Shown: piece after piece, positions 1 to 64,000 of the stretch
Layout of the letters: each line of letters starts with the position of its first letter
Position numbering within the stretch: position 1 is the stretch's first letter
Source: Desulfonatronovibrio magnus
GTDB lineage: Bacteria > Desulfobacterota > Desulfovibrionia > Desulfovibrionales > Desulfonatronovibrionaceae
Direction of reading: 5' to 3'
Assembly (NCBI RefSeq): GCF_000934755.1
Contig: NZ_KN882175.1
Span: 619,261 to 683,260 of the forward strand
DNA length: 64,000 bases
Notes under the pieces: generated by a model
Database searches by the model: none
The model's input: only the letters and a program-made list of their open reading frames with translations
Told to the model about the DNA's origin: nothing
Made by a program: the position numbers and the translations under genes

Positions 1-301
1 CCTTCAGCCTTCAACCTTCCAACCTTCAGCCTTCAGCCTTCCAACCTTCAGCCTTCCATCCTTCAGCCTTCCATCCTTCAGCCTTCAGCCTTCAGCCTTC
101 AGCCTTCCATCCTTCAGCCTTCAGCCTTCCAACCTTCAGCCTTCAGCCTTCCATCCTTCAGCCTTCAGCCTTCCATCCTTCAGCCTTCAGCCTTCCATCC
201 TTCAGCCTTCCATCCTTCAGCCTTCCATCCTTCAGCCTTCCAACCTTCAGCCTTCCATCCTTCAGCCTTCAGCCTTCAGCCTTCAGCCTTCCAACCTTCA
301 A
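1..301. repeat. Heptamer/octamer tandem array
   Basis: The stretch parses without remainder into 41 units: 27 heptamers (CCTTCAG, rarely CCTTCAA) and 14 octamers (CCTTCCAA or CCTTCCAT). Two octamers are never adjacent. The array continues past the left edge. It lies downstream of tsf beyond the tsf terminator and codes for nothing plausible. The same word in reverse complement (CTGAAGG) recurs at 42934-42981 and 60875-60890. It resembles the short tandemly repeated repetitive sequences known from cyanobacteria; the function is unknown. Confidence 0.95.
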
Positions 302-332
302 CCTTCCTAGCCTGACAAACAAATTTCCACAT

Positions 333-358
333 AAAAAAGGGCCTGAAAAGGCCCTTTA
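333..358 (-). terminator. Intrinsic terminator of rpsB-tsf
   Basis: An 8-bp perfect stem (AAAGGGCC at 336-343 with GGCCCTTT at 350-357) has a 6-nt loop. Read on the minus strand it is followed by a T-run, 17 nt after the tsf stop. This is a classic Rho-independent terminator. Confidence 0.85.
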
Positions 359-374
359 TCATTATTATTATGGA

Positions 375-974
375 TTACTCGGCGTCTTCGCCAAGAGCCA
401 TGCGGGTAAAGCGTCCTATCTGAATGCTTTCGCCCAGCACGGCAATAGTTTCATTAATAAGATCGTTTATTGTCTTGGAATCATCTTTAATGAAGGGTTG
501 TTCCTGAAGGCAGACTTCCTTGTAATACTTTTTAATCCTGCCCTCTACTATTTTCTCGGCAATATTGTCAGGCTTGCCCTCTTCCTTGGCCTGATGAAGA
601 AAAATCTGCTTTTCCTTTTCCAGCAAATCCTGGGGCAGCTGATCCGGAGTCACACATACCGGAGAGGTAGCAGCTATCTGCATGGCCAGATCCTTGGCCA
701 GGGCCTGAAAATTATCACTCTTGGCTACAAAATCGGTTTCGCACTTAAGCTCCACAAGAACAGCGATTTTGCCGTTGGAGTGAACATAAGATCCAATCCA
801 GCCCTCTGATGTAGCTCTGCCGGCTCTTTTTTGAGCTTTGGCAAGGCCTTTCTCACGCAGCCACACCATAGCCTTTTCTTCATTGCCATTGGTGGTTTCC
901 AATGCCTTCTTGCAATCCATCATCCCTGCTCCGGTCTTGTCGCGCAGGGCCTTTACCATTTTAGCGTCAATCAT
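375..974 (-). CDS. tsf: Elongation factor Ts (short form)
   Basis: EF-Ts is the guanine-nucleotide exchange factor that recycles EF-Tu in the cytoplasm. The N-terminal UBA-like region (residues 1-45, with DKTGAGMMDCKKAL) is clear, and the EF-Tu-contacting TDFVA motif is at about residues 80-84. At 199 residues it is the compact form, as in Thermus, and much shorter than the roughly 283-residue E. coli protein. The ATG lies directly after the rpsB stop, with an AGGAGG ribosome site inside the rpsB 3' end. This fits the conserved rpsB-tsf operon and close translational coupling. A hairpin terminator follows. Confidence 0.97.
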   Translation of the reverse strand: MIDAKMVKALRDKTGAGMMDCKKALETTNGNEEKAMVWLREKGLAKAQKRAGRATSEGWIGSYVHSNGKIAVLVELKCETDFVAKSDNFQALAKDLAMQIAATSPVCVTPDQLPQDLLEKEKQIFLHQAKEEGKPDNIAEKIVEGRIKKYYKEVCLQEQPFIKDDSKTINDLINETIAVLGESIQIGRFTRMALGEDAE

Positions 975-1775
975 TTATTTTTCCTCCTGAACTGCTTCAA
1001 GAACCTCTTCTTGCTGTTGTGTGGGAACTTGTGCATCATTTGTCTGAACTTCTTCCATTTCAGCCATATCATCAAGGCCATCCCTTTCTCCTGCTCTGGC
1101 TTCACCTTCAAGACAGGCATCTGCTATGCTTGCAGAAAAAAGCTTAATGGCTCTTATTGCGTCGTCATTACCAGGTATGACAAAATCAATCATATCCGGA
1201 TCACAATTGGTATCAACCACAGCCACAATGGGGATGCCGAGCTTGCGGCATTCTTTGACTGCTATGTCTTCTTTTTTGGGATCAATGATAAAAGCTGCTC
1301 CCGGAAGATCTTCCATGTCCTTGATTCCACCCAGATCAGCGTTAAGCTTCTTAATCTCGCGCTGCATCATAACGATTTCTTTTTTTAGAAACCTGTTTAC
1401 AGAGCCGTCTTCAAACATTTTTTCCAGACTTTTCAGACGCTCAATACTGCCTTTAATGGTTTGAAAGTTGGTCAATGTCCCGCCGAGCCAGCGGTTGGTG
1501 ATATGAAACATACCCACTCTTTCCGCCTCAGTTCTGACTACTTCCCGTGCCTGACGTTTCGTGCCCACAAAAAGAACCTTTTTACCCGAGGCCACCACAT
1601 CCACAATAAAGTCATCAGCTTTCTGATAAAGCTTGACTGTCTGTTGCAGATCAATAATGTGAATGCCTTTCCTGGAACCGAAAATATAAGGTTTCATCTT
1701 CGGATTCCAGCGCCTTGTCTGGTGACCGAAATGGACTCCGGTCTCCAGCATCTGCTTCATACTAACGTATCCCAT
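975..1775 (-). CDS. rpsB: 30S ribosomal protein S2
   Basis: S2 is a small-subunit protein assembled late on the 30S head-body junction. The 266-residue product opens with [20 protein letters not shown] and keeps the family motifs [27 protein letters not shown] and [11 protein letters not shown]. The C-terminal tail (about residues 225-266) is acidic and low-complexity. I chose the start at 1775 because a GGGAGG ribosome site precedes it and it matches the family N-terminus. A longer reading to 1916 adds 47 residues with no resemblance to S2. It is the first gene of the rpsB-tsf operon. Confidence 0.97.
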
Positions 1776-1887
1776 AAATCCTCCCTGGGTTAATCCTCCG
1801 TCCGCCTGAATTTTCAGACAACTTATACCCAACGCAAAGAGCCTGACACCCAAAGGTTGAAGCGAACGTGTGATTTGAGAACTGGTT

Positions 1888-1916
1888 TTCATAGAATAAA
1901 TGTAACTGGATTGCAA
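1888..1916 (-). promoter_or_regulatory. Probable sigma-70 promoter of rpsB-tsf
   Basis: On the minus strand TTGCAA (1911-1916) is separated by 17 nt from TATGAA (1888-1893). This would give a leader of about 105 nt before the rpsB ATG. That is long enough for the autogenous S2 control known in other bacteria, though I cannot confirm any fold. Confidence 0.5.
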
Positions 1917-2030
1917 GCTTTATGATTCCTAATTGTCTACTTTTTTTGTTCTGCAAAGAAAATCTCTTGCCAACCGATAAACCTTGGGATATTTGATTAC
2001 GTTATTTAATTTTTTTCGGAGGTAATATTT

Positions 2031-2249
2031 ATGAAAAAAGATCTTCATCCAAAGCTGCATGATACCAAAGTGTCCTGTTCCTGCGGTTATGAGTTTGAAT
2101 CCAAATCCACAGTGGGCGACAGCATCCATGTTGAAATTTGCTCCCAATGCCACCCCTTTTATACTGGTCAGCAAAAATTTATTGATACAGCAGGGCGTAT
2201 AGACAGGTTCAAGAGAAAATACGGACAGACCACTGCCAAGCAGGACTAA
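2031..2249 (+). CDS. rpmE: 50S ribosomal protein L31, zinc-binding type
   Basis: L31 bridges the two ribosomal subunits. The 72-residue product carries the four cysteines of the zinc-containing (C+) form: C16 and C18 (CSC) and C37 and C40 (CSQC). It also has the family segment [24 protein letters not shown] ribosome site lies 9 nt upstream of the ATG. It is divergent from rpsB and is followed by prfA, a common arrangement. Confidence 0.97.
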
Positions 2250-2335
2250 TTGTCCACTCATTGGGGCTGGTTTCCCCTAGCAGAACGGTTCAGATCAATT
2301 AAGGAAAGCAGGGGTTTTTATTCGTGTCTTTTTTG

Positions 2336-2400
2336 AGGCAGGTGGGTCCCGGAAAATCCAGCCCCCATCCCACATGCAAAGGGATAAACTGTTACTAATA
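2336..2400 (+). repeat. Dispersed repeat in rpmE-prfA gap
   Basis: The segment GGCAGGTGGGTCCC followed by CACATGCAAAGGGATAAACTGTTAC is shared, with variation, with gaps near 9411, 12753 (reverse), 22400, 33107 and 48290. It resembles the right part of the MITE-like element at 33023-33163. No left end is visible here, so this may be a decayed copy. Confidence 0.55.
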
Positions 2401-2464
2401 AACAGGTACTGGCTGTCTGTCCCTGCTATCCTTATAATCAACCCGGCAAAATCAGGCTACGACT

Positions 2465-3535
2465 ATGCAGACAAAGTTGGAACAGTTAGAACAGGAATAC
2501 CTTCAAATAGAAAGCGATCTCAGCGATCCGGAAATTTTCTCTGATCAGGATAACTACAGGCGCTTATCCAAATCACATGCCGACTTAGCTCCTGTTGTGC
2601 ATGCTTTTCGGGAGTTTCGGGACATCTTATCTCAAATTGATGAGAACACCGAACTTTTACGAGACAAGGATCCAGAGATGCGTCAATTGGCAGAGGCTGA
2701 AGACAAACGCCTCAGGCAGGAACGTGATGACCTTGAAGAACGCCTCAAAATTCTACTGTTGCCCAAAGACCCAATGGATGAAAAAAATATCATCCTGGAA
2801 ATAAGGGCAGGCACCGGAGGCGAGGAAGCCGCTTTGTTTGCTGCAGATCTTTTTCGCATGTATTCAAGGTATGCAGAAAATAACAGCTGGAAGGTTGAAC
2901 TTTTAAGCGTCAATGAGACAGGTACCGGTGGATTCAAGGAAGTTATAGCCTCCATAAGCGGCAATTATGTTTTCAGCAGGCTGAAATATGAATCAGGCAC
3001 TCATAGAGTTCAGCGGGTTCCTGAAACCGAGTCTCAAGGTAGAATTCACACTTCTGCGGTTACAGTGGCTATTATGCCGGAAGCAGAAGAGGTAGATCTC
3101 AAAATCGATCCCAATGAAATCAGGGTTGATGTTTTCAGGTCTTCAGGACCCGGCGGCCAGAGTGTTAATACTACAGACTCAGCAGTAAGGGTCACCCATA
3201 TCCCTACCGGATTAGTTGTTTCATGTCAGGATGAGAAATCCCAGCATAAAAACAGGGCTAAGGCTATGAAGGTCCTGCGTTCGAGGCTTCTAAGCATGAT
3301 GGAGGAAGAGCAGCAGAAGGAAATGGCTGCTACCCGCAAAGCTCAGGTTGGTTCCGGTGACAGATCTGAACGTATAAGAACCTACAACTTCCCTCAAGGC
3401 AGGGTAAGCGACCACCGCATCAACCTGACACTCTACAACCTTGACGCAATTCTGGAAGGGCAGCTGGACGATATTGTAGAACCACTCATCCAGAACTTTC
3501 AGGCTCAGGCCCTGAAGGAAGCAAAAGCGGCCTAA
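2465..3535 (+). CDS. prfA: Peptide chain release factor 1
   Basis: RF1 recognises UAA and UAG in the ribosomal A site and triggers peptide release. The 356-residue protein has the catalytic GGQ in [17 protein letters not shown] (about residues 225-241). The stop-codon-reading region [16 protein letters not shown] carries a P-x-T tripeptide, as expected for RF1 rather than RF2. The helical N-terminus and C-terminal domain are of normal length. No programmed frameshift is needed, unlike RF2. It ends 5 nt before prmC, which methylates the GGQ glutamine, so the two probably form an operon. Confidence 0.97.
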
Positions 3536-3540
3536 CTCTT

Positions 3541-4392
3541 GTGGCAGGCAACACTACCGCAGATCTTTTAAACAAAACTGCTGCAATATTAAATAAGGCG
3601 GAAGTTGATTCACCACGGCTTTCAGCCCGCCTGCTCCTGGCTCATGCAATGGGTTGTTCCCAGGAATACCTTTTTACTCACCCTGATCATATACCTTCGC
3701 CAGAGCAGACTGAACTCTTTCTAACCCTTATTGAGCGTCGCAAAGTTAGAGAACCGGTTGCGTATATCACTGGGCATAAAGAATTCTATGGACTGCCTTT
3801 TCTGATTAGTAAGGATGTACTGACCCCCAGGCCTGAAACAGAACTTATTGTTGACCTGGTGCAGCAATTTTACTCCACCCGTACCCCTTTGCTTTTTGCG
3901 GACCTTGGTACCGGGTCAGGCATTCTGGCTGCTGCCATCACTGCCATGATGCCTCAATCCAGATGCCTTGCCTGCGATATAAGTTTCCGTGCCCTCCAGA
4001 CAGCTGCTGCCAACTTTTCAAATCTTAAGCTTAAAGACACCATTTTATCCCTTCAATCAGACATGGGACAAGGCATCAAAGAGAACAGCCTGGATTTCAT
4101 TGTTTCCAACCCTCCATACATCTCTGAAAAAGAATACTTAGAAACAAGCCGTGAAGTAGTTGATTATGAACCGCGTATCGCACTTGTCTCTCATGATGCC
4201 GGCATGGGGCATATTAAGCTTGTGGAAGCAAGAGCAAGGAATTTACTCAAAAAAAACGGCATGGTTTTCATGGAAATGGGAAGTAATCAGACCCATCAGG
4301 TAAAAGATATCTTCTCAACCTGGAAAAGTTTCATGGTTCACCAGGATCTGGCCGGCTTAGACCGGATTATCACAGCAAAGATGAGGACATAA
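3541..4392 (+). CDS. prmC: Release factor glutamine methyltransferase
   Basis: PrmC uses S-adenosylmethionine to N5-methylate the GGQ glutamine of release factors. The 283-residue product has the helical N-terminal domain, the SAM-binding motif ADLGTGSGILA (about residues 120-130) and the catalytic SNPPYIS motif that places the glutamine. The start is a GTG 5 nt after the prfA stop, so translation is probably coupled. Its position after its substrate gene supports the assignment. Confidence 0.95.
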   Translation: MAGNTTADLLNKTAAILNKAEVDSPRLSARLLLAHAMGCSQEYLFTHPDHIPSPEQTELFLTLIERRKVREPVAYITGHKEFYGLPFLISKDVLTPRPETELIVDLVQQFYSTRTPLLFADLGTGSGILAAAITAMMPQSRCLACDISFRALQTAAANFSNLKLKDTILSLQSDMGQGIKENSLDFIVSNPPYISEKEYLETSREVVDYEPRIALVSHDAGMGHIKLVEARARNLLKKNGMVFMEMGSNQTHQVKDIFSTWKSFMVHQDLAGLDRIITAKMRT

Positions 4393-4539
4393 AAGTTCTT
4401 AACTGTTACAAAAAAACAAACTTTGTAAAAAAAGTCACAACTCATCCTGCACCCTCAAAAATAAAACCAAACAATTTCAAAGACTTACATAAACAAATTT
4501 TAGGAACACTTTTTGCTTATGCCTCGTCAGGAGGACTTC

Positions 4540-5463
4540 ATGAAACAACAAACCATCAAAAAAGAAATCAAGTGCGCCGGTGTAGGTCTGCACAGCGGCC
4601 GCAAGGTCTCTTTATGTCTTCGCCCTGCCCGGGAAAACACTGGCATTGTATTTATCCGCAAAAACAAAGACGGTGAATGCAGACTGCCTCTGAGTCCGCA
4701 CAACGTCACCTCCACAGAGCTTGCAACTACAGTAGGTACTAACGGAACCAGCATTTCCACGGTTGAACATCTGCTTGCTGCTGTTTCAGGGCTTGGCATT
4801 GACAATATCGAGATCGAGGTTGATGGTTCAGAACTTCCCATCATGGACGGCAGTGCAGCATCGTTTGTCTTCCTTATCCGCTCAACCGGCATTAAAAAAC
4901 AAAATCAGACCAAAAACATCCTTAAATTTAAAAAACCTGTGGTTTTCAAGTCTGACAGTCGCTGGATCAAGGTTACTCCATACCAGGGCATGAGAGTGAA
5001 ATACACCATTAATTTTGATCACCCCATGGTGGGCAGACAGAACTTTATTTTTGAGAACCAGCCACACCAGTTCATCAGGTACCTTGCCAAGGCCCGAACA
5101 TTTGGTTTTTTGCGCGACGTAGAACAGCTTCAGAACATGGGACTGGCTCTTGGTGGATCATTAGAAAACGCAGTAGTCTTAGATGAATATGGGGTTATCA
5201 ATCCTGGTGGCATGCGCTTCACTGATGAACCCGTCAGGCACAAGATTCTGGACTTTATCGGAGACATGTCACTGTTTGGTGCTAATCTCTGGGGATCTTT
5301 TGAAGTCCATTGTTCAGGGCACTCATTCAACAATGCCTTTCTAAGGTTTGTTGAAGAAAATCAGGAAGACTTTCTGTGTCCTGTTGATTTTCATACTTCT
5401 CCCAAAAAGGGCAGACAACCCTCCTATAGACCAATGCCCGTGGCAGAACCGGCCATGGCCTGA
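4540..5463 (+). CDS. lpxC: UDP-3-O-acyl-N-acetylglucosamine deacetylase
   Basis: LpxC is the zinc enzyme for the committed step of lipid A synthesis, so the host makes lipopolysaccharide. The 307-residue product shows the family motifs STVEHLLAA (zinc histidine), MDGSAASF, ARTFGFL, RHKILDFIGD (zinc His and Asp) and SGHSFNNAF (catalytic histidine). I chose the ATG at 4540 because CAGGAGG lies 5 nt upstream. An in-frame ATG at 4513 would add nine residues not found in the family. Confidence 0.96.
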   Translation: MKQQTIKKEIKCAGVGLHSGRKVSLCLRPARENTGIVFIRKNKDGECRLPLSPHNVTSTELATTVGTNGTSISTVEHLLAAVSGLGIDNIEIEVDGSELPIMDGSAASFVFLIRSTGIKKQNQTKNILKFKKPVVFKSDSRWIKVTPYQGMRVKYTINFDHPMVGRQNFIFENQPHQFIRYLAKARTFGFLRDVEQLQNMGLALGGSLENAVVLDEYGVINPGGMRFTDEPVRHKILDFIGDMSLFGANLWGSFEVHCSGHSFNNAFLRFVEENQEDFLCPVDFHTSPKKGRQPSYRPMPVAEPAMA

Positions 5464-5604
5464 GTCTAATTTCCTGCTTCCTTTTTTTCATGGGATTCGT
5501 CTCACATTTCACCGACAAATTAATGTGGACAGTTCCCGCTTCAGAGAATATCTTCTTTCCACTACTTCGAGCATGACCGACCTAAAGCCCATTAGGACCA
5601 TAAA

Positions 5605-6285
5605 ATGCCTGTTGCAACCATTGTCAATGCCTGCGCCATTATCCTGGGGAGCCTTATAGGAGTACTTCTTGGACGGAACTTTCCTGATCGGGTCAGAACC
5701 ATAGTTTATCAGGGCATTGGTTTGAGCGTGCTGGTCATTGGAATAGATATGGCCCTGAAGTATGACAACATAGTGCTTGTGGTATTTTCTGTTTTGCTTG
5801 GCGCGGTCACAGGAGAACTCTTGAGGCTGGATCAGAGACTTACCAATCTTGGAAACATTCTTAAAAATAGAATCAAGTCCAGAGATACAGGGTTTACTGA
5901 TGGTTTTGTTACAGCATCATTGATTTTTTGTATTGGCTCCATGGCCATCCTGGGTTCCATAGACGAAGGCATACGAGGCGAACGAACCATTCTGCTGACC
6001 AAGTCCATTCTGGACGGATTCATCAGTATCCCTCTGGCCTCAACCTATGGAATGGGTGTACTTTTTTCCGCCTTGCCGGTCCTTATCTATCAAGGCTCCA
6101 TTACCATAGCTGCATCTCAATCCCAGGCTTTTTTCACTCCCATGATTATCACCCAGATAACCGCTGTTGGTGGCCTTTTAATTATGGGCATTGGCATTTC
6201 TCTTCTTGACATCAAGAAAGTAAATGTAACAAATCTACTTCCATCCATCGTCTATGTTGTATTTTTTGCCTGGATTTTGAATTAA
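5605..6285 (+). CDS. DUF554 membrane protein
   Basis: This 226-residue polytopic protein matches the DUF554 family (YqgA/YdfK type), whose function is not established. Glycine-rich hydrophobic segments near the start (NACAIILGSLIGVLLG), a conserved SLIFCIGSMAILGSI segment and a C-terminal helix suggest about six to seven membrane spans. An AGGA ribosome site precedes the ATG. It follows lpxC by 141 nt and is followed by a repeat-filled gap. I assign no transport substrate. Confidence 0.88.
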   Translation: MPVATIVNACAIILGSLIGVLLGRNFPDRVRTIVYQGIGLSVLVIGIDMALKYDNIVLVVFSVLLGAVTGELLRLDQRLTNLGNILKNRIKSRDTGFTDGFVTASLIFCIGSMAILGSIDEGIRGERTILLTKSILDGFISIPLASTYGMGVLFSALPVLIYQGSITIAASQSQAFFTPMIITQITAVGGLLIMGIGISLLDIKKVNVTNLLPSIVYVVFFAWILN

Positions 6286-6411
6286 GGCAGGTTACGCACA
6301 AAATATTATGAAGCAACGCATATTCCGTGTCATTCTAAGTTTTCCTTGGGCATGCTTTCTTGCCCCTGAATAACCTCTTTTTAGCAAAGATTAGTGGCAA
6401 GGACATAGTGC

Positions 6412-6722
6412 TTCTTCTAAGTAACTAAAATCAAATTATTAACAAAATCAGACGGTTATAGTTTTCACAATTTTAAGATTTTTACATATGATTGATTCTC
6501 AATTACCAGAAAAGTTCCGTCAAAGATGAGAGCTTTGCGCCTGGCACAGGGACTGTCCCTCGCTGTGTAAATTTTTTCATTTAAGCAAATTTTTCCAGGA
6601 ACCAATGCAGCATCAATCTTTTTTATAGTACCTCGCGGGGACTGTCCCAATTTCCAGAAAAGTGACAGACTCGTTAAGTTACTCACAGGTTCGACTACCG
6701 GACCGCCCGGGTGAAAAGATTT
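6412..6722 (+). repeat. 311-bp mosaic repeat, copy A
   Basis: This element fills most of the 490-bp gap between the DUF554 gene and era. It starts with CTTCTAAGTAACT and contains two GGGACTGTCCC palindromes (6549-6559 and 6638-6648). It ends with the ~50-bp module AGTTACTCACAGGTTCG...CCGCCCGGGTG (6677-6722). Copies lie at 33275-33585 (same length, same strand) and, inverted, at 35313-35634 and 39175-39530. It has no coding content. Confidence 0.9.
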
Positions 6723-6776
6723 TAAACAAATTTCAGAGTCATACGCAAATGACTAAACAAATACAATTTATACCAT

Positions 6777-7700
6777 ATGAATCACAATCCATCTCAAATA
6801 TCTCATTATCGTTTCGGAGTGGTAGCTTTGATAGGTTTACCCAATGCCGGAAAGTCGACCCTGATGAATACTCTTGTGGGAGAAAAGGTGGCCATTGTCA
6901 CCCCGCGGCCCCAAACAACCCGAAACAGAATTACAGGCATCCTTACTAAAGATGACTGCCAGATAGTTTTCTTGGACACTCCCGGAATTAACAGGGCTGG
7001 AGGCAGAATGAATGATCTGCTCAACAGAACTGCCATGGAAGGTCTTGTGTCTTCAGATGCTGTTATACTTCTTGCAGATACAGCCCGCTATACCGGCAAA
7101 GAAAAATTATTGTTACAGGAGCTTAAACCCCTGGCAAGCCGGGTCTCTGATCTGCCCAACCTTCTTGTTGCAGCCAACAAAATCGACAAAATCAAATTCA
7201 AAGACAGCATGCTGCCTGTAATGGAGAATATTGGACAACTCTTTCCGGAAAGAGAAATATTGCCTGTAAGCGCTTACAAAAATGATGGTTGCCAGGAACT
7301 GCTCAAAAAGATAATTGCAATGCTGCCTCAGGGAGATGCCCTTTATCCTGCTGATCAAATTTCCACTTTACCAGTTCGTTTTATGGCAGCTGAAATTTTA
7401 AGAGAAAAGCTTTTTATGAAAACCAGACAGGAAGTTCCGTATGGTTTGGCTGTTGAAATTGAGTCATGGCAGGAAGATAATTCGTTAATCCGTATCAATG
7501 CGTTGATTTATGTCTTAAAAAGCTCACACAAATCCATTGTCATTGGAAAAAAAGGTCAGCTTTTAAAGCAGGTCGGCATTGAGTCCAGGCAGGAAATCCA
7601 GGACTTGACCGGCAAAAAGGTCTTTCTGGAAACCTGGGTCAAGGTCAGGCCAGGATGGAACGAAAACCAGGGCATACTTTCCGCCCTTGGTCTTGGTTGA
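6777..7700 (+). CDS. era: GTPase Era
   Basis: Era is an essential GTPase that binds the 3' end of 16S rRNA during 30S maturation. The 307-residue product shows the G1 motif GLPNAGKST, the G2 region PRPQTTRNRITGI, G3 DTPG and G4 NKID. The C-terminal KH domain has the GKKGQLLKQVG loop. The length is typical. No strong ribosome site precedes the ATG at 6777. A mosaic repeat ends 54 nt upstream, so the promoter must lie in or near repeat DNA. Confidence 0.96.
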   Translation: MNHNPSQISHYRFGVVALIGLPNAGKSTLMNTLVGEKVAIVTPRPQTTRNRITGILTKDDCQIVFLDTPGINRAGGRMNDLLNRTAMEGLVSSDAVILLADTARYTGKEKLLLQELKPLASRVSDLPNLLVAANKIDKIKFKDSMLPVMENIGQLFPEREILPVSAYKNDGCQELLKKIIAMLPQGDALYPADQISTLPVRFMAAEILREKLFMKTRQEVPYGLAVEIESWQEDNSLIRINALIYVLKSSHKSIVIGKKGQLLKQVGIESRQEIQDLTGKKVFLETWVKVRPGWNENQGILSALGLG

Positions 7701-7755
7701 TCCAGAAAGTACGTTTATCAAAAAAATCACCAAATTATAATAACTCTGCAAAAAA

Positions 7756-8823
7756 ATGAACTTATCAAAATACCAGCACAGAATTCAGCAATTACAAAGT
7801 ATGATGAGTCAGAACGGTGTAGATTTTTTCCTGATACAAAGCCCTGCCAACAGGTTTTATCTCAGCGGCTTTGAACTTTTTGATCCTCAATGCAATGAGA
7901 GTTCCGGTTACCTGATTATTTCAAAGGACAAAACATATCTTCTGACAGACCCAAGATATCAGGATACAGCAAAGCAGCATAGTTCTATAAATGAAATTTT
8001 TATCTACTCTGCAGACAAATTCAAAAAAATTAATGAATTTCTAAAAAAAATTGGTGTAAAATCTCTTGCCTTTGAACCGCAATGGATGAAGTTTGATTTT
8101 TTTCAGAGCCTCTCCAGAGAGTTTGATCTCAAGCCAGTCCAGAATCTTGTTGAAAGCCTGAGAATGATAAAAGATGCTGAAGAAATTCGTTTGATAGAAA
8201 AGTCATGTCAACTTAACCACCATGTCTTCAGGCTTTTGGAAAAAATTATTGAACCAGGCATAAGTGAAACTGAGGTAGCCTGGAGAGCAGAAAAATATTT
8301 CAGAGAACATGGAGCATCAGGTTTGAGTTTTTCAACCATTGTGGCTGCTGGTAAAAACGCGGCTCAGCCGCATGCAATACCCCGTAACAGGCCAATTCCC
8401 GAGGAAACTCCCTTACTAATTGATATGGGTTGCCGTCTTGATGATTATTGCTCTGATCAGACCAGAACCTTCTGGGTGGGTAGTACTCCAACCAGAAAAT
8501 TCATGGAAGTTAAGGACCTGGTTATGGAAGCCCAAAACATTGCTATCATGGAGATAGGGCCAGGAATGCCCATAAGGGAGGCCTATTTTCTTGCAAGATC
8601 ATTTTTTGAAAAACATAAAGTACATGAGCACTTCACTCACGCTCTGGGCCATGGCATTGGCCTTGAAACTCACGAACCGCCAAGTGTTGGGCCAAGAACC
8701 ACTGGCACGTTCAAGGCAGGCATGATCATCAGTGTTGAACCGGGATTATATTATCCTGATTGGGGCGGGGTAAGGTGGGAGTACATGGTACTAATTACAG
8801 ATAACGGAGCCAGAATTCTTTGA
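7756..8823 (+). CDS. M24 family Xaa-Pro aminopeptidase
   Basis: A cytoplasmic metallopeptidase predicted to cleave X-Pro bonds. It has a creatinase-like N-terminal domain (residues 1-125) and a pita-bread catalytic domain. The dinuclear metal ligands are visible: two aspartates in IDMGCRLDDYCSDQTRTF, His in HALGHGIGLETHEPP, Glu in SVEPGLYY and Glu in RWEYMVLIT. The 355-residue length is normal for the PepQ/PepP-like group; the exact substrate cannot be read. Its TGA stop overlaps the TTG start of the next small gene. Confidence 0.92.
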   Translation: MNLSKYQHRIQQLQSMMSQNGVDFFLIQSPANRFYLSGFELFDPQCNESSGYLIISKDKTYLLTDPRYQDTAKQHSSINEIFIYSADKFKKINEFLKKIGVKSLAFEPQWMKFDFFQSLSREFDLKPVQNLVESLRMIKDAEEIRLIEKSCQLNHHVFRLLEKIIEPGISETEVAWRAEKYFREHGASGLSFSTIVAAGKNAAQPHAIPRNRPIPEETPLLIDMGCRLDDYCSDQTRTFWVGSTPTRKFMEVKDLVMEAQNIAIMEIGPGMPIREAYFLARSFFEKHKVHEHFTHALGHGIGLETHEPPSVGPRTTGTFKAGMIISVEPGLYYPDWGGVRWEYMVLITDNGARIL

Positions 8824-9056
8824 GTACATCCTCTTGTTTTTCTCAACGCCTCTATATCCGTCTTAACCGCAAAGACATTGCATTTTTTAAGTTTTTGCTT
8901 GAGTCCCGGGACAATTTGGCTTACCTTACTGTTATTGATAAATACCTTGCCGTAGTTCAAATTGTCTTTGGTTACGGATTTGAGCATGCTATCCAGAACT
9001 TTTTGGATGAGGCCGGTCAGGATCTCGTTTTCAAGATCATTTATATGCCTGTTTGA
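8820..9056 (+). CDS. DUF4911 small protein
   Basis: The 78-residue product resembles DUF4911 proteins found after metabolic genes in deltaproteobacteria (pattern RLNRKDIAFFKFLLES...NLAYLT). Function is unknown; I see no membrane segment. It starts at TTG inside TTGA, sharing bases with the stop of the peptidase gene. A GGAG ribosome site lies 10 nt upstream, so it is likely translated by coupling. Family assignment is from memory of the pattern, so confidence is moderate. Confidence 0.65.
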   Translation: MSTSSCFSQRLYIRLNRKDIAFFKFLLESRDNLAYLTVIDKYLAVVQIVFGYGFEHAIQNFLDEAGQDLVFKIIYMPV

Positions 9057-9461
9057 TTTCATAAACCCTGATATACAACACACAATGAATCTAAGTATCA
9101 GTTTAGCCTGTTTTTTTAAAGTTAGCAGAGGAACATGGCATCCCAGTCTTTTTTTTTTGATTTAAAAATAGTTTGTAACTTTTCACCATACAGCTGCCAC
9201 TTTGTAAATCGAAATGCCCAATACTGGACCCCGAATCAAGTCCGGGGTGACGGTTAAAGCAAATTCTTACTCTTTACCGTCATTCCGGCGAAAGCACGGA
9301 ATCCAGAAAAAAAAAGGGAGCACAGAAGACTGCCTGTAGAGAAGCATAAAAGTATGCTGAATAGATACAATAGACTTAACAAAAAAGGTACTGGAAAATC
9401 CAGTCTCTCTGACACATGCAAATGGCTAAAGGTTAGAACTGTTACTTAACTGGAGAAAAAA
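9057..9461. other. 405-bp gap with paired hairpin repeat
   Basis: The gap holds a two-hairpin unit at 9225-9315 (ACCCCG..CGGGGT then ATTCCGGCGAAAGCACGGAAT, the second now imperfect). The same unit lies in reverse orientation at 39081-39165 with the same spacer. Such CCGTCATTCCGG hairpins are common dispersed repeats in proteobacteria. A decayed dispersed repeat (CACATGCAAATGGCTAAAGG...CTGTTAC) lies at 9411-9446. No gene is seen. Confidence 0.7.
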
Positions 9462-9860
9462 ATGAAAATAAAAATTACTGCCCTCATGCTTCTGTCGTTT
9501 CTTTGCCTGGCCATGTCCGGCGCCCCTGGCATGAGTCCATCCGGAGCTGCTAATGACCGACTTTTCAGGGCAACCATCATTGATGAGCAGGACAACACAT
9601 TTGATGTTCAAAACCTGTCTGCTGAGGGATCTACCCATCTTAAGGCACAAACCGGAGCAGCCGAGGCAAGCATAGATTTTGGCAAAGTAAAACTCATCAG
9701 GCTTTATCTCCAGGATGAGAAAGTACTGGCTAAGTTGCATTTTCTCAATGACGATGTCATGGACTTTTACATCCAGCCTGATACCACCTTTGTCGGACTG
9801 ACTGACTGGGGTAGAGTCAGCTTTCAGGCCCGCGACTTAAAAGAAATTCAATTCAGATAA
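9462..9860 (+). CDS. Small secreted protein of unknown function
   Basis: The 132-residue product starts with a typical Sec signal peptide (MKIKITALMLLSFLCLAMSG), probably cleaved near residues 25-30. The mature part is about 100 residues with alternating hydrophobic and polar positions, suggesting a small beta-rich fold. It has no cysteines and no motif I recognise. A GGAG ribosome site precedes the ATG. The next gene starts 15 nt downstream, so the two are probably co-transcribed. Confidence 0.75.
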   Translation: MKIKITALMLLSFLCLAMSGAPGMSPSGAANDRLFRATIIDEQDNTFDVQNLSAEGSTHLKAQTGAAEASIDFGKVKLIRLYLQDEKVLAKLHFLNDDVMDFYIQPDTTFVGLTDWGRVSFQARDLKEIQFR

Positions 9861-9875
9861 TAAAGAGACAATATC

Positions 9876-10595
9876 GTGACACTTGTTGATCCAGGCACAC
9901 AGATTATTTCCCAGGGTATGGAAGCTGACAGGATATATGTTATTCTTTCCGGTCGTGTGGATATCCTTTGCCACGGTAAAAAAGTTATTGAACTTGGACC
10001 TGAATCTGTTCTCGGTGCTGAGCCGGTTTTTTTTCCGGAAACCAGCTACCTCTACTCAGCAATAGTCAGCAGGCAAACAAGAATATCAGAATACCATTAT
10101 TCTGATATTCTGGACATGATCAGCACCAGTCCGGATCTTTTCCATCAGATTTTCAGCTCCATGAGCAAACAGCTTGGTAAATTGTGGAATGAGATTGGTG
10201 AGAACGTTGAGCATGAACAGAATGACATGCATTTTGTAGGGGAAATCAGGTCATACACTGAAAACCAATGGGTAATTCAGGAGGGTCAGGAGGATACGGA
10301 TATATTTCGCATTGTTTCTTCAGATAAAGGTCTTGAAGTGTCGCGCAGTGGTCACAAACTCGCTACATTGAATACTCCGGGGGAATTTTTTGGAGAAATG
10401 GCCATTATTCTCGGTGAAAAAAGGACAGCCAGTGTCAGATCTCTTGGCAACTCTATTCTGGAGGTATATCCAGGCCACCAGTTACAGAATATACTTGCAG
10501 ACTATCCAGGCATAGCCATGAGAATCATAAAAGCCATGTCACAGCGCCTGGCTCATACCACTAAAGCTCTCGCTGACTCCACTGCAGGGCAGTGA
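9876..10595 (+). CDS. Tandem cyclic-nucleotide-binding-domain protein
   Basis: The 239-residue soluble protein has two cNMP-binding-like domains, at about residues 5-95 (GMEADRIYVILSGRVDIL) and 140-225 (GEFFGEMAIILGEKRTASVRS). The second keeps the phosphate-binding-cassette pattern GEMAIILGEKRTAS. There is no helix-turn-helix, kinase or channel domain, so it is not a normal CRP/FNR regulator. The start is GTG with AAAGAGA upstream. It probably shares a transcript with the secreted protein before it. The ligand is unknown. Confidence 0.82.
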   Translation: MTLVDPGTQIISQGMEADRIYVILSGRVDILCHGKKVIELGPESVLGAEPVFFPETSYLYSAIVSRQTRISEYHYSDILDMISTSPDLFHQIFSSMSKQLGKLWNEIGENVEHEQNDMHFVGEIRSYTENQWVIQEGQEDTDIFRIVSSDKGLEVSRSGHKLATLNTPGEFFGEMAIILGEKRTASVRSLGNSILEVYPGHQLQNILADYPGIAMRIIKAMSQRLAHTTKALADSTAGQ

Positions 10596-10614
10596 AAAAA
10601 AATTGCATGTTCTT

Positions 10615-11433
10615 TTAAGCCTGAAAAAAATTACGGCAATTGTCTCCGGCCTGAATCCAGACTTTTTCCAGATCCATATCTTTTATTTCAGCTATTTTCT
10701 GAGCAGTAAATACCATTAAAGCAGGTTCGTTTTGTTTGCCTCTGTAAGGTTCTGGAGCAAGGAACGGGCAATCAGTTTCCATGAGCATTCTGTCTAATTC
10801 AATAATAGCTGCAGCACGACGCAAAGCATCATTTTTTTTAAAGGTAACACTGCCTGGTATGGATATGTGCCAGCCCATGGCCATGATTTTTTTTGCTTCA
10901 TCAGGACCCTGCCCAAAACAATGCCATAAAAGAGGACGGTCTCTGAAACCCATATCCATGAGTATTTTAATGGTATCCTCATAAGCATCCCTGGAGTGCA
11001 CAACCACAGGCAGGTCTAATGAAGAGGCCATTTCCAGCTGCATTTTAAAAGCTTTTTGCTGCTCCTCAACAGGACTGTGCTTGTAAAAATAATCAAGGCC
11101 GGTCTCGCCTACAGCCTTTACTCTGGGATTATGTTTTACAGCATTCCAAATTCTTTCATGTTCATCATCTGAGTAGTGTCTCGCTTCATGAGGATGAACT
11201 CCGTGAATGAGAAAAACCTGATCTAAATTATCAAAAAGCATATGTTGTTTTTCATAAGCTTCACTGCCGAGTACAACATTACCAATGGTGGTAACTCCAC
11301 ATTCCCTGGCCCTTATAATGACCTCATCAATTTCTTTTGCCAGATCGCCCATGGTCAAATGGGCATGACTGTCAGCTCCGCCTGGAGGCAAAACAAGATC
11401 TTGGGGCTGAGGCCTTGGTTTTTTCCTTGACAT
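10615..11433 (-). CDS. tatD: TatD family metal-dependent hydrolase
   Basis: A TIM-barrel hydrolase of the TatD/YcfH group, proposed to act as a DNase. The metal-site motifs are present: DSHAHL (residues 21-26), GETGLDYF, VVHSRDA, WHCFG and METDCPFLAPEP. I chose the ATG at 11433, just after the Trm112-like stop (TAG at 11435-11437) with GAGAGA upstream. A longer reading adds 19 non-conserved residues. The product is 272 residues, slightly longer than usual because of a proline-rich N-terminus. Confidence 0.92.
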   Translation of the reverse strand: MSRKKPRPQPQDLVLPPGGADSHAHLTMGDLAKEIDEVIIRARECGVTTIGNVVLGSEAYEKQHMLFDNLDQVFLIHGVHPHEARHYSDDEHERIWNAVKHNPRVKAVGETGLDYFYKHSPVEEQQKAFKMQLEMASSLDLPVVVHSRDAYEDTIKILMDMGFRDRPLLWHCFGQGPDEAKKIMAMGWHISIPGSVTFKKNDALRRAAAIIELDRMLMETDCPFLAPEPYRGKQNEPALMVFTAQKIAEIKDMDLEKVWIQAGDNCRNFFQA

Positions 11434-11434
11434 G

Positions 11435-11635
11435 CTATTTTTTCTCTCTAACGCCCTGTTCCCACTGATCAAGAGGAATGGCCTCGTCAATAAGCATTAC
11501 CGGAATCTCCTCCCTGACAGGATAAACAACTACACAGCTGGAACATTTTAAACCTTCTTCATTGTTCATCAGCTGCAAATCCGACTTGCATTTGGGGCAA
11601 GCCAGAATATCCAGAAGTTCTTTATTCAGCGCCAT
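11435..11635 (-). CDS. Trm112-like small zinc-ribbon protein
   Basis: The 66-residue product is of the YcaR/Trm112 family, with LLDILACPKCKSDLQL near the N-terminus and a second cysteine pattern KCSSC. The PVREEIPVMLIDEA segment is the family signature. In other organisms Trm112 is an activating partner for methyltransferases; YcaR function is not settled. The next gene, tatD, starts 1 nt after the stop. A ribosome site (GGAGAG) lies upstream of the ATG. Confidence 0.92.
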   Translation of the reverse strand: MALNKELLDILACPKCKSDLQLMNNEEGLKCSSCVVVYPVREEIPVMLIDEAIPLDQWEQGVREKK

Positions 11636-11656
11636 TATATCTTCTCTCCTTTGCTG

Positions 11657-11690
11657 AAAATGTCTTACCCGGGCGCGCCCAGGTAAGACA
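11657..11690 (-). terminator. Intrinsic terminator after cheR
   Basis: TGTCTTACC (11661-11669) pairs with GGTAAGACA (11682-11690) around a GGGCGCGCCC core. On the minus strand it is followed by TTTT. It lies between the cheR stop and trm112, so it probably ends the chemotaxis transcript. Confidence 0.72.
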
Positions 11691-11735
11691 GATGTTATTT
11701 GCTATGGTCACACCCGCTTTTGGAAAAATAAAAAA

Positions 11736-12578
11736 TCAGGCTTTCCTGTAAACAGTAGGTGCTGCCTGCTCAAGACCAAGCTCCATACCGCTAAGGCTCT
11801 CTGAATGCCCAATGAATATGTATCCTTTTGGTGCTAAATGAGAAACAAAGTTACGCAATAGTTTTTCCTGCACTGCTCTGTCAAAATAAATCATCACATT
11901 GCGGCAGAAAATTATATCCATAGGCTCTCTGAAGCCAAACTCTTCCATAAAGTTAAGACGTCTGAACCTGACCCTGTTTCTAAGACTTGGTACAACCCGA
12001 ACCAACCCACGTTTCCTGTCCTTGCTGCGCAATAGATATTTACGCCTTAGCAGTGGAGGAATGTTTTCCGCCTTGTCCTGAGAATATATGGCTCTTTCAG
12101 CCTTTTCCAGAACCTCATTATTGATGTCTGTAGCCACAATCGTGAATGAAAAGCCCTGGTGTTGTTCAGCAAACTCTGACAACACCATGGCGAGAGTATA
12201 GGGCTCCTCACCCGAAGAACAACCCGCACTCCAGACAACTAAATCCTTTTGGCCATTAAACCTTTGATACCACTTTGGCAGTACCTGGTTATACAGATAA
12301 TCAAAATGCTTGGGCTCTCGGAAAAAGTGAGTTGTATTGGTAGTAACCGCATCCATCAGATGAGGCATCTCAATTTCTAAGCCCTTTAAGCTGAACAGGT
12401 ACTCACAATAATCTTTGTAATCATTCATGCTAAGAGATCGTAAACGTCTTTGCAGCCGTGACTCCAACATAGTTCTTTTGGTGGGAGGTACTTTAATTCC
12501 GCACTCAGAACTGATAAACTGACTGAGTTTTTTAAAATCTCGATCAGACAGCTTCTTATTCGTAAGATTGGTTGCCAT
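11736..12578 (-). CDS. cheR: Chemoreceptor methyltransferase CheR
   Basis: CheR transfers methyl groups from S-adenosylmethionine to glutamates of chemoreceptors. The 280-residue product has the all-helical N-terminal domain (residues 1-90) and the SAM-binding domain with VVWSAGCSSGEEPYTLAM. Downstream are the conserved IFCRNVMIYFD and GYIFIGHSESL motifs. It is the last gene of the cluster. The 382-bp gap to cheW contains a MITE-like repeat, so it may need its own promoter. Confidence 0.96.
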   Translation of the reverse strand: MATNLTNKKLSDRDFKKLSQFISSECGIKVPPTKRTMLESRLQRRLRSLSMNDYKDYCEYLFSLKGLEIEMPHLMDAVTTNTTHFFREPKHFDYLYNQVLPKWYQRFNGQKDLVVWSAGCSSGEEPYTLAMVLSEFAEQHQGFSFTIVATDINNEVLEKAERAIYSQDKAENIPPLLRRKYLLRSKDRKRGLVRVVPSLRNRVRFRRLNFMEEFGFREPMDIIFCRNVMIYFDRAVQEKLLRNFVSHLAPKGYIFIGHSESLSGMELGLEQAAPTVYRKA

Positions 12579-12960
12579 TTATTAAGTTTGATCCTCTTAT
12601 GATCAACAGAGTATAAATATGATGAACAGTAAGCAATGCAGCCAAACTTATATGTTGGTACCAGGAAACTGGCTTTTCTGCCTTTAATATTATTATGCTG
12701 CTTAAAACTTTCCAACGGCAAAAATGCCTGTCCCAATATTTTAAAATATTTCGTAACAGTTTAGCCATTTGCATGTGGCACGGCTTCCTGCCCGGAGGCA
12801 TACAGCCCGGAGGGGGACTGGCTCTCCCAGCCCTTGTTTTATTAGAAAAGAAGGGGACAGTCCCAAAACTCTAAGCTGTTACATACCTGCCTGCACTTAA
12901 AGTTAACGTGAGTTCTCACAAAAAATTATTACGCGGACGTACGGTAAACCAGACTTCTTA
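12579..12960. other. 382-bp cheR-cheW gap
   Basis: No gene is seen. The gap contains the MITE-like element at 12753-12882, which includes one GGGACAGTCCC palindrome (12854-12864) and a CCGGAGG-rich insert shared with 22420-22457 and 39351-39386. Confidence 0.8.
12753..12882. repeat. MITE-like element with terminal inverted repeats
   Basis: The left end GTAACAGTTTAG and the right end CTAAGCTGTTAC form imperfect terminal inverted repeats around about 130 bp of non-coding DNA. The ends match those of the element at 33023-33163. No clear target duplication is visible. Confidence 0.6.
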
Positions 12961-13464
12961 CTATTCCAGCCTGCTATCTCCTGCTTCCTTGACCATGCCA
13001 ATTTCTTCTGATGAAAAAACCTTATTAACATCAATAATTATTACAAATTCATCATTTTGTTTGGCCATGCCATATATAAATTCTGTTTTGACCTTGGCTC
13101 CCATCCTGGGTGCCGGTTCAATGTCTTCCGGTTTGATTTCAAAAACTTCCTGCACAGAATCAGATAAAGCTCCCATAATAGTTGATTCACCATCCATGAG
13201 CACCTCAACAATAATAATGCAGGTGTGTACGGTTCGTTCTGTCTTTTCCAGACCTAACTTGAGTCGTAAATCAGCAACAGGTACAGCTTTGCCTCGCAGA
13301 TTGATGATCCCAAGAAGGAAGTCCGGAGTTCTTGGCACCTTTGTTACAGGTACATAATCCAAAACCTCCCAGACTTGCGAAATATCAATGGCATAAAGCT
13401 CATCAGCCAAAGTAAAGGTCAGGTATTGATTGGCCGCAATAGCAGTTTTATCTTTTTCAGCCAT
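12961..13464 (-). CDS. cheW: Chemotaxis coupling protein CheW
   Basis: CheW links chemoreceptors to the CheA kinase. The 167-residue protein is a single CheW domain with the usual pattern LTFTLADELYAIDISQVWEVLDY (residues 15-37), FLLGIINLRGKAVPVADLRLKLG and VEVFEI-like segments. It lies between cheR and a chemoreceptor gene on the same strand. The second CheW-like domain needed for a full array is at the C-terminus of CheA. Confidence 0.95.
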   Translation of the reverse strand: MAEKDKTAIAANQYLTFTLADELYAIDISQVWEVLDYVPVTKVPRTPDFLLGIINLRGKAVPVADLRLKLGLEKTERTVHTCIIIVEVLMDGESTIMGALSDSVQEVFEIKPEDIEPAPRMGAKVKTEFIYGMAKQNDEFVIIIDVNKVFSSEEIGMVKEAGDSRLE

Positions 13465-13547
13465 ATCTACTCCTTATTATGGTAGGCTTGCATAAAGCAA
13501 AACTTCAGGCTTTCAGGTTCAGAAAAAATCATTTTTTATGTAATTAA

Positions 13548-15608
13548 CTAAAACTTTTCAAAGTCTTTATCCAGGTCATCATCTCCCATATCTAAAGCAA
13601 AGCGACCCTCTCTGCTTTTATTTCCGCTGTTCAGAGATTGCTTGTTGTGAGGCTGTGGATTATTTTTAGTCTGTTTTTTTAAGGCAACTTTTGGCCTTGA
13701 TCTTCTGCCTGAAAAAGCCTGCTCATCACCCACCTTGAAAAAGGCCATGGTGGCCTGCAATTGTTCAGCCTGGCTGGAGAGTTCTTCAGCAGTAGATGAC
13801 ATCTGTTCTGCTGCAGAAGCGTTTTGCTGAATGACCTGGTCAAGTTGCTGAACTGCCTGGTTGATCTGTTCCACACCTGAATTCTGCTCCCTGCTTGCAG
13901 CAGAAATTTCCTGTATAAGTTCAGCAGTTTTCTGTATATCAGGAACTATCTTTTTCAGCATTTCTCCTGCTTTTTCAGCTACTTCTACGCTGGATCCTGA
14001 CAGATCGATAATTTCAGCCGCTGCAGTCTGACTTCTTTCCGCAAGCTTTCTGACTTCCGAAGCTACAACCGCAAAACCTTTACCGGCTTCGCCTGCTCTT
14101 GCCGCTTCAATAGCAGCATTTAGCGCAAGCAAATTTGTCTGGCGGGCAATTTCTTCGATAATTGAAATCTTATCTGCAATCTGCTTCATGGCATCCACTG
14201 CCTGAAAAACAACCTTACCGCCTTCTTCAGCATCTCTTGCTGCCTGGATTGCAATTTTCTCAGTTTGTGCGGCATTGTCTGTATTTTGCTTAATATTGGC
14301 TGCCATCTCTTCCATGCTTGAGGAAACCTCTTCCACTGAAGCAGCCTGCTCAGTCGCTCCTTGAGACATCTCCTCTGATGATGCTGATAATTCCTGGCTT
14401 CCAGAGGCAACATTTTCCGAGGCAGTCTTAACTTCCTGCACCACCTCGCTCAACTTGTTGCGCATGGCCTGCATTGCGCCAGCCAAAATACCTATCTCAT
14501 CCTTTTGTTCCACATCAAGATGTGCAGTCATGTCACCTGCAGCCATTTTTTGTGAAAATGTCACACCCTTGGCTACAGGATTTGTAATTGCCCTGGTTAA
14601 CAAAATGCCGAGTATTATAGCCAGAAAAACTCCTATGGCCATACCGGCTATGGCAATGGTTACTGCCTGGGCCGCGTCTAAGTTTGCCTGGGCAACTCCT
14701 TCTTCAGCCACCTGCTCGTTAATATGTATGACTCTTTCCAGGACATCCATGGTGGCCCGCTGTGCTTCCACTCCATCTACCATGGCCAGTATGTTCATTT
14801 CACCATAAAGTGCATCTGCCTCTTCAGCCAGATTAATCAACCGATAGAAATAGTCAAAGGTAGCGTCAGCAGCCAGCACCATAACGCTGATAAATTCATC
14901 TACAGCCAGCTGTTCATTATTCTGGTCAACATGGCTACGCACTTCAGCCACACTTCGGTGAAAGGCATTATGTCCTGGAACAATATCCCGCAGGATACTG
15001 TTAATCTGTTGATTGTCTATACTAAAATCAGACAGCCACCGCCCGAAATTACAGGCAGTCGGATCATCCTGTCCCTGAAAAGTCTGGCCGGTCAGAATCA
15101 TCCTGCCGACATTATCCATCAAGGCATAGTGATCACCTCTAAACTGCTGCAACTGCCCTATAAACTCCTCTGTATTGAGGATTCCAATGGATTCAAGCTG
15201 CCTGGACATCTGCAGGAACTCATTGTTCACTCTGCCCCATTCCTGCAGTCTCGGCATAAAATCCCTCCAGATAGCAGCTTCTTCCTGGGTCTGGGGAAGT
15301 GGTTCAAACCGTTCAAGCGCGCGCTGATATCTGTCTCTTGCTGAATCTATATTGGCATATTGTTCCCTTCTGAGTTCCATGCTCAAATCAGGATTGAGCA
15401 GCGTACGAATTGAAACCATGATATTTTCAAATTCAGCTTCAATCTGTCTAAGATAATCTATACTGGGCAACCTGACTTCACCAATTTCTTCGATATGACC
15501 GGACAGATTGTTTGCACCCCGCCAGCCAAAAAAGCCTACAATGAGAACAATAACTGCCACCACAATAAATCCACCAAGCAATTTGACTCCAAGCTTTATG
15601 TTCTTCAT
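13548..15608 (-). CDS. Methyl-accepting chemotaxis protein with periplasmic CZB-type domain
   Basis: A 686-residue transmembrane chemoreceptor. TM1 spans about residues 10-29 and TM2 about 316-338. A HAMP domain follows (339-391), and then the signalling coiled coil, with the highly conserved hairpin tip around [20 protein letters not shown] (491-510). The periplasmic region looks four-helical. It also contains the CZB zinc-ligand pattern: H160, C186 in CNFGRWL, then H213 and H217 in PGHNAFH. Zinc binding is inferred. There is no C-terminal NWxxF tether for CheR. The tail (625-686) is charged and linker-like. Confidence 0.93.
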
Positions 15609-15685
15609 CTGTAACCTCCTTGGGCTTTTGGCACTAATTCAGCCGTTACTCGATATTAATAAGCGTCATGACTGAAAGTATGTAA

Positions 15686-16750
15686 TTACTTTCTGATGAC
15701 AGCCTTAATCAACTCCCGGGGTATAGCCTGCAATGGTGCTACTTTGTCCACACCACCAAGCTTTATTGCCTCATGCGGCATTCCGAATACTACACTTGTC
15801 TCCTCGTCCTGAGCTATACAAAAGGCACGGGCATCGTGCATTTCTTTCATACCTTTGGCTCCGTCATCGCCCATGCCTGTCATTATGATGCCAATGGCGT
15901 TTGCTCCTGCATATCGCGCTGCAGAACGAAAAAGTACATCCACTGAAGGTCTGTGTCTGGAAACCAGCGGACCATCTTTAATCTGAACAAAATATCTTGC
16001 ACCGCTGCGTTTGAGCATCATATGCCTGTTGCCCGGGGCAATCAATGCATGCCCCCTTAACATTGTTGCACCATCTTTCGCTTCCTGGACAGAAATCCTG
16101 CAAATACTGTTGAGACGGGCAGCAAAGGCTGCAGTAAAATTCTCAGGCATATGCTGGACTACGGCAATGGCAGGACAGTCTAAGGGCATGGCTTCCAGAA
16201 AAATGCGAAGTGCTTCTGTACCTCCTGTTGAGGCACCTACAACAACAACTTTTTCTGTAGTTTCGGCCATTGCCCTGGTGCTTGGCGGAGGCAGAACAGC
16301 GTCTGCACTCATTTTTTTCTTAACCTGAACCATTTTGGACAGAGGCTTGAGCTTGGCCTGAGCCGCAGCTTTTACCGCATCGCATATTCTAACCTTGGAC
16401 TCTTCAAGAAATTGTCTTGTACCAACTTTTGGCTTTTGAATGATTTCCACAGCACCGTATTCCAGAGCCTTCATTGTAGTTTCTGCACCCTGGGTGGTTA
16501 ATGTGGAACAGATAACCACAGGAATAGGATGTTGCGTCATGATTTTTCGCAAAAATGTAATACCGTCCATACGGGGCATTTCTACATCTAAGGTCAGAAC
16601 ATCAGGAATCTGCTCTTCCATTTTTTTTACTGCTGCAAAAGGATCAACTGCAGCGCCGATGACCTTGATGCCCGGGTCACTGGACAATATCTCAGTCATG
16701 GTCTGCCTGACCAAAGCTGAATCATCAACAATCAGTACTTTTATTGCCAT
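15686..16750 (-). CDS. cheB: Receptor methylesterase CheB
   Basis: CheB removes methyl groups from chemoreceptors when phosphorylated by CheA. The 354-residue product has a receiver domain with phosphoacceptor D55 ([12 protein letters not shown]). After a linker comes the esterase domain with catalytic S174 (GASTGGTEA), H200 (VVQHMPENF) and D296 ([10 protein letters not shown]). It lies between the chemoreceptor and cheA genes. With CheR in the same cluster it gives a complete adaptation pair. Confidence 0.97.
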
Positions 16751-16947
16751 ATTGATATCTCTCTAAGTAATGCTACAGCACAACCTCATTATTGACCTGC
16801 CTGAACTGGCAGTTCTGTATCCTGGGTTTGCAGGCATTTGACAGCTGAAAAAATGCATGCCCCAATTTGAAACATCCTGGAAAAATTGATAAGTTTTGCT
16901 ATAGTGATAATATTTTTTCAAGCTCTCATAGACTGCATGAAAGCTCG

Positions 16948-19080
16948 CTATTGTTCAGCCACAACATCCTCAACCAGGGTCGGCACATCAAGGATTAAAG
17001 CCATGCTCCCGTCTCCACGCACTGTGGCCCCGGATAAGCCCCTTACGTTCTGATAAACATGACCAAGACTCTTGATTACTGTCTGATGCTGCCCGACAAC
17101 CTTGTCAACAACAAGTCCCACCCGCTGATTTTTAACATTGACAATGACAATCTGCTCAATATTGAGTTCATGGCTGGTAATATTGAACCAGTCACCAAGT
17201 CTGACATAAGGTACTATCTCACCGCGCAGATTAATAACACTTTTAGATTCTTTGGCCTGACCGTCAGATTTCAGCTCTACACACTCCTCAACAACAGAAA
17301 GGGGTATGACCAGATTGTCATCGCCTACTTTAATCTGCAGACCGTCAATAATGGCCAGAGTTAGAGGAAGTTTAATGGAAACCCTGGTGCCTTTATCCTT
17401 TTCACTTTCCAGAAAAATGTGCCCCCGCAGGGCTTCAATGCCTCTTTTTACGACATCCATACCTACACCGCGGCCTGAAACCCCGGTCACCTTAGATGCA
17501 GTGGAAAAACCCGGCTCAAAAATCAATTGCTGCACTTCTCTGTCACTTATATCAGAATCAGCAGCAATCAGGCCCCTTTCTACTGCCTTTTGTCTTATGA
17601 CCTGGGAATCCAGACCTTTGCCGTCGTCTGCTATTTCAATGACCACTTCTCCCCCGGCATGAGCTGCAGAAAGAGTTATGGTCCCCTGCTTGTTTTTGCC
17701 GGCTGCCTTTCTTATGTCAGGATCTTCAATTCCATGATCGATACTGTTACGCAGTAAATGAACAAGAGGATCGTTGAGGCGTTCTATCACAGTTTTATCA
17801 AGTTCAGTATCAGCTCCCTTGGTAACAAGCCTGATTTCCTTATTTAGATCTTTGGAAAGATCCCTGACCAGTCTGGTGAACTTGCTGAAGGTTGCACCTA
17901 TGGGCATCATCCTGATACCAAGGGTGCTGTCACGCAAAGAATCGGAAAGTCTTTCCATTTCTTCTGCAAGAGACTGGAGACTGGAAGAGTGAATCTCTGT
18001 AACGATTTGATTAAGCCGGGCCTGAGCTATGACCAGCTCACCCACGAGATCCACAAGATTATCCAGCTTGCCGGAATCAACCCTGATGCTGGCAACTTCA
18101 GCAGTTGCCTTTTTACGTGACTCAGCCTTTTGGACTATCTCCTGTTCAGCCAGTGCGGAAGCTACTTCCTGGGCTGACACTTTACCACTTTGCACAAGCA
18201 TGCTGCCGATTTTTTTCTGCAGCCTTAAAACTTCATCAACATCATCAGGCGTCAAGGCGCCCCTTCGTATAAGAATCTCTCCAAGCTTGTCATGTGCCTC
18301 TTCTGTATCAATTTCACCGGACCGGGTCAGTTTTTCAACTATCAATTCGCAATCATCTTCTACAAACATGAAGATATCCCTGATGGCATTCTCATCCTCG
18401 GTTGTAGTCAGAATAATATCCCACCAAGTATAGCACATCTCCGGATTCATTTCTGAAATGTCAGGAATGGCATCTGTCCTGGCAATTATCCTGCAAAGAG
18501 GGCTGTCCTTGGGAACATCCGACTTAAGCTCACAAATCCCCATGTCGAACAATTCGTCCAGCAGGGCCAAAGGCTTGGCACCTGTAAAAAAAATATTTTT
18601 ATCCGGCTTGAACTTGACTCGGTAGGTATTAAGTTCACCGGCTTGATTGTCATCATCAGAGTCCTCATCTAAAGCATTATATTCTGAATCTTGGGCAGTT
18701 GTATTTGACCCTACATTTTTCTTAAGATTTTCAATGATCTCCTTTGTTCTGGCCGGCCTGTCCTGTCCACGATCATAAAGCATATCACTTATAAGATCTC
18801 TGGATTTGAAAAGAATATCAACAAGTTCCATATTAAGAGCTACTACGCCTTCCCTGACCTGATCCATAACCGTTTCAACTTCGTGGGTAAAATCAGCGAT
18901 CTCATCAAAGCCAAACATTGAACCTGATCCCTTAATGGTATGCATGGCTCTGAAAATTCGGTTGATCAAGTCTTGATCGTCAGGGGTTTGCTCAAGATCA
19001 AGCAGCCCCTTCTCAAGTTCGTCCAGAAGTTCCGCAGCTTCTACCAGATAAGCCTGGCGGCCTTGATCAGCAATGGACAT
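16948..19080 (-). CDS. cheA: Chemotaxis histidine kinase CheA with MshEN-like insert
   Basis: A 710-residue CheA. The HPt domain has phosphorylated H47 (AMHTIKGSG). Residues about 150-250 look like a CheY/CheB-binding region. Next are two 24-residue repeats at 265-288 and 290-313 that fit the [RK]-L/I-G-x2-hydrophobic2-x2-G pattern of the c-di-GMP-binding MshEN domain. The dimerisation helices follow (332-400), then the ATPase domain with N445 (HLLRNSIDHG), DDGKGL (485-490) and GRGVGMD (536-542). A CheW-like domain ends the protein. AGGAGG precedes the ATG. Apart from the insert this is a normal class I CheA. Confidence 0.95.
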   Translation of the reverse strand: MSIADQGRQAYLVEAAELLDELEKGLLDLEQTPDDQDLINRIFRAMHTIKGSGSMFGFDEIADFTHEVETVMDQVREGVVALNMELVDILFKSRDLISDMLYDRGQDRPARTKEIIENLKKNVGSNTTAQDSEYNALDEDSDDDNQAGELNTYRVKFKPDKNIFFTGAKPLALLDELFDMGICELKSDVPKDSPLCRIIARTDAIPDISEMNPEMCYTWWDIILTTTEDENAIRDIFMFVEDDCELIVEKLTRSGEIDTEEAHDKLGEILIRRGALTPDDVDEVLRLQKKIGSMLVQSGKVSAQEVASALAEQEIVQKAESRKKATAEVASIRVDSGKLDNLVDLVGELVIAQARLNQIVTEIHSSSLQSLAEEMERLSDSLRDSTLGIRMMPIGATFSKFTRLVRDLSKDLNKEIRLVTKGADTELDKTVIERLNDPLVHLLRNSIDHGIEDPDIRKAAGKNKQGTITLSAAHAGGEVVIEIADDGKGLDSQVIRQKAVERGLIAADSDISDREVQQLIFEPGFSTASKVTGVSGRGVGMDVVKRGIEALRGHIFLESEKDKGTRVSIKLPLTLAIIDGLQIKVGDDNLVIPLSVVEECVELKSDGQAKESKSVINLRGEIVPYVRLGDWFNITSHELNIEQIVIVNVKNQRVGLVVDKVVGQHQTVIKSLGHVYQNVRGLSGATVRGDGSMALILDVPTLVEDVVAEQ

Positions 19081-19153
19081 TCAAGCCTCCTGATGGAATG
19101 AAAAAAAAACAAGATTACATTGAACTTTTGTGCAAAAAAACATCTATATAGAC

Positions 19154-19336
19154 TTACCGCTTTAATCCTGTAACAAAAAAAAGAAAATTACTTGACACCG
19201 ACAAGAGCAGTAATATCCATAACCCTAAACCTTCAGCCTTTACCGCTAAAATTCCAGTTCTCCCCCAAATTAAATGTTCATGTATAAAATGCGTTATGAG
19301 CACAGCCAGCATTAGCACGGCAATAAGAGCAAACAA
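19154..19336 (-). CDS. Possible small two-helix membrane protein
   Basis: An open frame between cheA and cheY would encode 60 residues with two strongly hydrophobic stretches (FALIAVLMLAVLI and LGLWILLLLSVSSNFLFF) and a basic C-terminus. The first usable start is TTG with no clear ribosome site. I know no family for it. It is listed because the 323-bp gap has no other content and a two-TM small protein there would be plausible, but it may be chance. Confidence 0.22.
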   Translation of the reverse strand: MFALIAVLMLAVLITHFIHEHLIWGRTGILAVKAEGLGLWILLLLSVSSNFLFFVTGLKR

Positions 19337-19403
19337 TAACGTAAATAGACAATGCAGGACCGCCGGATTTGGGCTTGATTCACTACTTTATGATACCAGA
19401 CTC

Positions 19404-19766
19404 TCAGCCCAGTACCTTTTTAACAACAGCAAGCAATTGTTCCGGCTTAAAAGGCTTGACAATCCATCCTGTAGCACCGGCCTGCTTGCCCTCCTGCTTC
19501 TTTTCAGCCTGGGATTCTGTAGTCAGCATAATGATAGGAATAAACTTGAACTGGCTCTGTCCCCGTGCCTGACGTATCAGTTCCAACCCATCCATATTGG
19601 GCATATTCAAATCTGTAATTATCATATCTACAGGAGAAGACAACTTGCCAAGAGCGTCCTGCCCGTCCACAGCCTCAACTACATCATAGCCAGCGTCTTT
19701 AAGAGTAAAGGCAACCATCTGTCGCACACTTGCAGAGTCGTCTACTGTCATAATTTTTTTAGCCAT
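19404..19766 (-). CDS. cheY: Single-domain response regulator CheY
   Basis: A 120-residue stand-alone receiver domain, with acidic pocket D9 and D10, phosphoacceptor D52 (ITDLNMPNMDGLE), Thr in MLTTES and Lys in WIVKPF. It would carry the CheA signal to the flagellar motor. I chose the ATG at 19766 because GGAAAGGAG lies a proper distance upstream; it overlaps the STAS gene's 3' end by 8 nt. An ATG two codons earlier sits directly on the ribosome site. Confidence 0.93.
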   Translation of the reverse strand: MAKKIMTVDDSASVRQMVAFTLKDAGYDVVEAVDGQDALGKLSSPVDMIITDLNMPNMDGLELIRQARGQSQFKFIPIIMLTTESQAEKKQEGKQAGATGWIVKPFKPEQLLAVVKKVLG

Positions 19767-20088
19767 CAACATCTCCTTTCCAGAAATATCCCCCAGTATA
19801 CTCCTCAGTAAAACCCATTTTTTCAGCTTTATTCTGAATTCTATCTGGAACTGGGTCAAAAACAAGCTTTTTACCTTCTATTACCGCCTCTTTATATAAG
19901 GCGCATACAATCTGCAAAAAAGAAAGATCAACCCCATCCACTTGTGCCATATCCACCCTTATGACCTCGTGTACACTTATGGTATCAACAATAACATTGT
20001 GAAGCTCTTTGGCACACTCGATATTCAGATTGCCCTGCAATATCATTACAGCACCTTGATCATCTGTTTTAATTTCTACTTCAGCCAT
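19759..20088 (-). CDS. STAS domain protein
   Basis: The 109-residue protein is a single STAS domain, as in anti-sigma-factor antagonists. The family loop VDGVDLSFLQIV carries a serine (S56) where phosphorylatable serines are found. AAGGAG precedes the ATG. It overlaps cheY by 8 nt, so the two are translated together. In chemotaxis clusters such proteins are thought to have a regulatory or scaffolding role; its partner is not visible in the window. Confidence 0.85.
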   Translation of the reverse strand: MAEVEIKTDDQGAVMILQGNLNIECAKELHNVIVDTISVHEVIRVDMAQVDGVDLSFLQIVCALYKEAVIEGKKLVFDPVPDRIQNKAEKMGFTEEYTGGYFWKGDVDG

Positions 20089-20167
20089 TAACGACTCCTT
20101 AACTTAACCATTTTAGCGCACAATTTATTGTGCAAACAGCATGGGAGCATTGCCCGTTTCTGAAAAG

Positions 20168-20210
20168 TCAATTGGGGACAGTCCCGAAGCCAGGGACAGT
20201 CCCTGTGCCA
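20168..20210. repeat. Pair of GGGACAGTCCC palindromes
   Basis: Two exact 11-bp palindromes (20175-20185 and 20193-20203), 7 nt apart, lie in the gap between the STAS gene and the next gene. It is the tightest spacing of this palindrome in the window; in the large repeats they are about 90 nt apart. REP-like. Confidence 0.8.
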
Positions 20211-20333
20211 GACCGTCACAATCAATTTTTAACTCCAAAATAGTTATGACATACAGCTCGGATTTATAGTTTTCAAAAACACGTAATGCTCCCAAAAGCA
20301 TACTGCTTGCTGTAAACGTGAAAACTTTATCAG

Positions 20334-22175
20334 TTAAAAAAGCTCTATATTATCCCCAAAATCATCACCATCCTGAGTCTCCTCATTTGCGCCCTGCTCG
20401 TCATCATCCCAGAATATTTCATCCTGATCCTGGGTTTCTCCTTCAAGCTGCACTTTATGCACTAAGCGCTGTGACTCCATAGTATATCTGTCAAACATCC
20501 TTTGCAGGTTGGCCGGCCATTGAGTATCTTCAAAATCAGAGTGAAACTCTGACTCTGTCTGCTGAACAACCTGTTGTAAAAAACTTTTGGCTTCACTGAT
20601 GCCGGTGCTTACTTCGTGATGAAAATCCAGATTTTCAGACAGAAAAGAAATGGTACTGGACAGGTTTGAACCTTCTGAGATAATCAACCCGAGTTTTTGT
20701 TCAATTTCAGCGTTAAGTTCACTCATTTCATTAAGGCTTCGATCTATTTTTTTGCTTAAATCATCAAAACCGCTAAAGTCTACTGCCTGTGCAGTGAGCT
20801 TCTGCAGCTCCTCTGCATCACTGGATATGGAGTTCAAGGTAGCAGTAACCGCTCCTGTTTTTTCCCTTGCTCTGCCTGACAACTGCTGAATGGCAACGGC
20901 AACAACCCCAAGGGCCATGCCTTCAGAACCTGTATGAGCGGCCCTTACACTGGCATTAAGGGCAATGAGCTCAATCTCTGATCCCACTTCTTCAATATCA
21001 TTCACAAAATCCGACATCTGGGATACACTGCCGCCTACAGTTTCCATGACAGTGCTTATTTCGTGGCTTTTACCGGTAAAATCATGAATGCTGAGTTTGA
21101 CATGGGCTATTTTTTCTCCAATATTTACCAACAGATTGCCCTGTTCATCGTCCCCTAAACCTAAGGACTGCTTCAGTCCTTCTGCCATGCTGGATACACT
21201 TGAAGCAATGGAGTCAAGACCTTTCTTAAGGTTCTCAACAGCCTCATAAAAGGAAATCCCCGCCTGATCCATCTGCTGAATCTGAAGTGAACAGACTTTA
21301 TTTATCCATCCAGCAAGCTGGGTAGAAGTATAACTCTTAGTCTCCGAGCCGTTTCCATTATTTTTAATAAGATTGACGACTTCTTCCAGGGTTTCCTGCA
21401 CATGTTCCACAATCTGTCTGGTGATATCATGAAACTGCATCGAGGAAACCATTTCCCGAACATAGGAAGTGATCTCAGAAGCTTTCTGAGCCAGGTCCTC
21501 TGAAGCTGCTTTGGAGCTTTGCCTGATTGTCTCCAGATCATTGAGGTTAGAATTGATATCCTCCAAAACTTTCTCTACACCGGATTTCTGATCCTGCACC
21601 AGCATCTCAACTCTAATTTTAGCTGATTGTACCAGGTCATACAAAGTTGAAGATTCATCTACAATCCTTTGCCAGTGACCTACCATCTTCCGCCCCAGAG
21701 CTTCAACATCATCAGCCAGAGTCATAAATCCCCTGCCAATATCTCCAAGTCTGGCGCTTTCAATTCTTGTGGTAAAACTCAGCACATTAAGAGTTCTGAC
21801 AATCTTTTTGAAATCATTCATCTCTAAAGACAGCGCCCTGCTCTGGTCAAGCACATTACCTAAAAGCTCAGTGCTTTTCTCCCCCCAGCCAACATCACAA
21901 TACTCGGTAATATCCTTGAGTTCATCCTGCAGGTCCTGCTGGGCATTTAATATTTTTTCACCACTGGTCAGCTTCATCAACTCATCCGCCATATTAGAAA
22001 GCCCGGCTGACTTTGATGATATTTCGTGCAAGTTCTGACCGAGATCAAGAAAATCCTGCTCTTTATCCTTGATTATAGAACCAAGAAATTCAGATACCTC
22101 ACTCACTTGACGGGCCCAGTCTTCAAAAACTGCACTGCCATGCTGATCAGTAATTTCCACTGTCTCCTTTTTCAT
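20334..22175 (-). CDS. Soluble receptor-like coiled coil with two tip-like segments
   Basis: A 613-residue cytoplasmic protein, almost wholly helical. Two segments resemble chemoreceptor hairpin tips: 128-162 (LNVLSFTTRIESARLGDIGR) and 401-437 (IELIALNASVRAAHTGSEGM). Between them is MQFHDITRQIVEHVQ (246-260), a motif of receptor-like proteins that also recalls the phosphatase helix motif of CheZ. There is no membrane segment or HAMP. The C-terminal 35 residues are very acidic. It precedes the STAS, cheY and cheA genes in transcript order. The role is unknown; a structural or CheY-phosphatase role is possible. Confidence 0.75.
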   Translation of the reverse strand: MKKETVEITDQHGSAVFEDWARQVSEVSEFLGSIIKDKEQDFLDLGQNLHEISSKSAGLSNMADELMKLTSGEKILNAQQDLQDELKDITEYCDVGWGEKSTELLGNVLDQSRALSLEMNDFKKIVRTLNVLSFTTRIESARLGDIGRGFMTLADDVEALGRKMVGHWQRIVDESSTLYDLVQSAKIRVEMLVQDQKSGVEKVLEDINSNLNDLETIRQSSKAASEDLAQKASEITSYVREMVSSMQFHDITRQIVEHVQETLEEVVNLIKNNGNGSETKSYTSTQLAGWINKVCSLQIQQMDQAGISFYEAVENLKKGLDSIASSVSSMAEGLKQSLGLGDDEQGNLLVNIGEKIAHVKLSIHDFTGKSHEISTVMETVGGSVSQMSDFVNDIEEVGSEIELIALNASVRAAHTGSEGMALGVVAVAIQQLSGRAREKTGAVTATLNSISSDAEELQKLTAQAVDFSGFDDLSKKIDRSLNEMSELNAEIEQKLGLIISEGSNLSSTISFLSENLDFHHEVSTGISEAKSFLQQVVQQTESEFHSDFEDTQWPANLQRMFDRYTMESQRLVHKVQLEGETQDQDEIFWDDDEQGANEETQDGDDFGDNIELF

Positions 22176-22511
22176 AAATAGTCTTTGCTTTGTTATTGGT
22201 TGATTAAGGTTAAAACCTTTCAGCCAGGTGTACCCTGAAAAGAATTCTCGGGTCTGCCGGGAAACATATAAGCTCTCTTTTAATGCTGGTCCCGGTAATT
22301 TTTATAAAATGAACGAATAGCTCCTGTTAAAAAAAGCAGGGGCCAGACACCCCAAGCACCACTTGATCAACAAACCATGTTTGAAGCATGCCATTTTTGA
22401 GGCAAGTGGTTTCCTGAAATGCCAGTCCCCCTCCGGGCTTTATGCCTCCGGACAGGGGAGCAGTGCACATCCAAAGGTCTAAACCATTACTCATAAGGTA
22501 CTGCAATTCCA
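22176..22511. other. 336-bp gap with dispersed repeat
   Basis: No gene is seen. 22400-22492 carries a variant of the dispersed repeat (GAGGCAAGTGG...CACATCCAAAGGTCTAAACC) with the CCTCCGGGC-type insert (22420-22457) shared with 12785-12818 (reverse) and 39351-39386. Confidence 0.7.
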
Positions 22512-23279
22512 TCAGGCGTTCAAATCAATAAAATGTTTTTTTGCGGGCTGCTTTTTTTCTGCTATGCACAAAACGCCCGTTACATTGTTCTGATCGTCTC
22601 TTACAGGAACACATCTAAAACTGTCAGCTGGTATACATGATCCTGAATGTCTGCTGATTTGAGCTCGCCCCTCTTCACCTTCAAGGGCCTTCTGGGCACA
22701 GATCAGGAGTTCTTTTCCGCATTTTTCTTCAAGACTGACACCTCTTACCGAACTTGAGTCAATGAGATTAAGAAAGGCCGGGTTACACTCGCGTATAATC
22801 AAACCTGCATCAAGGTATACAACAGGAATATCCAGACAGTTCATAAGAGCCTGGAACTTACTGTCTTCGGATAGAAACATTCTACGAACAAAAGAATTTC
22901 TTTCCACTGAGTATTTTATTGATCGTGCCAGCAGTCCACCGTCAAAATTTCCTTTGGGCAGATAATCCTGCGCACCGAGTTTAACTGCCTTTACACCAAG
23001 TTGCTCATCATTTATGGTAGTCATCACGATGATTGGCAGCTCAGGGAAGCCGCTCATAATGCGCTTCACTGTATAAAGTCCCATACTATCAGGAAGACCA
23101 AGATCAGAAACCACCAAGTCAAAGTCATTGCTTTCAAGATTTTGCAGAGCCTCTGACAAGGTGCCGGCATTGGTCAGCTCAATACGTATCCCCCGCAGCT
23201 CTTTGGCTATCTCCTGGAAAAATCTTACATCCATGGGATTATCTTCGAGATAAAGAACTTTATAAATCTGCTCATCCAT
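22512..23279 (-). CDS. Response regulator with PAS-like domain
   Basis: A 255-residue protein with an N-terminal receiver domain (phosphoacceptor D59 in VVSDLGLPDSMG; acidic pair E12, D13) and a C-terminal PAS-like domain (about residues 140-245, with PVVYLDAGLIIRECNPAFL). There is no output enzyme or DNA-binding domain. I chose the ATG at 23279, with CAAGGAG upstream; a longer frame adds 15 residues. It starts the chemotaxis-side strand and is divergent from a REC-PAS-GGDEF gene, so the two may share a regulatory region. Confidence 0.85.
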   Translation of the reverse strand: MDEQIYKVLYLEDNPMDVRFFQEIAKELRGIRIELTNAGTLSEALQNLESNDFDLVVSDLGLPDSMGLYTVKRIMSGFPELPIIVMTTINDEQLGVKAVKLGAQDYLPKGNFDGGLLARSIKYSVERNSFVRRMFLSEDSKFQALMNCLDIPVVYLDAGLIIRECNPAFLNLIDSSSVRGVSLEEKCGKELLICAQKALEGEEGRAQISRHSGSCIPADSFRCVPVRDDQNNVTGVLCIAEKKQPAKKHFIDLNA

Positions 23280-23324
23280 AGTAAGGATTCTCCTTGAAAC
23301 AATTGGTTGATAAACCCGACTCAT

Positions 23325-23677
23325 GCAACGGAATCATTACACGATTATGAAAACTGAAACAAGACATACTTTTGAATAAAAAACCCGAACCCAGCTTCTT
23401 AAGCAACTAAAAACGAAACTAAATTTCAAACTACAGAAATATAGCACTACTAACAAGTAAAAAAATTGCCGCTTGTGAAAATTATTTCATAGCTACCAGC
23501 TCAAAATGTTTTATGTATAAATTGACAAAAGAGTGAAACCAGTACATTCGGCCTTGAGCCTGGGCTTTTTATTTTCGGAAGCCTCATTTTTTTACCCTGG
23601 CCGGGTTTGGCCGCAACCCAGCTGAAAGCAAAGTATCGTAAATTTTTTCCAAATAATCCAAATCAGCTTATTTTATC
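23325..23677. other. 353-bp divergent regulatory gap
   Basis: This AT-rich gap separates two divergent signalling genes and must contain both their promoters. I could not find a convincing sigma-70, sigma-28 or sigma-54 site. A weak TTGACA at 23522-23527 lacks a good -10. No repeat of the families seen elsewhere is present. Confidence 0.5.
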
Positions 23678-25366
23678 ATGCCTCAAGAAAATAACTCAGA
23701 AAAAATTCTCGTGGTCGATGACGACCCCACAGCCAGGCTTTTTGCGTCAAGAATAATTCGCAAAGCAGGTTATGAGGTAGACGATGCAATTGACGGCAAC
23801 ACAGCACTGAAAAAAGTCAGGCTGTTTGAACCTGACCTTATTCTGCTGGATGTAATGCTTCCCGACATCAACGGAATAGAGGTCTGTAAAACCATTAAGG
23901 CTGACCCTCGCCGGCACAGCCCATATATTATCCTTTTTTCTGCCATCCAGACAGGTTCCAGCGACAAGGCTCTGGGACTGGAGTCAGGAGCTGACGGATA
24001 CCTTGTCAAACCTGTCAACACTCGCGAACTTCTGGCCCAGATTCGCGCAATGCTCAGACTAAAAAGGGCAGAAGAAAGACTGTCCAATCAGAAACAATGG
24101 TATGAAACTGTTCTTAACAGTTTGCAGGAAGTAGTCATCTGTATGGATTCAAACCTTAACATCACCTGGGCCAACAAGTCTGCTTTAGACTCCATAGGGC
24201 TTCAACAAATAGATGTAACTGGAAAAAAGTGCAGTGATGTATTTGATTGCACCGTAGACTCCATGCAGAAATGTCCTGTACAGAAATCCATCCGCACAGG
24301 TCAGACTGAAGACGCATTAATCAAAACCCAGGATGGCCGAACCTGGGATACAAGGGCCTATCCGGTTTTTGACCAACATGGCAATTTGAATGAACTGGTT
24401 GAAGTAGCCATGGATGTAAGTCAGAACATAAAAACCCGGAAGGCCTTAGAAAGAAGTGAAGCGCTTTTAAGCGAAGTCACCACCAGAATGCCTGGAGCTA
24501 TCATACAATACAGGGTTCTTGACGGACAGCGGCTGCAGATGGTTTATATCAGTCAGGGCATATTCAATCTGACAGGCATCAGTGCCGAAGCAATCCTGGC
24601 ATCCCCTGAAAAGTTCGTCTCCATCATATTTGCAGAAGACTATGAACGAATCTTCAGCCAGCTTATGGAGAGCTTAAAGAAAAACAAAGCTTTTGGATCC
24701 GACTTCAGAGTTTATGGACCCGGCAATAACATAAAATGGCTGCGCTTAAGTACAGTCCCCTACGAAACAGATGAAGTTACTGCCTGGTATGCCATGCTTA
24801 CAGACATAACCCCTCTGAAAATTGTAGAGCAGGAACTGACACGCAAGGCTCTGCATGACCCTTTGACAGGTCTCCCCAACAGACAACTGTTTAATGATCG
24901 TCTGAGTCAGGCCCTGTCCTATGCAGAACGGTACTCTCAGAAGGTAGGTCTCATTTTTATTGACTTGGATAATTTTAAACCCGTCAATGACCAGTATGGA
25001 CATATGTTTGGGGATGCTGTCCTGCAGACTGTAGCCCACAGACTCAACACATGTGCAAGAAAAACCGACACTGTGGCCAGATTTGGAGGAGATGAGTTCG
25101 TAATTATTCTGTCCAGTCTGGCGTCACGTGAGGATGTTGACAGGATACTAAAAAAAATTACCGAGATATTGCAGACAGACTTTTATGTGGATAATCTCCA
25201 TCTGCAATTAGAGGCAAGCATTGGAGTAAGCATCTACCCGGACGATGCAGAAGAAAAGGAAGATCTGGTAAAAGCAGCTGATAAGGCCATGTACAGCACC
25301 AAACAGGACAAGGGGATAACCATAAGGTATTATGATGATATGTCGGAATCAGACAGCCGGTCCTGA
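23678..25366 (+). CDS. REC-PAS-PAS-GGDEF diguanylate cyclase
   Basis: A 562-residue cytoplasmic signalling protein. The receiver domain has phosphoacceptor D58 (LILLDVMLPDING). PAS domain 1 spans about 136-250 and contains three cysteines (C185, C191, C199). PAS domain 2 spans about 262-380. The GGDEF domain (390-555) keeps an intact active site (RFGGDEF, GGDEF at 470-474) and an inhibitory RxxD site (R461-D464). It should make c-di-GMP with product inhibition. A hairpin follows 80 nt downstream. Its input kinase is not identified; the nearby CheA is one candidate. Confidence 0.92.
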   Translation: MPQENNSEKILVVDDDPTARLFASRIIRKAGYEVDDAIDGNTALKKVRLFEPDLILLDVMLPDINGIEVCKTIKADPRRHSPYIILFSAIQTGSSDKALGLESGADGYLVKPVNTRELLAQIRAMLRLKRAEERLSNQKQWYETVLNSLQEVVICMDSNLNITWANKSALDSIGLQQIDVTGKKCSDVFDCTVDSMQKCPVQKSIRTGQTEDALIKTQDGRTWDTRAYPVFDQHGNLNELVEVAMDVSQNIKTRKALERSEALLSEVTTRMPGAIIQYRVLDGQRLQMVYISQGIFNLTGISAEAILASPEKFVSIIFAEDYERIFSQLMESLKKNKAFGSDFRVYGPGNNIKWLRLSTVPYETDEVTAWYAMLTDITPLKIVEQELTRKALHDPLTGLPNRQLFNDRLSQALSYAERYSQKVGLIFIDLDNFKPVNDQYGHMFGDAVLQTVAHRLNTCARKTDTVARFGGDEFVIILSSLASREDVDRILKKITEILQTDFYVDNLHLQLEASIGVSIYPDDAEEKEDLVKAADKAMYSTKQDKGITIRYYDDMSESDSRS

Positions 25367-25445
25367 TTGCTGTAACTGATCGAGGCTTCAGCAGGTTAAA
25401 ACTGACTGGACAATAAAATTATCATGCAAACTTTTGGTTTATTAT

Positions 25446-25472
25446 AAAGGGCGAACATAAGGTTCGCCCTTT
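25446..25472 (+). terminator. Hairpin terminator after GGDEF gene
   Basis: AAAGGGCGAAC pairs perfectly with GTTCGCCCTTT over an AAG-containing 5-nt loop. It lies between convergent genes. The U-tract is short on both strands, so efficiency is uncertain. Confidence 0.65.
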
Positions 25473-25543
25473 GTAAGAATACAATCAACGTATCTGATTC
25501 ATAATCATACAAACTTAAACCATGGGCTGAAAAGTGATAGTCC

Positions 25544-26008
25544 TCAGCTCACAATTTCCCATGCACCGTCATCTCTACGGCACGCCTTGCCATAAGCCTT
25601 TTCCACTTCACCGCCAATGATGACTTCAGTGGTATATTCCCGGCAGTATCTTCCGGTGTCAGGCTGCTGAAAAGTATTTGTAGGAGTTACCTTGTAAGAC
25701 GTATTAGTGTCAGGATTGCTCCATTGCGTTGTGGTACCGGTAGGACGGGTTTCCAGAGTGTTGTTCAGATTTCTTTTGTCCATCTGATCCATGCGGTCAA
25801 GATAGCTGCCAACATAACCGCCAAGGGCCGCGCCGAGAAGAGTGCCACCGATTATAGCCGCTGTCTGACCTGTTCCTTTACCTATTTGAGCACCTGCTAT
25901 ACCGCCGGCTATGCCGCCAAGAGCGGCTCCACCAACAGTATGTTTACTTTCTCCGCAGCCGGCCAGCAACAGAACCGCCAGTAAAGGAAAAATCATAATT
26001 GTTTTCAT
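25544..26008 (-). CDS. Glycine-zipper lipoprotein, 17-kDa antigen type
   Basis: The 154-residue product has a lipoprotein signal with lipobox LLLAGC (cysteine at about residue 18). A glycine-zipper segment follows (GGAALGGIAGGIAGAQIGKG ... AALGGYVGSYLD), typical of the Rickettsia 17-kDa surface antigen family. The C-terminus, with CREYTTEVIIGGEVEKAYGKAC, is also characteristic. It is predicted to be lipid-anchored in the outer membrane. Its function in envelope homeostasis is not established. It is divergent from an oxidoreductase gene. Confidence 0.88.
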   Translation of the reverse strand: MKTIMIFPLLAVLLLAGCGESKHTVGGAALGGIAGGIAGAQIGKGTGQTAAIIGGTLLGAALGGYVGSYLDRMDQMDKRNLNNTLETRPTGTTTQWSNPDTNTSYKVTPTNTFQQPDTGRYCREYTTEVIIGGEVEKAYGKACRRDDGAWEIVS

Positions 26009-26084
26009 ACCTTAAACCTCCTAAAATGTTCAAAATATTCTCAAAAGTTAAACTCGCTCGACAGTCAAAGATGAGGTAACAAAT

Positions 26085-26125
26085 ATTGACATTGCACTGC
26101 TTGTCTGAAATTGAATAATGTCAAT
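26085..26125. promoter_or_regulatory. Inverted repeat, possible operator
   Basis: ATTGACATT (26085-26093) and AATGTCAAT (26117-26125) are perfect inverted repeats with a 23-nt spacer. They lie between the divergent lipoprotein and oxidoreductase genes, upstream of the predicted oxidoreductase promoter. The half-site spacing, about three helical turns centre to centre, would suit a dimeric regulator. No regulator is identified. Confidence 0.4.
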
Positions 26126-26145
26126 TTTGTTACAGGCATACTGAG

Positions 26146-26174
26146 TTGCAATAATCTTAACTGTCGCTTATAGA
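26146..26174 (+). promoter_or_regulatory. Probable sigma-70 promoter of oxidoreductase
   Basis: TTGCAA (26146-26151), a 17-nt spacer and TATAGA (26169-26174) make a good sigma-70 site. The expected start is near 26181, giving a leader of about 95 nt before the ATG at 26276. Confidence 0.55.
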
Positions 26175-26275
26175 TATAGCAATGAAAAATTCAGTAGACA
26201 AGATATATTTTTCAAATCAAAAAAACAGTCGGGCAGAAGTAATTTAAGCCCTTCGTTCTAAATGCAGGAGTATTT

Positions 26276-27622
26276 ATGAAAAAGTATGATGTTATTGTCA
26301 TTGGAGCGGGTCCGGCCGGAGGAGCCTGTGCTTCAACCTGTGCAAAGGAAGGCTTGAAAGTAGCCATGATTGAAAGTTATGGCTTTGGCGGTACTTGTCC
26401 ATTGCGCGGTTGCAACCCCAAAAAAGTCCTCACAGGTGCTGCAGATATAGTTGCCCTTGCCCGGGGCATGACCGACAAAGGACTTATGGCCGATAATCTC
26501 AGCATTAATTGGGAAGATCTGGCTGCCTTTAGGGACAGCTTTGTATCCGGCAAAAAGGAGAAAATTCAGGAAGCTTATGCAGGTCTTGGTATTGACACAT
26601 TCAATGCGCAGGCTGTTGTGCTGGATGATTATCAGGTTCAGGCTGGTGAAGATATTATGACTGCTCAAACCATTGTCCTGGCATCAGGCATAAAGCCCGC
26701 TCCCATTAATGTGCCTGGAGCAGAGTACATATCCACTTCAGACGACTTCTTAAGCCTTGAAAAGCTCCCTGACAGCATCGTTTTCATCGGTGGTGGTTTT
26801 ATTTCATTTGAATTTGCATCCATAGCAGTCAGAGCAGGCTTAAAAACGACCATAATCCACAGAAGCGCTCAGGTGCTCAAGCAGTTTGACCCTGATCTTA
26901 CAGCTGAACTTGTGGAAGCTATGCGGGATGCAGGCGTTACAATTAATCTCAATACCGACATTAAATCCATTACCAGGGATAAACAAAAAATTAAAATTCA
27001 GATAATGGAGAATGGAAAAACCTCAACCATTGACGCACACATGGTGGTGCACGGCGCAGGCAGAATTCCGGATGTTGATAAACATACTCTTGAAAAATAT
27101 AGTATTAATGTCAGTTCTGTAGGGGTTGAGGTAGATGAACATATGCGCTGTAAAAATAATGATCGCTTTTTTGCTGTGGGAGATGTTGCGTCCACTCCAT
27201 TTGCCCTGACTCCTACCGGTGACATGGAAGGCAGGGTTGCAGCCTCCAACATCATCAAACCTGGAAGCAGTGCAGTTGATTATACTGGCACGGCAAGTGC
27301 GGTTTATACAGCCCCGCCTCTGTGCGCAGTTGGTCTTCTGGAAAAACAGGCCAGAGAGGCTGGCATCAACTTAAGAATAGTCAGAGAAAATATGGCCCAG
27401 TGGTTTTCATGGACACATCTGGGGCAAAAATTTGCCGGCTGCAAAATCCTCATTGATGAGGACAGGGATGTTATTGTGGGTGCCCATATTCTCGGTGCAG
27501 GTGCCGAAGAGATGTCCAACCTCTTTGCCATGGCCATCAGGATGCAGACACCCGTCAAAGAGTTAAAAAAGGTTTTATGGGCTTATCCCACCAAGGGATA
27601 TTACTTTAAATATATGATATAA
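26276..27622 (+). CDS. FAD-dependent pyridine nucleotide-disulfide oxidoreductase
   Basis: A 448-residue flavoprotein of the glutathione reductase/lipoamide dehydrogenase superfamily. FAD-binding GAGPAGG is at residues 10-16. The redox-active cysteines are C41 and C46 in GGTCPLRGCNPKK. The NAD(P)-binding region has GGGFISFEFA, and a second FAD motif is FFAVGDVA. The C-terminal dimerisation domain is present. However, the usual His-Pro-Thr...Glu that supplies the active-site base reads AYPTKGYYF, so the histidine is replaced. The substrate is unknown; mercuric reductase is unlikely. AGGAG precedes the ATG. Confidence 0.88.
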   Translation: MKKYDVIVIGAGPAGGACASTCAKEGLKVAMIESYGFGGTCPLRGCNPKKVLTGAADIVALARGMTDKGLMADNLSINWEDLAAFRDSFVSGKKEKIQEAYAGLGIDTFNAQAVVLDDYQVQAGEDIMTAQTIVLASGIKPAPINVPGAEYISTSDDFLSLEKLPDSIVFIGGGFISFEFASIAVRAGLKTTIIHRSAQVLKQFDPDLTAELVEAMRDAGVTINLNTDIKSITRDKQKIKIQIMENGKTSTIDAHMVVHGAGRIPDVDKHTLEKYSINVSSVGVEVDEHMRCKNNDRFFAVGDVASTPFALTPTGDMEGRVAASNIIKPGSSAVDYTGTASAVYTAPPLCAVGLLEKQAREAGINLRIVRENMAQWFSWTHLGQKFAGCKILIDEDRDVIVGAHILGAGAEEMSNLFAMAIRMQTPVKELKKVLWAYPTKGYYFKYMI

Positions 27623-27627
27623 AAAAA

Positions 27628-27673
27628 TGTAATGCCCGCAACTTCCTGCAATTTCCTGGTTTCGGGCATTACA
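27628..27673. terminator. Bidirectional terminator
   Basis: TGTAATGCCCG (27628-27638) pairs perfectly with CGGGCATTACA (27663-27673). An A-run on the left gives a U-tract for the minus-strand transcript. It sits between the convergent oxidoreductase and CBS genes. The 24-nt loop is long for a terminator. Confidence 0.7.
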
Positions 27674-27676
27674 ATC

Positions 27677-28147
27677 TCATACTTTGACTGCAATTTCCCG
27701 GTATACATCGTCCAGCATGATAGCACCCATAACCTTGTCTCCCTCTTCCACCACAGCAATATCCTGTCGATAGTCCAGAAAGGCTTCCAGAACTCTGGCC
27801 AGAGTATCGTTAGGACGAATCCTGGCTGCTTCTTTCTGATAAACTTTCCTGATATCTGCCTGAGCACCCAGTTCGCATGAAAGTTTGAAGGCTTTTTCAT
27901 AGTTTTCCGTATCTTTTACCTTTGATGCATTTTTGAGCAGTTCAGGCCCCATTTTCTTGACTATATCCCAGGTAGTTATGATTCCGGACAGCTTTCCAGC
28001 CTTACTCAGCACAACTGCACTATTATTGCCCGGATAAACTTTTCGGCTTTCCTGAATCTTCAAAATAACATCTTTGATTGATACTTCCTCATCTACTTTG
28101 GGAAAATCATCATGCATGATATCCCAGGCTCTTTTTCGGTAAAGCAT
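27677..28147 (-). CDS. CBS-domain-pair protein
   Basis: The product (156 residues from the ATG at 28147, chosen for its AGGAGG site) has two CBS motifs. The first includes AWDIMHDDFPKVDEEVSIKD and SGIITTWDIVKK, the second RIRPNDTLARVLEAF and MGAIMLDDVYRE. CBS pairs usually sense adenine nucleotides. There is no attached enzyme domain, so a regulatory role is likely but the partner is unknown. It lies 45 nt after the HD-domain gene on the same strand and probably shares its transcript. Confidence 0.85.
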   Translation of the reverse strand: MLYRKRAWDIMHDDFPKVDEEVSIKDVILKIQESRKVYPGNNSAVVLSKAGKLSGIITTWDIVKKMGPELLKNASKVKDTENYEKAFKLSCELGAQADIRKVYQKEAARIRPNDTLARVLEAFLDYRQDIAVVEEGDKVMGAIMLDDVYREIAVKV

Positions 28148-28192
28148 TTTGTTCCTCCTGAACTGTACATGAATCAATTAAAACCAAATCCC

Positions 28193-29449
28193 TTAATCAA
28201 AGTCCGCCAGTAAAGCTCCTATATGCACTCCTTCAATGTACGGCTCGTTTTGATAAAGATTGCGGATTTTCCATTGGGCATGCTGCAGCTGTTCATTGGT
28301 AATGCCGTTTCTGGTAGCAGTATAAGCCTCGATAAAAGCCGCAAGATTATCGCAAACCTTAAGCAGATAACCATCTTTGGGATCAAACTTGTCAAAATTA
28401 TACTTTTGCTGAAGCTCCTCCCAGCTGACTTTACTGACCTTGCCATCTACTGAAATTGTATTGTCGAATTCACTAACTTCATCATTCCCAAGATAATACC
28501 GCAGCCTTTGCGCGAGGCCAGTATATTCGGGTTCCTGAAGGAGGGAAAAAACCCTTTTTTCCAGTTCTTTGTTTTCATATTCTTTGATTATATCCCCCAT
28601 GGTCTGAACTGATTTTTTAACAGGAGAAATGATATCTCGGGTAAGAAGTTCCGGTAAATCATGTATCAGCCCTGCAAAAAAGTTATTCTGCCTCCTCATG
28701 GGACAGGCGTTAACCGACATGCTGAAAAAAAAGGCATAGCATGCAACTATAAACATGTGACCAAGAACTGAAGTCTCTGGAATTCTTGGAGTTTGTGACC
28801 AGCGCTTTTGAAACCTCAGCCTGCCGCAGAGATTCATGAATCCACTCAGCCCGCCCTGACCTCCCAGCATGAGTTCTTCCATACCCTTGAGATCACTATA
28901 TTGCTTTAAAAGATTCAAGAAATTGTCTTCAATCTCTTTTAGCTCCATATCACCTGGATTTATTCCTTTAATCAGGCTGAACTCCCAACTGCTGGCAAAG
29001 ACATGAGCGCCGTTAAGTATTCGTCTGGCAAAAGTACTGTCCTCAGAGTCCTGCAGGTAGGTCTGCAATTTTTCTTGGAATTCTGAACCAAGGGGCTGCA
29101 GCCTTGGCTCAAGTTGTTTAATAACCCAGCTGGTCAATTGCCTGTAATGCACTGGATTAGACTTGATTTCATAAAAAACAGGTGGTTTGATGTCTGTAAT
29201 AACCAACCTGTAAAGGTAGTCAAATATCCCTCCCAGAATAACTTCTTCATACAGATCAGCCTTTTCCTCCGTCGACATGGACCTGGAATTCAGGTTGAGC
29301 AGAGCAAAGGCGGTAATCATTTTATGAGCCTGCTTATCCACTTCCACAAGCTCCACTGGTCGTAGCTTGTCATTCCATCTTTTCATGAAAGAACCGGAAA
29401 AAATTAGCTGCAGGAGACCTTTTCTTACACTTGGAAGTTGTGATACCAT
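28193..29449 (-). CDS. HD-domain hydrolase-like protein
   Basis: A 418-residue soluble protein. The C-terminal half carries the HD-type metal-binding pattern: His in VLGHMF, His-Asp in LIHDLPELLTRDIISPVKK and Asp in KVCDNLAAF. The sequence around it resembles YfbR-type phosphohydrolases (nucleotidase-like). The N-terminal 200 residues are helical with no recognised domain. A specific substrate cannot be read. It is divergent from rplM and upstream of the CBS gene. Confidence 0.8.
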   Translation of the reverse strand: MVSQLPSVRKGLLQLIFSGSFMKRWNDKLRPVELVEVDKQAHKMITAFALLNLNSRSMSTEEKADLYEEVILGGIFDYLYRLVITDIKPPVFYEIKSNPVHYRQLTSWVIKQLEPRLQPLGSEFQEKLQTYLQDSEDSTFARRILNGAHVFASSWEFSLIKGINPGDMELKEIEDNFLNLLKQYSDLKGMEELMLGGQGGLSGFMNLCGRLRFQKRWSQTPRIPETSVLGHMFIVACYAFFFSMSVNACPMRRQNNFFAGLIHDLPELLTRDIISPVKKSVQTMGDIIKEYENKELEKRVFSLLQEPEYTGLAQRLRYYLGNDEVSEFDNTISVDGKVSKVSWEELQQKYNFDKFDPKDGYLLKVCDNLAAFIEAYTATRNGITNEQLQHAQWKIRNLYQNEPYIEGVHIGALLADFD

Positions 29450-29629
29450 GATATTTTGCTCTTAAAAAAAATATTGAATGTCGAGATCAGGATAGTTTTT
29501 GCTGAACCACTTCCTGCCAGACTTTTGACAGGATCATCCAAAGGTCTAAACTATAATGGTAAATTAAATAACTCCGTGAAGCAAGAGCCAACTACATGCA
29601 AAAAATCTTGCTATTTGGTCATTTTTATA

Positions 29630-29658
29630 TTGACACCTGCAGCAAAACTCAATAATAA
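29630..29658 (+). promoter_or_regulatory. Sigma-70 promoter of rplM-rpsI
   Basis: A consensus TTGACA (29630-29635), 17-nt spacer and TAATAA (29653-29658) lie about 34 nt before the rplM ATG, giving a short leader. It is one of the strongest-looking promoters in the window, as expected for ribosomal genes. Confidence 0.7.
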
Positions 29659-29691
29659 TCCCTTTCTTTCAATTCAGACAGGAGTTCCAAA

Positions 29692-30120
29692 ATGAAGACA
29701 TATAGCCCAAGACCCCAGGACGCCAGACGCGACTGGCATGTAATAGATGCTGAAGGAAAAATTCTGGGCCGAATGGCTACAGAGATCGCCACCAAACTGC
29801 GAGGAAAGAATAAACCGGAATTCGCCCCGCACATGGACATGGGTGATTTTGTTATCGTAGTCAACGCCGATAAGGTAAAGGTAACCGGCAACAAACTCAG
29901 TCAGAAAAAGTACTATCGTCACACCGGATATCCAGGCGGCATCAGAGAAATATCTCTGGAAAAACTTCTGGACAAAAAACCAGAAGAAGTAATCCGTCAT
30001 TCAGTACGTGGAATGTTGCCCAAAAACAAGATTGGTCGCAATCTGCTCAAAAAACTCAAGGTCTATTCCGGGCCTGACCATCCGCATAGTGCTCAGAAGC
30101 CGCTAAACCAGGATAACTAA
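29692..30120 (+). CDS. rplM: 50S ribosomal protein L13
   Basis: L13 is an early-assembling large-subunit protein. The 142-residue product has the family motifs [33 protein letters not shown] and [20 protein letters not shown]. The length is normal. A GGAG site precedes the ATG. It is followed after 20 nt by rpsI, the universal pairing. Confidence 0.98.
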
Positions 30121-30140
30121 CCCTGCTGGGAGTATATCAG

Positions 30141-30533
30141 ATGAAACAAGATTTTTATTACGGCACAGGCAGAAGAAAAACATCCATTGCCAGGACAAGA
30201 CTCTATAATGGCTCAGGACAGATACTAATCAATAACAGACCCTATGATGAGTACTTTCCACGGTCCACACTGCAGATGATCATTAATCAGCCATTAAAGT
30301 TAACCAAAGTTCACGGCAAATTTGACATAAAAGTCAATGTTACGGGCGGCGGGCTGGCAGGACAGGCCCAGGCAGTACGACACGGTATTAGCAGGGCTTT
30401 GCTTGAGGTCAGCTCTGATAATCGTCCGATCCTTAAAAAAGCAGGACTGCTGACCAGAGATGCCAGGGTAAAAGAAAGAAAAAAATATGGCCAAAGAGGT
30501 GCCAGAGCACGCTTTCAGTATTCAAAGCGTTAA
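30141..30533 (+). CDS. rpsI: 30S ribosomal protein S9
   Basis: S9 has a globular domain and a basic tail reaching the P-site tRNA. The 130-residue product has [15 protein letters not shown] at the start and ends ARFQYSKR, the conserved C-terminal SKR that contacts tRNA. GGGAG precedes the ATG. A strong terminator follows 35 nt downstream, so rplM-rpsI is a two-gene operon. Confidence 0.98.
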
Positions 30534-30568
30534 AATCAGCACTTCTGAATACAGATATGTTTACTCAA

Positions 30569-30606
30569 GGCAGGGTCCGTTGTTGCGGCCCCTGCCTTTT
30601 TTATTT
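30569..30606 (+). terminator. Intrinsic terminator of rplM-rpsI
   Basis: GGCAGGG (30569-30575) pairs with CCCTGCC (30590-30596) and is followed directly by a six-T run. A classic Rho-independent terminator. Confidence 0.9.
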
Positions 30607-30660
30607 TTGTATCTGCATAGCTGTACCTGCAAAGCTTTGATGAAGTGAAGAAGTTAGAAA

Positions 30661-31920
30661 ATGAGCAAGAAGTCAATACCGCGTATGATAAGCGCAGATG
30701 AAAACGGAGAGATTTTTGAAGATCCTGAACTGCTGATGCTCTTGCGCCAGGGCGAGGGATTTGTGCCGCCCAGGCCTGATGAACTCATCCCTTTGCCTGC
30801 AGACAGTGACCTATTTCTTCTTCCAGGACGTAAAGCCATAGGGCTCGATCCGCAAAGGGGTACTGTCATGGCAACTGACAGCCTGGCTGTAGCTGGTTTT
30901 GCCAGTCCTGGACATACACTTGCCGGGACCGCCGCCTATATTACTGACTCTGAGGCCCCTGATCTGCCTTTATACGCCTATGGAGCAATTGGATATATGC
31001 ATGACCAGTTCTGGATTGCAGCCAGAAAGGTGGACAAAGACATGCGTCAGGTTTTTTCTCCGGAACTGCTGCAAAGCATCCCGGGAAAAGTCAGAAATTT
31101 GATTAAAAAGTATCCCCGCAATCGCCTCATTCAGCATCTGACTCATTGCGCTCTGAATTCCTGCTGTCCAGCAGCCAGAAACCTTGCGCTTGGCAGGTTT
31201 GAAGCCCCTCTTCCTACATCAAGAAACTGCAATGCCCGCTGTGTGGGGTGCATTTCATTTCAGCCGGCTGGATCAAGTTTTCAATCCACTCAGGACAGGA
31301 TTTCATTTACTCCGACTGTTGAGGAAGTGGCTGAAGTCATGCTTGCCCATGGCTCAAGGGTTAAGAAGCCCATCTTGTCCTTCGGGCAAGGCTGCGAGGG
31401 TGAACCGCTCACTATGGCTGATCTTATTTGTAATGCCGTGGCAAAGGTTAGAAAAAAAATTCCCAAAGCTACAATCAACATTAATACAAACGGTTCCATG
31501 CCTGATCATGTTGAGGATCTGGCCCTGGCTGGGGTTGATTCATTCAGGGTAAGTCTCAACAGCGCAGATCCAGATCTGTATTCCAGATACTACAAACCTG
31601 TAAATTACAACTTCAGTCAGGTACAGGATTTTATTTTGAAAGCAAAGAAACATGATTGCTTTGTATCGCTGAATCTTCTGTATTTCCCGGGGATTACCGA
31701 CACTGAATCTGAGATAGATTCCATGACCAGACTCATATCTGACACAAAGCTGGACTATATTCAGATGAGAAACCTGAATCTTGACCCGGAAATATATCTG
31801 CACCTTATGCAGAATAAAGATTTTGGACCACAGACAGGTCTGTTAAATTACATGAAAAGACTGAAAAAGGAATGTCCCTGGATTGAGTATGGCTATTTCA
31901 ATCCCTATCTCGGGAGATGA
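30661..31920 (+). CDS. Radical SAM protein of unknown function
   Basis: A 419-residue protein. The radical SAM cluster motif CNARCVGC (C-x3-C-x2-C) is at about residues 190-197. A GGEP-type SAM contact is seen as QGCEGEPL, and NINTNGSMPD follows the pattern of the barrel. An N-terminal domain of about 180 residues precedes the core and contains a HCALNSCC cysteine cluster that could hold an extra metal site. I do not recognise a specific reaction. It is separated from rpsI by a terminator and convergent with purM. Confidence 0.85.
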   Translation: MSKKSIPRMISADENGEIFEDPELLMLLRQGEGFVPPRPDELIPLPADSDLFLLPGRKAIGLDPQRGTVMATDSLAVAGFASPGHTLAGTAAYITDSEAPDLPLYAYGAIGYMHDQFWIAARKVDKDMRQVFSPELLQSIPGKVRNLIKKYPRNRLIQHLTHCALNSCCPAARNLALGRFEAPLPTSRNCNARCVGCISFQPAGSSFQSTQDRISFTPTVEEVAEVMLAHGSRVKKPILSFGQGCEGEPLTMADLICNAVAKVRKKIPKATININTNGSMPDHVEDLALAGVDSFRVSLNSADPDLYSRYYKPVNYNFSQVQDFILKAKKHDCFVSLNLLYFPGITDTESEIDSMTRLISDTKLDYIQMRNLNLDPEIYLHLMQNKDFGPQTGLLNYMKRLKKECPWIEYGYFNPYLGR

Positions 31921-31923
31921 AAA

Positions 31924-32970
31924 TTAGAACTTAATATCCACAGGACTTGCGGCATGCCGTGACTCCACCACACTGCCAATATCCCAGGCAGGACAGTTCA
32001 TGGCTTTAAGACGCGAAAGAACGTCCTCACGATAGTCATTTGAAACCACTATTATATATCCAATACCACAGTTAAAAACCTGCAGCATCTCTTCCCAGGA
32101 CATCTCAGCTTCATTTTTAATCCAATTAACTACCGGGGGGATATCCCAGGAACCAAAATCAATCTGTACAGACATCTTTTCCTGAATAACTCTGGGAATA
32201 TTATCATAAAATCCTCCGCCAGTGATATGAATCATTCCGTTGATAGGTATATCCCTGGCTATGCTTACCACCTCGGGCACATATATTCTGGTGGGTTCCA
32301 AGAGAACTTCTTTGACTGTACTTGCAGTATTGGGAAAAATATCATCTCCGGAAAGCTTGGATTGTTTCAGAATTTTTCTTGCCAGCGAGTAACCATTGGA
32401 GTGCAGACCTGATGAAGCAAGCCCTATGAGCGTATCACCGGGACGCACATCTCTGCCGTCTACTATTTGACTGTTATCAACCACTCCAACACAAAAGCCT
32501 GATAAATCATACTCCCCAGGCGGATAAAAATCTGGCATTTCAGCTGTTTCTCCACCCAAAAGAGCACATCCGGATATTTTACAGCCCTTTGCTATTCCGG
32601 CGACCACCTGCTCAGCCTTTTCAGGCTCAAGCCTGCCTGTTGCAAAGTAATCCAGGAAAAAAAGCGGTTTGGCTCCCTGAACCAGAATATCATTGACTGA
32701 CATGGCTACCAGGTCAATGCCTATGGTATCATGCATATCAAACAAAAAAGCCAGCTTGAGCTTGGTGCCTACTCCATCTGTGGAGGCCACCAGAACAGGC
32801 TCTGGCATGTCTTGAGTGTCTAACTTAAAAAGGCCTCCAAATCCACCAATATCAGCCATGACCCCTTTAATGTGGGTGGACGCAACTATGGGTTTTATCC
32901 TCTTTACAAACTGGTCAGCTTTTTCAATATCAACCCCGGCCTCTTTATAAGACTCTGCGCGACTCGTCAT
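31924..32970 (-). CDS. purM: Phosphoribosylformylglycinamidine cyclo-ligase
   Basis: PurM (AIR synthetase) closes the imidazole ring in de novo purine synthesis, using ATP. The 348-residue product shows the family motifs STDGVGTKLKLA, NDILVQGAKPLFFLDY, GCALLGGETAEMPDFY, GLASSGLHSNGYSLARKIL and ITGGGFYDNIPRV. AAGGAG precedes the ATG. It ends 3 nt from the radical SAM gene on the other strand. The 681-bp region upstream is filled with repeats, so its promoter must lie in the first ~50 nt or in repeat DNA. Confidence 0.97.
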   Translation of the reverse strand: MTSRAESYKEAGVDIEKADQFVKRIKPIVASTHIKGVMADIGGFGGLFKLDTQDMPEPVLVASTDGVGTKLKLAFLFDMHDTIGIDLVAMSVNDILVQGAKPLFFLDYFATGRLEPEKAEQVVAGIAKGCKISGCALLGGETAEMPDFYPPGEYDLSGFCVGVVDNSQIVDGRDVRPGDTLIGLASSGLHSNGYSLARKILKQSKLSGDDIFPNTASTVKEVLLEPTRIYVPEVVSIARDIPINGMIHITGGGFYDNIPRVIQEKMSVQIDFGSWDIPPVVNWIKNEAEMSWEEMLQVFNCGIGYIIVVSNDYREDVLSRLKAMNCPAWDIGSVVESRHAASPVDIKF

Positions 32971-33022
32971 GTAATCTCCTTAAGGTCATTTTGACAGCAG
33001 GTGAATTAATTAAAAAAACCAA

Positions 33023-33163
33023 GTAACAATTTAGCCTTTTTTAAGATAAGCAGGACGGGACCCACTTGAGCTAATAACCGATAATTTAAACGTGTCATTT
33101 ATGATGCAAGTGGGTCCTTTAAGAGCCAGTCCCAGTGCCACATCCAAAAGGCTAATCTGTTAC
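33023..33163. repeat. MITE-like element, 141 bp
   Basis: Imperfect terminal inverted repeats: left GTAACAATTTAGCCTTTT, right (reverse complement) GTAACAGATTAGCCTTTT, matching at 16 of 18 positions. Inside, GGACCCACTTG (33058-33068) and CAAGTGGGTCC (33107-33117) form a perfect 11-bp stem with a 38-nt loop. It has no coding capacity. Related sequence occurs at 2336, 9411, 12753, 22400 and 48290. Confidence 0.7.
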
Positions 33164-33274
33164 ACAATATCTTTTTTTGCCGTTAAGTTCAAGACATATT
33201 AACACTGCAGACAAACTTAGAAATAAACCCCATGGGAACAGGGTCTCTCAATAGTCATTTATCATGGACATATC

Positions 33275-33585
33275 GCTTACAAGTAACTATAGTCGAATAT
33301 GAAATAAATTCAGATATTTACAGTTTTCACATTTTGATGATTTTTGCTTATGAATGATGCACATTTGCCTGAAAAATTCCGTCAAAGATGAGAGCTTTAC
33401 GCCTGGCACAGGGACTGTCCCTCGCTGTGTAGATTTTTTCATCAAAGCAAATTTCTTCCAGGAACCAATGCAGCATCAATCTTTTTTATAGTACCTTGCG
33501 GGGACTGTCCCAATTTCCAGAAAAGTGACAGACTCGTAAAGTTACTCCCAGGTTCGGTCCCGGTCCGCCCGGGTGAGGGGCTTTT
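33275..33585 (+). repeat. 311-bp mosaic repeat, copy B
   Basis: It has the same length and orientation as copy A (6412-6722). It contains palindromes GGGACTGTCCC at 33411-33421 and 33501-33511 and ends in the CCCGGG-hairpin module (33540-33585). It is inverted relative to copy C across dctM. Confidence 0.9.
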
Positions 33586-33651
33586 AACTCTCAAGCTTTA
33601 CAGAGCAGTTAAAAAACCTTCAAGCATCAAAACTCTACGCCTGGCACATAT

Positions 33652-34956
33652 TCAATATAACAAACCTGGTAAAAAAGTAGCAAGACCGGGCATAATAATT
33701 AAAAGCAGCAAGAGCAGCACAAAACAGGGCAGAAAAAGCAGAACTCCCTTAAAAACCTCCGGCAGCTGAACACCGTGCCCCATGGAAGCTACAATGTAGG
33801 TGTTAATACCAACAGGTGGAGTAATGGCGCCAAGAGTTGTGACCACTGTAATAAATACTGCAAACCAAACTGGATCATAACCCATGGACTGAGCTACTGG
33901 AAAAAATATGGGAATGGTGATGATCAGCAGCGCCAGGGCATCCATAATGGCTCCACCTAAGATGTATACCAGGCCAATTAGTAGAATTACCAGAAATGAT
34001 GGTAAGGCCAGTTCTCCCACTATGCCGGCCAGCTCAAATGGCAGCCTGGTAACAGCAAGAAACCTTCCAAAAATGACTGCCCCAAGTATAATGGCCATAA
34101 TCATGGCCGAAATGCGCAGGGTATCTGTCAAGGCAAGGTAAAAACCGCGCAGGCTCAGATTGCCTCCTGCCACCCCGATAACTAACGCAATAAATGACCC
34201 CACAGCCCCTGCCTGGGTAGGTGTAAAAAAACCTTTAATCAATCCTGCCATGACCAAAACAAACAGTATTAATATTTCAATAGTGCCTTTTAAGGATTGA
34301 AGCTTGGCCTTGATTGAAGTGACCTGCCCTGGAGGACCAAGCTCTGGTTTTCTGCGACAGGCCCACCATATGGATGCAATAAAAAAAATACAAAGTAAAA
34401 AACCAGGGAGCAAAGCTGCCCAGAACAAAACGCCGATGGCCTGACCGGTCTGCAGACCTATGACAATCAGCACCACGCTGGGAGGAATAAGAACTCCAAG
34501 CGTTGAGCCCGTGGCAACACTGGAAGCACTGAGAACTGGACTGTACTTGTATTTTTTCATCTCCGGCAGGGCCACTGATCCCATAGTAGCTGCTGTGGCC
34601 GTATTGGATCCGCAGATAGCGGCAAATCCTGCACAGGATAAAATAGTAGCCATGGCCATTCCTCCCCGGATATTCCCCATCCATACATAGGCAGCATGGT
34701 AAAGACGCCTGTTCACCCCGGCATGGAAACTTATCTGTCCCATAAGAATAAACATGGGGATAACTGTCAGACCATATGAAGAAAACACCTCCCATACTTC
34801 GTCACTGAGCATGCCCATGGCGGCATGCGGGTTCACTACTATTGCAAAACCAGCAAACCCCACCATGGCCATGGCAAAGCCTACTGGAATGCGTAGAAAA
34901 AATATTATAAGCAAAAGTGCTACTATGCCGATAATTCCAATCAGTGTCAGGCTCAT
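33652..34956 (-). CDS. dctM: TRAP transporter large membrane subunit DctM
   Basis: DctM is the 12-span transport subunit of a tripartite ATP-independent periplasmic transporter, which imports carboxylic or sulfonic acids with sodium. The 434-residue product is hydrophobic throughout, with conserved family segments GFAAICGSNTATAATMG, GSTLGVLIPPSVVLIVIG and FTPTQAGAVGSFIAL. The start has only a weak ribosome site. In most operons dctM directly follows or overlaps dctQ; here 663 bp of repeat DNA intervene, and inverted repeats B and C flank the gene. Confidence 0.93.
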   Translation of the reverse strand: MSLTLIGIIGIVALLLIIFFLRIPVGFAMAMVGFAGFAIVVNPHAAMGMLSDEVWEVFSSYGLTVIPMFILMGQISFHAGVNRRLYHAAYVWMGNIRGGMAMATILSCAGFAAICGSNTATAATMGSVALPEMKKYKYSPVLSASSVATGSTLGVLIPPSVVLIVIGLQTGQAIGVLFWAALLPGFLLCIFFIASIWWACRRKPELGPPGQVTSIKAKLQSLKGTIEILILFVLVMAGLIKGFFTPTQAGAVGSFIALVIGVAGGNLSLRGFYLALTDTLRISAMIMAIILGAVIFGRFLAVTRLPFELAGIVGELALPSFLVILLIGLVYILGGAIMDALALLIITIPIFFPVAQSMGYDPVWFAVFITVVTTLGAITPPVGINTYIVASMGHGVQLPEVFKGVLLFLPCFVLLLLLLIIMPGLATFLPGLLY

Positions 34957-35619
34957 TCCAGAGAAAATCCTTAAATATTATATTATGATGAAAAATTTTT
35001 ATGCTCTTTGCATGTGCACAAAAAGTGTTATGCATGCACCCCTCACAAGAGGATCAAGTTGTAACTTGGTAAGCACTTTACCCGTGCGGCCCCGGGATCT
35101 AACCTGTGAGTAACTTGAAATCAGCCTTAGCGCGAGATTGCTTCGCTTCGCTCGCAACAAGGATTGCCGCGCTCGAAGACTCGCTCGCAATGACACCTGA
35201 GCTGTCAGGAATGTAGTTGCTCAAAACCTGTCACCCACGAGGGAGCCTGAGCGACCGAAGCAATCTGTATGGTAAAACCATAATATTTTGAATTTATTAT
35301 TAAAACGATTGTAGTTACTTGTAAGCTCCTCCCCCGGGCGGCCCGGGACCAAACCTGCGAGTAACTTTAGGATACTGTCATTTTTCTGGAAATTGGGACA
35401 GTCCCCGCGAGGTACTATAAAAAAGATTGATGCTGCATTGGTTCCTGGAAGAAATTTGCTTTGATGAAAAAATCTACACAGCGAGGGACAGTCCCTGTGC
35501 CAAGTGCAAAGTTCCCATCTTTGACGGAATTTTTCAGGCAAATGTGCATCAATCATAAGCAAAAATCGTAAAAATATGAGAATTGTAACCGTCTGATTTT
35601 GTTAGCAAAACGATTCCAG
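34957..35619. other. 663-bp repeat insertion between dctM and dctQ
   Basis: No gene is seen. Its components are TTGCTTCGCTTCGCTCGCAA-type hairpin DNA (35137-35156), repeat E (35163-35320), a CCCGGG-hairpin module (35313-35366) and copy C of the mosaic repeat (35313-35634). It breaks what is normally a tight dctQ-dctM junction. Confidence 0.9.
35163..35320 (+). repeat. 158-bp direct repeat E
   Basis: It is nearly identical in its first ~120 bp to repeat F at 37358-37515, same length and orientation. It contains ATTGCCGCGCTCGAAG, CTCGCTCGCAATGAC and GAGGGAGCCTGAGCGACC. The last ~35 bp diverge. Together with F it brackets dctQ and dctP. Confidence 0.9.
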
Positions 35620-35634
35620 TTACTTAGAAGCTCT
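35313..35634 (-). repeat. Mosaic repeat, copy C
   Basis: Reverse-orientation copy of the 311-bp repeat, with GGGACAGTCCC palindromes at 35395-35405 and 35485-35495. Its outer end AGTTACTTAGAAGCTCT (35618-35634) overlaps the 3' end of dctQ. Confidence 0.9.
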
Positions 35635-36099
35635 GAAAACCTGCACCACAATAGTCAGCAAAAGAGCAGCAAAGCCAAAGGCTACAATGTAAACCAATGG
35701 GTAAAATGGGATGCGCATACTCTCGGAAAGCTCGCCAAAAAGCTTTAGAGATGAACCAAGCAAAATCAGCTGGCGAATTATCAGACCGAAAAATATAATC
35801 AATATGGTTTGAGAAATAATATAAAGTATCTGCCTGAATTTTTTAGGTATAAAACGGTCAAAGAGATTGACGGTTATATGCCCTCCAGACTGCTGTGTAG
35901 GGGCCAATGCAAGAGCTGCCACCAGGGCGCCCAGAAAGCCCGTGGCCTCATAAGCACCTCTGATGGGTTGGCCATAAAATCCCATCACCATGTTAAGGGT
36001 GGCCAACCCCATCATTAAACACAACAAAACAGCACCTGCTGCTACAAGTACTTTGTTGATAATATTTGAAAGTCTGCTGAAAAATTCTGTCATTGCCAT
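35620..36099 (-). CDS. dctQ: TRAP transporter small membrane subunit DctQ
   Basis: DctQ is the four-span partner of DctM. The 159-residue product has four hydrophobic segments (about 15-35, 48-66, 90-112 and 130-150) and the family pattern GGHITVNLF. CAGGA precedes the ATG, and the gene follows dctP by 23 nt. The last codons and stop (R-A-S-K-stop) fall inside the conserved terminal sequence of mosaic repeat C. The repeat therefore appears to have landed at or replaced the natural 3' end. The four spans are still complete, so the protein may work. Confidence 0.9.
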   Translation of the reverse strand: MAMTEFFSRLSNIINKVLVAAGAVLLCLMMGLATLNMVMGFYGQPIRGAYEATGFLGALVAALALAPTQQSGGHITVNLFDRFIPKKFRQILYIISQTILIIFFGLIIRQLILLGSSLKLFGELSESMRIPFYPLVYIVAFGFAALLLTIVVQVFRASK

Positions 36100-36122
36100 T
36101 TATCCTGATCCATCCGGTTCCA

Positions 36123-37133
36123 TCAAATGCCTAACTCATTCTCGTAGTATTCTTTCAAACGCATCATATCAGAAAAAATTTCTTCAGCAGGTAACCCTCT
36201 TTTCTCTGCTTCCAGTTTCCATTCATCAACCAGACCGGCAAGTTTCTCATCAATTATGTCATATTCCTCAGCAGTCAGCTCGAATAGTTGTGCATCATAA
36301 TTTTCTGCAGCATAGTCCAGAGCTTTCTTAACATGGGCATCCATATACCTGCCGGTCCATAAGGCCTGCTCTCTGCCCAGGTCTTCCATAACCTGCTGCA
36401 CTTCTTCAGGCAGACTGTCCCACTTGCGCTTATTCATTATCACCGCGAAAGGATAAATCTGCAAATCAAGCAGGGTCTGATAAGGGGTATATGCAGCGAA
36501 ATTAAAGTCCAGCAATACTTCCATGGAAGACAGCAAACCTTTGACCATCCCGCGCTGCAAGGCCTCAGGTGTTTCGGGCATGGGCATGGAAACAGGTACA
36601 GCCCCCAGAAGCTCCAGAATTCTTGAAGCTGTGCCGGAAGCCCTGATCTCCAACCCCTGCAGATCCTCAAGGCTTTGTACAGGTTGTCTGGTCATGAGGT
36701 TGGAGGGCGCATTGGCAAACATGGTCAATACCTTAACCTGTTCAAACTCTGCAGGCTGATACTTTTCATAAAGATCCCAAAGAACCAGGCTGGCCACAGC
36801 AGCTGAAGTGAACCCCACAGGCAGTTCGAGCACTGTAGTCATGGGAAAAACCCCTGGCTGATAAGACATGGACAAATTGCCAATGTCTGCCTGCCCCTGA
36901 ATGACTCCCCGAAACATGTTTCTGGCTCCAAGCAAGCTTCCACCTGGATATGTTTCCACCTTAACCATTCCTTGTGTTCTTTCTTCCACAGCCTCCTTCC
37001 ATCTTTCCATCTGAACTGAAGGAAAAGTGTTGGCCGGCGGAAAATTGGCGTAGCTGATTCTTATAACTTCAGCTCCGGCAAGCCCACTTGATACCAGAAT
37101 CAATAAAAATGTAAGCAAAATTTTTTTATACAT
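36123..37133 (-). CDS. dctP: TRAP transporter substrate-binding protein DctP
   Basis: The periplasmic solute receptor of the TRAP system. The 336-residue product has a signal peptide (LLTFLLILVSSGLAGA, cleavage near residue 22) and the DctP-family pattern: ARNMFRGVIQGQADIGN, then LEIRASGTASRILELLGAVP with the arginine that usually clamps the substrate carboxylate, and MVKGLLSSMEVLLDF. The specific substrate cannot be deduced. GGGAG precedes the ATG. It is the first gene of the dctP-dctQ transcript. Confidence 0.93.
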   Translation of the reverse strand: MYKKILLTFLLILVSSGLAGAEVIRISYANFPPANTFPSVQMERWKEAVEERTQGMVKVETYPGGSLLGARNMFRGVIQGQADIGNLSMSYQPGVFPMTTVLELPVGFTSAAVASLVLWDLYEKYQPAEFEQVKVLTMFANAPSNLMTRQPVQSLEDLQGLEIRASGTASRILELLGAVPVSMPMPETPEALQRGMVKGLLSSMEVLLDFNFAAYTPYQTLLDLQIYPFAVIMNKRKWDSLPEEVQQVMEDLGREQALWTGRYMDAHVKKALDYAAENYDAQLFELTAEEYDIIDEKLAGLVDEWKLEAEKRGLPAEEIFSDMMRLKEYYENELGI

Positions 37134-37193
37134 GCTGATGCTCCCTTTTTGCAGCGCTGTAACGCTATGATTGAAAGATGAGAAGGATCTGCC

Positions 37194-37227
37194 AAAAAAA
37201 GGCCGCCAGGCTTTTCAGCCTGCGGCC
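37194..37227 (-). terminator. Terminator-like hairpin upstream of dctP
   Basis: GGCCGC..AGGCT (from 37201) pairs with AGCCT..GCGGCC (to 37227) and is followed on the minus strand by seven T. It points toward dctP, 61 nt upstream of its start codon, with no minus-strand gene just before it. It may be an attenuator in the dctP leader or a left-over terminator of a lost gene. Confidence 0.7.
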
Positions 37228-37357
37228 TGAAAACTGTTATTGCTGATTATTTACGCAGTACCACAATGAAGTTATATTGTTAATTAGAAGCTCCTCACCC
37301 GGGCGCCCCGGGACCGAACCTGTGAGTAACTAAAAAATCAACCTTAACACGTTAGAG

Positions 37358-37515
37358 ATTGCCGCGCTCGAAGACTCGCTCGCAATGACACCTGAGCTGT
37401 CAAGAATGTAGTTACTGAAAACCTGTCACCCACGAGGGAGCCTGAGCGACCGAAGCAATCTGTATGGTAAAACCATAATACTCTGATTTTATGAGCAAAA
37501 CGATTGTAGTTACTT
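37358..37515 (+). repeat. 158-bp direct repeat F
   Basis: Partner of repeat E (35163-35320); see there. It ends in GATTGTAGTTACTT, the same joint sequence that begins the other modules. Confidence 0.9.
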
Positions 37516-37914
37516 TTAAGCGTCTCATCTAAGGGGGTATAGACCAAACATGCAAGCAACTGTCTTCATTAAGCCGAGCCTGCATCCTGAAGCTATTGAA
37601 CAATTGTCGGCTGGAAGCCGTCTCTACGTTAAAGGACAGCCCCTTTTCTAAAAATTTGGGGTAGTCACTGGACGGTTATGCAACTGCTGATTAAGATAAG
37701 ACTACTGAAGGTCAACAACACTTCCACAGAATTTAGTTTGACTGTAAAATGTTTGTCAAGGACTTTGTCACTGCACAGGGCCTGTAAAGTAAACAACGGT
37801 CTATTTTGGTCCAAGGTCTAAGGTCTAAGGCATTCTTTTTGAGACTTTGGACGTCAAAGTCATTCAGCAATAAGCTGCTTAAGCTCGTTAACATCAAAAA
37901 CCAGGGAGGACGCC

Positions 37915-38925
37915 ATGTCACAAGCCATTCTTTGGAGACAAATAAAGAATCAGAAAGTGCAATGTATGGCCTGCAGTCATTTTTGCCTTATTGCACCTCA
38001 TGAAAAGGGAAAGTGCGGGGTAAGAATAAATGTAGCAGGCGATTTAATCAGCTTGGTCAGAGATAAAGTAGCAGCAATGAACCTGGACCCCATTGAAAAA
38101 AAACCGCTTTACCATTATTTGCCTGGCAGCCATACTCTGTCCATGGGAACCATGGGATGTAATTTATCATGTACATTCTGTCAGAATCATTCTCTGTCTC
38201 AGCCCCCCAAAAACAACGAACCTGTCCAGGGTAATGCAGTATCATCAGAACAGATCATTGCTCTATCCAGAGAGTACAACGCCAAAAGTATTTCATACAC
38301 CTATTCGGAGCCCACCATTTTTATAGAATTAGTAAGGGACATAGCAATACCCTCCAAAGCAGCAGGTCTAAAAAATTTAATTGTCAGTAATGGCTTTCAA
38401 AGCAAACAATGTCTTCAGGAAATGTCTGAATACATTGATGCGGCCAATATTGACTTGAAAGCCTACACAGAGAGGTTCTACCGGGATTATTGCGATGCTT
38501 CGCTGAAGCCTGTTCTGGATAACCTGGTAAGAATAAAGGAAATGGGATGGTGGTTGGAGGTCACTACCCTGCTCATACCTGGGCTTAACAATTCTGAGCA
38601 GGAAATAAAAGACATGGCCGGATTTATACATGATAATCTTGGATCTGATACACCCTGGCATATTTCAGGATTTCATCCAACTTACAAAATGACAGACAGA
38701 CAACCAACTAAAGTTGAAGATCTGGAAAAGGCTTTTGAAACAGGTAAAAGCAAGGGGCTGAAGTTCGTTTACACAGGAAACTCACCCGGACATCGTGGAG
38801 GGAATACAATCTGCTCTTGCGGGGAGACGATTGTCAAAAGATCAGGCTTCAGAATTCAGGAAATAAAAATCACTGACAAAGCCTGTCCTTCTTGCGGACA
38901 GATTATTCCAGGAGTATGGGATTAG
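37915..38925 (+). CDS. amrS: AmmeMemoRadiSam radical SAM enzyme
   Basis: A 336-residue radical SAM protein of the AmrS group (formerly called pyruvate-formate-lyase-activating-like). The cluster motif is CNLSCTFC (about residues 80-87) within GTMGCNLSCTFCQNH. The N-terminal CMACSHFCLIAPHEKGKCGVR segment and a C-terminal zinc-ribbon-like pair (CSCG ... CPSCG) are typical. GGGAGG precedes the ATG. The usual AMMECR1 and Memo partners are not in the window. The reaction is not established. Confidence 0.9.
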   Translation: MSQAILWRQIKNQKVQCMACSHFCLIAPHEKGKCGVRINVAGDLISLVRDKVAAMNLDPIEKKPLYHYLPGSHTLSMGTMGCNLSCTFCQNHSLSQPPKNNEPVQGNAVSSEQIIALSREYNAKSISYTYSEPTIFIELVRDIAIPSKAAGLKNLIVSNGFQSKQCLQEMSEYIDAANIDLKAYTERFYRDYCDASLKPVLDNLVRIKEMGWWLEVTTLLIPGLNNSEQEIKDMAGFIHDNLGSDTPWHISGFHPTYKMTDRQPTKVEDLEKAFETGKSKGLKFVYTGNSPGHRGGNTICSCGETIVKRSGFRIQEIKITDKACPSCGQIIPGVWD

Positions 38926-39020
38926 TAAATATCTGAAATGCAAACAAACGTTCATTGTTTTGTAATCGCCTCACACGGAGGGACCGGGACCGAGCCTGTG
39001 AGTAGCTTATACCCCTCGTT

Positions 39021-39066
39021 CCCAGGCTCCAGCCTGGGGACGTCTTACTCTTGCGGCTCCAGCCGC
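39021..39066. repeat. Two hairpins with CC loops
   Basis: CCCAGGCT-CC-AGCCTGGG (39021-39038) and GCGGCT-CC-AGCCGC (39053-39066) are perfect stems. The layout recalls the two-hairpin module at 48374, 55093 and 60682, but both loops are CC here. Confidence 0.75.
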
Positions 39067-39080
39067 TTCTTCATACCAAA

Positions 39081-39165
39081 GCCTGGATTCCGGCTTTCGC
39101 CGGAATGACGGTAAAGAGTAAAAACTTGCTTTAACCGTCACCCCGGACTTGATCCGGGGTCCAGT
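39081..39165 (-). repeat. Paired hairpin unit
   Basis: ATTCCGGCTTTCGCCGGAAT (39087-39106) and ACCCCGGACTTGATCCGGGG(T) (39140-39160) are near-perfect hairpins joined by a conserved ~35-nt spacer. The reverse copy is at 9225-9315. This is a widespread type of dispersed hairpin in proteobacteria. Confidence 0.8.
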
Positions 39166-39174
39166 TTTTTTTGA

Positions 39175-39530
39175 AGTTACTTGGAAGCTCCTCACCCGGA
39201 GGGACCGGGACCGAACCTTCGAGTAACTGAAAATGAGTCTCCTCTATGGACATTGGGACAGTCCCCGCGAGGTACTATAAAAAAGATTGATGCTGCATTG
39301 GTTCCTGGAAGAAATTTGCTTTGATGAAAAAATCTACACAGCGAGGGACAGTCCCCCTCCGGGCTGTAAGCCTCCGGGCAGGAAGCTGTGCCAGGCGTAA
39401 AGCTCTCATCTTTGACGGAACTTTTCTGGCAAATGTTCATGTATCATAGGCAAAAATCGTGAAAATATGAAAACTGTAAACGTCTGATTTTGTTTATAAT
39501 TTGGCTTTAGTTACTTAGAAGCTCTTCACC
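39175..39530 (-). repeat. Mosaic repeat, copy D, with nested insert
   Basis: Reverse-orientation copy with GGGACAGTCCC at 39255-39265 and 39345-39355. Compared with copy C it has an extra ~31 bp (about 39355-39386) with two CCTCCGGGC words. The same insert occurs at 12785-12818 (reverse) and 22420-22457. Confidence 0.85.
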
Positions 39531-39568
39531 CGGGCCCACCTGGATGAAACTTTCACAAGGAGTTGCAA

Positions 39569-40201
39569 CTACTCAATAAACGGGGTTTGCAACTCTGTAA
39601 GCAGTTCAGAAAGCCTTGCCGCCTTTCTGGAATTTACATGGGTCAGGATATCACCGGCCTGCCGCCCACGCATCCCGGCCAGAATTTTCACTGCGATATT
39701 TTCATCTATGGTTTCCAGAACTTCAGCTGCCTGCTGTGGGCGCATATTTGCGTAAACATCAACAAGGTGTCTGATTTTCTGATCCTTGACGACATCAGCC
39801 TCTTCGAGCATCCTTTCCAGACCTGCTTCCAACCGTTGAAGCTCTGCCAGTTTTTCATCAAGCTCGGCTTCAAGCATACGCAGGTTTCTTTCTCTTCGAT
39901 CTATCTCTTCTTCTCTGGCTCTTAGTCGTCTGAACTCTTCAGTAATGTTCTGCTGCGGTGCCTCTTCATTGACTGCCTCTCCTTCTTCTTCAGCGGCAAT
40001 GGCCGGCTTTACTTCCAGCATTGTTGCCCTTGGGACAGGAGTCGTCTTTTTTTGGGTTCCATCATCAAACATGGTGAACATGAACCCGATTTTAAGAACC
40101 GCAAGAACCATTATTACTTGTAGAAGCTTAGTAGGTCTTGGGTTTAAAACGGACCACTGCCATTTCATCGAATTCTTTTTGCTCTGCTTTTTCTTGTTCA
40201 T
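39569..40201 (-). CDS. motE: MotE-like flagellar chaperone/scaffold protein
   Basis: The 210-residue protein has one N-terminal membrane anchor (about residues 27-46), a long coiled coil (about 85-140) and a C-terminal domain like the MgtE N-terminal domain (IRHLVDVYANMRPQQAAEVLETI ... GRQAGDILTHV). This is the layout of MotE proteins in flagellar operons, which act on motor assembly. The reading from 40201 overlaps fliJ by 74 nt. An in-frame ATG at 40168 would reduce this to 41 nt; I cannot decide between them. Confidence 0.8.
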   Translation of the reverse strand: MNKKKQSKKNSMKWQWSVLNPRPTKLLQVIMVLAVLKIGFMFTMFDDGTQKKTTPVPRATMLEVKPAIAAEEEGEAVNEEAPQQNITEEFRRLRAREEEIDRRERNLRMLEAELDEKLAELQRLEAGLERMLEEADVVKDQKIRHLVDVYANMRPQQAAEVLETIDENIAVKILAGMRGRQAGDILTHVNSRKAARLSELLTELQTPFIE

Positions 40202-40571
40202 GATTAAACTTCATTTTCTGGTTTACTTTCAATTTTTCTATGATTTTTTTTTCTTTACTCTTTTCCAACAAATTCTTTCTTTTCAGCGTCAATTCTTTGG
40301 CTATTTTTTGCAGTATGACCTCTGCATGGCTTATGTCAAAATTCAGTCGGTCAATGTACTGATTCCAGAGCCAGATATCGCCCTGACTGACATCCTTTTT
40401 GCTCTGAAGCTCTTGTTTGGCCTGGCTTAACTCATACCTAAGATTATCAAGGACATAGTTCTGTTCCTGGTACTGCTGACGCGCTCTTGCCAACGCCTGC
40501 TGAGCCTTTTCTTCCAGACTGACTCGAAAATCTAAAATTTTTTGTAAATTAAATATAAATTCTTTTCTCAT
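40128..40571 (-). CDS. fliJ: Flagellar export chaperone FliJ
   Basis: FliJ is the coiled-coil stalk of the flagellar type III export ATPase. The product is 147 residues from the ATG at 40571 (MRKEFIFNLQKILDFRVSLE), the family-like N-terminus. It is highly charged and helical throughout. A longer reading to 40697 adds residues unlike FliJ. No strong ribosome site is seen. Its 3' end overlaps motE. The usual fliI and fliH neighbours are not in the window, so the pair is detached from the main flagellar operon. Confidence 0.82.
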   Translation of the reverse strand: MRKEFIFNLQKILDFRVSLEEKAQQALARARQQYQEQNYVLDNLRYELSQAKQELQSKKDVSQGDIWLWNQYIDRLNFDISHAEVILQKIAKELTLKRKNLLEKSKEKKIIEKLKVNQKMKFNHEQEKAEQKEFDEMAVVRFKPKTY

Positions 40572-40924
40572 TTTTGACAACCGGGTATGATTATCTTCTT
40601 TACAAAAAGCATGCCTGAAAATACATTTGTCTGTGAATAAAGATACAGGTTGACCACTGGACTGGCTTTGCCCTGCACACACTTGCACCGGAACCATCCT
40701 GGCACTAACCTGTTACCAGCAACCCCGGGCGAGTTGTTGTGATACCGCTCCATGGTGAAAGTATTTTTCACACAAGAAGATTACCGCTCTGATCTTATCC
40801 AGAAATGCAGTCCTTTGGTAAAAAAAACTGCAGCAAAATATAAACCGTTCAGCACCTTGAAAAATCTGGCGGGCAATGTATAATTACAGCTGTGGCAATC
40901 AACATCTAACCCAGGTGACTACCA
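40572..40924. other. 353-bp divergent gap fliJ-moeA
   Basis: The gap contains the predicted moeA promoter (40857-40884). No repeat of the main families and no other gene are seen. The fliJ promoter is not identified. Confidence 0.5.
40857..40884 (+). promoter_or_regulatory. Sigma-70 promoter of moeA fusion gene
   Basis: TTGAAA (40857-40862), a 16-nt spacer and a perfect TATAAT (40879-40884) lie 40 nt before the ATG at 40925. Confidence 0.65.
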
Positions 40925-42859
40925 ATGAAAAGAAATATTTATCTCAACACTGTCAGTATAAAAGATGCACTGGAAACAGTTAAACAGGCCATCGACCCTG
41001 AAAAACTGATGGGAACTGAGTCAATACCTGCCCAGGATGCTCTGTCCCGCGTTACTGCAGAACCGGTCTGGGCCAGATTCTCATCTCCAACCTATCACAG
41101 CGCTGCCATGGATGGGGTGGCTGTCAAATCTCATGATACATTTCTCGCCCGTGAAGGCAGCCCTGTTGCTCTGAAAAAAGGCGTTGATTATGAGGATATC
41201 AACACTGGCAATCCCCTGCCGGGAGACATGGATGCTGTAATTATGGTTGAAAAAATAATACGCGAGGACCAGGAAACCATCCTTATAGAGCACCCGGTTT
41301 TTCCCTGGCAGAATGTGCGCCGGGTGGGTGAGGATATTGTTGCCACTGAACTGCTTCTTCCACAGAACCACGAACTTTCTCCATATGATATAGGATCCCT
41401 TTTAAGTGCAGGAATATGGAATATTAAAGTCAGAGAAAAAGTCTGTATTCATGTGGTCCCCACAGGCGATGAAGTGCTGGACTTCACCCTGCAGCCAGAG
41501 CCTCAACCAGGCCAGGTCATTGAAAGCAACTCTCAAATTCTCATGTGCCTGACGTCAAAATGGGGCTGCACGACCAGAAGAACCCCTCCAGTAAAGGACG
41601 ATCCTGATCTGCTTGGCCGGGCTATCGAGGAGGCCCTTGCTTCCCATGCTCATATTGTGGTTATTGGTGCAGGGTCTTCTGCCGGAAGCAAAGACTACAC
41701 CAGAAACATCATAGAAAAACTCGGTACTGTTCTCGTTCATGGCATCAAGGCCATGCCTGGAAAACCGACTCTCATTGGTGTTTCCGGGCAAAAAATTATC
41801 ATTGGTGCACCTGGCTATCCTGTAAGTTCGGTAATTTGTTTTGAACAAATTTTACAACCTCTGGTGTATTGGCTCTCCCGCAGGCACAGCAGACAACAGG
41901 AAACTATCAAGGCCAGACTCACAAGAAAGGTTCCATCCAGACCGGGTATGGAGGAATTTGTCAGGGTTTCAGTAGGAAAAGTTGATGGAAGCTATGTTGC
42001 CACTCCCTTATCCAAGGGAGCCGGCATGATTACCACCCTTACCAAGGCCCAGGGCATCACCAGAATAGATCAGGGAATGGAAGGCGTCTCAGCGGACAGG
42101 GAAATTACAGTTGAACTGCTTCGTCAAAAACCTGAACTAGATCAAGTACTCATGGCAGTCGGCAGCCATGATAACTTGATGGACATGCTTGCCAATGAAC
42201 TTATGGGCCTGCAAAACCCCATCCATCTTGCTTCCACTCACCTTGGAAGCATGGGCGGCATTACAGCTGTAAAAAACCGTGCTGCGCATCTGGCAGGTGT
42301 TCATCTTTTTGACCCGGAACTGGATGACTACAACTTTTCATTTATTGAAAAATACGCACCAGACCTCAAATTCAGGCTAATTAACCTGGCCATCAGGCAT
42401 CAGGGACTCATTGTAGCGCCTGGTAACCCCAAAAACATTGGAGCAGTACAGGACCTGACAAGACAGGACCTGACTTTTATCAACCGTCAAAGAGGAGCTG
42501 GCACCAGAATTTTACTGGACCACCATCTCAAAAGTGCAGGTATTTCATCTCAGAACGTTCAAGGTTACGACAAGGAAGAGTTCACACATATGTCTGTGGC
42601 AGTCAGCGTACTAAGCGGAACGGCTGATTGCGGAATGGGTATTATGGCTGCAGCAAGAGCTCTAAACTTAGATTTCGTACCTCTCACCAGAGAAAGATAT
42701 GATCTGCTCATACCTGACTATGCTTTTGAGGACACCAAGATTCAGACCCTGCTGGAGATTATCCGCCGGGATGATATCAAAAACAAAATTCTCGCCACAG
42801 GAGGCTATGAAACAGATCTGACTGGACAGGAAATGCGCCCTGGACAGGGGTTGGGATAA
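40925..42859 (+). CDS. moeA: MoeA-type molybdotransferase fused to a periplasmic-binding-like domain
   Basis: The 644-residue protein has an N-terminal MoeA part (about residues 1-410) that inserts molybdate (or tungstate) into molybdopterin. Its motifs are SAMDGVAVK, GDMDAVIMVE, PTGDEVL, GAGSSAGSKDY and KAMPGKPTLIG. The C-terminal part (about 420-640) is a LysR-substrate/PBP-like domain (HLGSMGGITAVK, NRQRGAGTRILLD), which probably binds a metal oxyanion. This MoeA-PBP fusion is known in anaerobes with Mo/W enzymes. It stands alone, with its own promoter and AGGTGA ribosome site. Confidence 0.93.
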   Translation: MKRNIYLNTVSIKDALETVKQAIDPEKLMGTESIPAQDALSRVTAEPVWARFSSPTYHSAAMDGVAVKSHDTFLAREGSPVALKKGVDYEDINTGNPLPGDMDAVIMVEKIIREDQETILIEHPVFPWQNVRRVGEDIVATELLLPQNHELSPYDIGSLLSAGIWNIKVREKVCIHVVPTGDEVLDFTLQPEPQPGQVIESNSQILMCLTSKWGCTTRRTPPVKDDPDLLGRAIEEALASHAHIVVIGAGSSAGSKDYTRNIIEKLGTVLVHGIKAMPGKPTLIGVSGQKIIIGAPGYPVSSVICFEQILQPLVYWLSRRHSRQQETIKARLTRKVPSRPGMEEFVRVSVGKVDGSYVATPLSKGAGMITTLTKAQGITRIDQGMEGVSADREITVELLRQKPELDQVLMAVGSHDNLMDMLANELMGLQNPIHLASTHLGSMGGITAVKNRAAHLAGVHLFDPELDDYNFSFIEKYAPDLKFRLINLAIRHQGLIVAPGNPKNIGAVQDLTRQDLTFINRQRGAGTRILLDHHLKSAGISSQNVQGYDKEEFTHMSVAVSVLSGTADCGMGIMAAARALNLDFVPLTRERYDLLIPDYAFEDTKIQTLLEIIRRDDIKNKILATGGYETDLTGQEMRPGQGLG

Positions 42860-42927
42860 TCTAATGCGGGCTGTGCCCACAACTCAATTTAAACAAGGAT
42901 CGTTAAGTTGGGGCGTTAACCGTATTT

Positions 42928-43065
42928 TTCAGGCTGAAGGCTGAAGGCTGAAGGCTGAAGGCTGAAGGCTGAAGGCTGAAGAATTAAAACTATAGACCTT
43001 ATTGGTCTTGTCAATGTATAAAGTTTTCTTGTTTTTTTACTACAGGATTGGAGCGGTAAGTGACT
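42928..43065 (+). repeat. Composite repeat with CTGAAGG array
   Basis: Six perfect CTGAAGG heptamers plus a partial one (42934-42981) are followed by a conserved flank (TTATTGGTCTTGTCAATG ... TTTTCTTGTTTTT ... ACAGGATTG). The same flank follows a two-unit array at 60870-60960, so array plus flank form one dispersed element with variable unit number. Confidence 0.8.
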
Positions 43066-43070
43066 AAACC

Positions 43071-43105
43071 CTGACCTCTGATCTCTGACCTCTGACCTCT
43101 GATTA
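43071..43105 (+). repeat. CTGACCT heptamer array
   Basis: Heptamers CTGACCT, CTGATCT, CTGACCT, CTGACCT and CTGATTA in perfect 7-bp register run right up to the cobS stop codon (43103-43105). Confidence 0.8.
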
Positions 43106-43834
43106 CACTACAAAGGCCAGCAAAGCGCTCAACTCTCCCCAGATAACAGCAGCGCCCAGGAAATCACCATTGATGCCCTGGTATTTTTTCCCAAGTCCGT
43201 GCAGAAAAATAATGCCTGCCGTCATAAAAACAGCAGACAGAACAGTCACCTTGATGGGCAGTATAAATACTGCAAACAGGCACAGCACAAATATATTGAA
43301 TAGAACTGTGCCTGCGCCTGTTCCCGCAAGAAAGCTGTTACCAAGGCCCGGCACTGCCCTTCTTTTGCCGACATATGCCACAATAACTGCTGAACACCTG
43401 CCCAGACCCAGCGCCCAGACTATGACTGCCCATTGTCCTGCCGCGATTACTTCGCTTACAAGAACAATCTGACCTGTCATACCTGTGACAATCCCCATAA
43501 CTCCAAAAGCGCCAACCCTGCTGTCTTTAAGTATCAGCCAGAATTTATCCACATCAGGCTGAGCAGCCCATCCATCCCATAAATCAGCCCATCCATCCCA
43601 ATGCAGCCCCCTGGTGACTAAAAAGCCCAGTCCAACTGTAATCCAGGCCTGAACCAGAGAACTGCCGGCAGCTATTCCCAGCCATAAAGGCAGAGTGATT
43701 ACAACTCCTATGATCAGCCCCACTATGGTGAACCAGTATAATGATCCGGCAATGTCCTTCTGGTCAACTACCCTGGCTGGAGCCAGAATACTCAGAAAAG
43801 ACAGGGCAAAAAGAAAACTGCGCACCAGCTTCAA
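43103..43834 (-). CDS. cobS: Cobalamin synthase (adenosylcobinamide-GDP ribazoletransferase)
   Basis: CobS joins adenosylcobinamide-GDP and alpha-ribazole in the membrane, the late step of B12 synthesis. The 243-residue product is polytopic and keeps the active-site motifs GLHWDGWADLWDGW, LKDSRVGAFG and GINGDFLGA. Its ATG overlaps the stop of the yitT-like gene (ATGA), so it is translationally coupled. No other cobalamin genes are nearby and no B12 riboswitch is visible upstream. Confidence 0.95.
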   Translation of the reverse strand: MKLVRSFLFALSFLSILAPARVVDQKDIAGSLYWFTIVGLIIGVVITLPLWLGIAAGSSLVQAWITVGLGFLVTRGLHWDGWADLWDGWAAQPDVDKFWLILKDSRVGAFGVMGIVTGMTGQIVLVSEVIAAGQWAVIVWALGLGRCSAVIVAYVGKRRAVPGLGNSFLAGTGAGTVLFNIFVLCLFAVFILPIKVTVLSAVFMTAGIIFLHGLGKKYQGINGDFLGAAVIWGELSALLAFVV

Positions 43835-44694
43835 AAGACCATCCTTTTGGAAAAACCTTTACCGAGAACATTAAAAGTATTCTCAATAATAACAAAGGCA
43901 TCAGGATCATTGGTAAAAATAATTTCCTCCAGTCGCTTGAGCTGAAAATTATTGACTACTGTCAGAACAATTTTTTTTCGTTCTCCGCTGTATGCCCCAC
44001 GACCATAAAGAAAAGTCGATCCCCTTTGCACCTGCTGGCCAATGAGGTTGACCATTTTTTCAGGCATCTGGGTTATAATTAGCACCATTTTGCGCTGGTT
44101 GAACATGGCCATGAAATAGTCGGCCACGAGAGCTGTAACAAAAACACTGGTCAAAGAATACAGCATTAGATCAGTATTTAAAAACATAAAACCAAAGCCG
44201 AATAGAACCAGGTTAAATATGAAGCCGCTTTGACCAATGCGAATATTAAATTTTTGAAAAAGTATAACTCCAATAATATCCAGTCCTCCAGTAGAACCAA
44301 AAGAACGTAGACTAATTCCCATGCCTGCCCCAAGCAAAATACCGTAGCTAAGCGCAGCAAGAAAACTGTCTGTGATGGGCAGTTCAAGATGAACTGTTTC
44401 CAGAAAAAAAGCTGTTGCCAGCAGTCCATACAGGCTGTAAAAGAAAAAACGCCTGCTCACTAACCACAACCCAACCACAAATACAGGTATGTTAAGGACC
44501 AGCATCCAAATCCCCGGACTCATTATCCCTGTTATATAGAATAGAAAAAGACTCAGCCCTGAAAAACCTCCGGCAATGAATTCATGATGAATAGCCACTC
44601 CATTTATTCCTACAGCTATTATCAAACCAGCCAGGGTCATGAGACCAAGACACCAGGCATGTCCATAAACAAAGCTTCTAAGAAATGTAGACAT
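43831..44694 (-). CDS. YitT family membrane protein
   Basis: The 287-residue protein has about five to six membrane spans in its first 190 residues (AGLIIAVGINGVAIHHEFIAGG, GSTGGLDIIGVIL are family signatures). A C-terminal soluble DUF2179 domain of about 80 residues follows (QMPEKMVNLIGQQVQRGSTFL, YSGERKKIVLTVV). AAGGAG precedes the ATG. The transported molecule is not established. The 4-nt overlap with cobS is odd, since no functional link is known. Confidence 0.9.
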   Translation of the reverse strand: MSTFLRSFVYGHAWCLGLMTLAGLIIAVGINGVAIHHEFIAGGFSGLSLFLFYITGIMSPGIWMLVLNIPVFVVGLWLVSRRFFFYSLYGLLATAFFLETVHLELPITDSFLAALSYGILLGAGMGISLRSFGSTGGLDIIGVILFQKFNIRIGQSGFIFNLVLFGFGFMFLNTDLMLYSLTSVFVTALVADYFMAMFNQRKMVLIITQMPEKMVNLIGQQVQRGSTFLYGRGAYSGERKKIVLTVVNNFQLKRLEEIIFTNDPDAFVIIENTFNVLGKGFSKRMVF

Positions 44695-44947
44695 AATAAT
44701 TTACTCCTTTATTTACTCTGACAATCCAGGCATCTTTAACCACTTTGATGGAATCCGGCAAATCCTGTTTTTTATATCGAGTTTCGCAGCGACTTGACCC
44801 TTTATCTCCAGTACACTATCCTGTGATATTGTGATCATCAGCCCTCGTACAACTTATAAATTAAGTATCTGTTCAACTTTATTAAAGTGTGGGGACAGGC
44901 ACTCTCCATACCACAAACAAGGCATAGATACATATTCAGGTTAATCA

Positions 44948-45811
44948 ATGAACTTTACCCCTATTTCTTTAAAACACCAGGATCAGTTCAATGTTCTTTT
45001 ACAGAATACTGATCAAATAGCATCTGACTACAGCTTTGCGAATATCTATGGCTGGGCGGACGAGTATGGTCTTGAAATATCTTTCAGTAATGATCTGGCA
45101 TGGATCAGACAGACCAGGCCGCGCACAATGTATTGGGCACCGGTGGGTAACTGGAAAAGAAACTGGACAGAATCATTTCAGCATATCCCGACCAAAACTG
45201 AAATCGTCAGAATTCCTGAAAAACTGGCCGAAATATGGCAGAAAGACTTGCCGGGTATGAGCATTTTTTCCGACAGGGAACACTGGGATTACCTTTACTC
45301 AGTCAGTGAACTTGTGGAACTTAAAGGCAACAGGTTTCATAAAAAGAAAAACCTCTATAATCAGTTTATAAAAAAATATAATTTCAGTTATGTGGAGTTA
45401 GAAAAAAAATATATTGAAAAAGCCCTGGCCCTTCAGACCGAATGGTGCCTGTGGAAAGAATGTGACGACTCAGGAGCACTTGAGGCGGAAAACAATGCTA
45501 TTGTCAGGGTTTTTTCACGCTGGGAAGAACTCACCGGCCTTTTCGGGGCTGGACTTATGATAGACCAGGACATGGTAGCCTACACAGTAGCCGAAGCACT
45601 GCCCGACAACACACTGGTTATTCACTTTGAAAAGGGGTGCCCCGGCTACAAGGGAGTTTATCAGGCCATAAACAAGCTCTTTCTTGAACACTCAGCATCT
45701 GAATACACTGTGGTCAACCGCGAACAGGACCTGGGAGATCCAGGACTGAAAAAAGCAAAGGAAAGCTATAACCCCATTGATTTTTTGAAAAAATTCAATG
45801 CCAGGCTATAA
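44948..45811 (+). CDS. DUF2156 acetyltransferase-like protein
   Basis: The 287-residue soluble protein matches DUF2156, the GNAT-fold domain also found at the C-terminus of lysylphosphatidylglycerol synthases. Characteristic segments are FTPISLKHQDQFN, the HKKKNLYNQFIKKYNF region, ALQTEWCLWKECDD and the C-terminal INKLFLEHSASEYTVVNREQDLGDPGLKKAKESYNP (written here only as the region near residues 235-270). There are no membrane helices, so it is not a full MprF. An aminoacyl transfer role is possible but unproven. Confidence 0.85.
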   Translation: MNFTPISLKHQDQFNVLLQNTDQIASDYSFANIYGWADEYGLEISFSNDLAWIRQTRPRTMYWAPVGNWKRNWTESFQHIPTKTEIVRIPEKLAEIWQKDLPGMSIFSDREHWDYLYSVSELVELKGNRFHKKKNLYNQFIKKYNFSYVELEKKYIEKALALQTEWCLWKECDDSGALEAENNAIVRVFSRWEELTGLFGAGLMIDQDMVAYTVAEALPDNTLVIHFEKGCPGYKGVYQAINKLFLEHSASEYTVVNREQDLGDPGLKKAKESYNPIDFLKKFNARL

Positions 45812-45900
45812 AAACATGAAGCTTGCGGAACATGGCAAGATTGATTCAAAAACGCGTCTGCTTCGACTTTAAAAAATAGCCAGCTTTGAAGACTTCCTGG

Positions 45901-48147
45901 TTATTCTTCTTCCAGCTTATGCCAGTATTTGCATTTCTTTTCCGGACAGGCAAGGTGCTCACCTCGGGTTTTAGTGGATTTACGCACCAGGATCCTGGAA
46001 TCGCATTCAGGGCAAGGCTCCTCAACAGGGTAGTTCCAGACAGCGTAATCACATTTTGGATACTGGTCACAACCATAGAATACCTTACCCCGTCTGCTGC
46101 CCTTTTCCACAATTTGACCCTGACAGCCATCCACAGGACAAGGTATGCCTGTAGAAAAAGGCTTGGAAAATTTACATTTTGGATAATTGTCACAGGCAAT
46201 GAATCTGCTTCCTGTACGCGCCTTTTTCATAACCAGATCGCCCTTACAGTCAGGGCAGATTCCTACTTTCTCTCTTATTACAGGTTCTGCCTCGAGAACA
46301 TTTATTTTACCATCTTCATCGCGATTGAAATTGGCCGTACTTTTACAGTCAGGATAACCTGAACATGCCAGGAAGGCCCCGTTGCGCCCAAACCTGATGA
46401 GCATGTTTTTTCCGCATTTCTCACACTTGATATCAGTTTCCTTGCCTGCCTTGACTGTAGCCATTTCCTTTTTAGCTTTATCCAGAGTTGGATAAAACTC
46501 ATCTGTAAAATGCTTTAAAAGCATAACCCAGTCTTTGTTCCCTTCTGCTACTGTATCCAGATCACCTTCCATCTGGGCAGTAAATGTAGTATCCATTAAT
46601 GAAGAAAAGTGTTTGACAAGCAGGTCACATACCTCGGAGCCAAGCTCAGTGGGCAGGAAGTTTTTCTCCTCAAGAGTAACGTATTCCCTGTCCATAAGCG
46701 TGGAAATAATGGCCGCATAAGTTGAAGGTCTCCCAATGCCCAGTTCTTCAAGTTTGCGCACCAGTGAAGCTTCCGAATATCTTGCTGGAGGCTGGGTGAA
46801 CTTCTGGTCTTTAGTCAGATTTTCCAGATCAAGGATTTCATCTTTTGTCAGCTTGGGCAATGAGATATCATCCTTTTTTCCTCCACCTGAATAAACACGG
46901 AGAAACCCGTCAAAAATCAGGCGCTCACCTTTACTTCTCCACAAAGTATTGGCTGCGGACACGGTCACTGTGGTATCCCAGAACCTGGCTGCCGCCATCT
47001 GAGAAGCCATGAATCTTTCCCAGATAAGTCTGTACAGAGAGTAATCCTGTTTCGCAAGATAGGGTTTGACATCTTCCGGGGTTATCAGAGGATCAACCGG
47101 TCTGACTGCTTCGTGAGCGTCCTGAGCTGATCCTTTGGATTTGAAAAACCTTGTCTTTGGGGGATAATAATCCTTGCCGAGACTGGATACAATCCATTGT
47201 TTGGCTGCCTGCTGAGAATCCTTGGACACTCTTACCGAATCAGTACGCATATAGGTGATCAGCGCTGTAGTTCCTTTAGCCCCAAGCTCCAGCCCTTCAT
47301 AAAGACGCTGAGCCACAGACATGGTTCTTTTGGCTGTAAAGCCCAGACGACTGCTGGCTTCCTGCTGCAGGGTAGAGGTGATAAAAGGCGGCTTGGGGTC
47401 GCGCTTGCGCTCCTTTTCCTCAACAGAGTCAACCTTGAACTCTGCCTTTTTAACAATAGCTTCAAGGTTATCAGCCTCTTCCTGAGAACCTACATGGGCC
47501 TTTTTATTGTCTATCTTCCAGAGTTGAGTTTCAAAACCTTCTTTTTGTGCATTGGCAAGCATGGCCTTGAAAACCCAGTATTCTTCAGGCTTAAACGCCT
47601 GTCTCTCCCTTTCGCGCTCCACTATCATACGCAGAGCCACAGACTGAACCCGTCCTGCTGACAGACCACGCTTAACCTTGCTCCATAGCAGAGGCGAAAT
47701 CTTATATCCCACCAGTCTGTCCAGAATTCGTCTGGCCTGCTGGGAATTAAACAGATTTTCGTTTAATGCGCGAGGGTTTTCCAAGGCTTCCTTAACTGCC
47801 CTTGAAGTAATCTCATTAAACTGAATTCGACTGATATTTGTATTTTGTTTTTTTATCAGTTCAGCAATATGCCAGGCAATGGCCTCTCCTTCCCGGTCAG
47901 GATCAGGGGCCAGATAAATTCTGCCTGCTTTTTTGGCACTTTGCTGGAGCCTGGTAACAATTTTCTTCTTGCCATAAATAATTTCATATTCAGGCTCAAA
48001 ATTGCCGTCTTCACTCACTCCGAGGGTCTTTTTGGGAAGATCCCGAATATGACCAACCGAAGCATCAACAAGATAATCCTTGCCCAGAAACTTCTTTATG
48101 GTCTTAACCTTAGCCGGTGATTCTACTATAATTAAATCCTTGCTCAT
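45901..48147 (-). CDS. topA: DNA topoisomerase I
   Basis: TopA relaxes negative supercoils through a covalent 5'-phosphotyrosine. The 748-residue product starts with the Toprim region SKDLIIVESPAKVKTIKKFL and has the metal triad DPDREGE. The active-site tyrosine is in ITYMRTDSVRVS. Four C-terminal zinc fingers follow (starting CEKCG, CPDCKG, CPVDGC and CPECD). I chose the ATG at 48147, matching the family N-terminus; a reading from 48186 adds 13 residues. Length and domain count are normal. Confidence 0.97.
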   Translation of the reverse strand: MSKDLIIVESPAKVKTIKKFLGKDYLVDASVGHIRDLPKKTLGVSEDGNFEPEYEIIYGKKKIVTRLQQSAKKAGRIYLAPDPDREGEAIAWHIAELIKKQNTNISRIQFNEITSRAVKEALENPRALNENLFNSQQARRILDRLVGYKISPLLWSKVKRGLSAGRVQSVALRMIVERERERQAFKPEEYWVFKAMLANAQKEGFETQLWKIDNKKAHVGSQEEADNLEAIVKKAEFKVDSVEEKERKRDPKPPFITSTLQQEASSRLGFTAKRTMSVAQRLYEGLELGAKGTTALITYMRTDSVRVSKDSQQAAKQWIVSSLGKDYYPPKTRFFKSKGSAQDAHEAVRPVDPLITPEDVKPYLAKQDYSLYRLIWERFMASQMAAARFWDTTVTVSAANTLWRSKGERLIFDGFLRVYSGGGKKDDISLPKLTKDEILDLENLTKDQKFTQPPARYSEASLVRKLEELGIGRPSTYAAIISTLMDREYVTLEEKNFLPTELGSEVCDLLVKHFSSLMDTTFTAQMEGDLDTVAEGNKDWVMLLKHFTDEFYPTLDKAKKEMATVKAGKETDIKCEKCGKNMLIRFGRNGAFLACSGYPDCKSTANFNRDEDGKINVLEAEPVIREKVGICPDCKGDLVMKKARTGSRFIACDNYPKCKFSKPFSTGIPCPVDGCQGQIVEKGSRRGKVFYGCDQYPKCDYAVWNYPVEEPCPECDSRILVRKSTKTRGEHLACPEKKCKYWHKLEEE

Positions 48148-48612
48148 AATGGGCCTGCGTATAAGCATAGGCTTTTGCTTTGGCAAGTAAAAAATTTATT
48201 TGTCGATTCTTTTACCTTGCCTTGAGCTCGAATTTTCATTATCTGCCAACAAATCATATCTATCGAAGCACGGGAACTGGCTCTTTCTGGACCCACTTGC
48301 CTTAAAAATGACAAGTTTTTAATGCACCTCGCTGGGACTGTTCCAATTTCCAGAAGAGTGACAGTTCTTCAATGTGGAGGCGGCTTCCAGCCGCCTGGAA
48401 CTAAATAGCCTGCAGGATGCAGGCTCCACTTTAAAGGCAGTTACTCGCAAGTTCGGTCCCGGCCCCTGGTGAAGATCCTAAAAATGACAAGTTTTAAATA
48501 TCGGTTATTGCTCAAATGGTTCCCTAAGCGCCTGCCCCTCTATTTTCCCTGAAAGCGCTAAACTATTACCAGATTTTCTATATTTCGCTGAAGTGATATT
48601 GGAGTTAAACTA
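48148..48612. other. 465-bp repeat-bearing gap
   Basis: There is no gene between topA and the YchF-like gene. It holds a dispersed fragment (GGACCCACTTGCC at 48290), a degenerate GGGACTGTTCC palindrome near 48331, the two-hairpin module (48374-48429) and a CCCGG-type module (48439-48478). Confidence 0.8.
48374..48429 (+). repeat. Two-hairpin junction module, copy 1
   Basis: Outer stem GTGGA/TCCAC; first hairpin GGCGGCT-TCC-AGCCGCC; second hairpin GCCTGCA-GGA-TGCAGGC. The two 3-nt loops are reverse complements. A CCCGG-type module follows at 48439. Copies are at 55093-55147 and 60682-60734. Confidence 0.85.
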
Positions 48613-49620
48613 ATGAAAACAGCTATAGTCGGCTTTGCAGGATGTGGAAAAACAGAACTTTTCAGGGCCCTGGCTGGTCCTGGTTCTGCCGCGGCAGGCA
48701 GAGCCATGGTCAAAGTGCCGGAGCCAAGGCTTGACCCTTTAATCAAAGTCTTTAAGCCTGGAAAAGTTACCAGAACAGAAATTGAATATAATGATATGCC
48801 CGGCAGCGGAGGCTCCAAGTCCATTGGCAACAAGGTTTTAAACGCTGTCCGGGGTTGTGACTGCCTCCTGGCAGTGCTGGATGCCTATTCAGGAACTGCA
48901 GATGCGCAGGACCAGCTTGATGCTATAGAAGCGGAGCTGATTGTGTCTGATCTGGCGGTCATTGAAAAGAAACTGGAAAGACTGGCCCAGGATAAGCAGA
49001 AGGCAAAGCATTTATATGATCCCAAAGAGGAAGAACTGCTGCAAAAAGCCATGGCTTTGCTCGAACAGGAAAAGCCCCTTCGCATGGACTATGACTTGAG
49101 TACTGAACCCTCACTCAAGGGCTTTTCCTTCCTGTCCGCCAAACCCATATTATATGCCTGGAATATATCTGAAAACAAAATGGGCAGCTTTGAGCCCCCG
49201 CAAGATCAGTTTTCCATGGCCCATATCGCGGTTTCTGCCATGCTGGAACGCGAAATGGCCGAACTGGAAGACCCTGAAGAACTCCAGATGTTCATGCAGG
49301 ACCTGGGAGTGGAACATTCTGCTCTGGACAGAGTAATTTACAAAACCTACTCCCTGCTCAACCTCATTACGTTTCTCACAGCAGGAGAAAAGGAGGTTCG
49401 CTCCTGGGCCCTCAAAAAAGGATCTACAGCTGCTGAGGCTGCAGGGCTAATTCATTCTGATATTCAAAAAGGATTTATCAGGGCAGAGGTTCTGGGCTGG
49501 AGTGACTTTCTGGAATGCCGGGATATGAAAAAGGCCAAAGAAAAAGGTGTTCTGCGCCTTGAAGGAAAAGATTACATTGTCAAGGACGGCGACATCATAA
49601 CCTTTCGGTTTAACGTATGA
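48613..49620 (+). CDS. Divergent YchF/OLA1-type GTPase/ATPase
   Basis: The 335-residue protein has an unusual P-loop GFAGCGKT (residues 7-14; normal YchF has GLPNVGKST) and a DMPG G3 motif. The nucleotide-specificity NISE resembles the NxxE of YchF/OLA1. A helical insert follows (about 110-165). Its TGS domain is clearly YchF-like (FLTAGEKEVRSWALKKGSTA, GLIHSDIQKGFIRAEV, VKDGDIITFRFNV). I take it as a diverged YchF paralogue; the role is unknown. GGAG precedes the ATG. Confidence 0.85.
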   Translation: MKTAIVGFAGCGKTELFRALAGPGSAAAGRAMVKVPEPRLDPLIKVFKPGKVTRTEIEYNDMPGSGGSKSIGNKVLNAVRGCDCLLAVLDAYSGTADAQDQLDAIEAELIVSDLAVIEKKLERLAQDKQKAKHLYDPKEEELLQKAMALLEQEKPLRMDYDLSTEPSLKGFSFLSAKPILYAWNISENKMGSFEPPQDQFSMAHIAVSAMLEREMAELEDPEELQMFMQDLGVEHSALDRVIYKTYSLLNLITFLTAGEKEVRSWALKKGSTAAEAAGLIHSDIQKGFIRAEVLGWSDFLECRDMKKAKEKGVLRLEGKDYIVKDGDIITFRFNV

Positions 49621-49677
49621 TTCAAAATCTGACAACTATATAAACATCAAAACAAGCAACAATTCACAAACCTTACA

Positions 49678-50424
49678 ATGCTTACCCATGTGTCAGTAGT
49701 TCTTTGCAGGCCCAAGTTTTCTGAAAATATTGGTTCAGTGGCCAGAGCCTGCGTAAATATGGGGTGTTCCAGCCTTGTGCTCGTAAGCCCACGCAGTTTT
49801 GACCTGAAAAAGGCAGCTCCTCTTGCCACATCTAAGGGCAAAGTCCTTATTGAGCAGGCCCAAGTCCATGACAGTCTTGAAACAGCCTTGAAAGATTTCC
49901 ACCGGGTTTACGCCACAACCGCCAGAGTGGGAAAATGGCGCAAGGGCATCCTGAATCCATGGGAAGCAGCTCAGAGCATTATGGATGTTGAAAAATCAAC
50001 ACCTTCGTGCGCTCTGGTGTTTGGCCCCGAAGATAAAGGACTGACTAATGAAGAAGTGGAGCTTTGCTCCCATATTATATCCATTCCCACCTCTAAGGAG
50101 GCCTGGTCCCTGAACCTGGCTCAAGCCGTTCTAATAGTGCTCTATGAGTGCTTCAAACTCATACCTGCTTCAGATTGCCGCCAGATCAAACCAGGAGATT
50201 CACGTCTTATCACCCGGCAGGAGTCCATGATCCTGAACCAGAACATCCGCGAAGCCCTTCTGACCATAGATTTTCTTGACCAGGACAATCCCGATTATTT
50301 TATGATGCCTCTCAAGCGTCTGCTGTCCAAAAAAGACCTGCGCCATCATGAATTCAATCTGCTTATGGGCATTTGCAGGCAGATCAAGTGGATGGCGCAT
50401 AAAAACAATCAGGGACCACAATAA
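49678..50424 (+). CDS. trmJ: tRNA 2'-O-methyltransferase, TrmJ-like
   Basis: The 248-residue SPOUT-fold protein has CRPKFSENIGSVARACVNMG at the start, FGPEDKGLTNEEV in the SAM-binding knot and SLNLAQAVLIVLYE near residue 145. These are signatures of TrmJ, which methylates C32/U32 of tRNA. The C-terminal helical extension (about 160-245) is also typical. No clear ribosome site precedes the ATG, 57 nt after the YchF-like gene. Confidence 0.9.
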   Translation: MLTHVSVVLCRPKFSENIGSVARACVNMGCSSLVLVSPRSFDLKKAAPLATSKGKVLIEQAQVHDSLETALKDFHRVYATTARVGKWRKGILNPWEAAQSIMDVEKSTPSCALVFGPEDKGLTNEEVELCSHIISIPTSKEAWSLNLAQAVLIVLYECFKLIPASDCRQIKPGDSRLITRQESMILNQNIREALLTIDFLDQDNPDYFMMPLKRLLSKKDLRHHEFNLLMGICRQIKWMAHKNNQGPQ

Positions 50425-50467
50425 AAATGACTATAACAGTGGTGCATTACAATTAAGCCGGTATGAA

Positions 50468-52087
50468 TCAACAGGAAGATTCCTGGTAAACACTGGTCAG
50501 ACTCTCTTTGGAAAAAGGCTTGAAAGTAATATCGTTTACTCCGGCATTTCTCGCGTCTTCATTATCCTGCGTTTCATTCTGGGTGGTAACCATAATGACA
50601 GGCAGATCATTTTTGGAATAGATTTCTCTTATGCCCTGGATCAAATCAATCCCGGTCATATCCGGCATATTCAAATCAGTAAAAACAACCTGGGGTTTGT
50701 TATTCTTAAGCCAGTCCAGGGCCTTTCTCGGAAATTCGAATAAAACAGGCTCAAACCCCATTTCGTAAAGAGTGCTCTTGTATATATTCAAGATCATCTT
50801 GGAGTCATCTACAGCCACAGCCACAGGTCTTGCTGCAGCCTGAGGCTTTTCACCTTCAATCTTTTCAGCCAGGTGCAGGTATCCATATTTCTGCAGCAGA
50901 GACTGAAAAAAATTCTGCAGGTCTGGAGCAGCGTTTTTAGTTAGATAGCCAAGAGCCATGTCCTGAAAAAATGGATATTCGATCAAAGCAATAAAAAGGT
51001 TTTTGGCTTGAGCGCTGATTATAGACCTTACTGTTTTAAGTGCATCATGGTCACGTTCTTTGACCATGTTCTTGACACCAGCCACAAGAACCTCATTGAG
51101 ATTACGGTCAATGGCTGATGCAGCCGCCACACACACATGTTCTTCCTTGTCCGTCAATCCTCTGGCCAGAATGTAAGATCCCTTATCAAGAGGCAGCTGA
51201 CCCAGGGTCTCGTAAGCAGCAAAGCGCACATTGGCATCAGCTGGTTCCTGGCTGAGCAGCTTTCTGATGGGAACAAGGGCAGAGGAATCCCCAATGGCCC
51301 CGAGAACATTAAGTGTATGCACCTGCAGGTCTGGGTCGTTGTAAAACAAATTTTCTCCAAGGGTCGGCACTGCTTTTGCCCCAATACGAGTCAGTTTAGC
51401 CTTGGCATAATTTCTTAAATGTGCATAATGCGAACCAATGGTCTGATTAAGTTTGTTTATGGAAGTCTGATCCTGAATCTGAGAAAAGACATCCAGAATA
51501 AGAATATCGATCTGATGATCAGCTCCCATTTTTTCCGCTAACCTCTGCATGGCTGTCGGCGTCCCTATCCTTCCCAGCGCTCTGATGGCTTCAAGAATAA
51601 GAGTTTTATTGTTGGAATATAAAAACTCACTTATGGCGTTGGTGGCCCCAGGAAAGCCCAGCGTCCCAAGTCCTATTATGGCTTCCTTGATGACCTTTTC
51701 ATCAAGTTCATTGGCCATTATATTCAAAAGTACTGCCGACGCACCGTCCACCCTGGCCTCAGCAGCAATATTGATGAACAGCTCTCTTGGTTCAACCTTG
51801 TCCATAATGGTCTTGAGCAGAAAGTCAGGCTGTTCTAATGATTTGGAAATCAGAATACCCCGAATATCTGGAAGGTTGGTAGTGATGGACTTGTTCTTCT
51901 GTATCAGCCCTGTAAGCAGAGGGATGGTAAAATCCGGATCACCTTTTTCCAGAAGGTTAATAATCTTTTTCTGGGTATCCTTGTCAGTGTCATTAAGGTA
52001 GGCAAGGACTATATTAGCCTTAATGGTATCCTTTTTATCAATATTGTCCGATAGCTCAGAAATCAAATGCTGCGGGTCAACGTCCAT
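50468..52087 (-). CDS. HEAT-repeat protein with C-terminal receiver domain
   Basis: A 539-residue soluble protein. Residues about 20-405 are alpha-helical repeats of the HEAT/PBS-lyase type (e.g. KEAIIGLGTLGFPGATNAIS, LEAIRALGRIGTPTAMQRLA, VHTLNVLGAIGDSSALVPIR). Residues 421-535 are a receiver domain with D427 and D428 (VAVDDS), phosphoacceptor D471 (VVFTDLNMPDMTG) and TFKPF. The helical array probably binds a protein, with the receiver switching it. AAGGAG precedes the ATG. The partner is unknown. Confidence 0.85.
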   Translation of the reverse strand: MDVDPQHLISELSDNIDKKDTIKANIVLAYLNDTDKDTQKKIINLLEKGDPDFTIPLLTGLIQKNKSITTNLPDIRGILISKSLEQPDFLLKTIMDKVEPRELFINIAAEARVDGASAVLLNIMANELDEKVIKEAIIGLGTLGFPGATNAISEFLYSNNKTLILEAIRALGRIGTPTAMQRLAEKMGADHQIDILILDVFSQIQDQTSINKLNQTIGSHYAHLRNYAKAKLTRIGAKAVPTLGENLFYNDPDLQVHTLNVLGAIGDSSALVPIRKLLSQEPADANVRFAAYETLGQLPLDKGSYILARGLTDKEEHVCVAAASAIDRNLNEVLVAGVKNMVKERDHDALKTVRSIISAQAKNLFIALIEYPFFQDMALGYLTKNAAPDLQNFFQSLLQKYGYLHLAEKIEGEKPQAAARPVAVAVDDSKMILNIYKSTLYEMGFEPVLFEFPRKALDWLKNNKPQVVFTDLNMPDMTGIDLIQGIREIYSKNDLPVIMVTTQNETQDNEDARNAGVNDITFKPFSKESLTSVYQESSC

Positions 52088-52120
52088 GAAAAACTCCTTA
52101 AAATAATATGTTGATTTTTA

Positions 52121-52951
52121 TCATACCCCGCATGACTCAAGGGCAAGTTCTTTGAGAAACAGTGTAAGCTGCCTGTTGGTTCTGTCAGCCACCTGCAGGA
52201 TCTCTTCGTGGGAAGTTACCTGCATGCAGTCAGGAAGATTATGATTGGTCAGACACGAAAGACCAAGGATACTTTTTCCCATATGTGCTGCAGCAATGGA
52301 CTCCAGTACTGTGGACATGCCTATGGAATCAGCCCCAAGTTTGCGAAATGCCCTTGTCTCTGCTCGCGTTTCAAGACAGGGCCCTTTAATGCCCATATAC
52401 ACTCCCTGGTGCAGATGAAACCCCATCTTGACGGCAGTTTTGCGGGCAGATGTCAAAAGGTCCTGACAATACAGCCTGCTCATATCTGGAAATCGGGGTC
52501 CCCACTCATCAATATTTTCTCCGCACAAAGGGTTTTCACCTGTCAAATTGATCTGATCAGTAATACCCATTATGGTTCCCGGTTCAAAAAGTGGATTAAG
52601 GGAGCCAGCCGCATTGGTCAAAAAAACAGTCTCGGCCCCCCAGAGACTGATGATCCGCAAAGGGCGAACCACCTCTTGCGCTGTATACCCTTCATAAAGA
52701 TGAACCCTGCCTGAAAGAACAGCAACCTCGCTTTTGCCGAGTCGACAAAGCATAAGCCTGCCTGTATGTCCTTTTATGGTTGACCGGGGAAACCCCGGTA
52801 TTTCACTATAATTAATGCTGTGTACAGGGTTAAGGACACCCGTCATGCTCCCAAGCCCACTGCCCAGAACCATAAGCAGTCGGGGCCTGAAATCAGGATA
52901 ACTGTCTTTTAGAAATTTCTGCCCCTGCAGTACTTTTGTTTTTTCAGACAT
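52121..52951 (-). CDS. Purine nucleoside phosphorylase, trimeric type
   Basis: It cleaves purine nucleosides with phosphate to give ribose-1-phosphate and a base. The 276-residue product has the phosphate loop VLGSGLG, GRVHLYEGYTAQEV, TNAAGSLN, GPCLETRAETRAFRKLGADS and GMSTVLE. These mark the trimeric PNP/MTAP family. LTNHNLPD contains the base-contacting asparagine typical of PNP for 6-oxopurines, so guanosine and inosine are likely substrates. A GAGGT site lies upstream. Confidence 0.93.
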   Translation of the reverse strand: MSEKTKVLQGQKFLKDSYPDFRPRLLMVLGSGLGSMTGVLNPVHSINYSEIPGFPRSTIKGHTGRLMLCRLGKSEVAVLSGRVHLYEGYTAQEVVRPLRIISLWGAETVFLTNAAGSLNPLFEPGTIMGITDQINLTGENPLCGENIDEWGPRFPDMSRLYCQDLLTSARKTAVKMGFHLHQGVYMGIKGPCLETRAETRAFRKLGADSIGMSTVLESIAAAHMGKSILGLSCLTNHNLPDCMQVTSHEEILQVADRTNRQLTLFLKELALESCGV

Positions 52952-53142
52952 AGTGCTAATGTTTACCTCATCGAGTTATTGATGTATGTACCTCTTAACG
53001 AAAAAATTCATCACTTTAAAAAAAGTCCACTGGGTGCGGCACGGAAACTTGATTTTTTACGACTGATGTCGCCCTGTGATGAACCACCGGACATTAAAAA
53101 GTATAACTTATGTGTTAACTGATTTCTTTTTAAGGACCTTTA

Positions 53143-53901
53143 ATGGATATTGCAACTTTTTTTGGGATCATAGTCGGGTTTTCTCTGGTTATTGGAGCCA
53201 TTATCATTGGTGGCGCTGTTGACACCTTTGTCAACATACCCGGCATGATGATTGTCATGGGCGGCACAATGGCGGCCACCACCATCAACTTCCCAGTCAA
53301 CCAGATCAATAAGGCCTTCAGAGCTGCTTTTTACATTTTTTCCAAAAGAAGTGTGAACTCCAATGATGTTGTCAATACCATGGTCAGAATCGCTGATATC
53401 AGTCGCAGGGACGGTTTGCTGGCTTTAGAAAATATCAAAACTGAAAATGCTGTTTTAAAAAAAGCCTGCCAGCTTATTGCCGACAACACAGACCCAATGA
53501 TGATTGCTGAAACCCTTCGTATTGAAATTACTTCTCTTAGAAACCGGCACGCCATTATTCAGGATGTCTTCAAAAAAATGGCCACCTTTTCTCCAAGCTT
53601 TGGCATGATCGGCACTCTCATCGGTCTCGTGCAGATGCTTACCAGACTGGATGACCCGGCCACCATAGGACCGGCCATGGCAGTGGCCATTCTGACCACA
53701 TTTTATGGGGCTTTACTGGCTACTCTGCTCTTTTTACCCATTGCCGGAAAACTTAAAAGCAGGACACAGCAGGAAACCCTGCATCTTGAGATTATTTTTC
53801 AGGGAGCTCAGTCAATCCTGGAAAACAACAACCCCAGAATAGTCTACGAAAAGCTTTCATCATTTGTACCGCCTTCGGAGAGAAGAAATGAAAGAAGATA
53901 A
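53143..53901 (+). CDS. motA: Flagellar motor stator protein MotA
   Basis: MotA and MotB form the ion-conducting stator. The 252-residue product has four membrane spans (about 4-22, 28-48, 150-172 and 180-200). It has the family pattern FSPSFGMIGTLIGLVQML and a cytoplasmic loop between spans 2 and 3. AAGGA precedes the ATG. It overlaps the motB-like gene by 14 nt, so the two are co-translated. Whether it uses H+ or Na+ cannot be fixed from the sequence alone. Confidence 0.93.
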   Translation: MDIATFFGIIVGFSLVIGAIIIGGAVDTFVNIPGMMIVMGGTMAATTINFPVNQINKAFRAAFYIFSKRSVNSNDVVNTMVRIADISRRDGLLALENIKTENAVLKKACQLIADNTDPMMIAETLRIEITSLRNRHAIIQDVFKKMATFSPSFGMIGTLIGLVQMLTRLDDPATIGPAMAVAILTTFYGALLATLLFLPIAGKLKSRTQQETLHLEIIFQGAQSILENNNPRIVYEKLSSFVPPSERRNERR

Positions 53902-54628
53902 ACATACTGCAACATACTATGACGACGAAGATGATGACACCAGAGCATGGGTGACTACCTTTGCTGACATTGCCTTGCTGCTTCTCGTTTTTTTCATCCT
54001 TCTGTTCTCCTTTTCAACCTTAAGCGATCAGAAATTCGAGCAGACTATTCTTTCCGTGCGTCAGTCTCTTGGCAAGCAGGAGACCGAAGACTGGGGGCTT
54101 CGGATAAGAACTGACACTTCAGGTGTGCTGATGGATCAGGCAACCATGTACAGACAGATGCTTGAAGCACAACAACAGGTTTTTTCAGATATACAATACT
54201 ATTACAGTCAGGAAGGCCTTGACGGCATAGTGGGTGCCCGTCTGCAGGAAGGGCTAATCACCCTGCGTCTGCCAGCCAGCGCTCTGTTCGGCCTGGGACA
54301 GGTCGAGCTCACCCCTGAAGGCAAACGCATCCTGGAACAAATGAGAGAAGTATTTATCAGACATCATGATCAGCAGATAAACATTCAGGGACATACTGAT
54401 AATATTCCACCCAGGACGGGTGGTCGTTTTCAGGATAATTGGGAAATTTCATCCCTGAGAGCCCTTAATACTCTGCGCTACCTTATGGAACTGGGCATTG
54501 AACCAAAAAGGATGACCGCTACCGGGTTTGCGGATCTTCAACCACTATTTCCCAACAACACGGAAGAAAACAGGGCCCGCAACAGGAGGGTGGAGTTTGT
54601 ACTTGAAAAGAGAATTGGAGGTCAGTAA
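53888..54628 (+). CDS. motB: Stator protein MotB (OmpA-like domain)
   Basis: The 246-residue product has a single membrane span near residues 20-42 (WVTTFADIALLLLVFFILLF). An aspartate sits at its start (FADIALLL), the position of the ion-carrying residue in MotB. The periplasmic OmpA/peptidoglycan-binding domain occupies about 125-245 (NIQGHTDNIPP, NWEISSLRALNTLRYL, NRARNRRVEFVLE). I chose the ATG at 53888, with GGAGAGAAGA upstream; an earlier frame start lacks support. Confidence 0.92.
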   Translation: MKEDKHTATYYDDEDDDTRAWVTTFADIALLLLVFFILLFSFSTLSDQKFEQTILSVRQSLGKQETEDWGLRIRTDTSGVLMDQATMYRQMLEAQQQVFSDIQYYYSQEGLDGIVGARLQEGLITLRLPASALFGLGQVELTPEGKRILEQMREVFIRHHDQQINIQGHTDNIPPRTGGRFQDNWEISSLRALNTLRYLMELGIEPKRMTATGFADLQPLFPNNTEENRARNRRVEFVLEKRIGGQ

Positions 54629-55038
54629 TGGATATGTTTAACGATCAATTACAAATAGACTACGAGAGCTCATCACCAAGAAAAGCCTATCGGGTTGCAG
54701 TGCCTAATCTCAAGGCAAAAATAAAAAATATGCCTGAAGAGTTCCCGGCCCTTGATATAAGTGCAGGTGGAATGGCCCTTTCTCTTTCTCATATGAAAGA
54801 GCACGGACTTGAAGAAGGTCTTGAAGTTGAACTTTCAATACTTATAAAAAACAGGGTTTTCCTTGACGAGATTAAAGGAAAAATTGTCAAGATAGATGAT
54901 AATATGGCAGCCTGCCAGTTTTCAGAAATAACTCTGCGTCAGGAAGCCAGACTTGACAAACTGATTCTGGAAGTTCAGAAAAAAATGCTTGAGTTTCACA
55001 GAAAAAAGAAAGAAAATGAAACAAAACAGGAAACGTGA
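54628..55038 (+). CDS. PilZ domain protein
   Basis: The 136-residue protein has the c-di-GMP-binding signature: RKAYR (RxxxR, about residues 18-22) and DISAGG (D/NxSxxG, about 43-48). It starts 1 nt inside the motB stop (TAATG), so translation is coupled. A motA-motB-pilZ operon suggests c-di-GMP control of the stator, as for YcgR-like brakes, but here as a minimal PilZ protein with a C-terminal helix. Confidence 0.9.
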   Translation: MDMFNDQLQIDYESSSPRKAYRVAVPNLKAKIKNMPEEFPALDISAGGMALSLSHMKEHGLEEGLEVELSILIKNRVFLDEIKGKIVKIDDNMAACQFSEITLRQEARLDKLILEVQKKMLEFHRKKKENETKQET

Positions 55039-55092
55039 TGAGACCATTTCAAGGGACAGTCTCATTTTCCAAATATGAGACTGTTCTTTAAT

Positions 55093-55147
55093 GTGGAGGC
55101 GGCTTCCAGCCGCCTGGCCTTAATAGCCTGCAGGATGCAGGCTCCAC
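55093..55147 (+). repeat. Two-hairpin junction module, copy 2
   Basis: Both hairpins and the GTGGA/TCCAC outer stem are identical to copy 1, while the linker between hairpins differs (TGGCCTTAATA). A CCCGG-type module follows at 55157-55200, then a heptamer-periodic run ending 12 nt before accC. Confidence 0.85.
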
Positions 55148-55200
55148 TATAAAGACAGTTACTCACAAGTTCGGTCCCGGGCCGACCGGGTGGGAAGCTC

Positions 55201-55242
55201 TCAACTATTAACAATTAACTGATAACTTTTAACTCTCAAGTT
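55201..55242 (+). repeat. TTAACNN heptamer run
   Basis: Six units in 7-bp register (TCAACTA, TTAACAA, TTAACTG, ATAACTT, TTAACTC, TCAAGTT) lie directly upstream of the accC-like start. Being A/T-rich they may overlap the promoter region. Confidence 0.6.
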
Positions 55243-55253
55243 ATTTTACTATC

Positions 55254-56660
55254 ATGAACAAACACAATATACTGATTGCCAATAGAGGAGAAATAGCTCT
55301 CAGAATAATGCAGGCATGCATAGAGCTTGGCGCAAGATTCACTTGCGTCTACACCAGAGAAGATGCCAATTCCGAACATTGTACCGAAGCCATGAAAAAG
55401 GGTGGTGAAAAAGCTCTTTACCGCATAAGCTCATATCAGGATCCTAACGAAATCTTTGCTGTGGCAGATGCTGCAGGATGCACAGCCGTTCACCCCGGAT
55501 ATGGTTTTTTTGCCGAAGATTACAGGTTTGCCAGGCGGGCTGAACAAAGGTCCAGAAAACTTGCTTTTATTGGTCCATCATGGAATATAATTCAGGAACT
55601 CGGTGACAAGATAAATACCAAAAGGCTGGCTAGACGACTTGACGTGCCCACAGTACCGGGATCGGATCGGCCCATCTTTGATGACATGGAAGCTGAAGAG
55701 CTTGCAACCTCCCTTTTTACCTTTCAAAAGGAAATCGGGGTGCATCAACCGGTCATTCTGGTCAAGGCCTCTGCAGGCGGGGGGGGGATGGGCATTGAAG
55801 AGGTTAACGATCTGGACAGGTTCAGAACAGTGCTCAGAAGAATTAAGAACTATTCCAAGCGTCAGTTCAGGGATGAAGGCGTACTCATCGAGCAGAGAAT
55901 TTTTGATTTCAATCATCTTGAAGTGCAGATTCTTGGTGACAAGCATAAAGGAGCAGTCCATTTCGGAACCCGGAACTGCACAGTGCAGAGTATTGGCAGA
56001 CAAAAACGCATTGAAGTAGCCCCTGGATTTGATCCCGAAAACATCAGCTATGCCTTTGATGCCTCCAAAGTGCTTGAAGATATCACGGAATACTCTTTGC
56101 GCATGGCAAGAGAAGTGGGCTATGATAGTGTGGGGACCTGGGAATGGATCATAAGTCCCATGGGACACCCGTTTTTAATGGAAGTCAATACCCGCATTCA
56201 GGTTGAAAACGGCGTGTCTGCCATTATCTCCACCATCAATGATCAAGAGGTTAATCTCCTCAAAGAGCAGATCAGAGCAGGTCTGGGATTTGAGCTGGGT
56301 TACGATCAAAGCGATATCGTCTTTAACGGGGTAGGCATAGAATACCGTATTCTTGCAGAGGATCCTGACAATAATTTCACCCCCTGGGTAGGCCGCATAG
56401 AAAAATTCAGCTGGACTGATTACCCCTGGCTGAGAATGCACACTCATGTTCCTACTCAAAGGCCATATGACATACCTACTGAGTTTGATCCCAATCTGGC
56501 ACTGGGCATTGTCTGGGGTGAAAACCTTGATCAGGCTAAAATGCGGGGAGAAATATTTCTTGAAAAACTGATTCTTCAGGGGACCAATCCGGCCGGAGAG
56601 CCTCTCAAATCCAACATTGAATTTTTAAAAAGCAAAACCCGCGATATTCTTGTTTTTTAG
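55254..56660 (+). CDS. accC: Divergent biotin carboxylase
   Basis: A 468-residue ATP-grasp biotin carboxylase. It keeps ILIANRGEIALRIM, HPGYGFFAED, the ATP loop KASAGGGGMG (171-180) and K251 near RQKRIEVAP. The catalytic MEVNTRIQVE (309-318) is kept, and R365 is in GIEYRILAEDP. It departs from the norm at N319, where QVEH is usual, and near residue 410, where the YDSM(I)xKLI segment reads FDPNLALGIV. No clear ribosome site precedes the ATG. It starts a four-gene operon for an acyl-CoA carboxylase-like complex. Confidence 0.9.
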   Translation: MNKHNILIANRGEIALRIMQACIELGARFTCVYTREDANSEHCTEAMKKGGEKALYRISSYQDPNEIFAVADAAGCTAVHPGYGFFAEDYRFARRAEQRSRKLAFIGPSWNIIQELGDKINTKRLARRLDVPTVPGSDRPIFDDMEAEELATSLFTFQKEIGVHQPVILVKASAGGGGMGIEEVNDLDRFRTVLRRIKNYSKRQFRDEGVLIEQRIFDFNHLEVQILGDKHKGAVHFGTRNCTVQSIGRQKRIEVAPGFDPENISYAFDASKVLEDITEYSLRMAREVGYDSVGTWEWIISPMGHPFLMEVNTRIQVENGVSAIISTINDQEVNLLKEQIRAGLGFELGYDQSDIVFNGVGIEYRILAEDPDNNFTPWVGRIEKFSWTDYPWLRMHTHVPTQRPYDIPTEFDPNLALGIVWGENLDQAKMRGEIFLEKLILQGTNPAGEPLKSNIEFLKSKTRDILVF

Positions 56661-56719
56661 TCAATCGCGTCCCGCTCACTCAGCTTTCCAAGCTTTAACA
56701 TCAAACCAAGTGCACCAAT

Positions 56720-58960
56720 ATGAATCAAGCAGAAAAACAGATTCTGGATTTATCAGAACGTCTCAGATACATTGAAGATATTTTCGGCAACCGTGAAAAC
56801 GCCAACGTTGCCCTGCTCAGATCCAAACTGAATGATTTTAAAAAAAATCAGTCCAGCTTAGATGCCGGGCAAATTAAAAGGCATCTCTCTTCTTTGCAGG
56901 ATCTTTTTCACTTCCTGGAAAACAAACTGGAAAAAGAACTCACACCCATGGACCGGGTCAGAATCGTCAGACATCCTCAAAGAATATCTCTTAAAGATAT
57001 CCTTGAAAATGTTTATGACAATTACACGGAAATAGGTGGGCAGGATGAGTACAGCATTGATCCGGCCATGATCATTGCCAGGGCATACATTACCCGCAAG
57101 GTGGGCAAAAAGATCTACAAGCAGCCGGTTATGGTCATAGGCCAGGAAAAAGGTCATGGACAGGAGTTTCGCAACGGCGGATCTGTGAAGCCCTGGGGCA
57201 ATGCCAAGGCACTGGAATACATGAAAGTTGCAGAAACAGAAAATATCCCTGTCCATACATATATTTTTACTCCTGGAGCATTTCCCATTGAAGATTATCC
57301 GGGAGCAGCCCAGCAGATTGCCAAAAATATTTACACCATGGCCGGCCTTAAGGTTCCTGTTATAGCAGTTATTTCCGAGGGCGGATCCGGTGGTGCTGAA
57401 GCCATTGGCCTGGCTGACACCAGGATAATGATGTCTCACGGATACTATTCCGTAATTTCCCCTGAAGGAGCAGCTGCCATTGAAGGAAGGCTTCGGGGAG
57501 GAGCAAGAGCTACTCCTGAACTTGTAGACCGATGTGCTCAGCAGCTTAAAATCACAGCTCAGGATAACCTCAGAATGGGCTATATAGACCGTATTCTGCA
57601 GGAACCACCTCTCGGAGCCCGCTCAGAGCATTTTGACTTTTTCAAGAAACTGCGCCAGGAAGTTATCCTTGCCACTGATGAAGTAATTTTGTCTGTCAGG
57701 GGCTTTAAGCTGTTCAGAGCTATTGCCCTGCGTAAACTTAACAATCCCAATATTTATGTGCGCTGGGGACTTTCTCCCAAGTCCATGGAACGACTCACCT
57801 GGCAGCGCTACCAGAAATTCAGGTCCTACAGCCTGAAGTACCTGGTTGACAGAACAGCAACCTGGCATAAGGTCATTACCAAAATCAATGAGGTTAACTG
57901 GTCCATATACTCGTTTTTACGCTACGAGTTCCTGGGCAGACACCAGAGAAAAATAACTCACCTGGCCGAAGACGTTCAAGGTGAGGTGCAGGCGGTATTC
58001 GGCCGCATCATGAACAAAGGCTCCGAAATTATCAAAAAAATTCCCGGCTTTAAGAAAGAACAGGAAAACACATGTCAATTAACTACTCTTTCTTCATGGG
58101 AACCAGGAATAACCTGGGACGAGCATTGTCGTTATATCAGCCCTCAGGCCAACCAGGACAGGACCATAACCTGCCCCAACAGCTCCAAATTCGGCTGCCT
58201 TGATCTCTGGATTCCTGACCTGTTCAGCGATTTCGCAGGAGTCTGCAGTAATTGCGGGCATCACTTTCCCATGGAGTATGAATGGTATCTTTTCAATGTA
58301 TTCGACAGCAGGTCCATCAGGGAATTCAACTCCAGAATAGAGAGCTCCAATCCCCTTGAATTTGATGGCCTGGACAATAAGATTATTCAAGCCCAGAAAA
58401 AAACCGGGCATAAAAGTTCATGCATGACTTTTGAGGCAAGTATCAAGGGCGTAAGGGTGGTTGTGGCCATGCTCATGGCTGGATTTCGAGGAGGAAGCGT
58501 TGGTTTGGCAGAAGGAGAAAAGTTTATTCAGGCTGCTGAAACAGCCAAAAGAAAGCACCTTCCTTTTCTGGCCTATGTTCATGGAACTGCAGGAATACGA
58601 ATTCAGGAAGGCACCAACGGAGTCATCCAGATGCCGAGATGCACCCTGGCAGTCAGGCGCTACTTAGAATCAGGTGGTCTGTACCTTGTTCTGTACGACA
58701 CCAACTCCTACGCAGGTCCTGTAGCCAGTTTTCTGGGGTGCTCGCCGTACCAGTTTGCTGTACGCTCCGCCAATATAGGCTTTGCCGGTCCAGGTGTTAT
58801 TATGGAAACAACAGGTCAGGATATTGAACCGCACTACCACAAAGCATTCATGACCCTGTCCAGAGGACATATTCAGGGTATATGGGACCGCAGGGAAATT
58901 CGAGACAATCTGCATCAGTCTCTTATGACCATGGGCGGTGAATTCCTGTACTACAGATAG
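56720..58960 (+). CDS. Fused carboxyltransferase, alpha then beta
   Basis: The 746-residue protein carries an AccA-like half (about 70-320: VMVIGQEKGHGQEFRNGG, FPIEDYPGAAQQIAKNIYTM, EGGSGGAEAIGLAD). A middle linker (320-450) follows, then an AccD-like half (about 450-740: GFRGGSVGLAEGEKFIQAAE, IGFAGPGVIMETTGQDIEPH). The zinc-finger cysteines are C485, C493, C509 and C512, spaced 7-15-2 rather than the usual 2-15-2. Known fusions of this type in actinobacteria run beta then alpha. It should transfer CO2 from biotin to an acyl-CoA, probably acetyl-CoA. Confidence 0.88.
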   Translation: MNQAEKQILDLSERLRYIEDIFGNRENANVALLRSKLNDFKKNQSSLDAGQIKRHLSSLQDLFHFLENKLEKELTPMDRVRIVRHPQRISLKDILENVYDNYTEIGGQDEYSIDPAMIIARAYITRKVGKKIYKQPVMVIGQEKGHGQEFRNGGSVKPWGNAKALEYMKVAETENIPVHTYIFTPGAFPIEDYPGAAQQIAKNIYTMAGLKVPVIAVISEGGSGGAEAIGLADTRIMMSHGYYSVISPEGAAAIEGRLRGGARATPELVDRCAQQLKITAQDNLRMGYIDRILQEPPLGARSEHFDFFKKLRQEVILATDEVILSVRGFKLFRAIALRKLNNPNIYVRWGLSPKSMERLTWQRYQKFRSYSLKYLVDRTATWHKVITKINEVNWSIYSFLRYEFLGRHQRKITHLAEDVQGEVQAVFGRIMNKGSEIIKKIPGFKKEQENTCQLTTLSSWEPGITWDEHCRYISPQANQDRTITCPNSSKFGCLDLWIPDLFSDFAGVCSNCGHHFPMEYEWYLFNVFDSRSIREFNSRIESSNPLEFDGLDNKIIQAQKKTGHKSSCMTFEASIKGVRVVVAMLMAGFRGGSVGLAEGEKFIQAAETAKRKHLPFLAYVHGTAGIRIQEGTNGVIQMPRCTLAVRRYLESGGLYLVLYDTNSYAGPVASFLGCSPYQFAVRSANIGFAGPGVIMETTGQDIEPHYHKAFMTLSRGHIQGIWDRREIRDNLHQSLMTMGGEFLYYR

Positions 58961-59002
58961 CCATGTTAAGTACCCTAAACAATCCCGTAAAGGAGATCCC
59001 CT

Positions 59003-59653
59003 TTGATTGATACAATATCTCTGCTTGATGAAATCAAGAAAGCACCATACAAGGAGCTAACAGTCTCCACCCCGCATTCAGGTGAAATTGAGTTTGTGGT
59101 CAATAAGGCCGGAGTCAAGGTTAACGGCAAGTCTGGTAACTGGGGTGAAAAACCGGGTACCCTCCTAGCCTACCTGACCCGTGAAGGCAATAAAAAACCC
59201 ATCTACTCGCCCGAAAAAGGCGAGGTAGTCATGTTTCATGATGTTCAGAATAATCAGTTTGTTCAGGCTGGCACTCCATTGCTGAAGATCAGGCATTTTT
59301 TGACTAAACAGGAAGTAATTGATATTATCCTGAAACAAACACTGCATCTCTTCCTCGCTCCTGAAAAGGGCAAGTATTATTTTGTGTCTGCCATTGATTT
59401 AAAACTCAAGGCCAAAGGTTTGGGTCATGTTAATATCAAACCAGGAGATGAAGTACTGATTATCTCCAGAATGAAAAGAGAAACTGTGCTCACTTACGAA
59501 GGTCAGCCAGGAATAATATTTACTATATATTTCAACTCCAGTGAAAGTGTTGAAGCGGGATCGCCGCTCCTTGGCATATGCCCCAGGGACCAGCTTGAGG
59601 ATATCAAGGAGGTTGTTGCCAGGATTCAAAACAGTTGGGAGGAAAAAGAATAA
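59003..59653 (+). CDS. Biotinyl/lipoyl-domain protein, probable carboxyl carrier
   Basis: A 216-residue protein starting at TTG with AAGGAG upstream. Residues 66-97 (IYSPEKGEVVMFHDVQ ... VQAGTPLLKI) look like the second half of a barrel-sandwich hybrid domain. Residues 117-193 look like a fuller domain, with RMKRET (K158) where biotinyl domains have AMKMET, then SVEAGSPLLGI. K158 is therefore the likely biotin site. The N-terminus (1-60) has no assigned fold. There is no Ala/Pro-rich linker as in E. coli AccB. Its place in the operon supports the carrier role. Confidence 0.75.
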   Translation: MIDTISLLDEIKKAPYKELTVSTPHSGEIEFVVNKAGVKVNGKSGNWGEKPGTLLAYLTREGNKKPIYSPEKGEVVMFHDVQNNQFVQAGTPLLKIRHFLTKQEVIDIILKQTLHLFLAPEKGKYYFVSAIDLKLKAKGLGHVNIKPGDEVLIISRMKRETVLTYEGQPGIIFTIYFNSSESVEAGSPLLGICPRDQLEDIKEVVARIQNSWEEKE

Positions 59654-59997
59654 TGGGCGAACTAATACAGATTAGAGTCACAGCAGGAATTCATGATCGT
59701 GAAAAGGCTGTGCGCAGGTGGTCGGGTTTATACCGAATTGCCTTTGACCAGGACCCTGACCAGGACATGAGCAGATCAGAATTTATGGTAGAGCTTATTG
59801 ATGCCTTATATGACAGGATGAGGCTCGGACAGTTGCCCAAAGCTTACCAGAACCTTGAAAAGGATATTGAAACAGTTTACAAAAATAAGGCTAAGCTGCA
59901 ATCTTTTCTCGCTGACCGTAACCCTCAGGAAGCTGACAAAATTTCTTATCTGTTGGAAGATGGCCTGGACAGAATGCAGGAAGTGGTAAATGATTAA
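59653..59997 (+). CDS. Small conserved-looking protein of the carboxylase operon
   Basis: A 114-residue acidic, helical protein from the ATG at 59653, which shares its A with the carrier stop (TAATG); GGGAGG lies upstream. It begins GELIQIRVTAGIHDREKAVRRW and has DALYDRMRLGQLPKAYQNLEKD. I recognise no family, metal site or membrane segment. Tight coupling to the carrier gene suggests a subunit or assembly role in the carboxylase. Confidence 0.7.
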   Translation: MGELIQIRVTAGIHDREKAVRRWSGLYRIAFDQDPDQDMSRSEFMVELIDALYDRMRLGQLPKAYQNLEKDIETVYKNKAKLQSFLADRNPQEADKISYLLEDGLDRMQEVVND

Positions 59998-60000
59998 AGT

Positions 60001-60091
60001 TATAGCTGATGGCTGAAAGTTGAAAGCTGATGGCTGATGGCTGATGGCTGATAGCTGGTGGCTAAAGGCTGAAAGCTGGTGGCTGGTGGCT
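60001..60091 (+). repeat. GRWRGCT heptamer array
   Basis: Thirteen heptamers in perfect register (GATGGCT, GAAAGCT, GGTGGCT and variants) lie between the carboxylase operon stop and ssb. Each unit ends CT, with GCT in nearly all. It starts 4 nt after the stop of the preceding gene. Confidence 0.85.
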
Positions 60092-60151
60092 GAATAAAGA
60101 TATTATCACCAAAGAATATATTTTAACCATATAAACCATCCGGGAGGAATC

Positions 60152-60634
60152 ATGGCAGGATCCATGAACAAGGTCATCCTTGTCGGCAGGCTCGGTCAAG
60201 ACCCCAAGCTGGCCTATGCAGCCAGTGGAGTAGCTGTGGCCAACTTCAGCCTGGCCACTGATGAGTCTTTTACAGACCGAGACGGCAACAAGGTTGATAA
60301 AACTGAGTGGCATAGAATAGTTACTTTTGGCAAACAGGCAGAAATGTGCTCTAATTACCTGTCCAAGGGACGACTGGTTCTGGTTGAAGGCAGTCTGCAG
60401 ACAAGAAAATGGCAGGACCAGCAGGGCCAGGACCGCTACACTACAGAAATCAAGGCCTTAAGGGTACAATTCCTGGATTCCAAAGGCCAGGGACAAAGCG
60501 ACCAGTCATATGTTCCTGCACCAGAGCATAACAGGCAGTCAGATAATCGAAAGAGTGAATCCAGAGAATCCAAGGAACAAATGGGGCCGGCCTTTCCTTC
60601 AGAAGCAGGCGGCATGGATGATGCGCCGTTTTAA
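60152..60634 (+). CDS. ssb: Single-stranded DNA-binding protein
   Basis: SSB protects single-stranded DNA in replication and repair. The 160-residue product has the OB-fold N-terminus ([54 protein letters not shown]). A glutamine/serine-rich linker follows (about 110-145), and the acidic protein-interaction tip is MDDAPF. GGGAGG precedes the ATG. Length is normal. Confidence 0.97.
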
Positions 60635-60681
60635 GTGATACACCTGATAGCTCAACTGTTATCATATTCCCGACGTTCAAT

Positions 60682-60734
60682 GTGGAGGCGGCTTCCAGCC
60701 GCCTGCTTTTTATCCTGCAGGATGCAGGCTCCAC
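60682..60734 (+). repeat. Two-hairpin junction module, copy 3
   Basis: The first hairpin and outer stem match copy 1 exactly. The second hairpin is one pair shorter (CCTGCA-GGA-TGCAGG), and the linker differs (TGCTTTTTAT). Confidence 0.8.
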
Positions 60735-60869
60735 CTATCAAAACAGATAACTCTCATGTTCGGTCCCGTGTGTGTCCGGGTGAGACACTGAAAAAAGTTA
60801 AAGCAGGACTTTCCCGCAATCCAACTGAAACAAGTAATGTTAAGTTTGGAGCTTGGCTGTGATTTTCAG

Positions 60870-60960
60870 GCTGAAGGCTGAAGATTCAGGTTACAGGACC
60901 TAATTGATCTTGTCAGTGTCCAAAAATTTTCTTGTTTTTGCTGCAGGATTAAAACAGTAA
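60870..60960 (+). repeat. Composite heptamer repeat, short form
   Basis: TTTTCAGGCTGAAGG with only two CTGAAG units precedes the same flank as at 42982-43065 (AATTGATCTTGTCAGTG ... TTTTCTTGTTTTTGCTGCAGG). Confidence 0.7.
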
Positions 60961-61033
60961 ATAAAGTCAGTTCCAAAGTATTCCATGACTGATAAAAAAT
61001 ATTTGTCAGGAATTACCAGACATAAGGGTTGCC

Positions 61034-61543
61034 ATGAAAATATTACTCCACACAATAGTCATATCCATTTTGCTTGTCCTTTTCTCTTCAACTGCTTTGT
61101 GGAGCTTGAATGAGGCTGACAAGGAAAAGTTCCTGGAAACCAAAAGCTGCCCTGAATGCAATTTAAAAGGGCTTATCATGCGCCAGGCAGAGCTCAAAGA
61201 TGCAAATCTGAGAGGAGCAAATCTTGTTGAATCCAGTTTTTACGGCTCTGATCTGCAGGATGCTGTACTGAGCAGCGCCATACTGACCGGTGCGGATTTC
61301 CGTGGAGTAAATCTCAGGGGCGCAAACCTGAGCAACGCTAAGCTGGACGGCGTTAATTTTTATGGGGCCAATCTGCGGGTTGCCAACCTGTACAAGGCTG
61401 ATTTGAGAGGCGCTAACCTAAGTGGTGCAGATCTCAGTGCAGCCAATTTGAGCATGATTAACTTAAGCGAGGCCAACCTGAGCTGGACCATATGGAATGA
61501 CGGAACAACCTGCGCTCAAGGATCCATTGGCCAGTGTGATTAA
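61034..61543 (+). CDS. Secreted pentapeptide-repeat protein
   Basis: The 169-residue product has a signal peptide (ILLHTIVISILLVLFSSTA, cleavage near residue 24). A CPECNLKG segment follows, then about 18 A(D/N)LxX pentapeptide repeats (55-150) that should fold as a right-handed quadrilateral beta-helix. The tail IWNDGTTCAQGSIGQC has two cysteines that may form a disulfide. It is probably periplasmic. The role is unknown; it is not obviously a gyrase-protecting Qnr-like protein, since those are cytoplasmic. Confidence 0.85.
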   Translation: MKILLHTIVISILLVLFSSTALWSLNEADKEKFLETKSCPECNLKGLIMRQAELKDANLRGANLVESSFYGSDLQDAVLSSAILTGADFRGVNLRGANLSNAKLDGVNFYGANLRVANLYKADLRGANLSGADLSAANLSMINLSEANLSWTIWNDGTTCAQGSIGQCD

Positions 61544-61622
61544 CCGGCCAGTTACAGGCCCCCGGGTGAAGCGTTTATAAATGATAACCGGGCTGTGCAC
61601 AAATCCTGCAACAGAACAAACA

Positions 61623-64000
61623 TCAACTTTTCGGTTGCTCATCTTTTAAAATTATTTCCGTTCGGTTCCTGCCCCCATTCTTTGCCTTATACAGTGCATC
61701 ATCAGCACGGCGCAGCAAAGCATCCTCATGCTCTCCAGGTACAAACTCGCTGACCCCGAAACTTCCTGTAATTTTTCCAACTTCTCCAAAGTCAGCACAC
61801 ATAATTTTCAAGCGCAGTTTTTCAGCCACGTTCCAGGCACCCTTGTAGTCTGTATGCGGACAGACAACCATAAACTCTTCACCGCCCCATCTGCCAAGAG
61901 AGTCTGTCCTGCGAATATTATCCTGCAAAAGAGCTGACATCCGCTGTAAAACCATGTCTCCTGCCTGATGCCCGTACTCATCATTAACCCCCTTGAAATT
62001 GTCGATATCAAGAAGAATGATTGATAAAGGCTCGCGGGAGCGATTGACCCTGAGGATCTCATTGTCCAGAATCCGTTCAATTTTCATCCGGTTATAGACA
62101 CCAGTCAGGCTGTCAGTAATGGACAGTTTTTCAAGCTCTCTGGTTTTTACAGCCAGATCCCTGTGGGCATCGGCAATCTCCCGATTCAATCTGAAAAGCT
62201 TGCGGTTCCAGTATAGAAAAAAAGCCACAAGAAAAGATGCCACCACCCCAATCTGCCATACCAGGGCATAATCAATGCCCTGCTCATACCTGATGGATAT
62301 CCACTGCCGGACGATACTGTTTATTTCCTGAGAAGAAAGATCATCTATGGCCTTGTCAATAATATTTAACAATTCCGGTTGTTCCGGACTGACCCCTACT
62401 CTGAAAAATTCTTTATATGGAGTCTGACCTGCTATTTTAAGGTCATACAGACCCATCTCATGAATTTTAGAACTAACCAGATGCATGTTACCAATGGCAA
62501 TATCAGCTTCGCGCTTAGAAACCCCTCTCAAAGCCTGCTCCAGTGTTTCAAAGACCACTGTTTCGATTTCAGGATAATTGGTCAGAATAAAATTTTTTAT
62601 GGGATCGCCCTGCACAACTGCCAGTTTGTCCCACACAATGGAACTCAAATCTGGTATGTAGGTATGCTGATCCCTGGAAACCAGAACTGTCAGTGACTCA
62701 AGGTATGGCTTGGAGAGAAGCATGGCACCCTGATCCAGACCAGTATCACGTGCAATTGTCAGGATGTCACACTCGCCCTGTTCATAAAGAGTTATACTTT
62801 CTTCCCATGTGCTGGCAGCCTGGACATAAAAAGGGACATTAATACGTTCTTCCATCATTTGCATAATGCCGGCTACCATTCCATCGTAATGATTGTTATC
62901 CCTTATCTCTTCAAAGGGTTGCCAGGATGGATTGACACACAGCCTGATGGAGTCTTTGGAATCAAGGTAATTCATTTCAGCTGTGCTCAGATTCAGTGAT
63001 GACTTATCTTTAGCTTGTTCTGTTCTAAACCATTGGTCCCTCAGAGAGGATATCTCTTCCCTGGTTATAACATTCATGGTTTTATGCAGTATGCTGTGCA
63101 ACAATTCCTGCTCATGATGTACTCCCACGGAAACCGGTGTTGAGCCTAAGACATCCGTCTCCAGAATGGGAATATTTACCAGATCCATAAGCAGATACCT
63201 GTTGATCAGATAATCAAATACAGGTTTTTCAGACAAGGCTGCGTCTGCCCTGCCCGATGAAACGGCATCAAGACACCTTAAAGGGTTATCCAGAGCCAGA
63301 ATGTTAATTTCAGGGAAATAATACTCCAGAATTTCATGATAGTAAAAATCTTTTGGTACGGCCACTGTTTTACCCTTCAAGTCACTCAATTCATTGATAT
63401 CATCTTCCTCCCCCCTTCTGACCACAATACCTGATAAAAAATTGAAGTATGGTTCTGTAAACAGGATAAAATGTTCTCTTTTATCTGTTCTGACCACATC
63501 TCCCAGGATATCTATCTCTTTAGTCTGCAGCATACTCAAGAATTCGTTCCAGGTTGGTCCGCTAATATATCTGAACTCAATTCCCATCTTTTGAGCAAGC
63601 AGATCCATATAATCTATGACAAAACCTCTCGGCTGACCGTTTTCATTAAAATTGAAAGGTGCCCAATGCTTTAGATTGCTGACGGTAAGAACGGGATTGT
63701 CCAGTAAAAACTGTATCTCCTGTGCGGAAAATTGTGGCCTGCTCTGATCCTCTATGGAAAACCACTTTTCACCCAGCCTGATTTTTTCATTTTCTGGAAT
63801 TGAATCCATGGCCTTTTGCATGATATCCCGCAATGGAGCCATGTCTTTGCGAACTGAAATATAAAGACCCTGGGGGCCAAGCTCTGGTACCCTTGTCTCT
63901 CCAACAACCTTGAGGTCATAAAGAAAATTGGTTGTCATCAAATAGGAAACACTTCCATGGTATCCAATATATGCATCAGCATGGCCGTAACTCACAGCCC
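61623..64000 (-). CDS. Multi-sensor diguanylate cyclase, cut by right edge
   Basis: The visible part is at least 790 residues and stays open to the window edge, so the N-terminus is missing. It has the end of one SBP_bac_3 (amino-acid-binding-like) domain (to about residue 75), then two complete ones (about 85-325 and 345-580). A membrane span (about 590-612) and a short coiled coil follow. The GGDEF domain has GRWGGEEF and an RxxD inhibitory site (RRTD). It should sense periplasmic solutes and make c-di-GMP. The GTG at 63995 is only the first start codon in the visible part. Confidence 0.88.
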   Translation of the reverse strand, partial: AVSYGHADAYIGYHGSVSYLMTTNFLYDLKVVGETRVPELGPQGLYISVRKDMAPLRDIMQKAMDSIPENEKIRLGEKWFSIEDQSRPQFSAQEIQFLLDNPVLTVSNLKHWAPFNFNENGQPRGFVIDYMDLLAQKMGIEFRYISGPTWNEFLSMLQTKEIDILGDVVRTDKREHFILFTEPYFNFLSGIVVRRGEEDDINELSDLKGKTVAVPKDFYYHEILEYYFPEINILALDNPLRCLDAVSSGRADAALSEKPVFDYLINRYLLMDLVNIPILETDVLGSTPVSVGVHHEQELLHSILHKTMNVITREEISSLRDQWFRTEQAKDKSSLNLSTAEMNYLDSKDSIRLCVNPSWQPFEEIRDNNHYDGMVAGIMQMMEERINVPFYVQAASTWEESITLYEQGECDILTIARDTGLDQGAMLLSKPYLESLTVLVSRDQHTYIPDLSSIVWDKLAVVQGDPIKNFILTNYPEIETVVFETLEQALRGVSKREADIAIGNMHLVSSKIHEMGLYDLKIAGQTPYKEFFRVGVSPEQPELLNIIDKAIDDLSSQEINSIVRQWISIRYEQGIDYALVWQIGVVASFLVAFFLYWNRKLFRLNREIADAHRDLAVKTRELEKLSITDSLTGVYNRMKIERILDNEILRVNRSREPLSIILLDIDNFKGVNDEYGHQAGDMVLQRMSALLQDNIRRTDSLGRWGGEEFMVVCPHTDYKGAWNVAEKLRLKIMCADFGEVGKITGSFGVSEFVPGEHEDALLRRADDALYKAKNGGRNRTEIILKDEQPKS

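Follow-up and report, generated by a model that had tools for sequence, protein, structure and literature searches.

A compressed MshEN-type motif pair next to the P3 domain in a class of CheA kinases, a candidate site of c-di-GMP input

Caulobacter CckA is a kinase that binds c-di-GMP directly. Caulobacter ShkA also does so, and MapZ and Cbp1 are chemotaxis proteins that read c-di-GMP via PilZ (PMC7010744, PMC6370697, PMC6454048). All four resemble the arrangement proposed below in that c-di-GMP feeds into chemotaxis or a histidine kinase, but they use other domains and do not place the input within CheA itself. Our survey of the open-access literature returned no paper testing a CheA for direct c-di-GMP binding.

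Another known system is the MshEN domain of MshE from Vibrio cholerae (5HTL). According to the main text of Wang et al. 2016 (PMC5013675), its two motifs are separated by five residues, Gly3 and residue 4 give backbone hydrogen bonds to guanine, Gln24 contacts ribose and phosphate, base stacking across motifs comes from positions 2, 17, and 21, and replacement of Gly3 abolishes binding. The same text names CheA among the proteins with which MshEN is found; no mention of a one-residue spacer or of a tested CheA was found there. The traffic ATPase PilF, which has near-normal spacing and C-terminal subdomains, includes the binders GSPII-B, where tighter binding accompanies a Lys at position 1 (PMC11731258, PMC12002112), and GSPII-C, whose motif 2 begins with Pro (PMC11731258). 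A mutated PilF N-subdomain (residues 9-65) can bind on its own (PMC11731258, PMC12002112). GSPII-A remained a non-binder after restoration of its consensus, showing that a full consensus is insufficient (PMC12002112).

The sequence studied here is a window of 64,000 nt from Desulfonatronovibrio magnus (NZ_KN882175.1, positions 619,261-683,260). Within this window, the open reading frame at 16948-19080 on the minus strand encodes a complete CheA of 710 aa, as judged by translation and Pfam. The protein has the phospho-accepting His47 in an Hpt (P1) domain, a P3 (H-kinase_dim) domain, a HATPase domain with intact N, G1, F, and G2 boxes, and a CheW-like domain; the P2-like region has no Pfam match. 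P3 (PF02895; residues 331-386, 17923..18090, minus strand) lies directly C-terminal of the module described below. The gene belongs to a minus-strand chemotaxis cluster that extends from STAS to CheR (11736..20088) and comprises STAS (19759-20088) and, named from their translations, a CheY-type receiver (19404-19865), CheB (15686-16750), an MCP (13548-15608), CheW (12961-13464), and CheR (11736-12578). An MCP-signalling protein gene beside STAS (20334-22175, minus strand) is part of the same cluster, and a protein with two cyclic-nucleotide-binding stretches is encoded nearby on the plus strand (9876-10595). A P3 profile search found four CheA-type genes in the genome, with the module seen only in the 16948-19080 CheA, whose nearest relatives found are from Desulfonatronovibrio and Desulfonatronum.

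The two GGDEF proteins and the PilZ protein that a preliminary description of this DNA had listed for the window are indeed present. One, a receiver-PAS-GGDEF protein (23678-25366, plus strand), is encoded shortly past the end of the chemotaxis cluster; the other, at 61623-63995 on the minus strand, is a solute-binding GGDEF protein. Both carry an I-site and the ordinary GH..GD signature. The PilZ gene lies at about 54679-54969 on the plus strand. Genome-wide, there are 26 GGDEF matches and 8 PilZ matches, and flagellin genes are present, so the other components of such a signalling system are encoded.

CheA residues 265-288 (KLGEILIRRGALTPDDVDEVLRLQ; 18217..18288, minus strand) and 290-313 (KIGSMLVQSGKVSAQEVASALAEQ; 18142..18213, minus strand) form two tandem 24-residue motifs with Lys at position 1 of each, separated by the single residue Lys289 (18214..18216, minus strand). 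These coordinates, the spacer, and the two lysines are as previously described, and the five residues then given for MshE agree with the main text of PMC5013675. The further claim that both motifs fit the MshEN pattern position for position was too strong: measured against the patterns in that main text, the relaxed motif fits motif 1, but the strict consensus is satisfied by neither. The residues that depart from the strict consensus are K1, A11, and V17 in motif 1 and K1, I2, K11, and V17 in motif 2 (numbered within each motif); the relaxed pattern misses motif 2 because of the Lys at position 11. When the CheA protein was shuffled, two relaxed motifs within 60 residues occurred in 0 of 20,000 cases.

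By profile comparison, the motif pair is homologous to MshEN and not a chance resemblance, in line with the MshEN-type nature first suggested for it. An hhalign comparison of 38 non-redundant CheA modules with 11 MshEN N-subdomains (from ATPases and related proteins within the same bacterial order) gave an E value of 1.4e-15 and a score of 77.2, against a top score of 17.3 for 100 column-shuffled profiles. The sole gap in this alignment is the four residues absent between the CheA motifs, which account for the whole length difference. Run on the relatives, the CheA profile found, after the CheAs, the stretch directly upstream of Pfam MshEN in ATPases, down to an E value of 1.7e-12. NF053729, a curated NCBIfam model of c-di-GMP-binding MshE-related domains, matches CheA 265-313 over all of its positions (1-53 of 53) with 42.4 bits (cut-off, 38), and three genes of the genome exceed the cut-off, one of them this cheA. 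PilF is the top solved-structure match by sequence (E value, 6.8e-10). Weak DUF4388 matches appeared in 18 of 37 relatives (best E value, 0.0014). The shuffles and the hhalign profile score rule out a chance match. A complete MshEN domain is ruled out as well: the C-terminal alpha/beta subdomain (Pfam MshEN, PF05157) has no match in the CheA at E values up to 1, which fits a module with the N-terminal subdomain only.

Both motifs are conserved across CheA orthologues; a loss of motif residues there, which the preliminary description had named as a refutation, is not seen. Among 38 non-redundant relatives, all with spacer 1, Gly3 is invariant in both motifs. In motif 1, Leu6 is also invariant, Gln24 occurs in 33 of 38 sequences, and position 1 is Lys or Arg in 35; in motif 2, Leu21 and Gln24 are invariant, and position 1 is Lys or Arg in 30 and Pro in 6. 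The lysines recall PilF GSPII-B and the prolines GSPII-C. The hydrophobic clusters could be weakened by the Val found at position 17 and by the Ile or Phe that occupies position 2 in motif 2. The module is partly or wholly absent from several CheAs. Two gammaproteobacterial CheAs (L170 and L175) have only remnants of it but retain the final helix ahead of P3, including its Gln; this Gln may therefore be kept for another reason.

The spacer is exactly one residue in 62 of the 65 CheA pairs counted. An MshEN would be expected to have about five; in our sample, the MshEN spacers range from 3 to 5 in ATPases, none of which is shorter than 3, and from 5 to 7 in related proteins. We know of no c-di-GMP binder with a one-residue spacer. 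In a tree built from the CheA kinase part alone, the spacer-1 CheAs of Thermodesulfobacteriota, Nitrospirota, Spirochaetota, and some other groups form one supported clade (97/93), together with a planctomycete CheA with spacer 5 (L056) and a few CheAs that have no module. One spacer-1 sequence (L069) groups with two very long branches, and its placement is unsure. Gammaproteobacterial CheAs, drawn from plasmids and a class-wide search, form a separate clade (100/99) and have the same motif pair with spacers of 9 to 24 residues, or of 5 in two cases. Chemotaxis clusters on plasmids of Aeromonas sp. BC14 (98 kb; L094) and Pseudomonas sp. HR96 (L096) encode CheAs with the motif pair and long spacers; as in the window, genes for STAS and receiver proteins lie alongside.

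AlphaFold, given CheA residues 245-328 as a single chain with 38 sequences, produced a model with good local confidence and a pTM of 0.46. It predicts four helices (residues 266-272, 278-287, 291-297, and 303-327; 18100..18285, minus strand), the last of which leads towards P3. These helices stand at the MshEN places, yet Foldseek returned three poor matches only, none of them an MshEN structure, and a second look with VIA-align yielded nothing, so the MshEN fold, whose absence from a predicted structure the preliminary description had named as a refutation, was not recovered in the isolated chain. The control was the N-subdomain of an MshEN ATPase from the same genome (70 residues, 11 sequences). 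It modeled with a pTM of 0.63, and its first 18 Foldseek matches were N-terminal domains of MshE, PilF, and PilB (best, 5HTL; TM, 0.80), indicating that the two programs can reveal an MshEN fold in a fragment of this size. Since the module model is unlike MshEN and the control is alike, the short linker probably blocks hairpin pairing within one chain. We read the mismatch as evidence against a pocket within one chain and not against descent of the module from MshEN; alternatively, the model could simply be poor, as its pTM of 0.46 allows, or show another arrangement adopted without ligand.

Like MshE, the CheA has two tandem 24-residue motifs, four predicted helices at matching places, the contact positions Gly3, Leu21, and Gln24, and an end-to-end NF053729 match; unlike MshE, it lacks the C-terminal subdomain, carries Lys where MshE has Arg, has a spacer of 1 in place of 5, and gives an isolated-chain model that does not match. 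The kind of domain is already known, since MshEN was linked to CheA in print in 2016 and the motif is recognized by a curated NCBI model. The compressed, conserved spacer and the absent C-terminal subdomain make this a variant of MshEN.

CheA dimerises through P3. The reading we tentatively prefer, with a probability of roughly 0.4, is that the MshEN-derived module is a c-di-GMP input beside P3 whose pocket is shared by two protomers. Residues 255-327 would be a helical module from the N-terminal, ligand-binding half of MshEN, shorn of the C-terminal subdomain and placed between the P2-like region and P3 in a conserved class of CheAs. Each motif would fold into a helical hairpin of the type that holds half of c-di-GMP in MshE, and a linker shortened from five residues to one would probably keep the hairpins of one chain from pairing in the MshE fashion. 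Because CheA is dimeric and helix 4 leads towards P3, we propose pairing between protomers, with motif 1 from one set against motif 2 from its partner. We infer that c-di-GMP sites across the CheA dimer, close to its axis, would result and that their occupancy would set P3 geometry and hence kinase output. We put the odds that the module binds c-di-GMP in some arrangement at about even. It is tempting to draw an analogy with diabodies, in which case the one-residue linker would have turned a one-chain receptor into a two-chain one, with c-di-GMP bridging the protomers ahead of P3 and acting on the kinase; in this specific form, we regard the idea as rather doubtful.

Nearly as likely as the shared pocket is that the MshEN hairpins survive between P2 and P3 only as a helical connector or as a surface for protein docking, binding having been lost when the linker shortened. 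Such a relic is consistent with the four-residue deletion at the half-site joint in nearly the whole clade, with a module model that is not MshEN-like where the control is, with motifs that depart from the strict consensus, and with the partial or complete absence of the module in several CheAs. It is harder to reconcile with Gly3, a guanine backbone donor in MshE according to the main text of PMC5013675, being invariant in both motifs and with the near-invariance of Gln24, as a pure connector has no obvious need for either residue.

If the hairpins instead paired within one chain and bound c-di-GMP as in MshE, helix 2 would be shorter and the AlphaFold fragment would be wrong. The four helices of the module do line up with those of the control, some ATPase MshENs have spacers of only 3 or 4, and the CheA spacers of 5 and of 9 to 24 show that the pair tolerates change. 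We nevertheless consider this arrangement unlikely, given that the ATPase spacers in the sample never fall below 3 and that the CheA model is worse than the control (pTM, 0.46 versus 0.63) despite the deeper alignment (38 versus 11 sequences). A last reading is that the module binds a different cyclic dinucleotide, e.g., 3',3'-cGAMP, in place of c-di-GMP; many members of the CheA clade are relatives of Geobacter, and some of these produce cGAMP. The main text of PMC5013675 describes weak binding of cGAMP by MshEN, with an affinity of MshE for cGAMP that is several hundred-fold lower, and both GGDEF proteins of the window have the ordinary signature with an I-site, which leaves cGAMP as a highly improbable ligand here.

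Should the module of the proposed shared pocket bind, the target of c-di-GMP would be the kinase at the core of chemotaxis and not receptors, methylation, or the motor, and direct kinase control would operate in a class of CheAs found in several phyla. The shared pocket would also mean that MshEN half-sites can assemble between chains. A wider search for c-di-GMP receptors would then be warranted, because Pfam's MshEN model misses these CheAs.

MshEN-type motifs also occur in other arrangements in this and related genomes. A 302-aa protein of the same genome (L196, C117:57368-57679), above the NF053729 cut-off, contains two MshEN-type pairs followed by a further C-terminal domain. In two ATPase open reading frames of relatives (L098 and L100; 781 and 788 aa), a GspE/PilB-type ATPase is preceded by four consecutive MshEN motifs with six residues between them, where adjacent motifs could give up to three overlapping half-site pairs.

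Follow-up and report, generated by a model that had tools for sequence, protein, structure and literature searches.

This locus raised the question of what a hairpin module of about 50 bp is, and how it came to recur some ten times within 64,000 nucleotides. The window, as we call the whole stretch of that length that was analysed, was C114:619261-683260 of Desulfonatronovibrio magnus (G000), which we take to be a salt-lake sulfate-reducer; C114 is the contig that contains the window. The initial annotation had listed about ten copies of a CCCGGG-hairpin module that all started or ended with AGTTACT/AGTAACT. All ten listed coordinates carried the hairpin, which we have designated M (45 nt, AAGTTACT...GGTCCCGGGCCGCCCGGGTGAGGAGCTT), and an eleventh copy was found at about 35071-35115 on the minus strand. 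The shared heptamer held for most but not all of them. An exact AGTTACT was present at the 5′ arm of seven copies (6677, 33540, 48439, 55157, 35313, 37282 and 39175), whereas the copies at 60745 (AGATAACT) and 38960 (AGCTACT) were degenerate and that at 39509 was a half copy, retaining the right half and AGTAACT only. A search of the 4.81-Mb genome (134 contigs) with the 24-base pattern AGTTACTCNCAGGTTCGGTCCCGG, allowing up to 3 mismatches, revealed 488 matches (242/246), and the reversed pattern gave none in the same genome. The genome-wide profile search that had been proposed was carried out with a profile built from C114, and found 119 copies of M on this 797-kb contig and a further 102 on five other contigs, of which 775 kb were covered. 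The density that had been considered high is thus well beyond chance, but the window is ordinary in this respect for its host genome. No Rfam family matched the window at gathering scores.

For parsing of the sequences that adjoin it up- and downstream, M was read as AAGTTACTCACAGGTTCGGTCCCGGGCCGCCCGGGTGAGGAGCTT. A few block families were found upstream of M, and either one of a few left ends or unique sequence downstream. M was the right end of non-coding units, mostly of 230-400 bp, each of which ran from a left end, NNAAGTAACT, through interior blocks to a right end, ...GTGAGGAGCTT. Three types of left end (LE1, LE2 and LE3) were distinguished, all of which start with NNAAGTAACT. The units and partial units of the window were as follows.

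6417-6720, plus strand: unit LE1-A-M (type 1a), after CTT; C114:625676+; M divergent, at about 6676-6720
33279-33583, plus strand: unit LE1-A-M (1a), after CTT; C114:652538+; intact M at 33539-33583
35323-35627, minus strand: unit LE1-A-M (1a), first of a two-unit chain; C114:654887-
35071-35322, minus strand: unit LE2-E/f-M (2f), second of the two-unit chain; left end at 35313-35322
35313-35366, minus strand: M (right-end hairpin of the 1a unit) plus 10 nt from the start of the next unit; they join at CTT^ACAAGTAACT (here and below, a caret marks a cut or join)
37288-37517, minus strand: unit LE2-E-M (2e); degenerate M upstream, at about 37500-37565
39185-39518, minus strand: unit LE1-A(b)-M (1b); half M precedes, from 39519 onward
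38963-39184, minus strand: unit LE3-G-C-M (3c), chained to the unit at 39185-39518; M degenerate
48334-48482, plus strand: D block (two hairpins) and truncated M; left end not found
55053-55201, plus strand: D block and M; left end not found
60676-60795, plus strand: D block and degenerate M

In the module first marked at 35313-35366, the AGTTACT... end was the left end (35313-35322) of the 2f unit. Lone fragments without M, which matched parts of the units at ~39.1-39.4 kb, were present at 9220-9295, 12744-12826 and 22421-22456 and are probably remnants of old units. The window also contained tandem heptamer-type repeats (CAGCCTT / GAAGGCT) at 12-321 and 42931-42984, on opposite strands.

On C114, 87 units were parsed, comprising 36 of type 1a, 14 of 2e, nine each of 2c and 1d, five each of 1b, 2f and 3c, two of 1c and one each of 2d and 3a. 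Analysis of six contigs showed blocks E, C, A, D and G to be optional, and the order E or G, C, A, D and M was kept in 66 of 67 ordered pairs; the sole exception, a D before an E, was a lone D adjoining a separate left end. M always terminated the unit and the joint was polar. The proposal that the AGTTACT/AGTAACT joint is where the larger repeats meet the two-hairpin module was borne out, in that both abut M, and the modules were not confined to fixed full-length combinations. The parts are combinatorial, but they are not freely interchangeable as had been suggested, being optional and yet ordered. The interior hairpins were nearly confined to units: 90/95 hairpins of A, 54/57 of E, 52/58 of C, 42/47 of D and 47/55 of the second D hairpin lay within 300 bp of an M, compared with 7% of random positions. 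Among 34 type-1a units the median identity was 88%, and pairs of units at distant sites reached 99.7%.

Examination of the sequence before the left ends revealed where the units insert. Among left ends without a preceding M, CTT stood directly before 41/51 on C114 and 29/51 on other contigs, the latter set being a fair test since C114 alone had supplied the models. When the two sets were pooled, CTT immediately preceded 70 of the 102 unchained left ends and was absent from this position in 32, and at other offsets from -12 to +3 it occurred in 0-9 of 102. On C114, after removal of duplicates, positions -3, -2 and -1 were C, T and T in 39, 41 and 43 of 45 cases respectively, and position -4 was free. 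The right end of the unit was GCTT; the flank beyond it varied, with a preference for NNAAnTAA, in which position 3 was A in 28/40 cases and position 4 in 30/40. The initial annotation had raised the possibility that the AGTTACT joint is a transposase or recombinase site. The joint is indeed a real insertion junction, but the cut lies at CTT, two bases before AAGTAACT, and not at AGTTACT itself; the junctions were compatible with C^TT, CT^T or CTT^.

Empty sites were found among repeats within the same genome. Five arrays (C114:76788+, 96984+, 278277-, 312378+ and 138876-) were located in one dispersed repeat, and their flanks, when joined, matched uninterrupted copies of this repeat across the join, for example over 77 bases with 98.7% identity at C114:181738 and 386237. 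Only these five arrays were counted, as the right-junction patterns of the pooled scan were loose and also matched empty repeats. The empty site read GCGCTT^TTAAGG, whereas in the filled site ACAAG followed the first CTT and TTAAGG the second, which shows that the two bases are not duplicated and that the element supplies its own terminal CTT. The units insert directly 3′ of CTT, in one orientation and without target duplication. The target repeat (TTTAGCGCTTTTAAGGAAAGCAGGGGACAG...) is a separate dispersed family, with 28 uninterrupted copies on six contigs, including those at C114:181738, 386237 and 361155.

As units insert after CTT and end in CTT, the next unit is predicted to enter an old end in one direction only, so that head-to-tail chains would form. 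The 50 arrays of C114 consisted of one unit in 30 cases, two in 15, three in four and four in one (arrays 6 and 7 overlap, with two left ends before one chain). Neighbouring modules less than 600 bp apart were on the same strand in 39 cases and on opposite strands in 3 on C114, two of these three being one palindromic site scored on both strands; on the other contigs the figures were 28 and 3, giving a total of 67 versus 6. By a rough estimate from the counts of neighbours, unchained left ends and arrays, the use of an M end as a target would exceed that of an average CTT about a hundredfold. The rule "insert after CTT, end in CTT" reduces a bewildering set of repeats to a single element that has exact ends and forms polar chains, which makes it testable.

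When folded with DNA parameters, the M strand formed a 45-nt hairpin with a 10-nt bulge in which the 3′ CTT was paired to a 5′ AAG (-8.7 kcal/mol), whereas its complement formed the apical stem only (-7.0 kcal/mol). M together with the following NNAAGTAACT formed a longer hairpin, closed by AGTTACT/AGTAACT. A fold comparison of the LE1, LE2 and LE3 consensus sequences revealed no hairpin in common. Covariation in M, determined from the 80 of 119 C114 copies with at least 34/45 ungapped matches, was weak, with clear compensation in 1/16 pairs (C-G 59, T-A 9, T-G 4). The outermost pair was formed in 44/80 copies and the AAG/CTT pairs scarcely varied.

Most arrays were intergenic: ORF cover, from our own rough ORF calls, was below 30% in 39/50 arrays, compared with a mean of 3.8 and a maximum of 10 for random placements. 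Orientation relative to the next gene was even (19 versus 20), and a replication-strand bias was not significant (88 versus 65 clusters, p=0.075, with one further cluster ambiguous). M matches were present in 9/41 genomes, namely this one and eight of 40 relatives, all eight from the same family, and the M pattern was not found in any of 23 genomes at order level. In a genome collection, the exact degenerate M pattern occurred on 26 contigs from Desulfonatronovibrio, Desulfonatronospira and the 'Desulfobacterales bacterium' isolates GSL_CB2_4 and M55B179. The 'Desulfobacterales bacterium' records (loci L049, L056-L058, L061, L064 and L066-L069) carried a variant of M with the same 5′ half and a different 3′ half that still ended in CTT; its end, ACTT, is the full complement of the AAGT foot, and it was mostly followed by NNAA. 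The relatives' M sequences had consensus variants of their own. In the sister species the same right end and CTT flanks were found, in 7/13 cases strictly and in 2 more with an offset of one or two bases. Viral contigs had no exact match to M and plasmids no match to the 305-nt type-1a consensus. Literature drawn mostly from outside subscription journals yielded no paper on this repeat in Desulfonatronovibrio or Desulfonatronospira.

Beside many tyrosine recombinases, the genome encoded one Y2 transposase and 10 Y1 transposase matches, four of which hit the REP-associated transposase (RAYT) model with scores below its cut-off. In flank scans, with about one third of the genome read base by base, a Y1 gene flanked by both unit ends was found at 0/10 of these loci; no match to M or to a left end was present at any of 30 Y1 loci taken from relatives that contain M, and scans of both sets revealed no RAYT flanked by M. 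One relative, G005, had 24 M matches and no Y1 match, at 89% completeness. As searches for Y1, Y2 and integron-integrase genes revealed no mobiliser in cis, and in view of G005, the class of the enzyme is one that we infer. The one Y1 locus with a unit beside it was L015 (C116:102144-105434), where a separate LE3-G-C-M unit had entered after CCCGGCTT; the gene there is a broken RAYT, accompanied by different hairpins of the GCCGAGC...GCTCGGC type. A Y1 subfamily (L013, L014 and L016) had relatives in G009, G041 and G042, genomes which also contain M or its variant; this is to be taken as a lead only. G009 (5 contigs) contained 31 Y1 matches, several of them near-identical copies, and only 5 weak M matches.

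None of 11 genomes had an integron-integrase over the cut-off. A broken integron-integrase relic was present on contig C8 (L145, 62705-63213) and did not adjoin M arrays. On the same contig (65572-67647), an IS91-like Y2 transposase gene lay next to a gene for a 325-aa tyrosine recombinase; this pair was rejected as the mobiliser as it had no M ends. Four long LE-to-M distances were likewise dismissed as autonomous copies, two containing assembly gaps and two being longer block combinations, as was a left end without M at C114:604590, which had no transposase among its ORFs.

We favour, with reserve, the reading that the units, with M as their right end, are short non-autonomous transposons of the single-strand hairpin type, mobilised by a Y1 transposase in trans. 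As in IS200/IS605 and REP elements, the units would move via single-stranded DNA. The M strand would form the bulged hairpin, whose AAG foot is paired to the terminal CTT and could likewise bind a target CTT. At each end of the unit, a trans-acting Y1 (HUH) transposase would make its cut behind CTT or within it (C^TT); the unit would then be joined to a new CTT, its own terminal CTT becoming a target for later units. The blocks in the interior would travel as passengers, with their hairpins as the points of gain or loss. This reading is supported by the CTT rule with its free -4 position, the five empty sites, the same-strand chains and the better folding of M than of its complement, together with the CTT flanks in the sister species, the ACTT/AAGT variant, the 99.7% identical units and the confinement of hairpins to units. 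Against it stand the lack of a Y1 gene with both ends, G005, the lack of a left-end hairpin, the weak covariation, the NNAAnTAA right flank (which a Y1 model does not predict), the non-significant strand bias and the 32/102 left ends without CTT. If the enzyme is a Y1 transposase, the logic of IS200/IS605 would extend to elements without a conserved left hairpin.

The main rival, which we consider rather unlikely, is an integron-like system. Here M and the next unit's NNAAGTAACT would together be a single folded recombination site that insertion has split, and the cassettes, circular and non-coding, would enter at C^TT through a tyrosine recombinase. The left-end types share only NNAAGTAACT, which is complementary to the AGTTACT arm of M, so the folded site is complete solely at a unit-unit joint; M and this left arm do fold as one hairpin, and the target preference NNAAnTAA resembles the left arm. 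Like integron cassettes with their attC sites, the units form polar head-to-tail arrays with a short core triplet, and the genome has the integrase relic on C8. The boxes of attC are RYYYAAC...GTTRRRY, whereas M has AGTTACT...AAGTAACT, of opposite polarity. The units are, moreover, non-coding, the hundreds of scattered sites would be unusual for such a system, and no functional IntI was found, the relic being broken and away from the M arrays. Were the enzyme a tyrosine recombinase, the units would be a dispersed cousin of integrons. Another reading, improbable in our view, is a single-strand recombination system not yet described, whose unrecognised recombinase would target CTTNNAA, move the split folded site M/NNAAGTAACT and re-create the target at the unit end; the genome would thereby grow polar chains of non-coding cassettes, with REP hairpins, CGTC-type included, as their passengers.

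It is equally doubtful that the pattern is a passive mosaic, left by an old spread and since reshaped by gene conversion, by homologous recombination and by deletions linked to the hairpins, and that no enzyme dedicated to the units is now at work. The 88% median identity, the consensus variants particular to each relative and the failure to find an enzyme are in keeping with such a history, which could still account for block loss, but it does not give rise to fresh, exact insertions behind CTT alongside uninterrupted copies of the target repeat, nor to units that are almost identical although far apart. That the units are conventional MITEs, with the terminal inverted repeats of a DDE transposon and a short duplicated target (either CTT itself or the next two bases), is already disfavoured and very improbable. 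CTT does stand on both sides of the unit and CTTNNAAG is a palindrome, but the right CTT stays the same where the left flank departs from it, and CTT is followed by AC on the left and by TT on the right, the target also having TT, so that neither has been duplicated; a single fixed chain orientation is also not expected of a MITE.

The behaviour of the units is like that of IS200/IS605 elements and fits the cleavage at C^T described for TnpA-REP (PMC8266576). IS200/IS605 elements are described as inserting 3′ of a fixed short sequence without duplication, with a right-end hairpin, a target-like terminus and fixed orientation (PMC7290912, PMC6006769). The units share with them and with palindrome-associated elements (PATEs) insertion without duplication, here at CTT, a subterminal right-end hairpin, a target-like right end and fixed orientation. 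They differ from IS200/IS605, which has a hairpin at both ends, in having no common left-end hairpin, in chaining and in being modular, and no tnpA or tnpB with unit ends was found. They are exact-ended, chain-forming mobile units that, given that neither a left-end hairpin nor a gene with the same ends was encountered, appear to work like the IS200/IS605 family rather than to be members of it.

With REP/BIME repeats and their TnpA-REP (RAYT), the units share high-copy intergenic hairpins, a bulged stem and mosaic assemblies. Unlike these, they are direct rather than alternating, larger and exact-ended, and the 5′ foot of the M hairpin has no GTAG/GTGG, the M consensus before the stem being AAGTTACTCACAGGTTCGG. 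BOX elements of Streptococcus pneumoniae are also composite intergenic repeats of ordered optional modules, described as varying mainly in boxB number (PMC3049150). Their sequence is unrelated, however, and the available text of that source contains neither the CTT insertion rule nor chain growth. Block G contained a CGTC-ATTCCGGC-GAAA-GCCGGAAT-CCA palindrome, which fits the stem, loop and tail given for CGTC-tagged REP families (PMC3733652); the available text of the same source reports no associated transposase for them. In this genome 21/38 CGTC-type repeats lay within 300 bp of an M, and those near M differ from the published families in being carried along inside a larger unit. Such hitchhiking is thus a possible route of spread here, and would offer hairpin repeats without a transposase of their own a way to spread as ordered passengers.
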